Source of the DNA: Ascidia mentula
Lineage: Eukaryota > Chordata > Ascidiacea > Phlebobranchia > Ascidiidae
Length of the DNA stretch: 64,000 nucleotides
Reading direction: 5' to 3'
Assembly (NCBI GenBank): GCA_947561715.1
Contig: OX387202.1
Span: 20,349,001-20,413,000, forward strand
Part shown: one piece after another, positions 1 to 64,000 of the stretch
How the letters are laid out: every line of letters starts with the position of its first letter
Position numbering within the stretch: the first letter of the stretch is position 1
The notes under the pieces: generated by a model
What the model saw: the letters and a program-made list of their open reading frames with translations, nothing else
Told to the model about the DNA's origin: nothing
The model's database searches: none
Made by a program: the position numbers and the translations under genes

Positions 1-1512
1 AGGGCAGAAGCGAGTCATGACGTGACTTACGGGCAAAGGTTTTCAGAATTTGACACATATGTAAGATTTATATTTAAATAAAGTAAAACTCAACTGTTGG
101 AAGTGTTACTCAGTTGACCTTGCAGTTGATCCACTCTGTTCGACAACTCTGTGAATATAATGTTCGATGTGTGAGTGGACATTGAATGTTAAGTGCATGA
201 ACTTAACTGTTAGATTTGTGGTTCTGTTTACTCTGCAGTTGATCCACTCTGTTCGACAACTCTGTGAATAAAATGTTCGGTGTGTGAGTTGACATTGGAT
301 GTTAAGTGCATGAACTTAACTGTTAGATGTGCGGTTCTGCTCACTCTGCAGTTGATCCACTCTGTTCGCCAAAGCTGTGAATAAAATGTTAGATGTGTGA
401 GTGGACATTGAATGTTAAGTGCATGAACTTAACTGTTAGATGCGTGGTTCTGCTCACTCTGCAGTTGATCCACTCTGTTCGCTAAAGCTGTGAATAAAAT
501 GTTAGATGTGTGAGTGGACATTGAATGTTAAGTGCATGAACTTAACTGTTAGATGTGCGGTTCTGCTCACTCTGCAGTTGATCCACTCTGTTCGACAACT
601 CTGTGAATAAAATGTTCGATGTGTGAGTGGACATTGAATGTTAAGTGCATGAACTTAACTGTTAGATGTGCGGTTCTGCTCACTCTGCAGTTGATCCACT
701 CTGTTCGACAACTCTGTGAATATAATGTTCGATGTGTGAGTGGACATTGGATGTTAAGTGCATGAACTTAACTGTTAGATGTGCGGTTCTGCTCACTCTG
801 CAGTTGATCCACTCTGTTCGACAACTCTGTGAAAATAATGTTCGATGTGTGAGTGGATATTAAATGTTAAGTGCATAAACTTAACTGTTCGATGTGCGGT
901 TCTGCTCACTCTGCAGTTGATCCACTCTGTTCGACAACTCTGTGAATATAATGTTCGATGTGTGAGTGGACATTGAATGTTAAGTGCATGAACTTAACTG
1001 TTAGATGTGCGGTTCTGCTCACTCTGCAGTTGATCCACTCTGTTCGACAACTCTGTGAATATAATGTTCGATGTGTGAGTGGACATTGAATGTTAAGTGC
1101 ATGAACTTAACTGTTAGATGTGCGGTTCTGCTCACTCTGCAGTTGATCCACTCTGTTCGACAACTCTGTGAATAAAATGTTCGATGTGTGAGTGGACATT
1201 GAATGTTAAGTGCATGAACTTAACTGTTAGATGTGTGGTTCTGCTCACTCTGCAGTTGATCCACTCTGTTCGACAACTCTGTGAATATAATGTTCGATGT
1301 GTGAGTGGACATTGAATGTTTAGTGCATGAACTTAACTGTTAGATGTGCGGTTCTGCTCACTCTGCAGTTGATCCACTCTGTTCGACAACTCTGTGAATA
1401 TAATGTTCGATGTGTGAGTGGATATTAAATGTTAAGTGCATAAACTTAACTGTTCGATGTGCGGTTCTGCTCACTCTGCAGTTGATCCACTCTGTTCGAC
1501 AACTCTGTGAAT
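1..1512. repeat. 113-bp tandem array, copy A
   Basis: About thirteen head-to-tail units with a 113-bp period; successive units start near 123, 235, 348 and 461 and continue to about 1,477. Each unit has the phrase GCAGTTGATCCACTCTG near its start and a 20-bp interrupted palindrome (GTTAAGT, six bases, ACTTAAC) in its middle. Units differ by a few substitutions, so the array is not perfectly homogenised. It sits just downstream of the donor of the minus-strand collagen-like exon, so it may lie in that gene's intron. The first 110 bases match the right arm and flank of the fold-back seen whole at 39,252-39,372. Confidence 0.95.
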
Positions 1513-1682
1513 AAAATCTTCGATGAATTCTCGAAAATATGATTTTATGACAGTTCACCGTGTAGGGGATTTGTTGTACTGCTGTGTTTGTATCAAATAT
1601 CTATCTGTACTGCTTGGTTTGTTAAAGTTTCCCTATCCAACTATATATTTTGTCGAGAATTGTTTAGAGAAGAATCTTATAC

Positions 1683-1938
1683 CTGTAACAAGTCTCATCA
1701 AATCTTCTTTGCCAGCCACAGGTCCTTGGTCTCCCTTTTCACCTCGGTGACCTTGAGGTCCACGTGGTCCCATCTTTCCTGGTCTTCCTGTCTCTCCTCT
1801 GCCACCTTTCAAGCCAGAATGTTCTATCTCTGATCCTTGTTCTTGTCCGTCACAAACAACTCTGCATACTTGTTGTTGTTGGTGAGTTATGACAAGATGG
1901 CCGACCAACAAAACTCCAAACAAAATCAATTTCAACAT
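1683..1938 (-). CDS. Secreted collagen-like protein, first coding exon (copy A)
   Basis: Reading leftwards from an ATG at 1,938, the exon encodes a hydrophobic signal peptide (MLKLILFGVLLVGHLVITHQ) and a short cysteine-bearing stretch (QVCRVVCDG). About ten collagen Gly-X-Y triplets follow (GLKGGRGETG, then GPRGPQGHRGEKGDQGP). It ends at a good donor, CAG|GTATAAG, at 1,683/1,682. A signal peptide, cysteines and a short collagen stalk are the plan of soluble collectins, ficolins and C1q-like proteins. The C-terminal domain that would decide the family is not in the window, because the array lies immediately downstream. An in-frame start 17 codons upstream exists, but the signal peptide favours 1,938. 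Copy B at 41,253-41,508 is nearly identical, which supports coding. Role in innate recognition is only inferred. Confidence 0.7.
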
Positions 1939-2815
1939 TGTCAAACAAGCTAGACTTTGAAAATCTGTAAATAGTTGCTCAGTCATCACATGGAAATTAA
2001 CAAAGTAAACGTCAACGTTAAATTTGCACCAAAATTACCTAATTAACAACTACACTGAAAATATGGAAGATTCACTGAGACCTGCTGGCGAATATCAATA
2101 CACGTTTATGCTGCGTAGATGAAACAAACATGAAAATAATGCAAATGTTTAAATGTGGAGTTTAAATAAAAGTTTCGCATAATCCAACCTTAAACTGTTG
2201 ACCAATGTTACGTTACTTAATGTATAACTTTCAGTGCGGCCAGCAATTATGCAAGGAAGTGCTCAGTGCGTGAGTTCGTTGATTGTTAATTGCGCATAAC
2301 TGCATTGTCCCGTCTACTGAGGTCTCAACAACATCAGTAAACGAACGCAATGAAAAGAATGCTGTTGTTATGTACATCGTTGCCAAATACACCACAAAAC
2401 TTTGTTAGGACAAACTGATTTATCAATAGTTGCGACACAAAAGTCACTTGCCCTTGACTTCTTACGTCACCCGTTGTAAAAAGGCACCTGCCACAAGTCA
2501 CATGATTCTTCAGAGATCGCAATGCGTCGACCTAGACACGCGCCGATCACGCACACATTACGTGGACCGCTTGGTCTCGACGTAAACCAATGTCCAACCT
2601 CATTAAAAAAAACAATTTTGAAGTACTTGTTCGTCAATTAGCATAATGCGCTAAAGATGATTTGATGTAGATACAAGTCAGCCGCACAGAAAGTGTTGAG
2701 AATATTTGTTTATGATTAAAGTTGTTTTCTGATAACAAAGGAAACACATATTCTTGTAAACGAGTTTTGCAGGCGAGTTATCCATCGCAAATTACATCTG
2801 GCATCTCTACTTGGT
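1939..2815. other. No gene recognised; upstream of the collagen-like exon
   Basis: AT-rich sequence shared with copy B (41,509-42,353) with small indels. It should hold the promoter of the minus-strand collagen-like gene. I see no convincing TATA box or further exon. Confidence 0.5.
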
Positions 2816-3037
2816 TTAAACTTCACCTTCAACTCTATCAGTTATAACTTGTCCAAGCACAAGTGACATTAAACCATGGTCAGCTGCAATACAAGCTTGA
2901 TCTGAACTGGATAACGTTGCGTTTCTAACCACACAGACCCGAGCAAACTCCAAGCAGTAATCACGACGCAACTGTGACTTGCTTAAAACCTTCTTCAAGT
3001 TGCCGGAGACCTTTGAATTTCCAAAGGACCCAATCAC
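2816..3037 (-). CDS. Hypothetical conserved exon (copy A)
   Basis: A 73-codon minus-strand open frame ending in a stop at 2,816. Its protein contains LRRDYCLEFARVCVV and SSSDQACIAADHGLMSLVLG, and it ends DRVEGEV. Copy B (42,354-42,536) keeps the last 60 codons, mostly with conservative or single changes, as expected of coding sequence or of a recent duplicate. The sequence upstream could continue into a splice acceptor. I do not recognise the family. It may be the terminal exon of a gene or a fragment left by rearrangement. Confidence 0.4.
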   Translation of the reverse strand: MIGSFGNSKVSGNLKKVLSKSQLRRDYCLEFARVCVVRNATLSSSDQACIAADHGLMSLVLGQVITDRVEGEV

Positions 3038-3837
3038 ACCTGAGGTACTTCTGTCTAAATACCAATGGTTGACACTGAATTGAGACGAATCAAATATGTT
3101 GAAAACCTAACTTCTGAATTGGATGAAAGACGGTGGAAAAAGTCGCTTGAATATACAAGTTTTGCATGTACATTTTCAAATAAAATATCACACACAAATA
3201 TTTTCGTATCTTGCTCCTGGTTTTCAGGTGAATTTCTTTTCTCACTTTAACAAAACCAGGCGGATGACGGATCGCTAATATTAAAGAACTTATGCGTTGC
3301 TTCTTTTCCTAATCCTCTGCTTTCAAACAAACTCTTGCATGCGCAACTATTCAGATACCAAAAATTAAACCTTTTAATGCTTTGTCTAATATTAATATAA
3401 TGACTACAATCGCTCAACATCCTATAGAACGTTGGCAACACAATTGACGTCACGACACAAAACTGCAAAAAGTGGGGAAATTCTTCGTAGGCGCTGAGCG
3501 TAAAGTCAATACAAGTTTGTAGTGAGGCGTGAAGGAATGTGGTTGTTGTTTTGGGGCAAATGGAGTTGCACTGGTTTTACTAAATGGGCGCCTGACTTTA
3601 TTAAACGGACTAATGTTAAAAACGACAATAAAACGTACATACAATTCCAGTAGTAATACATGCTTTCGCATAGCAAGGCAGGATCTTCTCACTTGGGGGG
3701 CAGTGAAAGCGTGATATTACTTCTGCGTTGTCTGATTACGGTGGTGGAGATCCTCTACGTATGTGAAGGTCGCATGACAAGTTGTGCGCTTGCGCATCAG
3801 TGTACCTTGGCCACAATATACCTCGTGAAGCCACTGA
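3038..3837. other. No gene recognised
   Basis: Sequence shared with copy B, except that copy B has about 0.7 kb of satellite-unit DNA near 42.7-43.4 kb that copy A lacks. Short open frames here have no recognisable content and are not kept between the copies. Confidence 0.5.
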
Positions 3838-3953
3838 GCTCCTGTAGCTCAGTTGGTAGAGCGTTGGGCCTGGTTAGCCCAGGGTCGTGAGTTCAAACCT
3901 CACCCGGAGCTTGATTTTTAAGATCTCGCTCCGACTTGTCTGGAAAAGTGGTT
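3775..3953. mobile_element. Copy-A-only segment carrying the tRNA
   Basis: Compared with 44,160-44,180 in copy B, copy A holds about 180 extra bases between the shared phrases TGACAA and TCCAGCTCGG. The tRNA lies in the middle. No clear target-site duplication or A-tail is seen, so this may be an insertion in A or a deletion in B. Confidence 0.5.
3838..3910 (+). tRNA. tRNA-Thr (anticodon GGT)
   Basis: The 73 bases fold as a cloverleaf. Acceptor GCTCCTG pairs with CCGGAGC with one mismatch. The D stem is GCTC/GAGC. The anticodon stem is TGGGC/GCCCA around loop CTGGTTA. The T arm is GTGAG-TTCAAAC-CTCAC. The anticodon GGT reads threonine codons, and the T arm and variable loop resemble animal tRNA-Thr. 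Box A (TAGCTCAGTTGG) and box B (GAGTTCAAACC) are intact. A run of five T at about 3,914, just after the 3' end, fits a pol III terminator. An extra base before the anticodon stem and the acceptor mismatch leave room for a pseudogene. Copy B lacks it. Confidence 0.7.
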
Positions 3954-4739
3954 GATCCAGCTCGGCTGCAATGCCTTGGCTGCGAAGCCCAAACTTTAAA
4001 ATTCCAGTAAACGCCCGACACTAAAAACAACCGTACAGCTCAACGCCCATTTCAAGACTAACGGGTCATACACAAAGCACTTCTTGCACCGGTTAATCAA
4101 CCAATCAACTGTATATTTAGGCAGGGGAAGATACAGATTCAATCGATTTGGTTTCAAATTGGTTGATGCTTTATTAAGTTGCGCAGTCAAACTTGAGACA
4201 AGCAAAACACTCGTTCATGAGGCGGCAACCGCAACACGAGAAAGGCAATGACGCGCTTCGATGCACAGGCGAACACTGTGGTCGCCATAATCTAAATTTT
4301 ACTTTTCGCCCCACCTAAAAGATGTGCACAGAGGTAACAAGTTGCCAAACACTCTTTCCCACTGGTTGATTTGGTCACACACACATATATATATATATAT
4401 CAATGGATTGGTTATTGTTGTATCTGCTTTGGTGAAGCTAGCTGGAGCACAGGAAGGCGCATCTTACAGATATTTTGTTTTTTCAGAGTATGACGTTCAT
4501 CAGATTCGAAGTAGTTTTGCCTGTAATGATGATCACTTACCATTGCTTCCAGAATGATGAACACAATATTACGGCTAACAACCACATTTGATGGTTTTGG
4601 GATAAAATGGCCTCAAATTTAATACATTCAGTGTTAAGTCCGTCTCTATCAGTTACTTGGAGATTTGATGTAATGTAAATTGTCCCCTACTGTGTGAATT
4701 TGCCCTCCTTTGAGGTATGACGTTAAGAATCTAGTTACT

Positions 4740-4850
4740 TTCTTTTTTTTACCACACCGGGATTTGAACCCAGGATGTCCTGGGCACGAATCCCGATCAG
4801 GTTTTCATCTTGATATATGAGTCGGGCGCATGGCCAATGCTTTGTTTGTT
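4740..4850 (-). mobile_element. tRNA-derived SINE fragment
   Basis: On the minus strand a box-B-like T arm (GGGTTCAAATCCCGG) is followed by a short A-rich tail (AAAAAAAAGAAA). The 5' half does not fold as a tRNA and no matching acceptor is found, so this is a degenerate tRNA-derived element and not a gene. It occupies the spot where copy A has lost, or copy B has gained, about 3.3 kb. Confidence 0.5.
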
Positions 4851-5165
4851 TGTTTTCACCATAAACACCTTATGCATGGGGCTGTTTCCTTTCGTGCATA
4901 ATCTGCATTCTTGTTTTGTTGACTGGGTTGGGGCAGAAGAGGAACGTTTTGATGATTCTCCACCAGTTTCTCGAATTAATTTAGCTTTTTGAAGCATGCT
5001 GTCGGCACTTACAATTTCTTTTTGAAGCTTTACATTTTTTTCAACTGTTGGTTCTTCTTTTGTGGTTAGTTGACTTTGCTTGCTGTTATGTCTTTCTGTT
5101 ACCCATGGCTGTAGCAAGCTTTCTGAAACGTAACACACGTTCATTTTTTCATGTTTATTTAACAC
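4797..5165 (-). pseudogene. Truncated copy of unknown minus-strand gene (copy A)
   Basis: The frame matches the N-terminal part of the longer copy at 47,259-48,530 (shared phrases VCYVSESLLQPW, LIRETGGESSKRSSS, CRLCT). It then runs into unrelated sequence and stops. The break coincides with the SINE fragment. The protein family is not recognised. The sequence is rich in Ser, Lys and Glu and likely partly disordered. Confidence 0.6.
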
Positions 5166-6035
5166 AGTTTAAACATTTCAAATTCGGTTGAAACAAAGAC
5201 CAAAGAGTTTTTACCAAAATATTGTGTAAAGTAATAATAAAGAAGAATATTAAAAAGATGCACTCTAGACCGAGGTTCCAAACTGGGGTCTGCATAGGAG
5301 GTCTGTGAAGATATGGCAGGAAATTAAACTTATGTTGTGTAAAATTGCTACAGTGATTTGGGAGCTTTGCAGTTGTTGCTCAATTTTGTCAATTATTGTT
5401 TTGCAAACTTACAGTCTGTCGAGTTGCTGCTAATAAGATCTGCCGTTCTGCATATGCAAAAAACTTATAAATATGCCGGAGAAAAATATATTCACAAATT
5501 TATATCGGAGTTCCGTAGCAAAGAGTTTTCTGCTCTAGACAACTTACCATATTAAGAGTTTTCTGCTCTAGACACTTACCATATTTTTCAGCGCGATATC
5601 TTTCCAAAGTCGTCCTTACATCAAGAGTTCGATCAACGGTGTTGAGAAACACTTTAAGGTTATTCATTATACGAACGTGGAATCGGGGAAAATTTTAAAC
5701 TTTTCTTTCTTCAACTCCTTTTATCGCTGAAAAACTCCACGCAGGGGAATAACCACAATTTTTAACTTTAGATATAGGAAATAATTGTTACTTTAATTTC
5801 AGCCAAAATATAATCGTTAAGAGATTGAATGGAGTGATCTATATATTTATTTTATCTGAAATTCCACAATTATTTGAATCTACAAAGTCAATTTATTGCA
5901 CGCTCCAATGGTTTTGAGGGCACCATCCCAATTTTTAGTGTTAGTTGTATTATATGCACTCTGTATTTAATCTGTATTAAACACTATGGGATCCGTATCA
6001 GTATGAAATCCCCCAAATTAAGTTCTGAAGTGTTG
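5166..6035. other. No gene recognised
   Basis: AT-rich DNA shared with copy B (48,531-49,630), where a LINE fragment is inserted. A repeated phrase, AGAGTTTTCTGCTCTAGAC, occurs twice near 5,522 and 5,555 in copy A only. Confidence 0.5.
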
Positions 6036-6161
6036 CATCAAACTTTATATTATTCTTTGTTATTCTTTGTGTATCGTAATTAGGTCGCGTACATGCCCAT
6101 ATGTTATTTCGAGGTAATCGCTTTGCTTCACCCACACATATGGGGAAAATCTCTGACATAA
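6036..6161 (+). repeat. 126-bp direct repeat, left member
   Basis: This stretch is repeated at 7,346-7,471 with roughly 85 percent identity by eye. Shared phrases are AACTTTATATTATTCTTTGT and TTTCGAGGTAATCGCTT. The pair brackets about 1.2 kb that holds Penelope-like and LINE-like ends. Confidence 0.7.
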
Positions 6162-6329
6162 CGCAAGTAAATGTGGATCATTGTTAGGTAATGCCTAACC
6201 AGCATTTTAATGGTTACGTCATGTTATGCCAACCTCATATAATGTCGTGCGGATATAACTAAAAATTTTTTTATTGCGGGACTAACGGCTTCTTGCGGGA
6301 CTAAGTACTCGAAATTGACTTAAAATCGG

Positions 6330-6590
6330 ACGTGGATAATCCTGAAATTCCTGTTGATGAAGTCTCGCCGCATGGCAGACGAAATGTCGTAAAATACCAC
6401 ACGTTTATGCCAGAAGATCAGCGGATAACCCTATTTGTTGTCTGTGATGTAGGATACGGTATAACAATGATTTTAGATTTGCTGTTGTCATGTTTAATTC
6501 CAAAACGTAAACTTTTGTATAAATTGATCAACTTGTCAATAGGAAAACAACAGGATAATTACATTTATACAGAATGGTGTTTTCAGTGAG
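6330..6590 (+). mobile_element. Penelope-like element terminus (fragment, copy A)
   Basis: The sequence from TTGATGAAGTCTCGCC to GCAGACGAAATGTCG matches the termini of the Penelope-like element at 37.3 and 38.45 kb. The open frame through it (DEVSPHGRRNVV) is the translation of that terminus and not a gene. Copy B counterpart: 49,968-50,225. Confidence 0.6.
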
Positions 6591-6769
6591 CAATCACAGG
6601 GCTATCGCGCTGGTCGCGACGCATTCACTCAATGCACAAATCTCTTTCACTATACCGGACAACGAGTCCGAAGAGCAGCACATGACTGCTAGTCACACGG
6701 CGCAACTGACGCCTCAACTTCGCAAGTGACCAGACGCCATACACTTGTTAACTGAGCCTGAAGTCATGC

Positions 6770-6880
6770 ATTGCTCATAACCTTTATGGTTTTATCGGTG
6801 CCCATGCCATTTAATTTCTTTGTATATTGTTCTTACGCGTAGTTGCTTTTATTGCAAAATAAACATGATTTGATTTAATG
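6770..6880 (+). mobile_element. LINE 3' end with hairpin
   Basis: The phrase ATGGTTTTATCGGTGCCCAT and the run to AAATAAACATGATTTGATT also occur at 28.73 kb and 49.45 kb. The other copies show the full stem-loop (GCCTGACTCGATAA against TTATCGGTGCC) and a (TGATT)n tail. That is typical of 3' ends recognised by CR1/L2-type reverse transcriptases. Copy B has the same insertion at about 50.41-50.51 kb. Confidence 0.55.
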
Positions 6881-8937
6881 TGATTAGTGGACTGTATCAA
6901 ATGCCATTCCTGGAAATTACTAAAGACATGTTTGATATTTTTTCACTGTTGATTCGAACTTTTGACACATGACAATACGCGAAGCTATTATTATTTGTAT
7001 ATTATTCTCAGGTTTTTGTCCTTGTTGTTTTGCGCTTAAATTAAATGTCACTTGCTTCATTGCAACAAAACCGAAGCTGTTTGTCACGTAAAAATTGAAG
7101 TATACCAGACAAGTCATATTAACGCGCCAAACCTATGTAGAAACTTGGGCCAAGGAAATTTAAATTGTTTGTTCGAGTATCTGTACAGATTACGACAACC
7201 TTTCAACGATCTCCATAAGTGTACGCTTAAATGCTACGATTGATGAAGATGTTCGGAATGATTCAACCTCAGCACGCTAATCCATGACGCACGTACAACA
7301 CCTTACAACCACCCGGCAAACATTTTCGAACCGGGGGACTCCTGCAGCAAAACTTTATATTATTCTTTGTTAATTGTGACAAACTGTATTTCCGCCGCGT
7401 ATACATGCATATGGTATTTCGAGGTAATCGCTTCGCTTCTCCCACACATATGGGTAAATCTCTGACATATGGAAATCAGCTTTGGGTTCAATAATCAAAT
7501 CGACGTTTTAATAATCCTGTCCATATTAATATTTTTTCCTCATTTCGACCACGATATAAATATCGCCACGACCATAAGCTAAGAGGGGAGCGAAAAGAGA
7601 ATAAGCTAAGCGCAGACTATGACAGAGGGTAGACTTTGACAAGTGGGGAGAAGGCTGCATTGAGCGCCTACGTGTAGTGGTCTGAGGTATGTATTATTGT
7701 TCTAATTGAAAGGTTGTAAAGGTAGTTCGTGGCAAATATTCTTTTGATAGTCATTGGAGTCGGGAGTGTTTTCTTTCTGCAAACATGAGTCCCTGCAGTT
7801 TTGTTATGTTTCGCCCGTTCAGTTGCCTGCCTACCTCAGCGCTTTCTTGGTTGCAACTCTTTTTCAAGTTGCACTGATGATGGAAACGTTTGCACATAAT
7901 GTATAGCAGCATATTAGCTTTGGATTTCTTGTTTAAAGTTTTGAGGCTTTTCAGCATTAATACACATACTGAGTAACTTGCGTTTTTGCCAAAGAATGTA
8001 AATTCGGCTTGTCATGCTTTGAAACATTTTAATATTTTGTTTAAACTTTCAAAACTGTTTTCTACTCTTTTACATTTATACCCCGTCTTTCTGACGCCAT
8101 CGCTGGTTATCTCACTTGCGTTACGTCATTCATCTTTCGCTACTTCTTCTTAGTCTGCTTTGTCGCGTAATCGCAGCAATTATCTCTTTGTTTCCGCCTC
8201 GTCTTTGATATGTTCCTATATATTTGCGACACTTTCCACAAATAAACAGATCCTAACATTCGGTCCAACTCAGATCGCAATGTGGTTTCTTGGGTTACAA
8301 CATTTGGTCTCCTAGATCCTAACATGTGGTCTCATGGATCACAGAGATCGCAGTTTCGTCTCAGAGTCCATGCATTTGGTCTTAGAACTTAGTTAGATGC
8401 AAGAAATAAACAGTGATGACGATACGAACCAACATGATGTCAGACCGAGACTTTCTTGGCAGACTTGCTGATGGGTCGCGAAGGTGGAAACCCTTTTCAA
8501 AAACATTTCCTGCGGCTTATGACCTATGAAGGCACACTAGTACTAAATATTCAAAGAAAAAAAAACAATAATTACAGCTGCATTGGACAAAACACAGCAA
8601 GATCTGAGGAGCCTTCAGGAGGATATTATGCCCTATAGGATAGCAGTAACAACTCCCAGGGGGCAACCAAAGCAACTTTCTCGACAAAAATGGTTTTTAC
8701 CATTGCACAGAAAAAGGCTTGGGGACAACATTGAATTGCAAATTGCATGAGGTTTTTGTGATTTACTTTTTCACAAACCAATCGACACTTTTGAAGACTT
8801 TTTCACTAAAATAATCTCCGACCTGGGGGCAAAATACTTTTTTTGACCCGATTGCGTAGACAAGAGGCGGTCCTAACTCGACAAGTCAAATCAAGGTCTA
8901 CTTCTGTAATTCAATTTTTATCAAAATTCCTGTGAAC
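6881..8937. other. No gene recognised; dispersed repeats
   Basis: Shared with copy B at about 98-99 percent identity by eye. It contains the right member of the 126-bp direct repeat (7,346-7,471) and a hammerhead-like core without stem II near 7,868 (TTGCACTGATGATGGAAACG). I find no exon structure. Confidence 0.5.
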
Positions 8938-10349
8938 AATTCTACAAAACTTCACTCTCTCCATGCCATCTACATTCTTCCATGGAATGCAACCGGCAGA
9001 CGCATCAGACGCGTCTGTGTCCTCCACAAACTGCTGTGTTAAGTTTGTTTATTACACAAGAGTGTATAAGGTCTAACCTTGGGAGGCGACAAGAAAATGA
9101 TTTGTAAAGGAAAGCCAAAGCTAGTATGCTACTCATGCCGAAGCAAACGTTTCAAACACCACTGTGTTCATCATCAGTGACAAGTAAGAATGAGTTGCAG
9201 CAAGGTGTGCGCAGAGGTAGGCAGGTAACTGAACAGACAAAAACAACAACACAAATAAAACACGTGACAGACGCCACTCGAACGCCCACGGCCGTAACGT
9301 CATCATTTGGGTTTCAATAAGGACCTGGGTGTTGACAAGAAACCTTGTTACACAATTTACCCTCACATAAAACCTTTCCCATAAGTTGGTGAAATGGCAC
9401 AGGGATATCCGCGCATTTCTGTAAATATTTGCGGTGAATTGGCGTGACTGCATTTTTGGGGTTTATCAGAGAAAGCCAAACTGAACTGAATCAAATTTAC
9501 TGACATCCTCGAATCAGAAATCAACTTTCAAATCTGATGGATCAATGTTTATATTTACATGGATTATCAACATAAAGCATGGAAACGGTTGCATGCGATA
9601 TTACAACAACGACATGATATACAAGGAATGATAAAACGGAATATGTTGTCAATATCTAATTGACACGTTGACATAATTCTATGGAAGAAGTGGCATCCGA
9701 AACACACAAAATGTAATAATAAGTAGTGTCGACGTCATAATTGCAATTATTACGTTGTGTTTTTCTGGCATCAACCGTTTTTTTCATTAACGTCGGATAA
9801 TAATCACGCTGCAAACCAAGTTTACCTCATTTACGGCGAACGTGCTATTCGTTCGTTGACACTTCCAGCAACAAGCCGCCTTTTTAAATGAGTCACGTGG
9901 TAATCCGAACTTAAATAACCTGGTATTTTCTATATAGGCCACATGTCTTTTGCGTAAAAAAGATACGAAGGTACAGAGGACAAAGGACATATAGGACAGA
10001 GACTTTTTGTGCGCGTGGTTTGTAACGTGTTATTGTTAATCCTCGTGCGCTTGTTTATTATATATTAAACTGATCGATTGACTTTGTGTTTGATAGCAGC
10101 CCATTTATCAGGAGTCAGATATATGGCAGTGTTAGTATAGACGTTTTAAGTAACGCCCTACAAATACCATGATGATAACAAACATGCAAAATGGTGAAGT
10201 TTTCGCTACTAACATGGAAAATGTAAGGATTTGTGGAATAAAGTCGGTTTGGAATAATTACTTTCCTGTTATTTACGATTTCAAGCCTTTATCAAAACTG
10301 GTGAAAGTATTTACAATGTCTGTCAATAATTGTGAATCAACACAACGTT
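8938..10349. repeat. 1.41-kb dispersed repeat, first copy
   Basis: The same sequence occurs at 31,246-34,799 (split by an LTR element) and at about 52,561-53,972. The third copy starts at CAATTCTACAAAAC and ends at CAACACAACGTT, so these are the repeat's apparent limits. On the minus strand near 9,140-9,180 it has a CTGATGA core, a stem (AACAC/GTGTT) and GAAACG, resembling a hammerhead-like terminus. No coding domain is recognised. Confidence 0.75.
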
Positions 10350-11166
10350 GCCACCTCACGGACGGGCGAAACGGGATTTCCCCGGTTCGTCGTGATATGG
10401 TTGAAATAGCTTTTCAGACATGTTTGTTGGAAATATCATTCCTTCTGAACTAAAATAGTTATCAAGGCATTGTATAGAGGTATGTTAAAAAGCAAGCAAA
10501 ACATATTCCATCAACGAAATGTTTGTTTCGTGCACGACGTGCTTCGGCAATGCTACACACGTCCTAAAGTATCAAAATTCTCGGTCTTTTGCCAAATCTA
10601 CCAAAAAACAATATGCTCTTAAGGCCCGTTTACACACGAACACAGTATGGCACGGTACAGCACAGTCTGGGACACACGGTGTTTACACTACTGGAATAAT
10701 CGAGCACGACTACGGGGATTTCCCTGTAATGAACACGAAACCGACAAGTGAAAGTGACAAGTTACGTTCATAATTTTTTAAGGATGTCAATCTTGCCTTG
10801 CATTTCTCGGCCCCGCCAGCGTTATTATAAGTACAAATTGAAGTTGTTGCTATTGGCTGTACGTATTCTTTAACAAAAAGCATGTACTGTTTTACATAGT
10901 TAAGGCATGTACTGCTTTTACGTAATTTTTTGCGACGCAAGGTAACACTACAGTATGTTGAACCAAACAGCACAGATTATGAAAAAAAAGATGGTATAAT
11001 TGAACCAAAGGTTTTTCACAGCAGCATCCCGCTTGGACGCCGTTCTACACACCGCTTTGTAATGCAGTTACGGCACCATTTCACACGCTCAAAACAATCG
11101 CTCACATGTCAAACGCGGTCACATCACACAACCACAACTAAAATAATATATGTCCTCTCCTTTTAA

Positions 11167-13090
11167 CCCTTTAAGCGCCACGCCCTATAATCAACAATTG
11201 AAGATTTTTCATTGTTTAAGTTCAGGAAGCTATAACTTTTTATCTACAAACGCTAGACTAAAAATTAAAACACAAAAATCATATACAAATTCATACTCTA
11301 CACAATCATCGCTTTTCCAGTTCAATAACTCCATGTTTTGGAGTAGTTTATATCCAAAAATGTAACCACCCCTACTAAAATAGCTTCCAAGCCATAGGTA
11401 CCCTATTTAAAATTTCCATAACTCCCGAAATTGTGCGAATTTTAAAATAATTCGACTGTTGACTGAATCAGTGTGAACACCAAGACGCAATGAAGCGAAA
11501 AAGCTGGGTCGCTGCGGTCGCTGCATTTGATATTTTTGAGCGACGGTACTGTCTAGTAAACTGAAATTTTAGGGAGTTATTTTGGTATAACCTACTTATA
11601 CTGTTAGTTATTGCTTGTAAAAGGGCTTGTAAACTTTATAACACAGATCAGGCGTTTGCTAACTGATAGCAGATGAATTTGACAGCACTTCTAAAAGATT
11701 TTTTTTGTTTGTTTCTTTTTGTGTTCAACTGGTAGTGTATGTCAGCAAGTTGATGAAAAAGAAGGCATAACATCAATGTATATTGATAATTGAATAGACA
11801 AGCCTTCTACCAGTGCATATAAACCTTTTCCACAACATAACAGAGACAATGTAGAAAAAAAACAAGGAAAAAAATCAGTTGTATGAAATTTAAGCTACCC
11901 TAATTACTGGGTGACGCCCACAGCCACACCCACAACTGTTGGATACTTGAACAAATTGCATGAATATGGTTCCATATATGATGCTTTAATAGCAAATTAT
12001 ACATCAGGGATGTTACAGAGGTGACTGTGACATGACCAAATCATCATCATTGAACTTTTTGTGGTTCTGTTTTGGATATACCCTTCCGAGAACAATTGGC
12101 GATTGTTATGCAAAGAAAAGAATATGAATAATTGAATATACAAGCCAACTACCAGTGTATAAGCCTTAGCCACAACATGACAGAGACACTCTAAAAAAAA
12201 GACAAGGAAAAAATCAGCTGTATGAAATTGAAGCGATCGTATTTACTGAGTCACGCCTTCAACGACACCCACAACCCTTTGATTCTTGAACAAATTGCAT
12301 GAATATGGTTCAATATATGATGCTTTGATAGCAAATTATGCATCAGGGATGTTACAGAGGTGACTGTGACATGACCAAATCATCATCTTTGAACTTTTTG
12401 TGGATATGTTTTGGATATACCCTTCCGAAAACCATTGGCGATTGTTATGCTGAGGAAAGAATTACTCAATTGTCTATTGTCCGGAAAGCAAAACCAGTGT
12501 TATGGAACCAGAATAAAAACCTGTAACTATAAGTAATGAAGGTGTTCTATTTTTTTGTAAATTGGTGTTTTTTATGCTTCGGCAAAAAAAAAATTTTTTT
12601 TTGCTTATTTATTATAATTTTTTTCTTTATTTTTTTTATACTGCACCCTCATAATGTTTATTTCATGTTATGTACATTTCTTCCTGCTATTTTGTTGTTT
12701 TGTACGCAAAAAATACAGCAATACCACCACAGTCAAAATTTGCATGCGCACATCTCGCCATTGTGACGTCATGGAGAGAAACGGAAACCGCCGATCGAAA
12801 GCTGAGACCCTCGCGCACAATTCGTCTGTAGAACGTTTCGCGTTACTCCCAACGGGTAGTTGGCCATTTAATTGGACATGCAATCAGACCACCTGCTGTG
12901 CTGGTTTGTTCATAATGATAATCATCATCAAATGAAAGACTAATTAGTCAAAAAATTTCAATGCGAATGTATTTTTTTTTTTTTTCAATAAACTTCACGC
13001 TTCAAGTTGTCTGTTGCTGAAAACCTTATGTCTCTAGGCCAATCACAACGGAATTGATAATTAATCAAAAAAAGCACCTCGCTTAAAGGG
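11167..13090. mobile_element. piggyBac-type non-autonomous element (copy A)
   Basis: A perfect 11-bp inverted repeat, CCCTTTAAGCG at 11,167-11,177 and CGCTTAAAGGG at 13,080-13,090, is flanked on each side by TTAA (11,163-11,166 and 13,091-13,094). The CCC...GGG ends and TTAA target are diagnostic of piggyBac. No transposase is visible. A segment of about 330 bp is tandemly repeated inside (about 11,786-12,115 and 12,128-12,455). A poly-T-rich stretch lies near 12,590. Copy B counterpart: 54,790-56,715. Confidence 0.88.
11786..12455 (+). repeat. Internal duplication in the piggyBac-type element
   Basis: Two direct copies, offset about 340 bp, share phrases such as ACAGAGGTGACTGTGACATG and TGTTTTGGATATACCCTTCC at about 90 percent identity. 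Both duplicon copies of the locus have it, so it predates the large duplication. Confidence 0.8.
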
Positions 13091-13695
13091 TTAAGCAGTC
13101 GCCTTGCACTCTCGCATTAATGTGTGCCGAAATGTGCCCAACTGTGTCCGAATTTATGCTCGTCGAGCAAAAGCGAGCACATCCCAGCTCAGACCGGCAC
13201 ATTCCATGCCAGCACAACTCAGCACGCGCGCGCAATAAAACAAACACGGAATCGTCTGTAGTGTAAACGGGCCTTTAGTGTGTAACAACGTTTTTGCGTA
13301 AACAAACTTAATATTAGAGTTATAATATTGCAAAGTCTTCGTGAAAACTAATGTTGAGTAGCCACGCATGAAACAGAGAAATCCCGTTTCGCCCATCCGT
13401 GAGGTGGTTTAAGTGTCTCCCGTTCGTAACACTGGGATGAAAATGTACGCACAGCGACACCACGTGGTCACTTTCCAGCATTACAAACGCGCCATTAAAG
13501 TAACTCGCCAACGAACAGTGATGTTTCCACTGCAGTCAGTACAGTTTAGCTGTTTAGTAATTGTAAGGGGAAACAGAGTTTGCCCCCTGTTGCATTTCAT
13601 ACCGATGTTGACGTTTGCACACTTCAATGGTTTTTTCGGGTGCTTTCCCTCATATTTGATTAAAGGTGCCGGTTTTAAACTGATTTCTGGTCAAA

Positions 13696-14625
13696 ATGGC
13701 GGCCTTGGCTTCGCTTTGCGACGCTTACGGCAGTGATTCTGATTTTAGCGATAACGACGAGCAATTTACGCAAGTAGATCAAGCTGGCACCAAAGTAAAT
13801 TTGCCTTTGCCGCAAGCTATTTCTTCATGGTTTGGAGACACCAAGTCGTTGAAACCCCAGGAACACCGAGGTCGAATCCGGTCGTTCCCCCATGAGCGCG
13901 GGAATTGGGCAACGTATGTTTACATACCTTACCCTAAAAAAAGTTTGGATGAATTTAAATTCAACGTTGAAAAAACACTCGAAAGCAGAGAAAAAGGTAT
14001 TAAATTATCTGCTTAAATTATTGTGTACAGTTTTAAATGTTTGTGAATTAATTGATAGAATCGACATGGCATCTTGTGGATGATTTCCATGTGAGTATTT
14101 CAAGGACTAATGTCATACCTCACCACTGCATAGACCCTTTAGTGGAGTCCCAGACAAAATTTAAAACGGTTTCGAAGATTTTCAATCACATTATCATCTG
14201 ATGATTTGAATATTTATGTGAACGATGAAAAAACAAGATCATTTTGTGGGTTTAAGGTAAGGGTGAAACTTTTTTGACAGCATTTCTTGTCTTGATTTGG
14301 TATCAGATTGTTTGTTATTGTTTGCAAACAATTCCAGATTTCAGCGCAACCTGCAATTCAACAACTGAATAAAGTCGTTCAGATCGTGGATAAAGCATTC
14401 ATGGATTTTCATTGCAAGCCTTACTACACAAACCCATCCTATCACATGAGTGTTGCTTGGTATCTCGACCAATTCACAGAAGAATCCAAATTATTTTCAA
14501 AACTTTCATCAAATTGGAACAAAATAGAATTGGAGAACCCTGAACTTTTTGCAATTGATGTGGATGAGGTTGTTTGTAAAAGTGGCAACAAAATGTTTTC
14601 ATGTAAACTAAGTTCAATCAGTTGA
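13696..14625 (+). CDS. USB1: U6 snRNA phosphodiesterase 1 (copy A)
   Basis: USB1 trims the oligo-U tail of U6 snRNA and leaves a 2',3'-cyclic phosphate end; it is a nuclear 2H-family enzyme. Three exons fit: 13,696-13,996 (AAAAAG|GTATTA), 14,059-14,256 (TTTAAG|GTAAGG) and 14,338-14,625. Exon 1 carries the family signature FPHERGNWATYVYIPY. Exon 2 holds the first catalytic HxS motif (FHVSIS) and SSDDLNIYVNDEKTRSF. Exon 3 holds the second HxS motif (NPSYHMSVAW) and the C-terminal CKSGNKMFSCKL. About 262 codons match the family's length near 265. Exon 2 appears to contain one extra base around AAGATTTTCAATC, which shifts frame between the two blocks. Copy B has the same bases. Either the gene was already damaged before duplication or the base is a sequencing or assembly error. 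The fit to USB1 itself is strong. Confidence 0.9.
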
Positions 14626-14942
14626 CATCCACAATACTCACATGGACATCTGTATTGCCACCATTTCGTCGGACTTTAGTGAGTTTTTCCACTTTTTGTG
14701 GTCGAGTTAAATTCTTGTTTAGCTCCAGATTTTAACTGCTACATTAATCTTATAATGTAACATTTTTTTTTTTTTATATAATTTCTGTTTAACTTTTATT
14801 GTTTGTCTCATACAGGTTTCATCACAAAAACCTGTCGTGAACATTTCTAAACATGAGAACCAGCGGTGTTTATAAACGTGATATCATGAATTGCTGAACA
14901 GCCGCAAAATGCAGGTTTTTAATTTGAACTGTTTATTATCAC
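14626..14942. other. No gene recognised; 3' flank of USB1
   Basis: T-rich sequence with a run of 13 T near 14,764. It should hold the USB1 3' UTR; no canonical AATAAA is seen close to the stop. Confidence 0.4.
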
Positions 14943-15374
14943 CATAGGCGCCTAGTCCGGGGGGGCAGGGGGGGCGGCGCCCCCCCAGGTTTTTCAAAAA
15001 AGAAAACGAGTGGCTATTACGCGCGTCTGTCCGCACCATGTAACTCGTCGCATTCGTAACGTTCGAAGATCAAAAGACCGAAAAACAATAAGTGTCTTAC
15101 ACGACGCACACAAAATATGATGACCTAGTTTGCTTACGTAACTGACATCGGTTGTTGCAACATCAGTCTCGCAGTATGATATACCAACTGGTAATTATTG
15201 GTTGTGTCGTAGACCGATCTCGTGTGTTTATCGTTAACGCCGCCCTTTTGGTTAATACGCCTCATACATTGAAATTCAAACACAGTTTTTTGATACTTGA
15301 TGACGTCATAGTAACAAATTATGACGTCATAATATAGCCGCCCCCCCTGGAAAAATGAAAACTAGGCGCCTATG
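14943..15374. mobile_element. hAT-type MITE
   Basis: A 432-bp element with inverted ends CATAGGCGCCTAGT and ACTAGGCGCCTATG. It is flanked by a perfect 8-bp duplication, ATTATCAC (14,935-14,942 and 15,375-15,382). An 8-bp duplication fits hAT. Poly-G and poly-C runs just inside the ends extend the inverted repeat. No transposase frame is present. Confidence 0.92.
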
Positions 15375-15639
15375 ATTATCACGTTGAGTTTATGCCGACC
15401 TAAACTCCATACATGAAGTAAAAACTGTGTTCAAATTTGTTTAAAGCAAAATTGATTGTAAAGAAAAATGCATATGAGCCATAACGAACCATATGATTTG
15501 ATACTGATAATACTGTTGAATACCAAGCAGTTGTTTGGGCATAATGTGCTCCACAGTGGTTTGTCTATATTGTTTGATGCCCAGTTATGGGTACCCAACT
15601 GACTTACGTTGAAAAATATCTGTTCCTGGCTAGTCTGCG

Positions 15640-15715
15640 AGCTAGCCCTGAGTCACAGTCACCAACTGCACTTATGAGACCCCTACAAGACAAAACCATC
15701 CACAGTGTCCCCAGG
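15640..15715 (+). repeat. Degenerate relative of the hammerhead-bearing short element
   Basis: The run AGTCACCAACTGCACTTATG followed by AGACC parallels 16,533-16,558. It keeps the layout of box-A-like head, CTGATGA-like core and GAAAC-like block, with several substitutions. It looks like an older copy of the same family. Confidence 0.45.
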
Positions 15716-15753
15716 TCTATTTCAATAAGGTTGGAATAGGAAAATTTTGGCTA

Positions 15754-15975
15754 AAAATATTTGTTTGTAAAAGAAACAGAAAACAACAACAGTTGAACTG
15801 AAAGAAAAAGTATTAAAATTGCAAACAGATGTTGAAGAAGCAAAAGTGAAGTAAATATCCTTGGACAACATAGCAGGAGAGAATGCATTTAAATATGTAT
15901 GTTCGCAATTTTAATACTTTTTCTTTCAGTTCAACTGTTGTTGTTTTCTGTTTTTTTTTTTGCAAACAAATATTT
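15754..15975. repeat. Fold-back inverted repeat with about 70-bp arms
   Basis: The arm at about 15,754-15,828 is the reverse complement of about 15,901-15,975, with one small A/T-run difference. The core AACAACAACAGTTGAACTGA is perfect. The spacer is about 72 bp. In the plus strand the left arm reads as a coiled-coil-like peptide (VELKEKVLKLQTDVEEAK). That suggests part of a coding segment was copied in inverse. Confidence 0.85.
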
Positions 15976-15980
15976 TGAGT

Positions 15981-16343
15981 AACACAAACTAAAGAAGAAT
16001 GCACCGACCAAATTGCAATTGCCAAACACATGGGAGTATTGATTAAAAAAACTGATCTGGCATCTCACACAGAATACCTGTGAGAACAACAAGCAGCTCA
16101 TCAAAATAATCCCCACCGATAACTGAAAGTTTATCTCAAGGAAAATCAGGAATTAAATATTTTTCAACAAATCAAATCTGCATTTCCCCGACTCCAAAGA
16201 AACAACTTCCAACCTGCAAAATATTTTCATGACAGAAAGTTTGACAAGACAAAACCGAAAATTATTCAACACTTGCTTGCAGCACATAAAAAGACAAGTC
16301 TTCAAGTATATTTGGACAAACAATGGGACAACACTACTTCGTG
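15981..16343 (+). pseudogene. Coding-like fragments of unknown origin
   Basis: Two stretches are open without a start codon. One reads TKEECTDQIAIAKHMGVLI (about 15,988-16,080). The other, about 16,122-16,343, is 73 codons long and includes AFPRLQRNNFQPAKYFHD and HLLAAHKKTSLQVYLDK. Composition looks protein-like. No family is recognised and no good splice sites frame them. They could be exons of a lost gene or a transposon remnant, interrupted by the gypsy element just downstream. Confidence 0.3.
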
Positions 16344-16365
16344 AAAATGATGCAAGTAAGATCAG

Positions 16366-16684
16366 TGTAGTGTTTACAAACTATTGAGTGTAACATGATC
16401 TCTATGTAAACAATACGTCATGTGACCGGATAACCACATGCTAGGGATTCTATTGGTATTCTATTCGAACGAGCAATAACGAAGTATCAAACATACATCT
16501 GGTGGCCGTTTGGTCAGCAAAGTCGTCTGATAGTCACACCAGCTGCACTGATGAGACCTTTTAGGTCGAAACAGTGGCCATCTGTCAGCAGCTTATACAC
16601 AAATTCATATTATTGGCTCCACATTGCTTATCATCTGGTGTCATGTCTAGTCTTTAGCACAGAACTAGACAGAGGAACACTATA
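16366..16684 (+). repeat. 5' LTR of the gypsy element
   Basis: At 319 bp it is longer than the 183-bp 3' LTR because a 127-bp short element lies inside it with its own target duplication. Confidence 0.93.
16505..16631 (+). mobile_element. 127-bp tRNA-headed short element with hammerhead-like fold
   Basis: Absent from the 3' LTR and flanked by the 9-bp duplication CATCTGGTG (16,496-16,504 and 16,632-16,640), so it inserted after the gypsy element. Its 5' end resembles a tRNA box A (TGGCCGTTTGG). From 16,541 to 16,593 it can fold as a type I hammerhead: core CTGATGA at 16,548-16,554 and GAAA at 16,568-16,571; stem II GACCT/AGGTC; stem III ACAG/CTGT; and a six-pair stem I (AGCTGC with GCAGCT). 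The predicted cut is after GTC at 16,586. The innermost stem I pair is an A-A mismatch. No tail is seen. Confidence 0.8.
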
Positions 16685-19600
16685 ACTGGCGACGAGGATA
16701 ACGAGTTTAAACAACTATAACCTCGACTATACTCGAAAGTTAAAGAGACATACAGACGTAAAAGCCGAACAAAAACAAGATGGCTGCATCAAAGTCTGAT
16801 AGACTACCCATATTTGACATAACTGATCCGTCAACAACAGGTTCACGTTGGGTGAAGTGGGTTAAACGTCTAGAACATTTCTTTGTGTCCGAAGATGTCA
16901 CAGACAACAAAAAGAAAAGATCTCTTTTGAAAGTTTATGCAGGAGCAGAAGTATTTGACATTTTTGAAACTTTACCAGACACTGGTGATGCTGACGATTA
17001 TGACAAAGCTCTTGAAGCTCTTAATAAGTATTTCATTCCGAAGAAACATACTGACTATGAAGTATTTAAGTTTCGTGAGTCAAAACAGTTGGAGGATGAA
17101 AGCATGAATCAATTTTATTCACGACTTCGCAACCTATCTGCTGAATGTGAATTCCATGATCGTGACCAAGAGATCAAATATCAGATTATTTGCAAGTGCA
17201 AACAGGTTGAGAATTAGAGCCTTTGAAAGAAGAGGTATCAATCTCACAGAACTGCTTGATATGGCATACGCTATGCAATCGTCAGAATCACATGCATCAG
17301 CCATAGCAAATCGAATCAAGTCGGAGCCAGCAAATGAAGAAATGGTCTCCAGAGTCAAGCAGAAAAGATTTCCAGAAGAAAACAAAACAGCTTCAAACAA
17401 GCATGTAGAATCAAAACACAGAAAATGTTACTTCTGTGCAGGAAACTATCCTCATGCACGCGGACGCAAGTCTTGTCCAGCATTTGGAAACAAGTGTGAT
17501 AATTGCGGAAAGTTCAATCATTTTCCTCAATGTTGTCTTATGAACAAAAACAAGAGACAAGTTAGAAATACAGAAAACATCTATAGTTCAGATGAAAGTG
17601 ATGAAGCATCACGATGTGTATCCATGTGTCAAGTAAAGAGCGTCAACTATAAAACACCACACATGATCTTGAAAGTGAATGAACAAGAAATTCCTTTCGT
17701 AATAGACTCCGGTGCATCTGTAAACATAATTGATGTGAAAAATCTGAAAAAGTTGAAAGATTGCACACTAGAGAAAACTAAAACAGAGATACATGTATAT
17801 GGAGCGAAAAAAACATTACCAATCTTAGGGAAGATCCATGCTGAAGTTAAAACAGCAAGTTTCAAAATCCATACAAAGTTGTATGTGGTGAAAGGTGAAC
17901 ATGGTTGTTTGTTGAGTTATGGCACATCAAAAAAGCTACATTTGCTTGAAATTGCAAACACCATGGTAAAGGCTGCTGAAGAAAATATCCTTGAATCATA
18001 CGCTGACCGATTTGAAGGAATTGGCAAACTCAAAGGATACAAAGCAAAGTTGCACATTGATAAATCAGTACAACCAATAGCACAGCCACACAGAAGAGTA
18101 CCGTTCCATATCAGAGATAAAGTGAAGAAAGAACTAGAGTATTTGGAGAAGAATGAAATCATTGAAAAAGTTTCAGGTCCTACTCCTTGGGTCTCTCCAA
18201 TAGTAACTCCACCAAAACCAAACAGTCCAGAAGAAGTTCGCATTTGTGTGGATATGCGACAAGCTAACAAAGCTATACACAGAGAAAGACACATCTGTCC
18301 TACACTTGATGATATTATCCACAGTTTGAATGGAGCAATAGTATTCTCCAAGTTGAATCTAAACAAAGGATATCCTCAAATTGAGTTGGATGAAAACAGT
18401 AGATACATCACAACTTTCTCTACACATGATGGTCTTTACAGATAGAAACGCCTAAACTTTGGAGTTTGTTCTGCTGCTGAATTATTCCAGAAGATCATAC
18501 AACAACTGATAGAAGGCATACCAGGTGCATTGAATGTAAGTGATGACATCATTGTATTTGGAAAAACTAAAGCTGAACATGATAAAAGTCTCACTGCTGT
18601 ACTCAATATTTTGAGACTGAAAAATCTTACATTAAACAAGAAAAAATGTGAGTTCAACAGGTCTAAACTTGAATTTTTTGGATTTGTTATGAGCAAAACT
18701 GGAATCTATGCTCAAGAGAAAAAGATTGAAGCAATTAAAAATGCTGAAACTCCCAAATCAGTACAAGAAGTAAGAAGCTTACTGGGATTAGCTAACTACT
18801 GTTCCAGATTAATTAAAGATTATGCTACAATCACTCAACCATTGAGAGAATTAACACACAAGAACTGTACTTGGAAGTGGAACTCCAAACATGATGAAGC
18901 ATTGCAACAACTGAAAGACAGTTTGACAAACAAGTCAGTCATACGCTATTTTGATTAACAAAAAGAAACTGAGTTGATAGTCGATGCAAGTCCAGTTGGG
19001 TTAGGTGCTGTCCTTACTCAAAGAGATGAAGATAATAATCTCTATATTGTGGCTTATGCAAGCAAAGTGCTCACACCCGTTGAACAAAGATATTCACAAA
19101 CAGAACGTGAAGCTTTAGCAATTGTCTGGGGATGTGAACATTTTCACTTGTATTTGTATGGAATACAAAAACCATTTACTCTTGTGACAGATCACAAGCC
19201 ATTAGAATTGATATTCAAAAACCCATCATCAAAACCTCTAGCAAGAATTGAAAGATGGAATTTGAGATTGCAACCATATAATTTCAAAGTTGTATACCGT
19301 CCTGGCAGATTACATGTCACGACATCCTATCACTCACCATTCTGTCAAAGAAACAAATGATACTGAATTATACATAAATTTCATTGCAACATCAGCTATA
19401 CCAACAGCAATGACAAAAGCTGACATACAAGAAGCCTTGCAAAAAGATGAAGTAGTTCAGAAAGTTATTGAATTGACAAGAAACAACAAATGGAAAGCAA
19501 ATTTGGATGATCCAAACCTAAAACCATTTTTGTTAATCAGAAATGAACTGGTAGTAACAGAGGATGATCTCCTTCTAAAAGGTACAAAAATAGTTATTCC

Positions 19601-21021
19601 AAAAATGTTACAAAAGAAAGTCATTAAATTGGCACATGAAGGACACCAAGGAAGTGTCAAAACCAAGAAACTCCTCCGAGAACACATATGGTTCCTTGGA
19701 ATTGACAAAACAGTGGAAGAAACAGTCAAAGATTGTATATACTGTCAAGCTGCTACAGTTACCAACAACTATGAACCACTGCAAATGTCAGAACTGCCAA
19801 AAAGTCCATGGAAAGAACTCAGTCTAGATTTTTCTGGTCCATTTCCATCAGGAGAATATATTTTTGTATTAATTGATGAATATTCCAGATATCCAATTGT
19901 CGAAGTAATCAAGTCAACAAAAGCAACCTCAGTCATTCCAGTATTGGAAAAGACATTTTCATGTTTTGGAATACCAGACATCCTAAAAACAGATATTGGT
20001 CCACCATTTACCAGCTATGAATTCAAGAATTTTGCAAAACAACTTGGATTTACTCATCGCAAAATCACTCCACATTGGCCAAAGGCAAATGCTGAAGCAG
20101 AAAGATTTATGAAAACTCTCAACAAAGCTGTAAGAATCATGAATGCTGAAACTAACTTGTGGAAAAGTAATCTACATCAATTTCTGAGAAACTACAGAGC
20201 TACACCTCATTCTACTACACAAGTGAGCCCTGCAGAACTCCTACTTGGAAGGAAAATAAAAATCACTATTCCTCATGTTGATGACATGAAAGAAGACACA
20301 CAACTTCGTGACAGAGATGAGAAAGCAAAACTGAAAATGAAGAAATATGCTGACAACCATTCACATGCAAAAGAATCACATTTTCAAATTGGCGATAAGG
20401 TTCTTTTGAAAGAAAAAAAAGAAGGCAAATTAATGCTTCCTTACAATCCAACACCATTCACTGTTACACACATAAAAGGCACAATGATCAGAGTACAAAA
20501 CAAACACAAAACAGTGACAAGAAATTCATCATTCTTTAAGAAAATAAACAAAACATCACAACATGATGTACATACAGATAATGATCACCCATATTTTACA
20601 TATGACCATGATAACACAACAACTTGTGAAGAACACAGTGCACATGATTTTGTTGAAAGCGACCCAGTTCCTCGCTATCCTTCTCGCAATCGTAGACTCC
20701 CTCAATATCTGAGAGATGGTACTTACATGTAAATGCTATTGTGCATGATTCATTCGCTTGTATATTGCAGTACTTCATTACCTATGCTGTATATTGCCAT
20801 TCTTCACAATACGTACGTCAAACATCCTTTTATACTTTCATAAGAAGCCAGTGTATGATTGCCAAACTACCTGTGTTATCCTGCCAATTTCTGGTCCGAA
20901 TACCTCCCAGTATCTTCATATACTGAACCATGCCATTGTGTTACTTTGAAGCAAACCGCCATTGTGTATTATGTTAAATAACCTTGAACCTGTGATTTAA
21001 CATCTATGACTTGGGGAGGAA

Positions 21022-21204
21022 TGTAGTGTTTACAAACTATCGAGTGTAACATGATCTCTATGTAAACAATACGTCACGTGACCGGATAACCACATGCTAG
21101 GGATTCTATTGGTATTCTATTCGAACGAGCAATAACGAAGTATCAAACATACATCTGGTGTCATGTCTAGTCTTTAGCACAGAACTAGACAGAGGAACAC
21201 TATA
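21022..21204 (+). repeat. 3' LTR of the gypsy element
   Basis: 183 bp, TGTAGTG to CACTATA, preceded by a purine-rich tract. Two substitutions separate it from the shared part of the 5' LTR. Confidence 0.95.
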
Positions 21205-21473
21205 ATCAGAGCCATAACTCAACTGCTGATTTGAAACAACATTGAACTTCCATCTCTATAAAGCAAAGTATTGTATTTACATTTTTTTGTTATTTAATGT
21301 AAACAATGACTGTATTTTATACAAATCTACTACACAACATGTGTGTTTCTTGTTTTGCAATTGGTTGACATGTTTGTACAAGTAACACGAAAAGTGCAAT
21401 ACTTTCTGTGTGTTAATCATTCCCACAATACTTGGTCACTCTCTGATTATCTGGTAAAATTTCCCCTTTCCAG

Positions 21474-22263
21474 ATGGCGAGAGAGGTTGAAATGGCCAGG
21501 GAAGCGACGGAGAACGGATTGGAGGAGGACGCTGAGGGTCTTCCTTCACCCCCACCGCCCCCACCTTGTGAAAAAATGTACAGCCCCCGCAAATCCATGG
21601 ATGGCGAACACGTGGGTGCTTGTGTGTGCTACGTATACGTTTTTGTAAAACAAATCTTGTTCTTTTAAACAAAATACTTGCTTTTTGGGTTGGTTGCTTT
21701 CTAACACTTGGAACTTTTAATTTAATTGTTTCTTGGTTTCCGCCAGCAAGAGATTCAAATCATATTTCTATTGTAAAAAAACAACTCGCCTATCTCTTCG
21801 GGCAGGAATCGGCTCTTGCGTCACTCGACGCCGTCATAGATTCCGCTGACGTAGACAGTGCTTACTCAACCGTAAACAAGAGGATGCTCTCATCCGGTGG
21901 AGAGGAGGAGCTTGATGATGCGGAACGGGAGGAGATGGAGAGGATCTTCCAACTTGAACTTGAGATCGCGCAGATGCATCGACGAAGCGAGGCCAGGGAG
22001 AGTCTTGCGCTGGAAGTGGTGAGAATAAGTGTTGTGATGTCATAATATGATTCAGAATACTGGAAGGTATTTAAGAACAATCTAAGTTGGCAAAAAAATA
22101 ATCTGGTATTTTTACAAAAAAAGAATTTTTGTTTGTTTTGCTGACTCTAATAATTTTTAATCAGGATCAACCTGAAGCAACCGATGAATTTGTAACGAAC
22201 GTGGGTGAGGAATATTACCCCGACGAGAAGGCAGACGAAAACAGAGGAATGGACATTCTACAG
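21474..22263 (+). CDS. MYO10: Myosin X tail: N-terminal visible exons
   Basis: Three phase-0 exons fit: 21,474-21,611, 21,806-22,018 and 22,165-22,263. They encode an acidic, proline-bearing linker (LPSPPPPPPCEKMYSPRK), a coiled-coil-prone Glu-rich stretch (EEMERIFQLELEIAQMHRR) and another acidic segment (EEYYPDEKADENRG). In myosin X such a low-complexity acidic region links the helical neck to the PH domains. The first ATG at 21,474 directly follows an acceptor-like TTTCCAG. So it may be an internal methionine of a longer gene, or the trans-splice site of an mRNA that starts here. No myosin motor or IQ exons are found upstream. A further exon around 22,702-22,785 (GFEDFESLHNSHSSNMFSRR) is possible, but its splice phases do not close. 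Confidence 0.72.
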
Positions 22264-23027
22264 GTTACAAATATAAGTTGTTTGCGTGCAAACAACACTG
22301 TGAATGTTACTAGGATTTTGTTTTGTCCATACTAACAATTCAATCCGGCTCAATTGGATAATGGTGGTTGCTATTTTTAAATTCACTAACAAATGATTTT
22401 GCGTAACCCGAGATCATTCTTATCAGTTGTAATTCCGATAATCAATCCGATGACGTCATCCTCGTGACGTAGCAAGTCAGCTTGTATTAGGTCTGAAATC
22501 ATCTTAAAATAATTTACCGTTTAAATTATAATTGGTCTATAGTTTAATGGCGTTTACTGATTGATTTTAAATTGCCCTAGAGTGCGTAATATTGTGATTT
22601 ATGCAACGCATCAGCGAGTTACTCGCAACCACAAAGCAAAGTTCGGGGTGCTGGTGATACTATGGACAAAAAAGAAGATTTTTTTAAACATTTTGTTGCT
22701 CCAAGATTTGGGTTTTGAAGATTTTGAAAGTCTTCACAACTCGCATTCGTCCAATATGTTCTCACGGCGCACTGAAATTTCGTGACGTTTTAGGGATGTA
22801 ATAGTAATACAGTTGTTGGTATTGATCAGTTCGCTTGTTACGTATCACATTGATCAGTGCAACAACTAAATGGCTCAGTTTGTTATGGAAATAAAATTCA
22901 CCTCCACGTAAGTTGGCCAACAACATTTAAAGCAAAAAACTTGCAAACGTCACACCAACTTCTGCCACTGTGAAGATTGGTTGATATTTGAAAACACATC
23001 ATTGCACAACCTTACAACCTGTTATAG

Positions 23028-25096
23028 GGTGGCCTCATGAGCCAGTGGAAGAGACGGTGGTGCGTCCTGAGTAACAGCACTTTCATGATCTTCAGAAGCA
23101 AACAGGATAGTTTAAAGTGCGGCTGGCTGTTTAAGAAAGCTGACAGTGGCAAAGGAACTCTGAGAGGAACTCTCCCAAGGAAGAATTGGCAGAAAAGGTT
23201 GGTGGTCGGCGATGTATTTCATATTATATTTCCGTTGTTAGTTCTACGTAGCAGTTAAGTTACACGAAGCTTGAACACTAAACAAGGTACAACAACAAAA
23301 CACTAAACAAGGTACAATAACAAATAACCAAATCCAGATGGTTCACGCTGCGCAACCAGGAGTTGAAGTTTTACGATAACGACGAAGAGAACGCCAAGTG
23401 TCGGGGGACGATCGACCTCAGTCAAATCTCCGAAGTAACTGACGTCACAGAGAAAGAGAATGGCATTGACATCATTATGACGTCATCAAAAGTGCACCAC
23501 CTTTCGGCGGAATCGAGCGAGGAGGCGGGGGAATGGTACAGGTGAGTTTAAACCAGAATCGCCAACGTTTGGGAAAAAGTCTTTGGATGCAGTGTGGACT
23601 TTCACTGAAAATACTGTGAAATGTTATTGAGTTGAACTTTTTTTCCGCAGCATGTTGATGAAGATTGTATCGAGCACGGAGAAAGAGATAGCAAACATGG
23701 AAAGCGAGTTCGCAAACCCGAAGAACGCTCTGATGACGGTCGACGGACAAACCGTTACCTAGGCAACCGCAACATCTGTGTCAGGTGACTCTCGTGTATT
23801 TTAGCAAGTTGTCAGTTTCTCTTGAGGGAAAAGACGTTACAATATAAATAGGTTTTGGGAGTTCTGGCACTGATTTTAATCTCAGGAATCGGATACATTA
23901 TGGATGCTACATTAGAACCAATTACTCCTATCGTGGCATCGTGGCGACAAGATGTGAATAATATTAAGTGGTTTGTGACTGCAGGAAAGTCGAACACGTT
24001 CACTGTGACGACATCGCAACGTGTTTACACATTCGCGAGTGATTCGGGGGAGGAAATGCATCACTGGATCACTTTACTCAATGAGAGCAAGAACACAGCA
24101 AGTTCAGGCGACTCGGTACGTGTTAAACAGACAGAAACCAAACCCCATTTGACTTCAGGTTTTTAAATGATTGCTTCACAATTGGTCACACATCGAAACG
24201 ACAAAGTGAATTTTTAGAAAAATTACACAATGAGTTTTGTTAAGAAAATAAAAGTCAGTAACACTTTCTTTTATAACTAATGTCGTAATTTTTTCTTTGT
24301 GGTAAGAGAACTCTTCAGGCTCGCCCACAATCTAAAATATTGTTAAAACACTTTCAGGCTGGCCAGGATTCTTTCATACAGCAAGGTTGGTTGCTTAAAA
24401 CATCTTACGAGAAGCAGAAAGTGAGTCACCAACGTCGGTGGTTCGTTCTGAAACCAAACGCGATCGAATATTTCAAGAACAGCAACCGCGATGCCCAGAA
24501 GATCGGGTCGATGGGACTCAACAGTCTCTGTGTTGTCACCTCACCGGACGAGAACGTCTTTGTAAGTCCCTGGTGTATGTAGGAGTAAAAGTGGGCTTTC
24601 GTGTGTTTACTAGAGATGAACACTTGTTAATCGAACCTCGCTGTGAGATCCTGTATAGCTGGACGATTCCGTCTTACCATGTAAAACATGTAAAACATGT
24701 AACACTTAAAATCATAAAACGAATATAATAAAGTTTAATAATATGTATGTTGCCTACACAAAAAGCACTTGTTTAAACAGGATCAGTCTGGTATAATACA
24801 AGGGAAATATACGTTGATTCCTTTAAGCATGTGATTTTTTGTGTAATATTACTGAACATTGACCGGCAGCTGTAGTTTCGATCCACACTTTCTATACTAG
24901 AAGTTACGCCACCTCTATTTCACTACAGACGCAGACAGGTTTGTGGGAGATTGTGGTGTACGGGAGGAAGCACACCCTCCGACTCAGCACGGAGGTAGAG
25001 GAAGACGCGAACATCTGGAGCAGTGAGATCCAGGCTATGATAGATGGACAACCTCTGATTATCACCAAAACAAAGATCCTAATGGACAAGATCAAG
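23028..25096 (+). CDS. MYO10: Myosin X tail: PH domain exons
   Basis: Exons 23,028-23,197, 23,338-23,541, 23,651 to about 23,753, about 23,852-24,115, 24,358-24,561 and 24,929-25,096. They open with GGLMSQWKRRWCVL, the start of a split PH domain, followed by the inserted PH (CGWLFKKADS to NWQKRWFTLRNQ, then ENGIDIIMTSS). The split domain's second half ends SGEEMHHWITLLNESK. A third PH follows (GWLLKTSYEKQKV, RRWFVLKPNAIEYFK, then LWEIVVYGRKHTLRL). The split PH with a PH nested in it is the layout of MYO10, where these domains bind PtdIns(3,4,5)P3 at filopodia and lamellipodia. Most splice phases close. The join between 23,753 and 23,852 is uncertain. Confidence 0.9.
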
Positions 25097-25388
25097 GTAC
25101 AGAAGTGTAGAATTAAAACTGAACTTATTGCTTGGAGTAATCTGCTTTCAGGGCAACTGCTTCGATCTAATATGTCGGTAATGTGTCTGGTGACTATCTT
25201 GCCACTTAGGTAGCCAGGCGAAAAGCTTATTGCATTGAAATTACCTGCTTAAAAAACACATCAGGAAATATTATTACAATGTTGTTAACAAAACGACTCT
25301 GCCCAAAGCATTTCATTATTTCACTTATATTTAGCATGTTGACCATAGTGTATGAAAATATGACTAAAAATTGTGTATGTTGCAACAG

Positions 25389-26380
25389 CGTTCAGATGAC
25401 AATGAAAAGGAGATCGACTTAATCTACAAAAGGAACCCAATCTTCAGGCAATCAAGCGCACCTTTAAGATCCCCTTTGCTATCCCTTCCATGCGAACAGG
25501 TGAACCAGCAATTATTACAACTATCCGTCCCAGAATCCAATGCTAACGCAAACTTAATAGTGCTGCAAGTATCCATGTGGTTGTCATAAAACCACGATGA
25601 CGTCAACATCATCTTACCCGAACTATTTGTGACGTAACATTGCTAACATTGTTGTGTTGCTAATGAACCAAGTTGATTATTCAAAAAAAAATATGAAAGT
25701 ATTGGTTTCGCTACTTAGAAAAAAAAGGCATAGAAATCATAATCAACCGTTGTTTGCTCACAGGTGCCCTCTCGTGACGACCACTACACGTTAAGGGACG
25801 AGGCTGTGAGGATTTTTAACGTCCTCCTTCAAATGGAAGAACGGACTTTTCAGAACATTGAGGAGGAAGCGAAATCACTCCAGGTAAAAAAACTGAAAAA
25901 ATCGTTTTTAAGTTTTGCTTTTTGATATTTCTCGAATTCCCGCCTGTAATTGAGTTTCCTCCCCTATATATTTGCACATGTTATGACGTTTGTCAGGTAA
26001 TTGTGGATCTTCCTTTGCAATGAGTGGGGAACGATGTTCACATATCACAATTTATATCAAAGTTTTACTTGACGTCAATCAGCATTCAAAACAGACAATC
26101 AAAAAGCATTGCGACACCGTCCAGCCAACAAACCATATATCTGTTCGTTTCAGGCGATCATGCGAGTGTGCCACGGCTCCAAGCTATTCCAGGACGAGCT
26201 TTACCTCCAATTAATCAAACAAACCGCCATCTACACCCTCCAACTCACCACAGACGAGCAAATGTGTGACCAGCTTCATGTGACGTCATGTCCGCATTAC
26301 TGGCATCTCATAGCTTGTATGTGTTGCGCGTACCACCCATCACGTCCTGTGCTGTCTTACCTGAAGCTGCATCTAAAGAG
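25389..26380 (+). CDS. MYO10: Myosin X tail: MyTH4 exons
   Basis: Exons 25,389-25,568 (or ending at 25,499), 25,764-25,883 and 26,154-26,380. Key phrases are LIYKRNPIFRQSSAPLRSPLL, LRDEAVRIFNVLLQMEE, LFQDELYLQLIKQT and HYWHLIACMCCAYHPSRPVLSYLKLHLKR. They follow the MyTH4 fold of myosin X, a helical domain that with FERM binds cargo and microtubules. The exon ends in phase 2, which matches the next acceptor at 26,895. Confidence 0.9.
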
Positions 26381-26894
26381 GTATGACGTCACCAAAGTGT
26401 GTAAATAACTTGGTTATCCAATGTAGAGTTCGCGGAACCCTTAACACAAAAGGTTTACTAAATTTTGGGGTTCTTGGTTAAGTTAAACAATCGTTCTAGG
26501 TTTGGCAGACGAAAATTTTGTGAATATCCGATCTGAGCGCTAATTCTAAAACATCTCTAACCCCACTTTTGTTGGTAAACCAGAATTTATTGCTTGCCTC
26601 AATGCTTTGTATTTCCAGTGAATTTGAAACGAAATGCTCGTTTAATGAGAGATAAGCCAAGAAATATCTTAAGCTTTCACGCCCACCGACGATTTTGCCG
26701 GGCAAAACTGGTGGGGCGTGCGCCACTGAGAAGCACTTGCTACTAAGCAGTAGTTTTGCATTACAGCGGGTCGGGTTATCTTACCTCGCGCTGTTGACTG
26801 CACACAAATGTGCCATAAGATGCCTGGGAATCTGTACAGTAATGATTATTCGGGGATCCCTTTTCACCGTTTGTTTATTAACATCCGTTATCAG
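26381..26894. other. MYO10 intron
   Basis: GTATGACG donor to ATCAG acceptor, 514 bp. The antisense open frame over it (26,496-26,726) has no recognisable content. Confidence 0.8.
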
Positions 26895-29800
26895 GGTACA
26901 AGAGCGATTTCCTGGCACTCTTGGTGGAGCTTATGCTGAGTTCGGTGAAAATGCGCTGAGTCAGCAGACGTCACGTCGACGTGAGATGGTTCCTTCCATT
27001 GCTGAGATTTGTGCTGTGCTGGAGATGAGGGACCTGGTCACTGTGATTAACTGCTATGGTGGCGCAACATGCGAAATCTACATTAACTCTTTCACCACTG
27101 CTGGAAAGGCAAGTAGAGCATTGCTGCAAATTGTAATGTCGAACACACGGAAGTATTTCTTGTATAATTTTGAATTGTATTTTCTTCTGATGATCTGGTT
27201 TTGTTGGTTGGTGGCAAACATGCTTCTTTTTCAATATTTGTTATTAAATTATGTTCTGCATTTTTATGTGTTCAGAAGCGTTTCGTTGTTTTAGTTACAA
27301 AATATTTTTTCTTTAAATTAGAGGAGTTACTTTAGACAGTTTACGTCCAACTTTGGTGTTCAGGTTGTCCAGAAACTCCAGCATGGAATGAACGTGGAAG
27401 GGAATAAGAACACGTTCGCATTATTCGAACACAAGGGCGATGTTGACAGAGCGATTGAACCAAACACTTTCCTCGCTGATATCGTTGCAAAGTTCGAACA
27501 GTAAGTTGCCGTTGGAACTTTTTTACTTGATTTGAGAAGTCTAGTTACAAATTCGTTGCAAGTAATTGGTCACACAGCTCAAAGAAGAAAATAAAAATAT
27601 TATCGTACAAAAGTAGATTTTCGCATCATGTAATTTAACCCTTTCTCATGTAACGCGAAACATTCGAATTTAAACAGAACAAACTCGGAATCACAAACGA
27701 ATCCGGATAGTGGCGGTAAGGATTCGGAATGGGTATTCTACTTCAAACTTTACTGTGTGTTCGATCCGATTGATGCACGGGAAGACTCAATCGAATATCA
27801 CTTCGTTTACGAAGACGTGAGTCGGGAGTTTCTCTGTTTCCATTCAGTGATTTTAGTTTTTTTGATTGAAAACTTGCCTCGGTTGATTCTGTCGTCATGG
27901 TAACCTAGCATCCAACGCGGATTTCACGGAGCCGTAGAATTCCTTACATGAGCTACTGGACACCTTAAATCGTCTGGGTTCTTTCTCAACTCAAATAACT
28001 TTGGCGAAAAAATTTCGGGAAACACTGACCTTGAGTGCTTGACTTAAAATAAATATTTACTCATTTTTGTATTTTGTATTTTCTAAACGCAGGAGTTTCC
28101 AATGCAGAAAATAAATTTCTTAAAACCTCTAGGTTTCTTAAAAACATTAACTCAGAACTTCCCTAATGTTGCAGGTCCACGAACAAGTGATACAGGGACT
28201 TTACCCTCTATCTGATGACGCATTGAAAGATATCGCAGCTTTAAGGTTGCAATTCGCTGAAGGAAATTACCATCAAATCAATATTGAGTAAGTTTGTTTA
28301 AGTGGAGCCGAAACTTTATCTTCATTGCTTCGTTCCGTTTAACCAACAAAAAGCATAAAAATATAAAAATGCCAATGGATTTTCAAGACTTCTTTTGCGA
28401 ATATAAAACATGGATTTCATTTTCCAGTGCTGACATTGGCAAATATTATCCAATCAACAAGTTAATGGCCGCTTACGAGATCACAAACGAAAACGAAGAC
28501 TTCTACTTCAAACGAACCGATTCTTTCTCGAATGAATTAAATGCAAACTCAATGCCAGCCAAGAAACGTTCTGTGAGTAAAGGTTTTTATTCGGTCTCAA
28601 TTTGATTTTTTCGATAATTAAGACGTTCTCATAAATTACGTAAAATTTCAAATTCGCCACGTAGATCTCCCCCTCTTCGAACACATCCTTTCATACCATG
28701 CTAGTTATCCGTTCCCATGGGCGCCTGACTCGATAAACTTGTGGTTTTATCGGTGCCTGTGCCATTTTATTCCGCATATTTATTGTTCGCACGCGTTCAA
28801 GTCGTTTTTGTTCAAAACAAAATTGAGTTATATTTGGACGTTGGCATCAACCGCGCATGAATCGTATTCCACAACTAATTGTCATTCTTTAAATCAGCTC
28901 GTATATTGATAGTTAGTAAAACAACAAAGAATTTTAATTTGTGGACGAAGCTAATTGAGGCCGAAACGTTAAAATTTAACAAATCGTTTTTGTCAACGAA
29001 GAGTTTCGTCAGATTTTAATTCTTTCAGGGGTCGAGTCTTTTCAACACGTTCCGGAAGAGAGGGATGAAGAAGGTGAAGGAGGAAGGTGAGAGCGGTGAG
29101 ATGAAGAGGACTCTCTTCCTGGAGGAACTGCAGGATGTCAAATCAAACGTCCTGGATAGATGGAGGAGATTGAGAGGAATGCCGCAAGAAGACGCCGTGG
29201 TCAGTATCACAATAATCTCACTAAACAATAAGACTGGAGTTTTGTGTCATTGGATGTCGGGACATCTCTGCCCGTGGTTGATATTTATTGGCATTGTATT
29301 TGGGTGCTTGATGTTTAAATATTATTCGCATAATTTTATGTTCAGCATATTTCGCGTTCTCTTCATTCCGTCTAATTCCTTTTATCTCAACAATTTGTTT
29401 CAGGCTGAATATGTTAACCTTGCACGTCGGTGGCCCGGATACGGATCCTACTTGTTTAAAGTTGAAAATCACGACGCGCAGTTCGGTCAAACCCTTCTCA
29501 CTCTGGCGATATCGGCGCAGGGAGCAACTGTGTTCAAACGAGGCCACTCACAGTCCCTGGATCATTTCTCATATGAAAAGTAAGTTTGATCGAACACAAT
29601 GGTTCGTTTTCAACGCGGGAACACACGAAACTTGTTGGAGTTATTGGCTCTCAACGTTTCTGCTTATCGGTCTTATGAATATAATGCAGTTTATTTTACG
29701 AAACATAAACTTACCATAACCATAGTAGTGGGGTAACATGGAGTCCATATTTCCCTGCAGTTTATTTGGCGTCAGAAAACAAAATTGTTGGTAAACTACG

Positions 29801-30139
29801 GCCCAAATGTTTGATTCGGTCAAATGCCCACTTACAAATAAAGTTTTCAAATAGGGTTTCGGGTCTGCTGCGGCCGGTTTCGAATTCGGCTCTGACGTTT
29901 GAAAAGTCTCAGAACCACTGTTCCAAACAATTAAACAAGATTTTGCAGCTACATTCCTTGAGTTGAACATGTTATTGTGCCTTCCTCTCAGGATCCAGTC
30001 TTTCGGAGCGGGATCTGCGAATGTTTTCAGACTTCAGACCGAGTCAAGAGGGGACATTTCCTTCACCGCAGAACAAGTTAACGAGATTGTGAAACTCATG
30101 CGAGCTTACGTCACCGCCCTCTTCCGCCGAAAGCATTGA
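26895..30139 (+). CDS. MYO10: Myosin X tail: end of MyTH4 and FERM, with C-terminus
   Basis: Exons 26,895-27,108, 27,364-27,500, 27,678-27,816, 28,175-28,287, 28,428-28,572, 29,029-29,199, 29,404-29,579 and 29,992-30,139 (stop TGA). F1 shows INSFTTAGK|VVQKLQHG and FALFEHKGDVDRAIE. F2 shows WVFYFKLYCVFD, LRLQFAEGNYH and KSNVLDRWRRLRGM. F3 shows WPGYGSYLFKVE, VFKRGHSQSLDHFSYE and EIVKLMRAYVTALFRRKH. In myosin X this domain binds integrin beta tails and other filopodial cargo. The order and sequence follow MYO10 more closely than PLEKHH proteins, the main alternative. The intron after 27,108 has a GC donor (AAAG|GCAAGT). All splice phases close. Confidence 0.93.
28573..29028. other. MYO10 intron with LINE 3' end and hammerhead-like remnant
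   Basis: Near 28,726-28,825 lies the LINE terminal hairpin (GGCGCCTGACTCGATAA against TTTTATCGGTGCC). Near 28,944-28,975 the run AAGCTAATTGAGGCCGAAACG resembles a decayed CTGATGA-GGCC-GAAACG repeat motif. Confidence 0.55.
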
Positions 30140-31244
30140 AAGTTGACACCGAGCAATTTTATTGCGTTCAGATTTTAACGAAACTATAGCATTTGTCGTT
30201 CTAGCCACAAACTTGAATGTTAAGATCAGGGGTTTTCCACAGGGTCACCATATGGACCACAGCGATCTATATCAATGGCTTCCACATTACCACACAATAT
30301 TACCTTCGCCGATGCATGTTTTTGTGACATTACTAAGCAAAAACTTTCGTCGGTTGGGAGGATCCACAGAGTTAACCATGGTGTTGTTGTACCCGAACGA
30401 GCTCGCGAGTTGTTCCAAGTCTTTTACGTCCCAATAAGGTTTATTTACAGGATCATGTATCTTATAGTTTCGGCATATACGCTTACACCCACTCTCAATA
30501 CTCCGCTCCAGTGTTTAAACCTTGCAGTGACGATTTTCATTTGTTTTGCCACTTTCACATGTTTTTTTCGCTAGTCATATTCTTTCTTGTCGTGAAGCAC
30601 TTGGTGATCTTTTCTGTCTATTTTGTTTTCGGGAAACCAAATTCCATAACCATAGAAATCACAACCAGTGATAAAGTTGTCAGTCCCACTCATGGCATTT
30701 TAACTTGTGATTTGTAATTTCAATATTATTTCACAATTATTTCGCCCCAATCATGACCCACACCCAAAACATGTGTGTCTGCTTAATTTTAACATCTAAA
30801 TAGCGTCATCAACACGACGACGTCACCACGTAACATGAAATATTCCAACCGCTTTTGTACCGATTGTTGTTAACTCTTTTATCCTTAGACTGCCTATCTT
30901 TTAACATTGTTATCTGTCTAATATTATTTATTGTACATTTGCATCAATTTATTGCTTCTTCGATTTGGTTGTTTTATAAACACAGTTCCTTGTTTGTCTG
31001 CGGCAAGCCAGTTGAGGCCTGTGATGTCACAATTGCTTATTGTTACGTTCCAATTACTGCTATTGTTTCACTGTCGCTCGGTTTTGAAAAAGAAACAAAC
31101 CCTGAATTGGGATCGAAAAGAAATTCGTATTTTGAGATCTTGTCGGAAAATTCTGGTTTTTAACATGGCCTGAAACTGACGTCATGACCCTTGGTTTTTG
31201 GTGGCTGGAAATTCTATTTATCGAGTAATTTATTTCGAGTTCAG
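30140..31244. other. No gene recognised; 3' flank of MYO10
   Basis: Pyrimidine-rich DNA. Should contain the MYO10 3' UTR, but no clear AATAAA is seen near the stop. Open frames here are short, hydrophobic and unsupported. Confidence 0.5.
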
Positions 31245-31245
31245 G

Positions 31246-34200
31246 AATCAATTCTACAAAACTTCACTCTCTCCATGCCATTTACATTCTGCCATGGAAT
31301 GCAACCGGCAGACGCATCAGACGCGTCTGTGTCCTCCACAAACTGCTGTGTTAAGTTTGGTTATTACACAAGAGTGTATAAGGTCTAACCTTGGGGGTGA
31401 CAAGAAAATGATTTATAAAGGAAAGCCAAAGCTAGTATGCTACTCATGCCGAAGCAAACGTTTCAAACACCACTGTGTTCATCATCAGTGCCAAGTAAGA
31501 ATGAGTTGCAGCAAGGTGTGCGCAGAGGTAGGCAGGTAACTGAACAGACAAAAACAACAACACAAATAAAACACGTGACAGACGCCACTCGAAGGCCCAC
31601 GGCCGTGACGTCATCATTTGGGCTGCAATGAGGATCTGTGTGTTGACAAGAAACCTTGTTACACAATTTACCCTCACATTAAACCTTTCCCATAAGTCGG
31701 TGAAATGGCGCCGCGATATCCGCGCATTTCTGCAAATATTGTAACGTTTATGCCGTGACGTAATGAGAGTGACTTAGCAGTTCGTACCAGGAAGTGTAAC
31801 TCCCATTTTCTGGAACGACACAGGAGAATCGCTCGTAACATGTAATTATGTATCGCGGTTCTCACGCAAGCCGCATAACTGGTTAATATGAATTGTCTTT
31901 AAATCTGTGGTTCCTGTGGCCCGAATTTACTCTGCGCTGGGCTTCTGCCTAGTGTAGTTTCACCATTCCATTCTACATTTTGGTTCGCCTTTAGCGTAGA
32001 ATCACCGTCTGTATATTCTACTCTGGGGCTCAGTTGTATTCTGCACATATATCTTTCGTCTTTGGTGAATAAAATCTTCCAAGACGAACGAACTACATTT
32101 TTGATGACCCTCGACTGCGAAGTTTCCCGAACACCAAGCTTCAAAGAAGAGTGAAGAAAATTCTTCCAAGACGAACGACAAATCTTGACCGTGAGTACCA
32201 AACCAGTTGTACTTTTGGTCGTAATTCTTTCATCATCTAACTGTCACGAGGAATCTATCGATAATCTTTCAACAAAATTGCCTTCTGATTGAATATTTAT
32301 CAAGCAATATTCAAGCAAAAATCCCAGCGTTCGTTTCGCTGTCTTGGGATTGTGCACAGTTGCAAATTAACGTGCAAAAATCTTTCAAAACTTGCTGAGA
32401 TTTTCAAGGTTCCTCTGTTTCCTAATTGGATCGGTTGCCTATTCGCCATTTCTCTTGGATTCATCGTCGGTTCTTTCCATTCACGAGTGTTTTCCTGAGG
32501 ATTCGTCAACTCCAGCCCTGCGCTTTAATCGAGCTAAGAGGAGATTCAATTCGCGTACGCACGGATTTCATCGTTCCCCACTTACAACGTTGGATATTTT
32601 CCGTGAATGTTCGTTTCCCCCTGCACAATTTCCGTCTCGTTGTTTTGGCCAGGGCGGTCGGCGGGCGTTGGCGTGTCGCTGCGGGAAATCGCACTGTCAA
32701 TTCCGGCGGACCATCACACTGTGTTGGACCGTGCCAACAGGCAAGAATTAAACCCGACAAAGTCTGTTGCGCGAGGGAAGGTGGATTTCATTTCAAGACC
32801 TTCACAGTCAAACCTATGGAATGCTGTTGGACTATACAATTTCGCTATTCAACACTCATGGATTATTAAAGGCAATGAACTGAATTTTTACCTGTCATTG
32901 CAAACATGAAGGATATTTCAAGAAATCTTAGCTACAAATCTTAGTGGTTACGTAATACTAACCCCCTTATGTTCACTTTCTGTAAAAGGGTTTTTAAACT
33001 TTGTTAAGTCTCCTTGTCACCGAAACGTTAGTTGATATTTTCCTTGTGTAATTGACGTCTGTTAAATGTGAAATGTTGATTCAACCCTTAACGTGTCTGC
33101 ATTACAAAGTCAGCACGGGGCCTGAAGCCTTTATACTACATGGCGCGAAATTAAGCAAGGTCGCCGTTCAAGCCTGCCTCCCCACTCTTTATATGTCTGA
33201 AGCCCCAATAGGAAAAATCCTTGCTCTAGTTTTGTTTTGGCTTGATGAAGCACGTTACTGCTGATTGACATATTTTACGCATGGTTTTGTTGTTTGGCCA
33301 TAATTTTGTGACATGTACTTTGACAAAGCTAAAATACCATTTTTCTTCTTATTCTCTTCTTTCTCTCTTATATCGTTGTTCTTTTGCCTATTCTGTAAAA
33401 CACTTTTTGGGGTAAGACGAGTGTAACGTTTATGCCGTGACGTAATGAGAGTGACTTAGCAGTTCGTACCAGGAAGTATAACTCCCATTTTCTGGAACGA
33501 CACAGGAGAATCGCTCGTAACATGTAATTATGTATCGCGGTTCTCACGCAAGCCGCATAACTGGTTAATATGAATTGTCTTTAAATCTGTGGTTCCTGTG
33601 GCCCGAATTCACTCTGCGCTGGGCTTCTGCCTAGTGCAGTTTCACCATTCCATTCTACATTTTGGTTCGCCTTTAGCGCAGAATCACCGTCTGTATATTC
33701 TACTCTGGGGCTCAGTTGTATTCTGCACATATATCTTTCGTCTTTGGTGAATAAAACAAACGAACACAAGTTTGGTTAGTTACGAAGAGGAGTCGGGAGT
33801 CAGGGAAACGCATATCGCAGTTGAACACGCAGTTCAAACAATCAAACAACACACATTCCTACAATATTTGCGGTGAATTGGCGTGAATGCATTTTTGGGG
33901 TTTATCAGAGAAAGCCAAACTGAACTGAATCAAATTTACTGACATCCTCGAATCAGAAATCAACTGTCAAATCTGATGGATCAATGTTTATATTTACATG
34001 GATTATCAACATAAAGCATGGAAACGGTTGCATGCGATATTACAACAACGACATGATATACAAGGAATGATAAAACGGAATATGTTGTCAATATCTAATT
34101 GACACGTTGACATAATTCTATGGAAGAAGTGGCATCCGAAACACACAAAATGTAATAATAAGTAGTGTCGACGTCATAATTGCAATTATTATGTTGTGTT

Positions 34201-34799
34201 TTTCTGGCATCAACCGTTTTTTCATTAACGTCGGATAATAATCACGCTGTAAACCAAGTTTAACTCATTTACGGCGAACGTGCTATTCGTTCGTTGACAC
34301 TTCCAGCAACAAGCCGCCTTTTCAAACGAGTCACGTGGTAATCCGAACTCAAATAACCCGGTATGCATTTTCTATATAGGCCACATGTCTTTTGCGTAAA
34401 AAAGATACGAAGGGACAGAGGACAAAGGACATATAGGACAGAGACTTTTTGTACGCGTGGTTTGTAACGTGTTATTGTTAATCCTCGTGCGCTTGTTTAT
34501 TATGTATTAAACTGATCGATTGACTTTGGGTTTGATAGCAGCCTTTTTATCAGGAGTCAGATATACGGCAGTGTTATTATTTGTGCAGACGTTTTAAGTA
34601 ACGCCCTACAAATACCATGATAATAACAAACATGCAAAAAGGTGAAGTTTTCGCTACTAACACAAAAATTGTAAGGATTTGTGAAATAAATTCGGTTCGG
34701 TATAATTGCTTTCCTGTTATTTACGATTTAAAGCCTTTATCAAAACTGGTGAAAGTATTTACAATGACTGTCAATAATTGTAAATCAACACAACGTTAC
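31246..34799. repeat. Dispersed repeat, middle copy, split by an LTR element
   Basis: 31,246-31,739 matches 8,938-9,425, and 33,866-34,799 matches 9,427-10,349. The repeat lacks the outer TIR element at its right end and runs into new sequence (CCATGGTTACTAACG). The other two copies provide the empty site (GTAAATATTTGCGG) for the LTR insertion. Confidence 0.85.
31740..33865 (+). mobile_element. Short non-autonomous LTR element (fossil)
   Basis: Terminal repeats begin TGTAACG and the right end closes CCTACA. A 4- to 5-bp ATAT-type duplication flanks it. About 330 bp at 31,740-32,070 recur at 33,422-33,752 with about four differences, so it is young. The end parts of the two LTRs differ. The 1.35-kb interior shows no reverse transcriptase, protease or integrase. 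The TGTAACG...CCTACA ends resemble those of the BEL/Pao element at 57,881, so it may be mobilised by a BEL/Pao relative; that is inference. Confidence 0.8.
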
Positions 34800-36285
34800 C
34801 ATGGTTACTAACGACGCAATGTTAATTTTCGTCACTTTAAACCTCCCCAACATTTATTCGCATTTCACTTTCATCTTAGAACTCATTATTCCGCCCCATG
34901 AGTTTTTCCATCTCAACCAACTCATAGTGTTGTAGTGAGTAGAAGTTCTCGACCACGGACCATTGAGGCGGGCAAGTGAACAAGCACGATGCCACCAAGC
35001 ACCACCACAACACGCAGCACAATTATCTCCTGACACCCTGCAATTATAATTAAGTCGGTTGTCAACAACTCTGTGTTACAACTGATTTAAACTCAGTTAA
35101 AACTTGTGTTTAACTAAAACTTTAACGCAACCCCCTGTTTCAGAGCAATTGATTTTTACAATTGTTGATTTAGGGTGGGCGGTTAACTTTGTCAACGAAA
35201 ATCAACTATTTGAGGAAATGCATTTCATCTTTTTTAAAACAACTCGATTTGCTTCGTTAGTAAAACAGAAATATAATCAGACACGTTGTATCATTATTAC
35301 TCACGTATCATGGTCTCTGTTGCGTGTTGTAAATCTCATCCCGTTATTAGTTTGGGACCCAGTCATGGAATCTCCTATGTTCCCCGAATATCCGGATATA
35401 GTAATTGTGTAAGAACTTCCTTCATCGCCAATGCTGAAAGTACTGAAAACAACAATGTCATAATGTTTAATTTAATGCAAAGTAATTTAAATAACAACGG
35501 ATAATTTGTTGTTTTAAATCAATCCGCTTACATTGGTTTGTTGCTCATGGAAATGATTGTTAAACATAAAACCCTTTATGACGTAATAAACGACATGTGT
35601 CATACATTGTGTCGTGTTGTGTGGGATAATTATTTGTCAACTAAGCAATAAACACAGAGTGGGATTAGAAGTTTTCAGAAGGAAACCCAGATATTTTTCA
35701 ACTTTAAGTTCACAAACGACTGGAGGATTACAAGGAGGCTTTATTGTAGCTGAAGAACAAAGCGGATAATTCTAACTTTCCAGTCAAGATGCAACGTTTT
35801 GGCAAAGGTCAGTACTTGGCACTCAAGATTTTACCACAAGGACTTGGGCAACAACGACCGCATAAACTCGTCTGGGCAACAGATTTTCCTTAACCTTTTT
35901 TAAGTGGTTCTTAACCTTTTTTATCTCATTTCCTACTTCCAGTGTAAACGGAATCCTTATTTCCCACTGGTATTTACATTTTTTAACTAAGAATTTAATT
36001 ATTGTATTTTCGCTATATCTGTTATACTTTTTTAACTTTTTCTACCGCATGGCATTACCAATTACCAATAAGTGTTCAACACACAGTGAATACATATCAT
36101 TATATTTCTTTTCCGACTACTTTTGTGTATTTCGGTGCCGACCAATTATCCACCTACAACCCTAAAATTTCCCACCGGATAAGAACCACTGGCCTAAGGA
36201 ATTAACTCTGCAGGCCAATGCACCCATTTTCTTGCATAGAGACCCAACAATATCCAATCAACCACGCAACGACCAGCAGCTAACC
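34800..36285. other. No gene recognised
   Basis: Single-copy AT-rich DNA between the dispersed repeat and the hAT-ended element. Short open frames exist on both strands but show no domain, no splice framing and no conservation within the window. Confidence 0.5.
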
Positions 36286-37254
36286 CAGGGGTGGGCAAAG
36301 AGAACACAGAGTGTTTACACTATACAACTTATACACTGACAATCAAGTTGTGTCAGCGTCTTACACGTCGCGATTACGGGATTTTTGTTGCCTCATTCAA
36401 AACATTGGGGGCCGAGCATGTTGGGCAGAAAATCGAAATTTAAAACACTGGATTATGCATGGGTGTTAGATGGAGAATATAATAATCATTTTCATCCTAT
36501 ATATCGATGTGGGACACAGCACTAATATTCACTGGATTGCTGCAACCAATTGTCAAACGGTTTGACCGTGGTCATTTTCGCTTGAACTGCGCAAAAAGGT
36601 GACGTTCGACCCAATCCGAGCCCCACGGAGCTCGGTCCTGGCAATCCGCGACCAAGCGATCGCGCAAACTTTAAAAGCGGTGATGTGGGGTCGTTACGAG
36701 TTGATTACCATCCCTATGTGTGTGCGGTATCTAAACTTCTTGTTTTCATAATTATTCCGAACCGAGTAAATGCATTGAAACACAGCAAGAATATTCTGTG
36801 TTGCTTCAAACTTAAAACACGAATTTTGTGAATCTGACGTAATAAGGAGGGTATTTCCCTAATGACTTTTAAGATTTTGTTAGTTATGACGACCTGGCAG
36901 CATCGGGTAAATTATCGTTGGAACAATGGCATTAAATTGAAAACGTTAAATACGTCACAGTCTTACCTATACTCGGCAAATCCTTGACCTCCGGAAAAAT
37001 CCTGAAGGTCAACACGAAGGCGACATCTAGTGGACGCACTGGTGATTTGATGCAGTTTCTCCAAACCTGATAAAATTTGTTGGTTGTAATAATATTGCTG
37101 AAAACACTGGAATTTAAATTGAATTAACTGATACTGTTATAGTGACTCTAGGATTGTTACGAAGCGTACTTGAAACGTTTTGCTTGGTTGGCCTGTATAT
37201 TTAACTGGGTGTGTACAAGTTACAACAATGTGTTCAGTAAATGTATTCAACCTA

Positions 37255-38520
37255 AAACAAAGCTGGAACTCCTGTTGCTGCCACAGGAATATTGCAATTT
37301 AAAATGTACCGCTCTTCTGGCATGAAATATACGTGCTGTATTTTTACGACGTTTCGTCTGCCATTCAGCGAGACCTCATCAGGTATTGATACCGCAATTT
37401 CAAAGTAAACTACACTAAAACATTCAGGGGCACAAAAAAGAAAAAAGGACAGGTTGACACCGCTTGTCAGATCACGTGGCAGAGGCAAAACACGAAACAC
37501 TGCGGGAGGCGAAATAGTTACAACAAATTGTTATAAACTGCAGGAAAGTAAACACATTGTTGTTTGTCGTTGACGCATCCACTGTTTTTGTGAATGTGAA
37601 ACGACTCAAGAAAGAGCCGCTTGGTGTGGTCCAACTCCTTTTCCAGAACTTGGAAAGGGCTTTATCGAAGGCAACTTCGTGTCGCAGTGTCACCGCATGC
37701 TTGGCCAACGCAGTCTTGCTGGCATCTTTCGATGCGACATCACGGCGATGCTCTTTCAGTCGCGTCTTAAAGGCCCTTTTAGTTTCGCCGATGTAAATAC
37801 CATCGCAATATTTGCATGGTATTAAACAGACCATTCCCTTTGGCTCGGAAGCCTCCGTAGCAATGGGTCGTGAAATTACATTGCCAAGCGTTGTATGGGG
37901 CTTAGTATAGATTTTAATGCCTAATCCGACATTAATCTTCGCAATGTTTCGTTAAGGCCAGGGTTGAAGGGAATAACAACTGCTCCGCTAGTGGGCGTTT
38001 CATCCTTACGGGTTATTGCCAGTATATTTTGAGCGTGCCATAACAGTGGTGATTGCTAGGGATACCGGTACATTGGTGAAGAATGACACCACATCAAAGG
38101 ATACCATGCTGTCATGTTGCTCCACTCGTAAGCTCCGTACCTCGACTGCAAACTCGAGTGAGTTTTTCACATGGTGCGGACTATTGCCCAACAAAAGGAG
38201 CGATTATTTTAGCATTCTTGAGTCGCTTCACATTCACAAAAACATCGGATGCGTCAACGACAAAGAACAATGTGTTTACTTTCCGGCAGTTTATAACAAT
38301 TTGTTGTAACTGTTGCGCCTCCCGCAGTGTTTCGTGTTTTGCCTCTGTCACGTGATTTGACAAGCGGTGTCAACGTGTCCTTTTTTCTTTTTGTGCCCCT
38401 GAATGTTTAGTGTAGTTTACTTTGAAATTGCGGCATCAATACCTGATGAAGTCTCGCCGCATGGCAGACGAAACGTCGTAAAATACAGCACGTATATTTT
38501 ATGCCAGCGGTACATTTTAA
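37255..38520 (-). mobile_element. Penelope-like retroelement remnant
   Basis: On the minus strand a reverse transcriptase fragment (MVSFDVVSFFTNVPVSLAI, near 38,100) is followed by a GIY-YIG endonuclease (CKYCDGIYIGETKRAFKTRLKEHR is its core, near 37,760-37,830). The combination of this RT with a C-terminal GIY-YIG nuclease is specific to Penelope-like elements. About 300 bp at 37,255-37,612 reappear inverted at 38,212-38,520 as terminal repeats. Most of the RT is missing, so the copy is dead. Both terminal repeats carry a hammerhead-like core. Confidence 0.85.
38443..38480 (+). ncRNA. Hammerhead-like motif in Penelope terminus
   Basis: CTGATGA (38,443-38,449), a GTCT/AGAC stem II with one unpaired base next to the core, and GAAA (38,470-38,473). 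A one-pair stem III then leads to GTC (cut after 38,477). Only three stem I pairs (TAC with GTA) are clear. Minimal hammerheads with tiny stem III are known from Penelope-like elements. The inverse copy lies at about 37,335-37,395, and a degenerate one at 6,355-6,400 with its B twin near 49,991. Confidence 0.5.
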
Positions 38521-38929
38521 ACTAAAACAAACCATTATTCAAAGTTTTGTAACATTTGTACTTGGTTAAGGATTGCTTTATTGGAATACAAACCCATCCA
38601 AAATTCTGTTGATAGATCCCCAAACCCGTTCTTGTAATCCACCCAATCTCTATCGAAACTCACAGATCCATCATAACGACGCTGGAACACCTGGTATTTA
38701 TCCAGTAAAACACTTGACACTGATTTTCGGTAAATTGGTCTAAAAAAGTTAGATGACCTCCATGTCAATATATGACTTTTCACTTTCGTGTGTAATTTCC
38801 TGACCTTTATAAACAACACAATCCCGGGCGTATGGTTAAATATTGTAGTGTGAAATCGGAAATTACTTGGCGTGCATAATCACCTCGCTTACCCAACATA
38901 GCGCTGGTGCCAGGGATTGCCCACCCCTG

Positions 38930-39251
38930 TGTTAGTGATATTTACCACATTATCAATACCTGCCACCCATCTTCACAGTAAACTTTATCTCCCGATATGA
39001 GATGTTGGCGACCTTTAAGATCTGAAGCTTTACAGGAAACCGGCAAAACAGCATATATGAGATTCTGGAGATCTGCAGACGGTTAAAACTCATCAGATTG
39101 GCAGAAGTATTGAGTTAAACTCATTCACACGCAAGTAGACGGTGACAACCCCACAATATTTGCACGACCTTGATTATGACCAGAATATACCGGTGCCAGA
39201 TGGAACCCTCTCTGATTCGCACGTGATGACGTATATGTTGGGTTTGCCAAT
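38930..39251. other. No gene recognised
   Basis: Short spacer between the hAT-like right end and the fold-back at the start of copy B. Confidence 0.4.
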
Positions 39252-39372
39252 ACCTTTGCCCGTAACACACGTCACGACTCGCTTCTGCCCCTACTGGTGT
39301 AGATTGGTGAGCACGCAAGTATCTACAGAGCTAGGGGTAGAAGCGAGTCATGACGTGACTTACGGGCAAAGG
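39252..39372. repeat. Fold-back palindrome at the left end of copy B
   Basis: Arms of about 52 bp (39,252-39,303 and 39,322-39,372) around an 18-bp loop, with outer ends ACCTTTGCCCGTAA and TTACGGGCAAAGGT. Mismatches are few. The right arm recurs at positions 3-45 and at 40,915-40,962. Confidence 0.88.
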
Positions 39373-39452
39373 TTTTCAGAATTTGACACATATGTGAGAT
39401 TTATGTTTAAATAAAGTAAAACTCAACTGTTGGAAGTGTTACTCAGTTGACC

Positions 39453-40497
39453 TTGCAGTTGATCCACTCTGTTCGACAACTCTGTGAATAAAATGTTCGA
39501 TGTGTGAGTGGACATTGAATGTTAAGTGCATGAACTTAACTGTTAGATGTGCGTTTCTGCTCACTCTGCATTTGATCCACTCTGTTCGACAACTCTGTGA
39601 ATATAATGTTAGATGTGTGAGTGGGCGTTGGATGTTAAGTGCATGAACTTAACCGTTAGATGTGCGGTTCTGCTCACTCTGCAGTTGATCCACTCTGTTC
39701 GACAACTCTGTGAATAAAATGTTCGATGTGTGAGTGGGCATTGATAAGTGCATGAACTTAACTGTTAGATGTGCGGTTCTGCTCACTCTGCATTTGATCC
39801 ACTCTGTTCGACAACTCTGTGAATAAAATGTTAGATGTGTGAGTGGACATTGAATGTTAACTGCATGAACTTAACTGTTAGATGTGCGGTTCTGCTCACT
39901 CTGCAGTTGATCCACTCTGTTCGACAACTCTGTGAATAAAATGTTAGATGTGTGAGTGGACATTGAATGTTAACTGCATGAACTTAACTGTTAGATGTGT
40001 GGTTCTGCTCACTCTGCAGTTGATCCACTCTGTTCGACAACTCTGTGAATAAAATGTTCGATGTGTGAGTGGACATTGAATGTTAACTGCATGAACTTAA
40101 CTGTTAGATGTGTGGTTCTGCTCACTCTGCAGTTGATCCACTCTGTTCGACAACTCTGTGAATAAAATGTTCCATGTGTGAGTGGACATTGAATGTTAAG
40201 TGCATGAACTTAATTGTTAGATGTGCGGTTCTGCTCACTCTGCATTTGATCCACTCTGTTCGACAACTCTGTGAATAAAATGTTAGATGTGTGAGTGGAC
40301 ATTGAATGTTAACTGCATGAACTTAACTGTTGGATGTGAGGTTCTGCTCACTCTGCAGTTGATCCACTCTGTTCGACAACTCTGTGAATAAAATGTTCGA
40401 TGTGTGAGTGGACATTGGATGTTAAGTGCATGAACTTAACTGTTAGATGTGTGGTTCTGCTCACTCTGCAGTTGATCCACTCTGTGCGCCAAAGCTG
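39453..40497. repeat. 113-bp tandem array, copy B
   Basis: About nine units of the same 113-bp sequence as at 1-1,512, followed after unrelated DNA by a lone partial unit at about 41,047-41,090. Unit number differs from copy A. The B array has its own variants (AACTGCATGAACTTAAC), showing separate turnover since the split. Confidence 0.93.
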
Positions 40498-40914
40498 TCA
40501 ACAAAACTCACGTTTACGTTGGCATGTTTTCGTCAGTCAAAGAGTTTGGGGCTAAATGGTAAAAAAATCCTTTAAGCCGAAAAATCCTATTAAAAATAAG
40601 CTTCAGCTTAATCCCTGACAAGTGATGCAAATCTTGACTGTGGTTGCTATATGCAATACTTACTTTGCACAAAACAAATCTCTGCCATATATCCAGGTCA
40701 CTTGTGTCGTACCACGAGGCTTGCAAGGGTAAGTCAGATAACTAACAAACAATAAAAACACAATACTTGACATAAACAAACTATTTTCAAAAAGAATCTG
40801 CTTTTATTGTGGGTGGTACGACATGAGTGACCTGTAGTAACCCCGACGGACTGTTCCGTTACGAAGGGGATTTGAGTTTTGTCACGTGATTGGTGAGTAC
40901 GCAGGTATTTACAC
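40498..40914. other. No gene recognised; array-interrupting segment
   Basis: Unique to copy B within the window. A minus-strand frame around 40,660-40,730 (SWYDTSDLDIWQRFVLCK) ends near a donor-like AAAGTAAG and could be an exon, but nothing else supports it. Confidence 0.35.
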
Positions 40915-41252
40915 CACTAGGGGCAGAAGGGAGTCATGACGTGAGTTACGGGCAAAGGTTTTAGCATTTGTTATCTTGACACATCTGTGAGATATCAATT
41001 TATATGAAAATGAAACTCAACTGTTGGAAGTGTTACTCAGTTGACCTTGCAGTTGATCCACTCTGTTCGACAACTCTGTGAATAAAATCTTCGATGAATT
41101 TACTTTAATATGATTTTATGAGAGTTCACCGTGTAGGGGATTTGTTGTACTGCTGTGTTTGTATCAAATATCTATCTAAACTGCTTGGTTTGTTAAAGTT
41201 TCCTATCCAACTATAAATTTTGTCGAAAAGTATTTAGAGAAGAATCTTATAC

Positions 41253-41508
41253 CTGTAACAAGTCTCAACAAATCTTCTTTGCCAGCCACAGGTCCTTGGT
41301 CTCCCTTTTCACCTCGGTGACCTTGAGGTCCACGTGGTCCCATCTTTCCTGGTCTTCCAGTCTCTCCTCTGGCACCTTTCAAGCCGGAATGTTCTATCTC
41401 TGATCCTTGTTCTTGTCCGTCACAAACAACTCTGCATACTTGTTGTTGTTGGTGAGTTATGACAAGATGGCCGACCAACAAAACTCCAAACAACATCAAT
41501 TTCAACAT
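41253..41508 (-). CDS. Secreted collagen-like protein, first coding exon (copy B)
   Basis: Twin of 1,683-1,938 with the same signal peptide (MLKLMLFGVLLVGHLVITHQ), cysteines and Gly-X-Y run, and the same CAG|GTATAAG donor. Differences are few (I to M in the signal, GG to GA in the repeat, M to L before the donor). All keep the frame and the glycine spacing, which suggests both copies are or were under constraint. Downstream exons are not identified between here and 34.8 kb, so the gene may be incomplete or its later exons lie further left. Confidence 0.7.
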
Positions 41509-42353
41509 TTTCAATCAAGCTAGACTTTGAAAATCTGTAAATAGTTGCTCAGTCATCACATGGAAATTAACAAAGTATACGCCAACGTTAAATTTGCACC
41601 AAAATTACCTAATTAACAACTACATTGAAAATATGGAAGATTCACTGAGACCTGCTGGCGAAAATCAATACACATTTATGCTGCGTAGATGAAACAAATA
41701 TGAAAATAATGCAAATGATAAATGTGGAGTTTAAATAAAAGTTGCGCATAATCCAACCTTAAACTGTTGACCAATGTTACGTTACTTAATGTAAAACTTT
41801 CAGTGCGGCCAGCAATTATGCAAGGAAGTGCTCAGTGCGTGAGTTTGTTGATTGTTAATTGCGCATAACTGCATTGTCCCGTCTAGTGAGGTCTCAACAA
41901 CATCAGCAAACGAATGCAATGAAAAGAATGCTGTTGTTATGTACATCATTGCCAAATACACCACAAAACTTTGTTAGGACAAACTGATTTGTCAATTGTT
42001 GCGATACAGAAGTCACTTTTCCTTGGTTTCTTACGTCACCCATTGTAAAAAGGCACCTGCCACAAGTCACGTAATGCTTCAGTGATCGCAATGCGTCGAC
42101 CTAGACACGCGGGGATCACGCATTCATCACGTGGACCGCTTGGTCTTTCAACAAAATTTGACGTACTTCTACGTCAATTAACATTGTGGGCTAAGTTTCT
42201 TTTGTAGATACAAGTCAGCCGCACAGAAAGTGTTGAGAATATTTGTTTATGATCAAAGTTGTTTTTTGATAATAAGGGAACAAACATATCCTTGTAAACG
42301 AGTTTTGCAGGCGAGTTAACCATCGCAAATTACATCTGGCATCTCTACTTGGT

Positions 42354-42536
42354 TTAAACTTCACCTTCAACTCTATCAGTTATAACTTGTCCAAGCACAA
42401 GTGACATTAAACCACGGTCAGCTGCAATACAAGCTTGATCTGAACTGGATAACGTTACGTTTCCAACCACACAGACCCGAGCAAACTCCAAGCAGTAATC
42501 ACGACGCAACTGTGACTTGCTTAAAACCTCCTTCAA
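42354..42536 (-). CDS. Hypothetical conserved exon (copy B)
   Basis: Sixty codons matching 2,816-2,998, including LRRDYCLEFARVCVV and SLVLGQVITDRVEGEV with the same stop. Three to four replacements separate it from copy A. Upstream sequence diverges where satellite-type DNA begins. Family unknown. Confidence 0.4.
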   Translation of the reverse strand: MKEVLSKSQLRRDYCLEFARVCVVGNVTLSSSDQACIAADRGLMSLVLGQVITDRVEGEV

Positions 42537-42682
42537 GTTGCCGGAGACCTTTGAATTTCCGAGGACCGAATAACGTCACTGATACGAAAACACGGCGTAT
42601 CAAAATACATCCATGCAAAGGAAGTCGGTTCAAATACCTAAGTGCGTGCGCTCGTTTGCAAGAGTTCGTAAAACCTGCATTT

Positions 42683-43411
42683 ATTCTGGCTTTGAATTCT
42701 CGCTCCCTTTAATCGGTGCAATTTGGGTTGGTTATGGAACAAGACGCAGTTAAACTCAGTGCAATTTAAGCTGTTCTATATGAATACTAATGGTTGACAC
42801 TGAATTGAGATGAAATAAATATGTTGGATGACTTGGACGGTGGCAAAAGCCGCTTAAATATACAAGTTTTACATGTGTTGCGACTTATATGCCAATTATG
42901 AGCCTCAATCCGGTACTTAACAATATTATTTATGATCGATGGGAAATCCTATTTGATTAACGAATTTGACATAAGATTGCACGTGAGTTCTAATTGTTGT
43001 GTTTTCCTAACCTGACTTTAATTGAAACTTGATGCAAACATTCCAACAATATTCATTTAAAATGAACAATTTTGGACACGAAATTAACATGCGCAATTAT
43101 ACCAACGCCAAACTGAGTGAATTTACGCCCAAACGCACAGACAAAATTGAACAGAACCAAATCACAAAACCGATGAACTGAGATGAGCACAGTACAGCAG
43201 CGCTGCCCTGCCTCGGTCCTCAGCTAAACGCACACGGAAAGTTACAAAGAAAGGTCGGTTACTGAAAGACGATGAAGGACAGTCACATGGGAAAACTTAA
43301 AGTCTCAAAGCGACCAAGTCACTTGAGATTAATATGACGCAAAACAGCTGTTAAACCATATCACACAAAAGCCAAAAAAAGACACAAATCACGTGAATGG
43401 TCAGCTGTTGC
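42683..43411. repeat. Partial satellite unit
   Basis: Matches roughly the last three quarters of the units at 44,961-47,135, from TCTGGCTTTGAATTCTCGC to GAATGGTCAGCT. Copy A lacks it. Confidence 0.85.
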
Positions 43412-44960
43412 TATCGCTAAATTTTGAAATGAAACCCGTTTGCCAAGACGATCTAAAAATACCAATTACTCAACCCAGTGGACTGAGACGCCAAAATGAC
43501 AACTGGCCATGCAACCTTAAGTCCATTAATGCAACCGTTGACATGTAATGCAAAATCACGTTACAACATGTACATATTCAAATGAAATATTACACACAAA
43601 TATTTTCGTATCTTGCTCCTGGTTTTCAGGTGAATTTCTTTTCTCACTTTAACATAACCAGGCGGATGACGGATCGCTAATATTAAAGAACTTATGCGTG
43701 TTTCTTTTCCTAATCCTATGCTTTCAAACAAACTCTTACAAACGCAACTATTCAGATACCAAAAATAAACCTTTTAATGCTTTGTCTAATATTAATATAA
43801 TGACTACAATCGCTCAACATCCTATAGAACGTTGGCAACACAATTGACGTCACGACACAAAACTGCAAAAAAGTGGGGAAATGCTTCGTTGGCGCTGAGC
43901 GTGAAGTCAATTCAAGTTTGTAGTGAGGCGTGAAGGAATGTGGTTGTGGGGCAAATGGAGTTGCACTGGTTTCACTAAATGGGCGCCTGACTTTATTAAA
44001 CGGACTAATGTTAAAAACGACAATAAAACGTACATACAATTCCAGTAGTAATACATGCTTTCGCATAGCAAGGCAGGATCGCCCCACTTGGGGGGCAGTG
44101 AAAGCGTGATATTACTTCTGCGTTGTCTGATTACTGTGGTGGAGATCCTCTACGCATGTGAAGGTCGCCTGACAATCCAGCTCGGCTGCAATGCCTTGGC
44201 TGCGAACCCTGTGAACTTTACAATTCCAGTAAACGCCCGCCACTAAAAACAACCGTACAGCTCAACGCCCATCTCAAGACTAACGGGTTATACACAGCAC
44301 TTCTTGCACCGGCTAATCAACCAATCAACTGAATGTTCAGGCAGGGGAAGATACAGATTCAATCGATGGTCTCAAAGTGGTTGATGCTTTATTAAGTTGC
44401 GCAGTCAAGCTTGAGACAAGCAAAACACTCGTTCATGAGGCGGCAACCGCAACACGAGAAAGACAATGGCACGCTTCGATGCACAGGCGAACACTGTGGT
44501 CGCCATCATCTAAATTTTACTTTTCGCCCCACCTAAAAGATGTGCACAGAGGTAACAAGTTGTCAAACACTCTTTCCCACTGGTTGATTTGGTCACACAC
44601 ACATATATATATCAATGGATTGGTTATTGTTGTATCTGCTTTGGTGATGCTAGCTGGAGCACAGGAAGGCGCATCTTACCGATATTTTGTCTTTTCAGAG
44701 TATGACGTTCATCAGATTACCAACAGTTCGAAGTAGTTTTGCCTGTATTGATGATCACTTACCATTGCTTCCAGAATAATGAACACAACATTACGGCAAA
44801 CAACCATATTTGAGGGTTTTGGGATAAAATGGCCTCCAATTTAACATATTCAGGGTTAAGTCCGTCACCACTAGTTACTTGGAGATTTGATGTAATGTAA
44901 ATCGTCTCCTACTGAGTGAATTTGCCCTCCCTTGGGGCGTAACGTTAATAATTGTGGACA
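43412..44960. other. No gene recognised; counterpart of 3.2-4.7 kb in copy A
   Basis: Aligned with copy A but without the tRNA segment. Short frames are not conserved. A (TA)n microsatellite near 44,603 is shorter than its partner at 4,385. Confidence 0.5.
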
Positions 44961-47135
44961 ATATCAGCATCAGCACTCGCAGGACAAAGCACAGCCTGCT
45001 GTTCCTTCGTGAAGTCGATATTGAGTTGATTTATTTGCGAAAGATAATTGTAGACCCAACTGCTACCTTTCGGTTAAAAGATTGAACACGAATTTAAACA
45101 ACAAAACGAAGTTCTCCATGTAAGCGAAAAGTTCAATAAATACTGCATGTATATCAACCTGCGCTGCTCTGGAGGGACCGACAAATCTGTCCCATCTTTT
45201 CAAATATAAAATATGCATTTTTTCTGGCTTTGAATTCTCGCTCCCTATAATCGGTGCGTTTGGGTTGGTTATGGAACAAGACGCAGTTAAACTCAGTGCA
45301 ATTTAAGCTGTTCTATCTGAATACTAATGGTTGACACTGAATTGAGATGAAATAAATATGTTGGATGACTTGGACGGTGGCAAAAGCCGCTTAAATATAC
45401 AATTTTTACATGTGTTGCGACCTATATGCCAATTATGAGCCTCAATCCGGTACTTAACAATATTATTTATGATCGATGGGAAATCCTATTTGATTAACGC
45501 ATTTGACATAAGATTGCACGTGAGTTCTAATTGTTGTGTTTTCCTAACCTGACTTTAATTGAAACTTGATGTAAACATTCCAACAATATTCATTCAAAAT
45601 GAACAATTTTGGACACGAAATTAACATGCGCAATTATACCAACGCCAAACTGAGCGAATTTACGCCCAAACGCACAGACAAAATTGAGCAGAACCAAATC
45701 ACAAAACCGATGAACTGAGATGAGCACAGTACAGCTGCCCTGCCCTGCCTCGGTCCTCAGCTAAACGCACACGGAAAGTTACAAAGAAAGGTCGGTTACT
45801 GAAAGACGATGAAGGACAGTCACATGGGGAAACTTAAAGTCTCAAAGCGACCAAGTCACTTAAGATTAATATGACGCAAAACAGCTGTTAAACCATATCA
45901 CACAAAAGCCAAAAAACACACAAATCACATGAATGGTCAGCTATATCAGCATCAGCACTCGCAGGACAAAGCACAGCCTGCTGTTCCTTCGTGAAGTCGA
46001 TATTGAGTTGATTTATTAGCGAAAGATAATTGTAGACCCAACTGCTACCTTTCGGTTAAAAGATTGAACACGAATTTAAACAACAAAACGAAGTTCTTCA
46101 TGTAAGCGAAAAGTTCAATAAATACTGCAAGTATATCAACCTGCGCTGCTCTGGAGGGACCGACAAATCTGTCCCATCTTTTCAAATATAAAATATGCAT
46201 TTTTTCTGGCTTTGAATTCTCGCTCCCTTTAATCGGTGCGTTTGGGTTGGTTATGGAACAAGACGCAGTTAAACTCAGTGCAATTTAAGCTGTTCTATCT
46301 GAATACTAATGGTTGACACTGAATTGAGATGAAATAAATATGTTGGATGACTTGGACCGTGGCAAAAGCCGCTTAAATATACAATTTTTACATGTTTTGC
46401 GACCTATATGCCAATTATGAGCCTCAATCCGGTACTTAACAATATTATTTATGATCGATGGGAAATCCTATTTGATTAACGCATTTGACATAAGATCGCA
46501 CGTGAGTTCTAATTGTTGTGTTTTCCTAACCTGACTTTAATTGAAACTTGATGCAAACATTCCAACAATATTCATTCAAAATGAACAATTTTGGACACGA
46601 AATTAACATGCGCAATTATACCAACGCCAAACTGAGTGAATTTACGCCCAAACGCACAGACAAAATTGAGCAGAACCAAATCACAAAACCGATGAACTGA
46701 GATGAGCACAGTACAGCTGCCCTGCCCTGCCTCGGTCCTCAGCTAAACGCACACGGAAAGTTACAAAGAAAGGTCGGTTACTGAAAGACGATGAAGGACA
46801 GTCATTAATATGACGCAAAACAGCTGTTAAACCATATCACACAAAAGCCAAAAAAACACACAAATCACATGAATGGTCAGCTATATCAGCATCAGCACTC
46901 GCAGGACAAAGCACAGCCTGCTGTTCCTTCGTGAAGTCGATATTGAGTTGATTTATTAGCGAAAGATAATTGTAGACCCAACTGCTACCTTTCGGTTAAA
47001 AGATTGAACACGAATTTAAACAACAAAGCGAAGTTCTCCATGTAAGCGAAAAGTTTAATAAATACTGCATGTATATCAACCTGCGCTGCTCTGGAGGGAC
47101 CGACAAATCTGTCCCATCTTTTCAAATAAAAAATA
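44961..47135. repeat. Long-unit satellite, period about 0.93-0.99 kb
   Basis: Units at 44,961-45,952 (992 bp), 45,953-46,882 (930 bp) and a partial one at 46,883-47,135. All start ATATCAGCATCAGCACTCGC. Units are about 98 percent alike. The second lacks about 60 bp around the CATGGGGAAACTTAAAG stretch. On the minus strand a short frame (NQLNIDFTKEQQAVLCPA) recurs in each unit, but no gene is recognised. Confidence 0.93.
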
Positions 47136-47258
47136 TATAAAATATGATTTAACATTCCAAAAGACTTTAATTTGGGCCTCATCGGGGTTCCAACTAAACT
47201 ACGTTATTTTGCATTTCAGGCATTTCGCATGCTGTCCATAAAACAACTGGCTGGAACA

Positions 47259-48530
47259 CTAGTGCACTGGCCCAACATCGATAAAGACATTGTGAACATG
47301 TGTCTTAAGAGCTGTACATCTTAAGCCAAACATAAAAACATGATGCCGAATGCTCCCGTACATCCGTGGTTGTTGACCAAGAAGCCATGGAATTAAGGTC
47401 TCATGAATCCGTCCTTTAAATGTCAGATGTATAAAATTCCAAATAAGGTCACTTTCAACTCGATACAAAGTTACAACTTCACTCTTATGTTTAAATGTAA
47501 GATGGAAAGGACTTGAAAAAATGTTGGTAGGAACTGTTGGATCTTCAGAAGATGGTTGTTTTTGACAGAGTATCTTGGCATTTCCAACATCATTAAACTG
47601 TGTTAAAAGTGTGTCGAGACAGTCTGCAACTTGTTTGTACAGCTTGCGCTCAAAGTACAGTTTTGCACCAGTGTCTTCTTATCTGGACAGGGATTCTTTG
47701 TTATTTAAGTCAGCTCTGAGATTGTGCAATTTATTTGAAATTCTGTTCATATTAGTTAATGCTGCATCACCCGTGATGAGATTCACCTTTTGCTTCCTGC
47801 TATACAGAGCTGATATAAACCTACTTTCTTCAGAGCATGCAGGATCATTTAAATAATCTGAATCAACTTTTAATTTTGCCTGCATTAGTTTCAGCTTTTG
47901 GTACTTGTTAAGGGAGTTACTTTCTTTGACAACTTCCAAAAGAGACTTTGTGACTACAGTGCACTCTGGTGCCTCGTTAGGTTTAGTTGTTGAATTTTGG
48001 GCTGCAAGGGCTTCTGTTATAACTTCAGAGGACACTCAATCTGCCTTTAAATCCACAATTTCTTTGTTCTTTTCCCGGTTTGTTTTTTGTTTTGAGACTG
48101 AGGCATGTCGATTCTTTCCAGCAGATGAAATTCTTGTTCCTTGTGACTCAACCCCAGTTTTTGATTTCATCCAAACCCTGTTTTTTGTCAAACTCAACTT
48201 CTCAATAGTTTTGTTTGTTTTCACCATAAACACCTTATGCTTGGGGCAGTTTCCTCTCGTGCATAATCTGCATCCTTGTTTTGTTGACTGGGTTGGGGCA
48301 GAAGAGGAACGTTTTGATGATTCTCCACCAGTTTCTCGAATTAATTTAGCTTTTTGAAGCATGCTGTCGACACTTTCAATTTCTTTTTGAAGCTTTACAT
48401 TTTTTTCAACTGTTGGTTCTTCTTCTGTGGTTAGTTGACTTTGCTTGCTGTTATGTCTTTCTTTTACCCATGGCTGTAGCAAGCTTTCTGAAACATAACA
48501 CACGTTCATTTTTTCATGTTTATGTGTCAC
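47259..48530 (-). pseudogene. Unknown minus-strand gene, long copy (copy B)
   Basis: One reading frame of about 424 codons runs from 48,530 to 47,259, interrupted by two in-frame stops near 48,037 and 47,680. The frame continues unchanged across both, with protein-like sequence on each side (EIVDLKAD / VSSEVITEALAAQ and NNKESLSR / EDTGAKLYFERKLYKQV). The N-terminal third is Lys/Ser/Glu-rich with a CRLCTRGNCPKHKVF cluster. The middle is coiled-coil-like. The C-terminus (WNFIHLTFKGRIHETLIPWLL) looks folded. No family recognised. It could be a recent pseudogene, or a gene whose stops lie in small introns. Copy A keeps only the N-terminal part. Confidence 0.55.
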
Positions 48531-49258
48531 AGTTTAAACATTTCAAATTCGCACTCAGCAAAATTTTTTGTAAGGTAATACTGAAGCAGAATAATAAAAA
48601 GGTGCACTCTAGTCCGAGGTTCCAGACTGGGGTCTGCACAGGAGGTCTGTGAAGATATGGCAGGAAATCAAACTTATGTTGTGTAAAATTGCTACAGTGA
48701 TTTGGGAGCTTTGCAGTTGTTGCTCAATTTTGTCAATTATAGTTTTTCAAACTTACAGTCTGTCGAGTTGCTGCTAATAAGATCTGCCGTTTTGCATATG
48801 CAAAAAACTTATAAATATGCCGGAGAAAAATATATTCACAAATTCACATCGGAGTTCGGTAGCAAAGAGTTTCCTGCTCTACACAAACACTTACCATATT
48901 TTTCAGCGCGATATCTTTCCAAAGTCGTCCTTACATCAAGCGTTCGATCAAGAATTTCGAGAAACACTTTAAGGTTATTCATTATACGAACATGGAATCG
49001 AAGAAAATTTTAAACTTTCCTTTCTTCAACTCCTTTTATCGCTAAAAAACTCCACGCAGGGGAATAACCACAATTTTTAACTTTAGATATAGGAAATAAT
49101 TGTTATTTTAATTTCAGCCAAAATATAATCGTTAAAAGATTGAATGGAATTATCTATATATTTATTTTATCTGAAATTCCACAATTATTTGAATCTACAA
49201 ATTTAATTTATTGCACGCTCCAATGGTTTTGAGGGCACCATCCCTATTTTTAGTGTTA
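48531..49258. other. No gene recognised; counterpart of 5.2-5.9 kb
   Basis: AT-rich DNA aligned with copy A and carrying small indels. No exon or RNA gene seen. Confidence 0.5.
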
Positions 49259-49576
49259 TCAAAGGAAACGTTCTGAGAACCGAGTTGGCGTTTGCGTTTC
49301 GATGGGTTTTGCTTTGGCCAGCACGGCCGGGTGGCCACCTTTTCGTCACATGCAGCTTGTCGCAACCCATCACCTCCCAGTGCGACTGGCTGCGATCCTA
49401 CGGCAGACGGTGATTCTCCGTGAGGAAATCATCTTTACATGGGTGCCTGACTCGATAACCTTTATGGTTTTATCGGTGCCCATGCCATTTCATTTCCTTG
49501 TATATTGTTCGTCGCGTAGTTGCTTTTCTCGCAAAATAAACATGATTTGATGATTTGATTTGATTTGATTTGATTT
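49259..49576 (+). mobile_element. 5'-truncated LINE insertion, only in copy B
   Basis: A 318-bp insertion flanked by GTTA (49,255-49,258 and 49,577-49,580). Copy A has the uninterrupted site TAGTGTTAGTTGT near 5,938. It ends with the hairpin GGTGCCTGACTCGATAA...TTATCGGTGCC and a (TGATT)n tail, typical of CR1/L2-like LINEs. No coding domain remains. Confidence 0.85.
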
Positions 49577-49967
49577 GTTAGTTGTATTATATGCACTCTG
49601 TATTTGATCTGTATTAAACACTATGGGATCCGTATCAGTATGAAATCCCCCAAATCAAGTTCTGAGGTGTTGCATCAAACTTTATATTATTCTTTGTTAT
49701 TCTTTGTGTATCGTAATTAGGTCGCGTACATGCGCATATGTTATTTCGAGGTAATCGCTTTGCTTCACCCACACATATGGGGAAAATCTCTGACATAACG
49801 CAAGTAAATGTGGATCATTGTTAGGTAATGCCTAACCAGCATTTTAATGGTTACGTCATGTTATGCCAACCTCATATAATGTCGTGCGGATATAACTAAA
49901 ATTTTTTTATTGCGGGACTAACGGCTTCTTGCGGGACTAAGTACTCGAAATTGACTTAACATCGGAC

Positions 49968-50510
49968 GTGGATAATCCTGAAATTCCTGTTGATGAAGTC
50001 TCGCCGCATGGCAGACGAAATGTCGTAAAATGCAGCACGTTTATGCCAGAAGATCAGCGGATAACCCTATTTGTTGTCTGTGATGTAGGATACGGTATAA
50101 CAATGATTTTAAATTTCCTGTTGTCATGTTTAATTCCAAAACGTAAACTTTTGTATAAATTGATCAACTTGTCAATAGGAAAACAACAGGATAATTACAT
50201 TTATACAGAATGGTGTTTTCAGTGAGCAATCACAGGGCTATCGCGCTGGTCGCGACGCATTCACTCAATGCACACATCTCTTTCACTATACCGGACAACG
50301 AGTCCGAAGAGCAGCACATGACTGCTAGTCGCACGGCGCAACTGACGCCTCAACTTCGCAAGTGACCAGACGCCATACACTTGTTTACTGAGCCTGAAGT
50401 CATGCATTGCTCATAACCTTTATGGTTTTATCGGTGCCCATGCCATTTAATTTCTTTGTATATTGTTCTTACGCGTAGTTGCTTTTATTGCAAAATAAAC
50501 ATGATTTGAT
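49968..50510 (+). mobile_element. Penelope-like terminus and LINE 3' end (copy B)
   Basis: Counterparts of 6,330-6,880 at about 98 percent identity. The LINE tail here is shorter (ATTTGATTTG directly before GTGGACTG). Confidence 0.6.
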
Positions 50511-52560
50511 TTGTGGACTGTATCGAATGCCAATCCTGGAAATTACTAAAGACATGTTTGATATTTTTTCACTGTTGATTCGAACTTTTGACACATGACA
50601 ATACGCAAAGCTATTATTATTTGTAAACTATCCTCAGGATTTTGTCCTTGTTGTTTTGCGCTTAAATTAAATGTCACTTGCTTCATTGCAACAAAACCGA
50701 AGCTGTTTGTCACGTAAAAATTGAAATATACCAGACAAGTCATATTAACGCGCCAAACCTATGTAGAAACTTGGGCCAAGGAAATTTAAATTGTTTGTTC
50801 GAGTATCTGTACAGATTACGACAACCTTTCAACGATCTCCATAAGTGTACGCTTAAATGCTACGATTGATGAAGATGTTCGGAATGATTCAACCTCAGCA
50901 TGCTAATCCATGACGCACGTACAACACCTTACAACCACCCGGCAAACATTTTCGAACCGGGGGACTCCTGCAGCAAAACTTTATATTATTCTTTGTTAAT
51001 TGTGACAAACTGTATTTCCGCCGCGTATACGTGCATAAGGTGTTTCGAGGTAATCGCTTCGCTTCTCCCACACATATGGGTAAATCTCTGACATATGGAA
51101 ATCAGCTTTGGGTTCAATAATCAAATCGACGTTTTAATAATCCTGTCCATATTAATATTTTTTCCCATTTCGACCACGATATAAATATCGCCACGACCAT
51201 AAGCTAAGAGGGGAGCGAAAAGAGAATAAGCTAAGCGCAGACTATGACAGAGGGTAGACTTTGACAAGTGGGGAGAAGGCTGCATTGAGCGCCTACGTGT
51301 AGTGGTCTGAGGTATGTATTATTGTTCTAATTGAAAGGTTGTAAAGGTAGTTCGTGGCAAATATTCTTTTGATAGTCTTCGGAGTCGGGAGTGTTTTCTT
51401 TCTGCAAACGTGAGTCCATGCAGTGTTGTTATGTTTTGCCCGTTCAGTTGCCTGCCTACCTCAGAGCTTTCTTGGTTGCAACTCTTTCTCAAGTTGCACT
51501 GATGATGGAAACGTTTGCACATAATGTATAGCAGCATATTAGCTTTGGATTTCTTGTTTAAAGTTTTGAGGCTTTTCAGCATTAATACACATACTGAGTA
51601 ACTTGCGTTTTTGCCAAAGAATGTAAATTCGGCTTGTCATGCTTTAAAACATTTTAATATTTTGTTTAAACTTTCAAAACTGTTTTCTACTCTTTTACAT
51701 TTGCACCCGTCTTTCTGACGCCATCGCTGGTTATCTCACTTGCGTTACGTCATTCATCTTTCGCTACTTCTTCTTAGTCTGCTTTGTCGCGTAATCGCAG
51801 CAATTATCTCTTTGTTTCCGCGTCATCTGTGATATGTTCCTATATATTTGCGACACTTTCCACAAATAAACATATCCTAACATTCGGTCCAACTCAGATC
51901 GCATTGTGGTTTCTTGGGTTACAACATTTGGTCTCCTAGATCCTAACATGTGGTCTCATGGATCACAGAGATCGCAGTTTCGTCTCAGAGTCCATGCATT
52001 TGGTCTTAGAACTTAGTTAGATCCAAGAACTAAACACTGATGACGATACGAACCAACATGATGTCAGACCGAGACTTTCTTGGCAGGCTTGCTGATGGGT
52101 CGCGAAGGTGGAAACCCTTTTCAAAAACATTTCCTGCGGCTTATGACCTATGAAGGCACACTAGTACTAAATATTCAAAGAAAAAAAAACAATAATTACA
52201 GCTGCATTGGACAAAACACAGCAAGATCTGAGGAGCCTTCAGGAGGATATTATGCCCTATAGGATAGCAGTAACAACTCCCAGGGGGCAACCAAAGCAAC
52301 TTTCTCGACAAAAATGTTTTTACCATTGCACAGAAAAAGGCTTGGGGACAACATTGAATTGCAAATTGCATGAGGTTTTTGTGATTTACTTTTTCACAAA
52401 CCAATCGACACTTTTGAAGACTTTTTCACTAAAATAATCTCCGACCTGGGGGCAAAATACTTTTTTTGACCCGATTGCGTAGACAAGAGGCGGTCCTAAC
52501 TCGACAAGTCAAATCAAGGTCTACTTCTGTAATTCAATTTTTATCAAAATTCCTGTGAAC
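50511..52560. other. No gene recognised; counterpart of 6.9-8.9 kb
   Basis: Holds the right member of the 126-bp direct repeat and the hammerhead-like core without stem II near 51,495. Nothing coding is recognised. Confidence 0.5.
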
Positions 52561-53972
52561 AATTCTACAAAACTTCACTCTCTCCATGCCATCTACATTC
52601 TGCCATGGAATGCAACCGGCAGACGCATCAGACGCGTCTGTGTCCTCCACAAACTGCTGTGTTAAGTTTGTTTATTACACAAGAGTGTATAAGGTCTAAC
52701 CTTGGGAGGCGACAAGAAAATGATTTGTAAAGGAAAGCCAAAGCTAGTATGCTACTCATGCCGAAGCAAACGTTTCAAACACCACTGTGTTCATCATCAG
52801 TGTCAAGTAAGAATGAGTTGCAGCAAGGTGTGCGCAGAGGGAGGCAGGTAACTGAACAGACAAAAACAACAACACAAATAAAACACGTGACAGACGCCAC
52901 TCGAACGCCCACGGCCGTGACGTCATCATTTGGGTTTCAATAAGGACCTGGGTGTTGACAAGAAACCTTGTTACACAATTTACCCTCACATTAAACCTTT
53001 CCCATAAGTTGGTGAAATGGCGACGAGATATCCGCGCATTTCTGTAAATATTTGCGGTGAATTGGCGTGACTGCATTTTTGGGGTTTATCAGAGAAAGCC
53101 AAACTGAACTGAATCAAATTTACTGACATCCTCGAATCAGAAATCAACTGTCAAATCTGATGGATCAATGTTTATGTTTACATGGATTATCAACATAAAG
53201 CATGGAAACGGTTGCATGCGATATTACAACAACGACATGATATACAAGGAATGATAAAACGGAATATGTTGTCAATATCTAATTGACACGTTGACATAAT
53301 TTTATGGAAGAAGTGGCATCCGAAACACACAAAATGTAATAATAAGTAGTGTCGACGTCATATTTGCAATTATTATGTTGTGTTTTTCTGGCATCAACCG
53401 TTTTTTTCATTAACGTCGGATAATAATCACGCTGTAAACCAAGTTAAACTGATTTACGGCGAACGTGCTATTCGTTCGTTGACACTTCCAGCAACAAGCC
53501 GCCTTTTTAAATGAGTCACGTGGTAATCCGAACTTAAATAACCTGGTATTTTCTATATAGGCCACATGTCTTTTGCGTAAAAAAGATACGAAGGGACAGA
53601 GGACAAAGGACATATAGGACAGAGACTTTTTGTGCGCGTGGTTTGTAACGTGTTATTGTTAATCCTCGTGCGCTTGTTTATTATATATTAAACTGATCGA
53701 TTGACTTTGTGTTTGATAGCAGCCCATTTATCAGGAGTCAGATATATGGCAGTGTTAGTATAGACGTTTTAAGTAACGCCCTACAAATACCATGATGATA
53801 ACAAACATGCAAAATGGTGAAGTTTTCGCTACTAACATGGAAAATGTAAGGATTTGTGGAATAAAGTCGGTTTGGAATAATTACTTTCCTGTTATTTACG
53901 ATTTAAAGCCTTCATCAAAAGTGGTGAAAGTATTTACAATGTCTGTCAATAATTGTGAATCAACACAACGTT
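52561..53972. repeat. 1.41-kb dispersed repeat, third copy
   Basis: Nearly identical to 8,938-10,349, with single-base differences and no insertion. Confidence 0.85.
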
Positions 53973-53973
53973 G

Positions 53974-56900
53974 CCACCTCACGGACGGGCGAAACGGGAT
54001 TTCCCCGGTTCGTCGTGATATGGTTGAAATAGCTTTTCAGACATGTTTGTTGCAAATATCATTCCTTCTGAACTAAAATAGTTATCAAGGCATTGTATAG
54101 AGGTATGTTAAAAAGCAAGCAAAACATATTCCATCAACAAAACGTTTGTTTCGTGCACGACGTGCTTCGGCAATGCTACACACGTCCTAAACTATCAAAA
54201 TTCTCGGTCTTTTGCCAAATCTACCAAAAAACAATATGCTCTTAAGGCCCGTTTACACACGAACACAGTATGGCACGGTACAGCACAGTCTGGGACACAC
54301 GGTGTTTACACTACTGGAATAATCGAGCACGACTACGGGGATTTCCCTGTAATGAACACGAAACCGACAAGTGAAAGTGACAAGTTACGTTGATAATTTT
54401 TCAAGGATGTCAATCTTGCCTTGCATTTCTCGGCCCCGCCAGCGTTATTATAAGTACAAATTGAAGTTGTTGCTATTGGCTGTACGTATTCTTTAACAAA
54501 AAGCATGTACTGTTTTACATAGTTAAGGCATGTACTGCTTTTACGTAATTTTTTGCGACGCAAGGTAACACTACAGTATGTTGAACCAAACAGCACAGAT
54601 TATGAAAAAAAAGATGGTATAATTGAACCAATGGTTTTTCACAGCAGCATCCCGCTTGGACGCCGTTCTACACACCGCTTTGTAATGCAGTTACGGCACC
54701 ATTTCACACGCTCAAAACAATCGCTCACATGTCAAACGCGGTCACATCACACAACCACAACTAAAATAATATATGTCCTCTCCTTTTAACCCTTTAAGCG
54801 CCACGCCCTATAATCAACAATTGAAGATTTTTCATTGTTTAAGTTCAGGAAGCTATAACTTTTTATCTACAAACGCTAGACTAAAAATTAAAACACAAAA
54901 ATCATATACAAATTCATACTCTACACAATCATCGCTTTTCCAGTTCAATAACTCCATGTTTTGGAGTAGTTATATCCAAAAATGTAACCACCCCTACTAA
55001 AATAGCTTCCAAGCCATAGGTACCCTATTTAAAATTTCCATAACTCCCGAAATTGTGCGAATTTTAAAATAATTCGACTGTTGACTGAATAAGTGTGAAC
55101 ACCAAGACGCAATGAAGCGAAAAAGCTGGGTCGCTGCGGTCGCTGCATTTGATATTTTTGAGCGACTGTACTGTCTAGTAAACTGAAATTTTAGGGAGTT
55201 ATTTTGGTATAACCTACTTATACTGTTAGTTATTGCTTGTAAAAGGGCTTGTAAACTTTATAACACAGATCAGGCGTTTGCTAACTGATAGCAGATGAAT
55301 TTGACAGCACTTCTAAAAGATTTTTTTTGTTTGTTTCTTTTTGTGTTCAACTGGTAGTGTATGTCAGCAAGTTGATGAAAAAGAAGGCATAACATCAATG
55401 TATATTGATAATTGAATAGACAAGCCTTCTACCAGTGCATATAAACCTTTTCCACAACATAACAGAGACAATGTAGAAAAAAAAACAAGGAAAAAAATCA
55501 GTTGTATGAAATTGAAGCTACCCTAATTACTGGGTGACGCCCACAGCCACACCCACAACTGTTGGATACTTGAACAAATTGCATGAATATGGTTCCATAT
55601 ATGATGCTTTAATAGCAAATTATACATCAGGGATGTTACAGAGGTGACTGTGACATGACCAAATCATCATCATTGAACTTTTTGTGGTTCTGTTTTGGAT
55701 ATACCCTTCCGAGAACAATTGGCGATTGTTATGCAAAGAAAAGAATATGAATAATTGAATATACAAGCCAACTACCAGTGTATAAGCCTTAGCCACAACA
55801 TGACAGAGACACTCTAAAAAAAAGACAAGGAAAAAATCAGCTGTATGAAATTGAAGCGATCGTATTTACTGAGTCACGCCTTCAACGACACCCACAACCC
55901 TTTGATTCTTGAACAAATTGCATGAATATGGTTCAATATATGATGCTTTGATAGCAAATTATGCATCAGGCATGTTACAGAGGTGACTGTGACATGACCA
56001 AATCATCATCTTTGAACTTTTTGTGGATATGTTTTGGATATACCCTTCCGAAAACCATTGGCGATTGTTATGCTGAGGAAAGAATTACTCAATTGTCTAT
56101 TGTCCGGAAAGCAAAACCAGTGTTATGGAACCAGAATAAAAACCTGTAACTATAAGTAATGAAGGTGTTCTATTTTTTTGTAAATTGGTGTTTTTTATGC
56201 TTCGGCGAAAAAAAAAAATTTTTTTTGTTTATTTATTATAATTTTTTTGTTTATTTTTTTTATACTGCACCCTCCTAATGTTTATTTCATGTTATGTACA
56301 TTTCTTCCTGCTATTTTGTTGTTTTGTACGCAAAAAATACAGCAATACCACCACAGTCAAAATTTGCATGCGCACATCTCGCCATTGTGACGTCATGGAG
56401 AGAAACGGAAACCGCCGATCGAAAGCTGAGACCCTCGCGCACAATTCGTATGTAGAACGTTTCGCGCTACTCCCAACGGGTAGTTGGCCATTTAATTGGA
56501 CATGCAATCAGACCACCTGCTGTGCTGGTTTGTTCATAATGATAATCATCATCAAATGAATGACTAATTAGTCAAAAAATTTCAATGCAAATGTATTTTT
56601 TTTTTTTTTTCAATAAACTTCACGCTTCAAGTTGTCTGTTGCTGAAAACCTTATGTCTCTAGGCCAATCACAACGGAATTGATAATTAATCAAAAAAAGC
56701 ACCTCGCTTAAAGGGTTAAGCAGTCGCCTTGCACTCTCGCATTAATGTGTGCCGAAATGTGCCCAACTGTGCCCGAATTTATGCTCGTCGAGCAAAAGCG
56801 AGCACATCCCAGCTCAGACCGGCACATTCCATCCCAGCACAACTCAGCACGCGCGCGCAATAAAACAAACACGGAATCGTCTGTAGTGTAAACGGGCCTT

Positions 56901-57032
56901 TAGTGTGTAACAACGTTTTTGCGTAAACAAACTTAATATTAGAGTTATAATATTGCAAAGTCTTCGTGAAAACTAATGTTGAGTAGCCACGCATGAAACG
57001 GAGAAATCCCGTTTCGCCCATCCGTGAGGTGG
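53974..57032. mobile_element. Nested transposon block (copy B)
   Basis: Same three layers as copy A: outer TIR element 53,974-57,032; Harbinger-type 54,245-56,899 with TTA duplication; piggyBac-type 54,790-56,715 with TTAA duplication. All boundaries are in the same places, so all three insertions predate the large duplication. Confidence 0.85.
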
Positions 57033-57319
57033 TTTAAGTGTCTCCCGTTCGTAACACTGGGATGAAAATGTACGCACAGCGACACCACGTGGTCACTCTC
57101 TAGCATTACAAACGCGCCATTAAAGTAACTCGCCAACGAACAGTGATGTTTCCACTGCAGTCAGTACAGTTTAGCTGTTTAGTAATTGTAAGGGGAAACA
57201 AAGTTTGCCCCCTGTTGCATTTCATACCGATGTTGACGTTTGCACACTTCAATGGTTTTTCGGGTGCTTTCCCTCATATTTGATTAAAGGTGCCGGTTTT
57301 AAACTAATTTCTGGTCAAA

Positions 57320-57875
57320 ATGGCGGCCTTGGCTTCGCTTTGCGACGCTTACGGCAGTGATTCTGATTTTAGCGATAACGACGAGCAAAAGTAGATCAAG
57401 CTGGCACCAAAGTGAATTTGCCTTTACCGCAAGCTATTTCTTCATGGTTTGGAGACACCAAGTCGTTGAAACCCCAGGAACACCGAGGTCGAATCCGGTC
57501 GTTCCCCCACGAGCACGGAAATTGGGCAACGTATGTTTACATACCGTACCCTTAAAAGAAGTTTGGATGAATTTAAATTCAACGTTGAAAAAACACTCGA
57601 AAGCAGAGAAAAAGGGTATTAAATTATCTGCTTCAATTATTGTGTACAGTTTTAAATGTTTGTGCATGAATTGATAGAATCGACATGGCATCTTGTGGAT
57701 GATTTCCATGTGAGTATTTCAAGGACTAATGTCATACCTCACCACTGCATAGACCCTTTAGTGGAGTCCCAGACAAAATTTAAAACGGTTTCGAAGATTT
57801 TCAATCACATTATCATCTGATGATTTGAACATTTATGTGAACGATGAAAAAACAAGATCATTTTGTGGGTTTAAG
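57320..57875 (+). pseudogene. USB1: USB1 copy B, exons 1-2, disrupted
   Basis: The start (ATGGCGGCCTTGGCTTCGC) and exon 2 are kept. Relative to copy A, exon 1 lacks 7 bp after GACGAGCAA, which brings a TAG into frame within about 25 codons. It also has a length change in the run before GTTTGGATG. The shared one-base frame break in exon 2 is also present. Directly after the exon 2 donor (GTAAG, 57,876-57,880) a BEL/Pao element begins, so exon 3 is not in the window. This copy cannot make full-length USB1 as it stands. Confidence 0.85.
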
Positions 57876-57880
57876 GTAAG

Positions 57881-60800
57881 TGTAACGGACAGAACTGAGT
57901 ATGATTTCTGTGGGTGCACTCATGCGCGGAAACTTATTTTGTGTTTGGGTTGTGCGCGTGCTTGTAATGTTGAGTTAGTGTATCCATTGTAATCTAGTTA
58001 TTTCTACGTTATTTTAATGCCTTCTTGGCTGTGATCAGTTGGATTCTAGTTGAATAAAGTGGAGCCGTGTAGGCATTTAGTTTTAAAACGTGTTTATTCT
58101 AGTTTTATTTATCTGTTTGCTGTGAAACTGCAAATTGGAATAAAAGGTTGAGAATTGCACGCATATAAAAAAGTACACGGCAATTAAGGATTTGTATCCT
58201 ACATTGAATTTAAAACTAAAGTCAAAACTGCATTGTTTTGAGTTACGTCTGTGATCTGTTCACATTGTGACGTAATACGCAACGTGCATAGTTGATTGGA
58301 ATGGATGAAGCAGGCGAGGAGCCCAATGTTTCTAAGGAACTGTTTAAAATACTGGACGTTGTACGCTCGGGAAATGGTTCTTTAGGGAGATCAAACGCTT
58401 CAACAAACTGTGGTTCCTTTGGAAAAAGTTTGCGTTCCAACAGCTCGCGTGCATGTAGACTTGTTGATGAAAATTCACTGTCACTAAAGTATGCTCAGGA
58501 ACAAGTTGCCATTGAGGAAGAAAAACTGCTTGTTGAAGCTGAACAACGTCGTTTAACGTTGGAAGATGGACAACGTCGTTTAACGTTGGAAGATGAACAA
58601 CGTCGTTTAACTATGGAATCTGAGCGTCGACGTATAGAACTTGAAGGTAAAATTAAGAGCTTTGAATTGAAAAAGCAAATGGCTAAAGCCAGGGAAGAGG
58701 TGGCACAGGCCACACTGGCTGCTGAACATGTCAGTGAAAGTTGCTCTTCATCAGTTGATATTGCGTTAGATGGTACACCAGCAAAAAGGTTGCCAATGAA
58801 ACGTTTGACGTGCTTGACTAAGGCTTTCGATGAGCGTTTTCATTTCGGTTCATGATGTTTCGCCAACATCACCTTTTCTATACTAGGAAGACCACATGTT
58901 AATGATGCATCTATAAATGTTCGTGCTGATCACGAATCACCGCTTGTTGCATCAAACTCGTTGGGTCCACTGTCAGAATTGGACGGGGCGCATAAAGATT
59001 TGCCGCCGTCTCGGAGGGAAACTGGTATTTTGCCTGCAACCGATACTGATATTCCAGGCAAAGGGAGAAACGCTGACGTGGAATATGGGACTCTTGATCA
59101 AAGCCCTATGAACCAACCTCTTGGACCTGCAGTATCAGGTACTAGACCGACTTCAGATATGGTGTTTTTTGCTGAAATGATCAAACAAAGTTTTAATTTG
59201 CCACGCTTGACCATAGAGAAGTTTGATGGTGACCCGTACAACTATCACAAATTCCTGAATGACTTTGATCGTCAGATCAATCAAACGAACCTTAGTAACT
59301 CTGAAAAACTTAGTTACCTTTGTGAATTTTGCACTGGACGTGCAAGGTCTAACATTGTGGAATGCAAAAGTTTGCCATCTGATATGGGCTATTCTGAAGC
59401 ATTGAAAATACTACACCATCGTCATGGACGAATTGAATTGGTGGTTCGTGCACATATGGACAAACTGATTGGAAGGAACCAGCTGCGAGAAAATGACTTT
59501 CGAGGTTTGCAAATGTTTCGTGCGCAGGTAGCCGAAAGTTACAAATTGTTTGGAAGATGGAGTTGTCGCTACACGCTGGACTTGCCACAGAATTTGGAGG
59601 CTGTGGCTCAGAGAATGCCACCGGATTATATTGCACAGTTCATTACAAAGTGTTCAAAACATAGACTCAAAGGAATATCTCCAACGTTCCAGACTTTGCT
59701 TAATTTCTTGGAAGTTAAGTGTGAAGACATTCTGTCGCCGATGATGAAATACCTTGTGCGGGACACTCAAAAGACAAAGGTTAGGAACCAGTTTGGTAAA
59801 CAATCTCGAAGTGTGTTTAATACGGTTGTAGCGAACACGGAGTCTGATGGACATCATTGTAAAGGGTTGGTGGAATGTCGAGATTGCGGTGGACGACATA
59901 GCTTAAAGGATTGCAAGTCATTTATAGGACGGTCCCTCAAGGAGAAATACCAGTTGGCCCGTCGTTGCAGACTGTGCTTTAAGTGCCTTGGGGCTGGACA
60001 CTACATTGATGCATGTCCATCTGAAGAGACATGCCAAGTAAAAGGTTGTGGCAAGTTGCATCATACACTGCTACATTGGAGCAAGATTAACAATGCATTG
60101 GGACAGTCACGTAAGGGGCGAAGCTCAAGTGCCGCCATTGACCCAGAGACGGTAAATGGGGTCGGTGTTGTTGCTTCAACGTCTACTGCTCGATCATTTA
60201 ATGTGCGATTGAAAGTTGTGCCCGTCAAGGTACGTACTGTTACATCGGATAAATGTGTACTTACATATGCATTTTTGGATAATGGTGCGAATACGACCCT
60301 GTGCTCTTCTCGTCTAATGGATAAACTTGGGCTTAGTGGCAGGTTGAATCCTTTGTCTATTGAAACTATAGCGGGGATGCATAAGATTGATAGTTGTTGT
60401 GTGACTCTTTCTGTTCATGGTGTGGGACAACACGCTGAAGTAGTCTATGACCTAACTGATGTTAGGGTTGTTCCGAAATTACCCAGCTTGGCTGGGAGCA
60501 TTCCTGTTGGCGAAGACAGTTTAAGATACCCACATATTAGCCATTTAGACTTACCCGTGGTTCGAGATGGTGTGGTTGATTTATTGCTGGCAGCTGATCT
60601 GCCTGAAGTTCATGAATATACAGAGATTATCCGTGGAGGTCATGGAGAACCTGATGCATTACATACACCGCTTGGATGGTGTCTGTTTGGTACAGAACGC
60701 AACAGGGGAGAGCCTCAAGCATCAGTAAATTTTGTACAGACTAGCTGTGATCAGTGTGGTCAACTTGATGAAATATTTGGACGAGACTTCATGGATCAGG

Positions 60801-63800
60801 GAGGTCATAAGCCCACATACTCATTGGAGGACAAGCGGGCTCTTGCTGTGATGGAAAGCACGGCCACTTTGGTGGATGGACATTACCAAATGAGCCTGCC
60901 CTGGAAGTCTGATAACCTAAAGCTGCCGTACAATAGAAATATGGCAGAGATGAGACTAAAGAACCTTATGCGTCGCTTACAGAATGACGAGAAGCTTTGT
61001 GAGCAATATAAGAAGAAGATTGCCAATTACATTGAAAACGGATTTGCTCGTCGGATTCCGGATGAATGTCTGAAGCGTACTGATAAAACGTGGTATATTC
61101 CTCATCATGCCACTGGGAAGAAGTTTCGCATTGTATTTGACTGTGCAGCAACGTTCAAAGGAACATCTCTTAATTACAATCTGTTTCACGGCCCTGATTT
61201 GACCAACTCTCTTGTTGGTGTGCTTTTACGCTTTCGCCAAGACCCTGTGGCAATTATAGCGGATATTAAAGCCATGTTTCATCAGGTTAGAGTCCTGCCT
61301 GTGGATTGTGACTCTTTGCGGTTTCTTTGGTGGCCTGCAGGTGATTTCACAAAGCCACCAGTTGATTATCAAATGATGGTCCACCTGTTTGGAGCAACAA
61401 GTTCTCCCAGCTGTGCAAGTTTTGCATTGAAAAAGACCGTGTCGGATAACAGCCATCTTGTTGGTGAAGATGCTGCAAAGAGTGTTTCAAACAATTTTTT
61501 TGTGGATGATTGGCTGGTGTCAGTCGCTTCTACGAAGCAAGCAATTACCTTGGTAAGGGACGTTACCACAATATTGGATATGGGGGGCTTTCATTTGACT
61601 AAATTTGTAAGCAATTATTCAGAGGTTCTTGAGTCACTTCCTGGCTCAAACCACAATATTTCCTTCCTTGATTTAGACTTTGAACACCAGTTAGTTGGTC
61701 GTACACTGGGTGTCCGATGGGACATAGTTAAGGATTCTTTTGGGTTTAGAGTAAACATATCACCCAAGCCATATACCCGTAGGGGGGTTTTGTCAATGAT
61801 GAGTCAAGTGTACGACCCCTTAGGTTTCATTCAGCCTTTTCTTCTGCCCATGCGGTGCCTTCTGCAGGGTCTTTGTAACTTAAGTTTAGGATGGGATGAC
61901 CCCCCTTCCTTCAGATGCATTAGTGCACTGGGAAGAGTGGCTTAGACAATTGCCTCTGTTGGAGCACCTGCACATTCCTCGTTGTTTAAGGCCACCTTTA
62001 GGGTTTACTTCTGTACAATTACATTGCTTTGGGGATGCTAGTAATTTAGGATATGGTGCAGTGTGCTACCTTCGATTTGTTGACTCGGTTGGTCATGTCA
62101 GTATTTCATTAGTTTGCGGCAAAAGCCGAGTCACTCCCTTAAAGCCCGTTACCGTTCCGCGGCTGGAGTTGGTAGCTGCTGTTATTACAGCGAAGCTCGG
62201 TGCTATGGTGGTGCGCGAGTTGGATTACGTCATCGACAACGTGATGTTTTGGACCGATTCGTTGACCGTGTTGCACTATATCCACAACACTTCAACAAGA
62301 TTTCAGACATTTGTCGCCAACCGTCTTGCTGTGATTCATGACTTGTCGAAGCCTTCACAGTGGCATCACGTTGGTACCAAGGATAACCCGGCGGATATTG
62401 CTTCGCGTGGTGTAATGCCGAAGGAATACAGTAATGTACGGACGTGGTTTGAAGGACCGGAGTTCTTGCAGAAGGAGGCGAAATTTTGGCCAAGCCGGCC
62501 GAATTTGGAAATTGGTTTATTCCAGGACGATTTGGAGATAAAGAGGCAGCGGCGTGTGTATGTCACGATTGCGTCTCCCGATGTGCTGCATCTTTTGCTG
62601 CTTCGCTATTCGTGTTTCAAAAGGCTACAGAAGGCGGTCGCGTGGTTGCTGCGTTTTAAACGGTGGATAATTTGGAAATTCTCTCGCCGAGAGGATAGAA
62701 GACCAACATTTGAAGTTGAGGGACTTACCACCTACGAGATAACAAATGCGACACTGAGCATTGTTCGACTTGTGCAACGAAAGTCATTTCCGGAGGATGT
62801 AAGATGTTTGTTGAACTATGAGAGTTTTGCAGAAGCTTTGCACCATACTACTACACCCAATTACAAATCTAATTTGTGTCCTCTCAACCCGTGTCGCGTT
62901 AAGGATGTACTGTATGTTGGAGGACGACTGCAACGAGCGAATTTGGACCAAGAACGTATGCATCAAATCATCATGCCGTATCGGCACCATGTCACCGAAT
63001 TGCTAGTCATGGACTGCCACATTAGAGAAGGACATTGTGGGTTGCTACATGTTCTTGCTTCTCTAAGACTCAAGTACTGGATAATTAAAGGACATTCCGC
63101 GGTGAGAAGTGTTTTGCGGAAATGCCTTTTGTGCAAATTAAGGAGCGCTAAACCCGGGACGCAGATATTGGGGCAGGTGCCTCTGGAGCGAGTTACAATT
63201 GGAAAACCTCCGTTTTCAAGTACTGGTGTAGATTATATGGGGCCTCTCTTTGTGAAGCTTGGAAGAAGTCAAGTTAAACGCTACGTTTGTGTTTTTACGT
63301 GTTTATGCACAAGGGCAGTGCATTTGGAAGTGTCTCCGTTACTGGATACCTCGGCGTTTATTAACGCATATCGTCGTTTCACTTGTCGCCGTGATGTCCC
63401 GACTGATATGTTTAGCGACAATGGAACAAATTTTGTCGGCGCAGAGCAGGAGCTTCGGGAAAGAATCAGTCAATGGAATCAACATCATGTCCATTCAAGT
63501 TTGCTGCAAGTTGGGACGAATTGGCATTTTAACCCACCAGCGGCCAGTCATCAGGGAGGAATATGGGAGAGAATCATCCGGTCAGTTCGACGGATTCTGT
63601 GCGCTTTGCTTGGGAGCACTTCTTTGACCGATGATACCTTAACGACCTTAATAAGTGAGGTAGAACGTATACTGAACAATCGTCCGCTAACATCAGTTAG
63701 TGACGATGCCAAGGATTTGAAGGCTCTCACACCAAATGGGTTGTTGATCAATTCGCTTCATCCTTCCCTCTCTCCTGGAGTTTTTTGCAAGGCAGATGGT

Positions 63801-64000
63801 TATCGTCGATCCTGGCGCATGGCGCAGATGTTGGCTGATCGGTTTTGGGAGCGTTGGATGCGCGAATATATGCCTTTGCTCCAGGTGCGTCAGAAGTGGA
63901 TGCATCCTTCGCGAAACCTTGCTGTTGGAGATTTAGTTTTAATTGCTGATAACCAGACACCACGCGGTGATTGGCCAAAAGGATTGAATGAAGAGGTCTT
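57881..64000 (+). mobile_element. BEL/Pao LTR retrotransposon (fossil, cut by window end)
   Basis: The 5' LTR starts TGTAACGG at 57,881 and probably ends CCTACA near 58,203, by analogy with the element at 31,740. A Glu/Arg-rich coiled-coil gag start (repeated QRRLTLED) lies near 58.3-58.85 kb. Then come the gag-like DUF1759 region from 59.2 kb, zinc-knuckle cysteines 59.88-60.07 kb, a DUF1758-type aspartic protease (AFLDNGANTTLCSS) at 60.27 kb, and a Pao-type reverse transcriptase 61.1-61.6 kb (ADIKAMFHQVRV, FFVDDWLVS). RNase H-like sequence follows at 62.0-62.3 kb, an integrase at 63.0-63.8 kb, and a C-terminal DUF5641-like end. It is broken, with roughly two or more interruptions in the visible part. 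The 3' LTR is outside, so age cannot be read. It sits in USB1 copy B and is absent from copy A, so it is younger than the split. Confidence 0.93.

What the first reader, a model, noticed from the sequence alone, without database searches (positions are those of the whole stretch)
16541..16593. Complete hammerhead-like ribozyme fold in a 127-bp mobile element inside one gypsy LTR
All core bases are present: CTGATGA, GAAA and a GTC cleavage triplet, with three stems of 6, 5 and 4 pairs at the expected spacing. The element has a tRNA box-A-like head and a 9-bp target duplication, and the sister LTR gives the empty site. A pol III-headed short element with a hammerhead recalls the Sm-alpha family of schistosomes. 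I do not know of such a family described in this kind of genome.
Basis: partly seen in the sequence, partly recalled or inferred. Interest (0 to 1): 0.8.

Follow-up and report, generated by a model that had tools for sequence, protein, structure and literature searches.

The report
Sea squirt hammerhead retroelement, perhaps Penelope-moved
The hammerhead ribozyme motif is real and belongs to a sea squirt's high-copy family of tiny non-coding jumping elements of a known animal kind (retrozymes), and the way their copies end looks like that of Penelope retroelements in the same genome, which suggests who moves them.

Summary
Window 16541-16593 is the only hit of a type I hammerhead (HHR) descriptor in the window; 150 Markov windows gave none. 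It sits in an insert flanked by CATCTGGTG, and the sister LTR shows the empty site.

The genome is Ascidia mentula. It gives 1980 matches to the HHR pattern against 0 for the reversed control; a pattern that also demands a perfect 7-bp stem I gives 1242. The window copy differs from unit E at one base, just 3' of the predicted cleavage site.

It is not a tRNA-headed SINE. The 127 bp are the 3' part of a 285-bp unit found in tandem, head-to-head insertions; box A/B scores are ordinary. The closest known kind is the animal non-LTR retrozyme.

The new evidence is in the ends. Most two-armed insertions have one short and one long end, 20-30 nt apart, just 3' of the HHR: 21 of 24 in subfamily 1, 5 of 6 in subfamily 3. 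Autonomous Penelope-like elements (PLEs) here do likewise, 15 of 15 pairs. This supports PLE-driven mobility, so far only proposed.

Against: no Rfam cut-off reached, no compensatory changes, no shared PLE sequence, no RNA data.

The parts
16503..16631 (+). One-armed, 5'-truncated retrozyme copy (unit E positions 157-285)
   Evidence: 129 bp, one mismatch to unit E taken from L011
16496..16504 (.). Left target-site duplication CATCTGGTG (7-9 bp; TG shared with the element)
   Evidence: empty site in sister LTR at 21152-21160
16632..16640 (.). Right target-site duplication CATCTGGTG
16541..16593 (+). Type I hammerhead ribozyme motif; predicted cleavage after 16586; stem II 16555-16559 with 16563-16567; stem III 16571-16574 with 16582-16585; stem I 16541-16547 with 16587-16593 (mismatched at 16547-16587 in this copy)
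   Evidence: descriptor scan; family model R1 81.1 bits, E 5.7e-20, but the model's alignment includes this copy
16587..16587 (+). A at position 1.1 where 29 of 29 other first-fetched copies have T; expected to weaken this copy
   Evidence: genome-wide the pattern with a non-T base here has 120 matches against 1980 in all, several of the 120 because an inner GTC was matched
16604..16631 (+). Tail: stretch between the two outer-end positions of the family (about E257 and E285)
   Evidence: distribution of insertion ends
16366..16685 (+). 5' LTR of a gypsy-like element, carrying the insert
   Evidence: two pieces match the 3' LTR at 98.6% and 100%
17147..20732 (+). gypsy-like coding region (17147-18445 aspartic protease and RT start; 19290-20732 H2C2 zinc finger and integrase core)
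   Evidence: Pfam; protease and RT hits are below their curated cut-offs
21022..21205 (+). 3' LTR with the empty target site
15513..15696 (+). Old, decayed retrozyme copy of the subfamily-3 type (68% identity, core mutated)

Best explanation
The insert is a truncated copy of a non-coding animal retrozyme family of the sea squirt Ascidia mentula. Proposed cycle: tandem 285-bp units are transcribed (inferred); the type I hammerhead cuts each unit after E240, giving monomers of about 285 nt that may be circularised (inferred from retrozymes elsewhere); the reverse transcriptase and GIY-YIG endonuclease of a Penelope-like element (PLE) of the same genome take this RNA in trans (inferred); both target strands prime cDNA at one of two internal starts just 3' of the hammerhead (inferred from insertion ends); going round a circular or multimeric template gives tandem units, and joining of the two arms gives head-to-head insertions with one tailed and one tail-less end and a short target duplication (structure shown). 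The window copy is a one-armed outcome.
For: HHR complete and not by chance. Multicopy: 1980 pattern matches against 0 control, 1242 with perfect stem I (matches, not loci: a few cores match twice). In 14 of 15 comparisons of six subfamily representatives the HHR block (75-93% identical) exceeds the 60 nt upstream (52-90%, shuffles about 50%), and in 15 of 15 the 40 nt downstream (47-65%); the exception is subfamilies 3 and 5, 89% against 90% (representatives were picked by a core pattern, so only stems and flanks are informative). Tandem 284-285-bp units. End rule: subfamily 1, 19 of 21 independent two-armed clusters plus 2 of 3 added later; subfamily 3, 5 of 6; PLE families a, b, c 3 of 3, 7 of 7 and 5 of 5 insertion pairs. 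The PLE proteins of families a and b carry RT and GIY-YIG domains. The published PLE tail, an optional extension of 30-40 bp on one inverted pLTR, lies between two RT start sites (PMC11167929, main text read; PMC3846280, passages).
Against: No sequence similarity between retrozyme units and the PLE stretches sampled, so the partner PLE is not identified. In the published in vitro PLE system HHR mutants did not change insertion, and no top/bottom difference in start site was seen (PMC11167929). Exceptions to the end rule: C1_306002, C70_5743642, L129, L025. No compensatory base changes, and pairing no better than when 3' letters are shuffled among sequences (95.5% against 95.6%). For subfamily 1 the minimum free energy fold is not the hammerhead (-18.0 against -16.6 kcal/mol); the subfamily 3 minimum is the hammerhead. 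The hammerheads of PLE families a and b were placed by eye. No RNA evidence.
Confidence: 0.78

Rival explanations
1. A pol III SINE with a hammerhead, like Sm-alpha of schistosomes, moved by a LINE.
For: Short, non-coding, with a target duplication and a hammerhead. L018 is a second solo copy starting at the same base (E157).
Against: Box A and B no better than random pieces; no tRNA; E156-157 holds only 3 of 80 HSP starts; full units are 285 bp, tandem and head-to-head; no A-rich or simple-repeat tail at the 3' ends shown.
Confidence: 0.04
2. Retrozyme moved by a LINE, with head-to-head arms from twin priming.
For: Target duplications, 5' truncation, inverted arms.
Against: In twin priming (recalled) the inverted arm starts at a variable internal place; here both arms mostly start at two preferred sites 20-30 nt apart near the same 3' end, and the PLEs of the genome do the same.
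Confidence: 0.1
3. The hammerhead is a relic: the family moves through PLE machinery, and the conserved block is kept as a recognition site for the reverse transcriptase, not for cleavage.
For: HHR mutants of a PLE still insert in vitro (PMC11167929); subfamily 1 prefers another fold; no compensatory changes.
Against: Core and stem I are kept in subfamilies with different stem III lengths and loops (picked by core pattern); 1242 matches keep a perfect stem I and core; tandem units fit circular or multimeric templates.
Confidence: 0.15
4. Tandem satellite DNA with a chance hammerhead, spread by recombination.
For: Tandem units.
Against: Copies lie on all nine large contigs; many are short dispersed insertions with target duplications; empty site.
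Confidence: 0.02

Closest known systems
Animal non-LTR retrozymes (Cervera and de la Pena 2020, PMC7229834)
   Same: Type I hammerhead, non-coding units of 170-400 bp in tandem, G+C under 50%, target duplications over 4 bp, PLEs in the same genome
   Different: No report for this species in the searches made; standard loop 1-loop 2 contacts not recognised; PLE-type paired ends documented here
Penelope-like elements (Anolis PAc, PMC11167929; Adineta Penelope, PMC3846280)
   Same: Tandem, head-to-head inverted copies, 5' truncation, short target duplications, one tailed and one tail-less end next to a hammerhead
   Different: No long ORF; no sequence match to the PLE stretches sampled here; full-length stem III; short end nearer the predicted cleavage site (+9 to +25 in subfamily 1 against about +61 and +76 in PLE families a and b, whose hammerheads were placed by eye)
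Sm-alpha of schistosomes (recalled)
   Same: Short non-coding repeat with a hammerhead
   Different: No pol III promoter or SINE layout found here
Rfam RF03152 RAGATH-1-hammerhead
   Same: L073 (subfamily 4) 36.3 bits and L092 (subfamily 3) 29.1 bits, same core
   Different: Both below the gathering score of 56.3

Membership tests
Animal non-LTR retrozyme | Type I hammerhead motif | tested here: met
   (by sequence; activity untested)
Animal non-LTR retrozyme | Non-coding tandem units of about 170-400 bp | tested here: met
   284-285 bp, 293 bp between two copies of subfamily 3 in L080; longest stop-free stretch in a tripled unit 94 codons
Animal non-LTR retrozyme | G+C under 50% and target duplications over 4 bp | tested here: met
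   G+C 0.474; duplications up to 14 bp, lengths under 7 may be chance, none found at some clusters
Animal non-LTR retrozyme | Loop 1-loop 2 tertiary contacts of canonical type I | tested here: inconclusive
   Stem I unbroken for 7 bp, loop II 3 nt; the mussel family also lacks most of these nucleotides (PMC7229834)
Animal non-LTR retrozyme | Linear and circular monomer RNA in tissues | not testable with these tools
   no RNA data here
Non-autonomous user of Penelope-like machinery | Head-to-head arms, one tailed and one tail-less end | tested here: met
   21 of 24 and 5 of 6 two-armed insertions; PLEs 15 of 15 pairs in three families
Non-autonomous user of Penelope-like machinery | Shared sequence with an autonomous PLE of the genome | tested here: not met
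   no significant match to sampled stretches of PLE families a, b, c, d; other families not sampled
SINE (Sm-alpha type) | tRNA- or pol III-type head | tested here: not met
Rfam hammerhead families | Score over the gathering cut-off | tested here: not met
   20.6 bits against 48.5 for RF00008, and that alignment used an upstream GTC; no hammerhead in the window at gathering; in the 18 loci tested by E-value every hammerhead match listed is also below

The most novel reading that the evidence does not exclude
Animal retrozymes are obligate parasites of Penelope-like elements: the PLE enzyme starts cDNA at two sites 20-30 nt apart just 3' of the hammerhead, one per target strand, on circular ribozyme-processed RNA. 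The paired tailed and tail-less ends are then a genomic fingerprint that can assign retrozymes to PLEs in any genome.
Probability: 0.58. Interest if true: 0.7.

Novelty: new member of a known kind. Interest (0 to 1): 0.52.

Why it matters
Who moves animal retrozymes is open: the 2020 paper calls PLEs a strong candidate (PMC7229834) and a 2022 guide says they may rely on PLEs (PMC8969392, part 1 of 2 of one section). The paired ends described here can be counted in any assembled genome and so test that proposal directly. The family also adds a sea squirt with 1242 matches to a complete hammerhead pattern, in a family whose tested copies score below Rfam's curated cut-offs.

Tried and rejected
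SINE / Sm-alpha reading: rejected on promoter scores and on the full unit. The Rfam RF00008 alignment, which uses an upstream GTC at 16525-16527: set aside, since the downstream GTC gives a 7-bp stem I in the family. Covariation in stems: none, 0 of 16 pairs. Shared sequence between retrozyme and PLEs: none. A shared stem-loop around the short end in PLEs and retrozymes: folds did not agree, dropped. R1 hits at 7865-7899 and 51490-51524 (17.3 bits): no stem II, not counted.

Rows dropped before counts: three segmental duplicates of the window and C1_616357 (duplicate of C1_543462, same flanks); L091/L092 counted once; one-armed or complex clusters (for example C70_6585825, C69_1655867, C71_17607455) are not in the two-armed tally. 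Four of the seven loci (L127, L128, L129, L131) were chosen because two opposite hits lay close together; L130, L132 and L133 proved one-armed. PLE pairs were chosen because two GIY-YIG matches lay back to back. A 16th PLE pair (family d, L125/L126) is unequal too, but its boundary is unclear, so it is left out of 15 of 15. L116 was fetched but not analysed, so the L072 array is not among the pairs, nor is L108, whose other end was not fetched. Papers not held: so the original PLE-hammerhead papers and a 2021 PLE survey were not seen.

Full report
What is there. The hammerhead at 16541-16593 is real as a motif. It is the only hit of a complete type I descriptor in the window on both strands, and 150 Markov windows gave none. 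The insert 16505-16631 lies in one LTR (16366-16685) of a gypsy-like element; the other LTR (21022-21205) holds the empty site. Rfam gives only a sub-threshold type III hit, 20.6 bits against 48.5, built on an upstream GTC.

Which genome. The assembly (195.8 Mb, 79 contigs held) has nine large contigs and a 19,461-bp mitochondrial contig whose COX1 reads best with the ascidian code, judged by recalled conserved residues. Ascidia mentula kaAscMent1.1 has nine chromosomes, a longest scaffold of 27,920,005 bp (equal to contig C1) and a 19.46-kb mitochondrial genome; its span is 197.0 Mb (PMC11109543, abstract and genome section read). The window is on contig C70, whose length agrees with chromosome 6 to 0.01 Mb.

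The family. The first search scored 40 of 1850 candidates and returned 52 matches. The pattern CTGATGAG-N5-20-CGAAAC-N4-18-GTC has 1980 matches and its reversed control 0; with AGCTGCA and TGCAGCT added, the full stem I, there are 1242, control 0. These are matches, not loci; a few cores match twice. The window copy (E157-285) differs from unit E at one base only, A for T at E241, the first base after the predicted cleavage site; the 29 other copies first fetched all have T. Three of these (L002, L029, L030) sit in the same gypsy LTR and match the window over about 2.7 kb including sequence outside the LTR, so the window event was copied by segmental duplication and the A arose in this copy.

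Unit and subfamilies. Full loci show tandem 284-285-bp units. Related subfamilies keep stem I, the core and most of stem II but differ in loop II, stem III length and flanks. In L080 two copies of subfamily 3 lie 293 bp apart. All sequences in this comparison were found through a core pattern, so the invariance of the core letters is partly selection by me. No pair shows a compensatory change, and pairing is no better than after shuffling 3' letters among sequences. Subfamily 3 folds into the hammerhead at minimum energy; subfamily 1 has a slightly better competing fold. Subfamily 4 (L073) and subfamily 3 (L092) resemble RAGATH-1 hammerheads below cut-off.

Insertion ends. In 42 merged segments and 47 clusters there are 22 two-armed, head-to-head insertions, 21 after removing one segmental duplicate. 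In 19 of 21 one outer end lies at E249-265 and the other at E279-285; exceptions are C1_306002 and C70_5743642. Of seven loci fetched later, three were two-armed insertions of subfamily 1: L127 and L128 fit, L129 does not. Subfamily 3: L046, L079, L096, the L091/L092 pair (counted once) and L131 fit; L025 does not, its second arm ending far upstream: 5 of 6. Of 73 HSP 3' ends not continued by another unit, 26 lie at E253-265, 31 at E282-285 and 16 elsewhere, six of these at E268.

Penelope-like elements. A GIY-YIG search scored 150 of 382 candidates and gave 121 matches. Two elements were read: L071 (892-aa frame, tandem units of 2870 bp) and L072 (801 aa), both with RT and GIY-YIG domains. 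Both repeats carry a hammerhead-like core just before the frame, read by eye; Rfam did not report it at E up to 5. For 15 insertion pairs in three families both ends were fetched; each has one short and one long end: a 242-245 against 282-286 (3), b 262-264 against 300-309 (7), c (5) by mutual alignment and by the printed ends. A pair of a fourth family is unequal too, with an unclear boundary. Published work describes this tail as an optional extension on one inverted pLTR (PMC3846280, passages), lying between two RT start sites (PMC11167929, main text).

Reading. Retrozymes and PLEs of one genome share tandem units, head-to-head arms, truncation, target duplications and the paired ends, but no sequence. 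The simplest account is that a PLE enzyme moves the retrozyme RNA. That link was proposed before (PMC7229834; PMC8969392). No paper listed by searches shows the paired ends for a retrozyme in its title or the start of its abstract; most of those papers were not opened, and key PLE papers are not held. Hammerheads in an ascidian are not new as such: 9 type I loci are reported for Didemnum vexillum (PMC8704543, passages).

Unexplained. Of 80 HSP starts, 5 lie at E128-130, 3 at E156-157 and 7 at E194-196, the last being the 5' edge of stem I; two independent insertions share the inner junction E157-E195.

Noticed in passing
window 15513-15696: Old, decayed subfamily-3-type retrozyme copy just upstream of the gypsy-like element; the stretch shared with L002, L029 and L030 begins at 15375 in all three.
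   Followed up: partly
window 7266-8499 and 50892-52123: A 1.23-kb repeat pair, 97.9% identical over the stretch compared; each holds a weak hammerhead-like string without stem II (7865-7899, 51490-51524).
   Followed up: partly
window 3838-3911: A tRNA gene (Rfam 52.8 bits), the only Rfam gathering hit in the window.
   Followed up: no
window 58961-61945: 994-aa frame with DUF1759 and Peptidase_A17 matches: looks like a Pao/BEL-type retrotransposon.
   Followed up: no
L034, L038, L039 (one-armed copies starting at E195-196): Copies that are little more than the bare hammerhead plus its 3' flank; E195 is the 5' edge of stem I and a recurrent truncation point.
   Followed up: partly
L073 (complement of 315-394): Subfamily with a very short stem II that scores 36.3 bits against the RAGATH-1 hammerhead model, below cut-off.
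   Followed up: no
window 12002-12123 and 12341-12462: Direct repeat of 122 bp, 93% identical, 339 bp apart.
   Followed up: no
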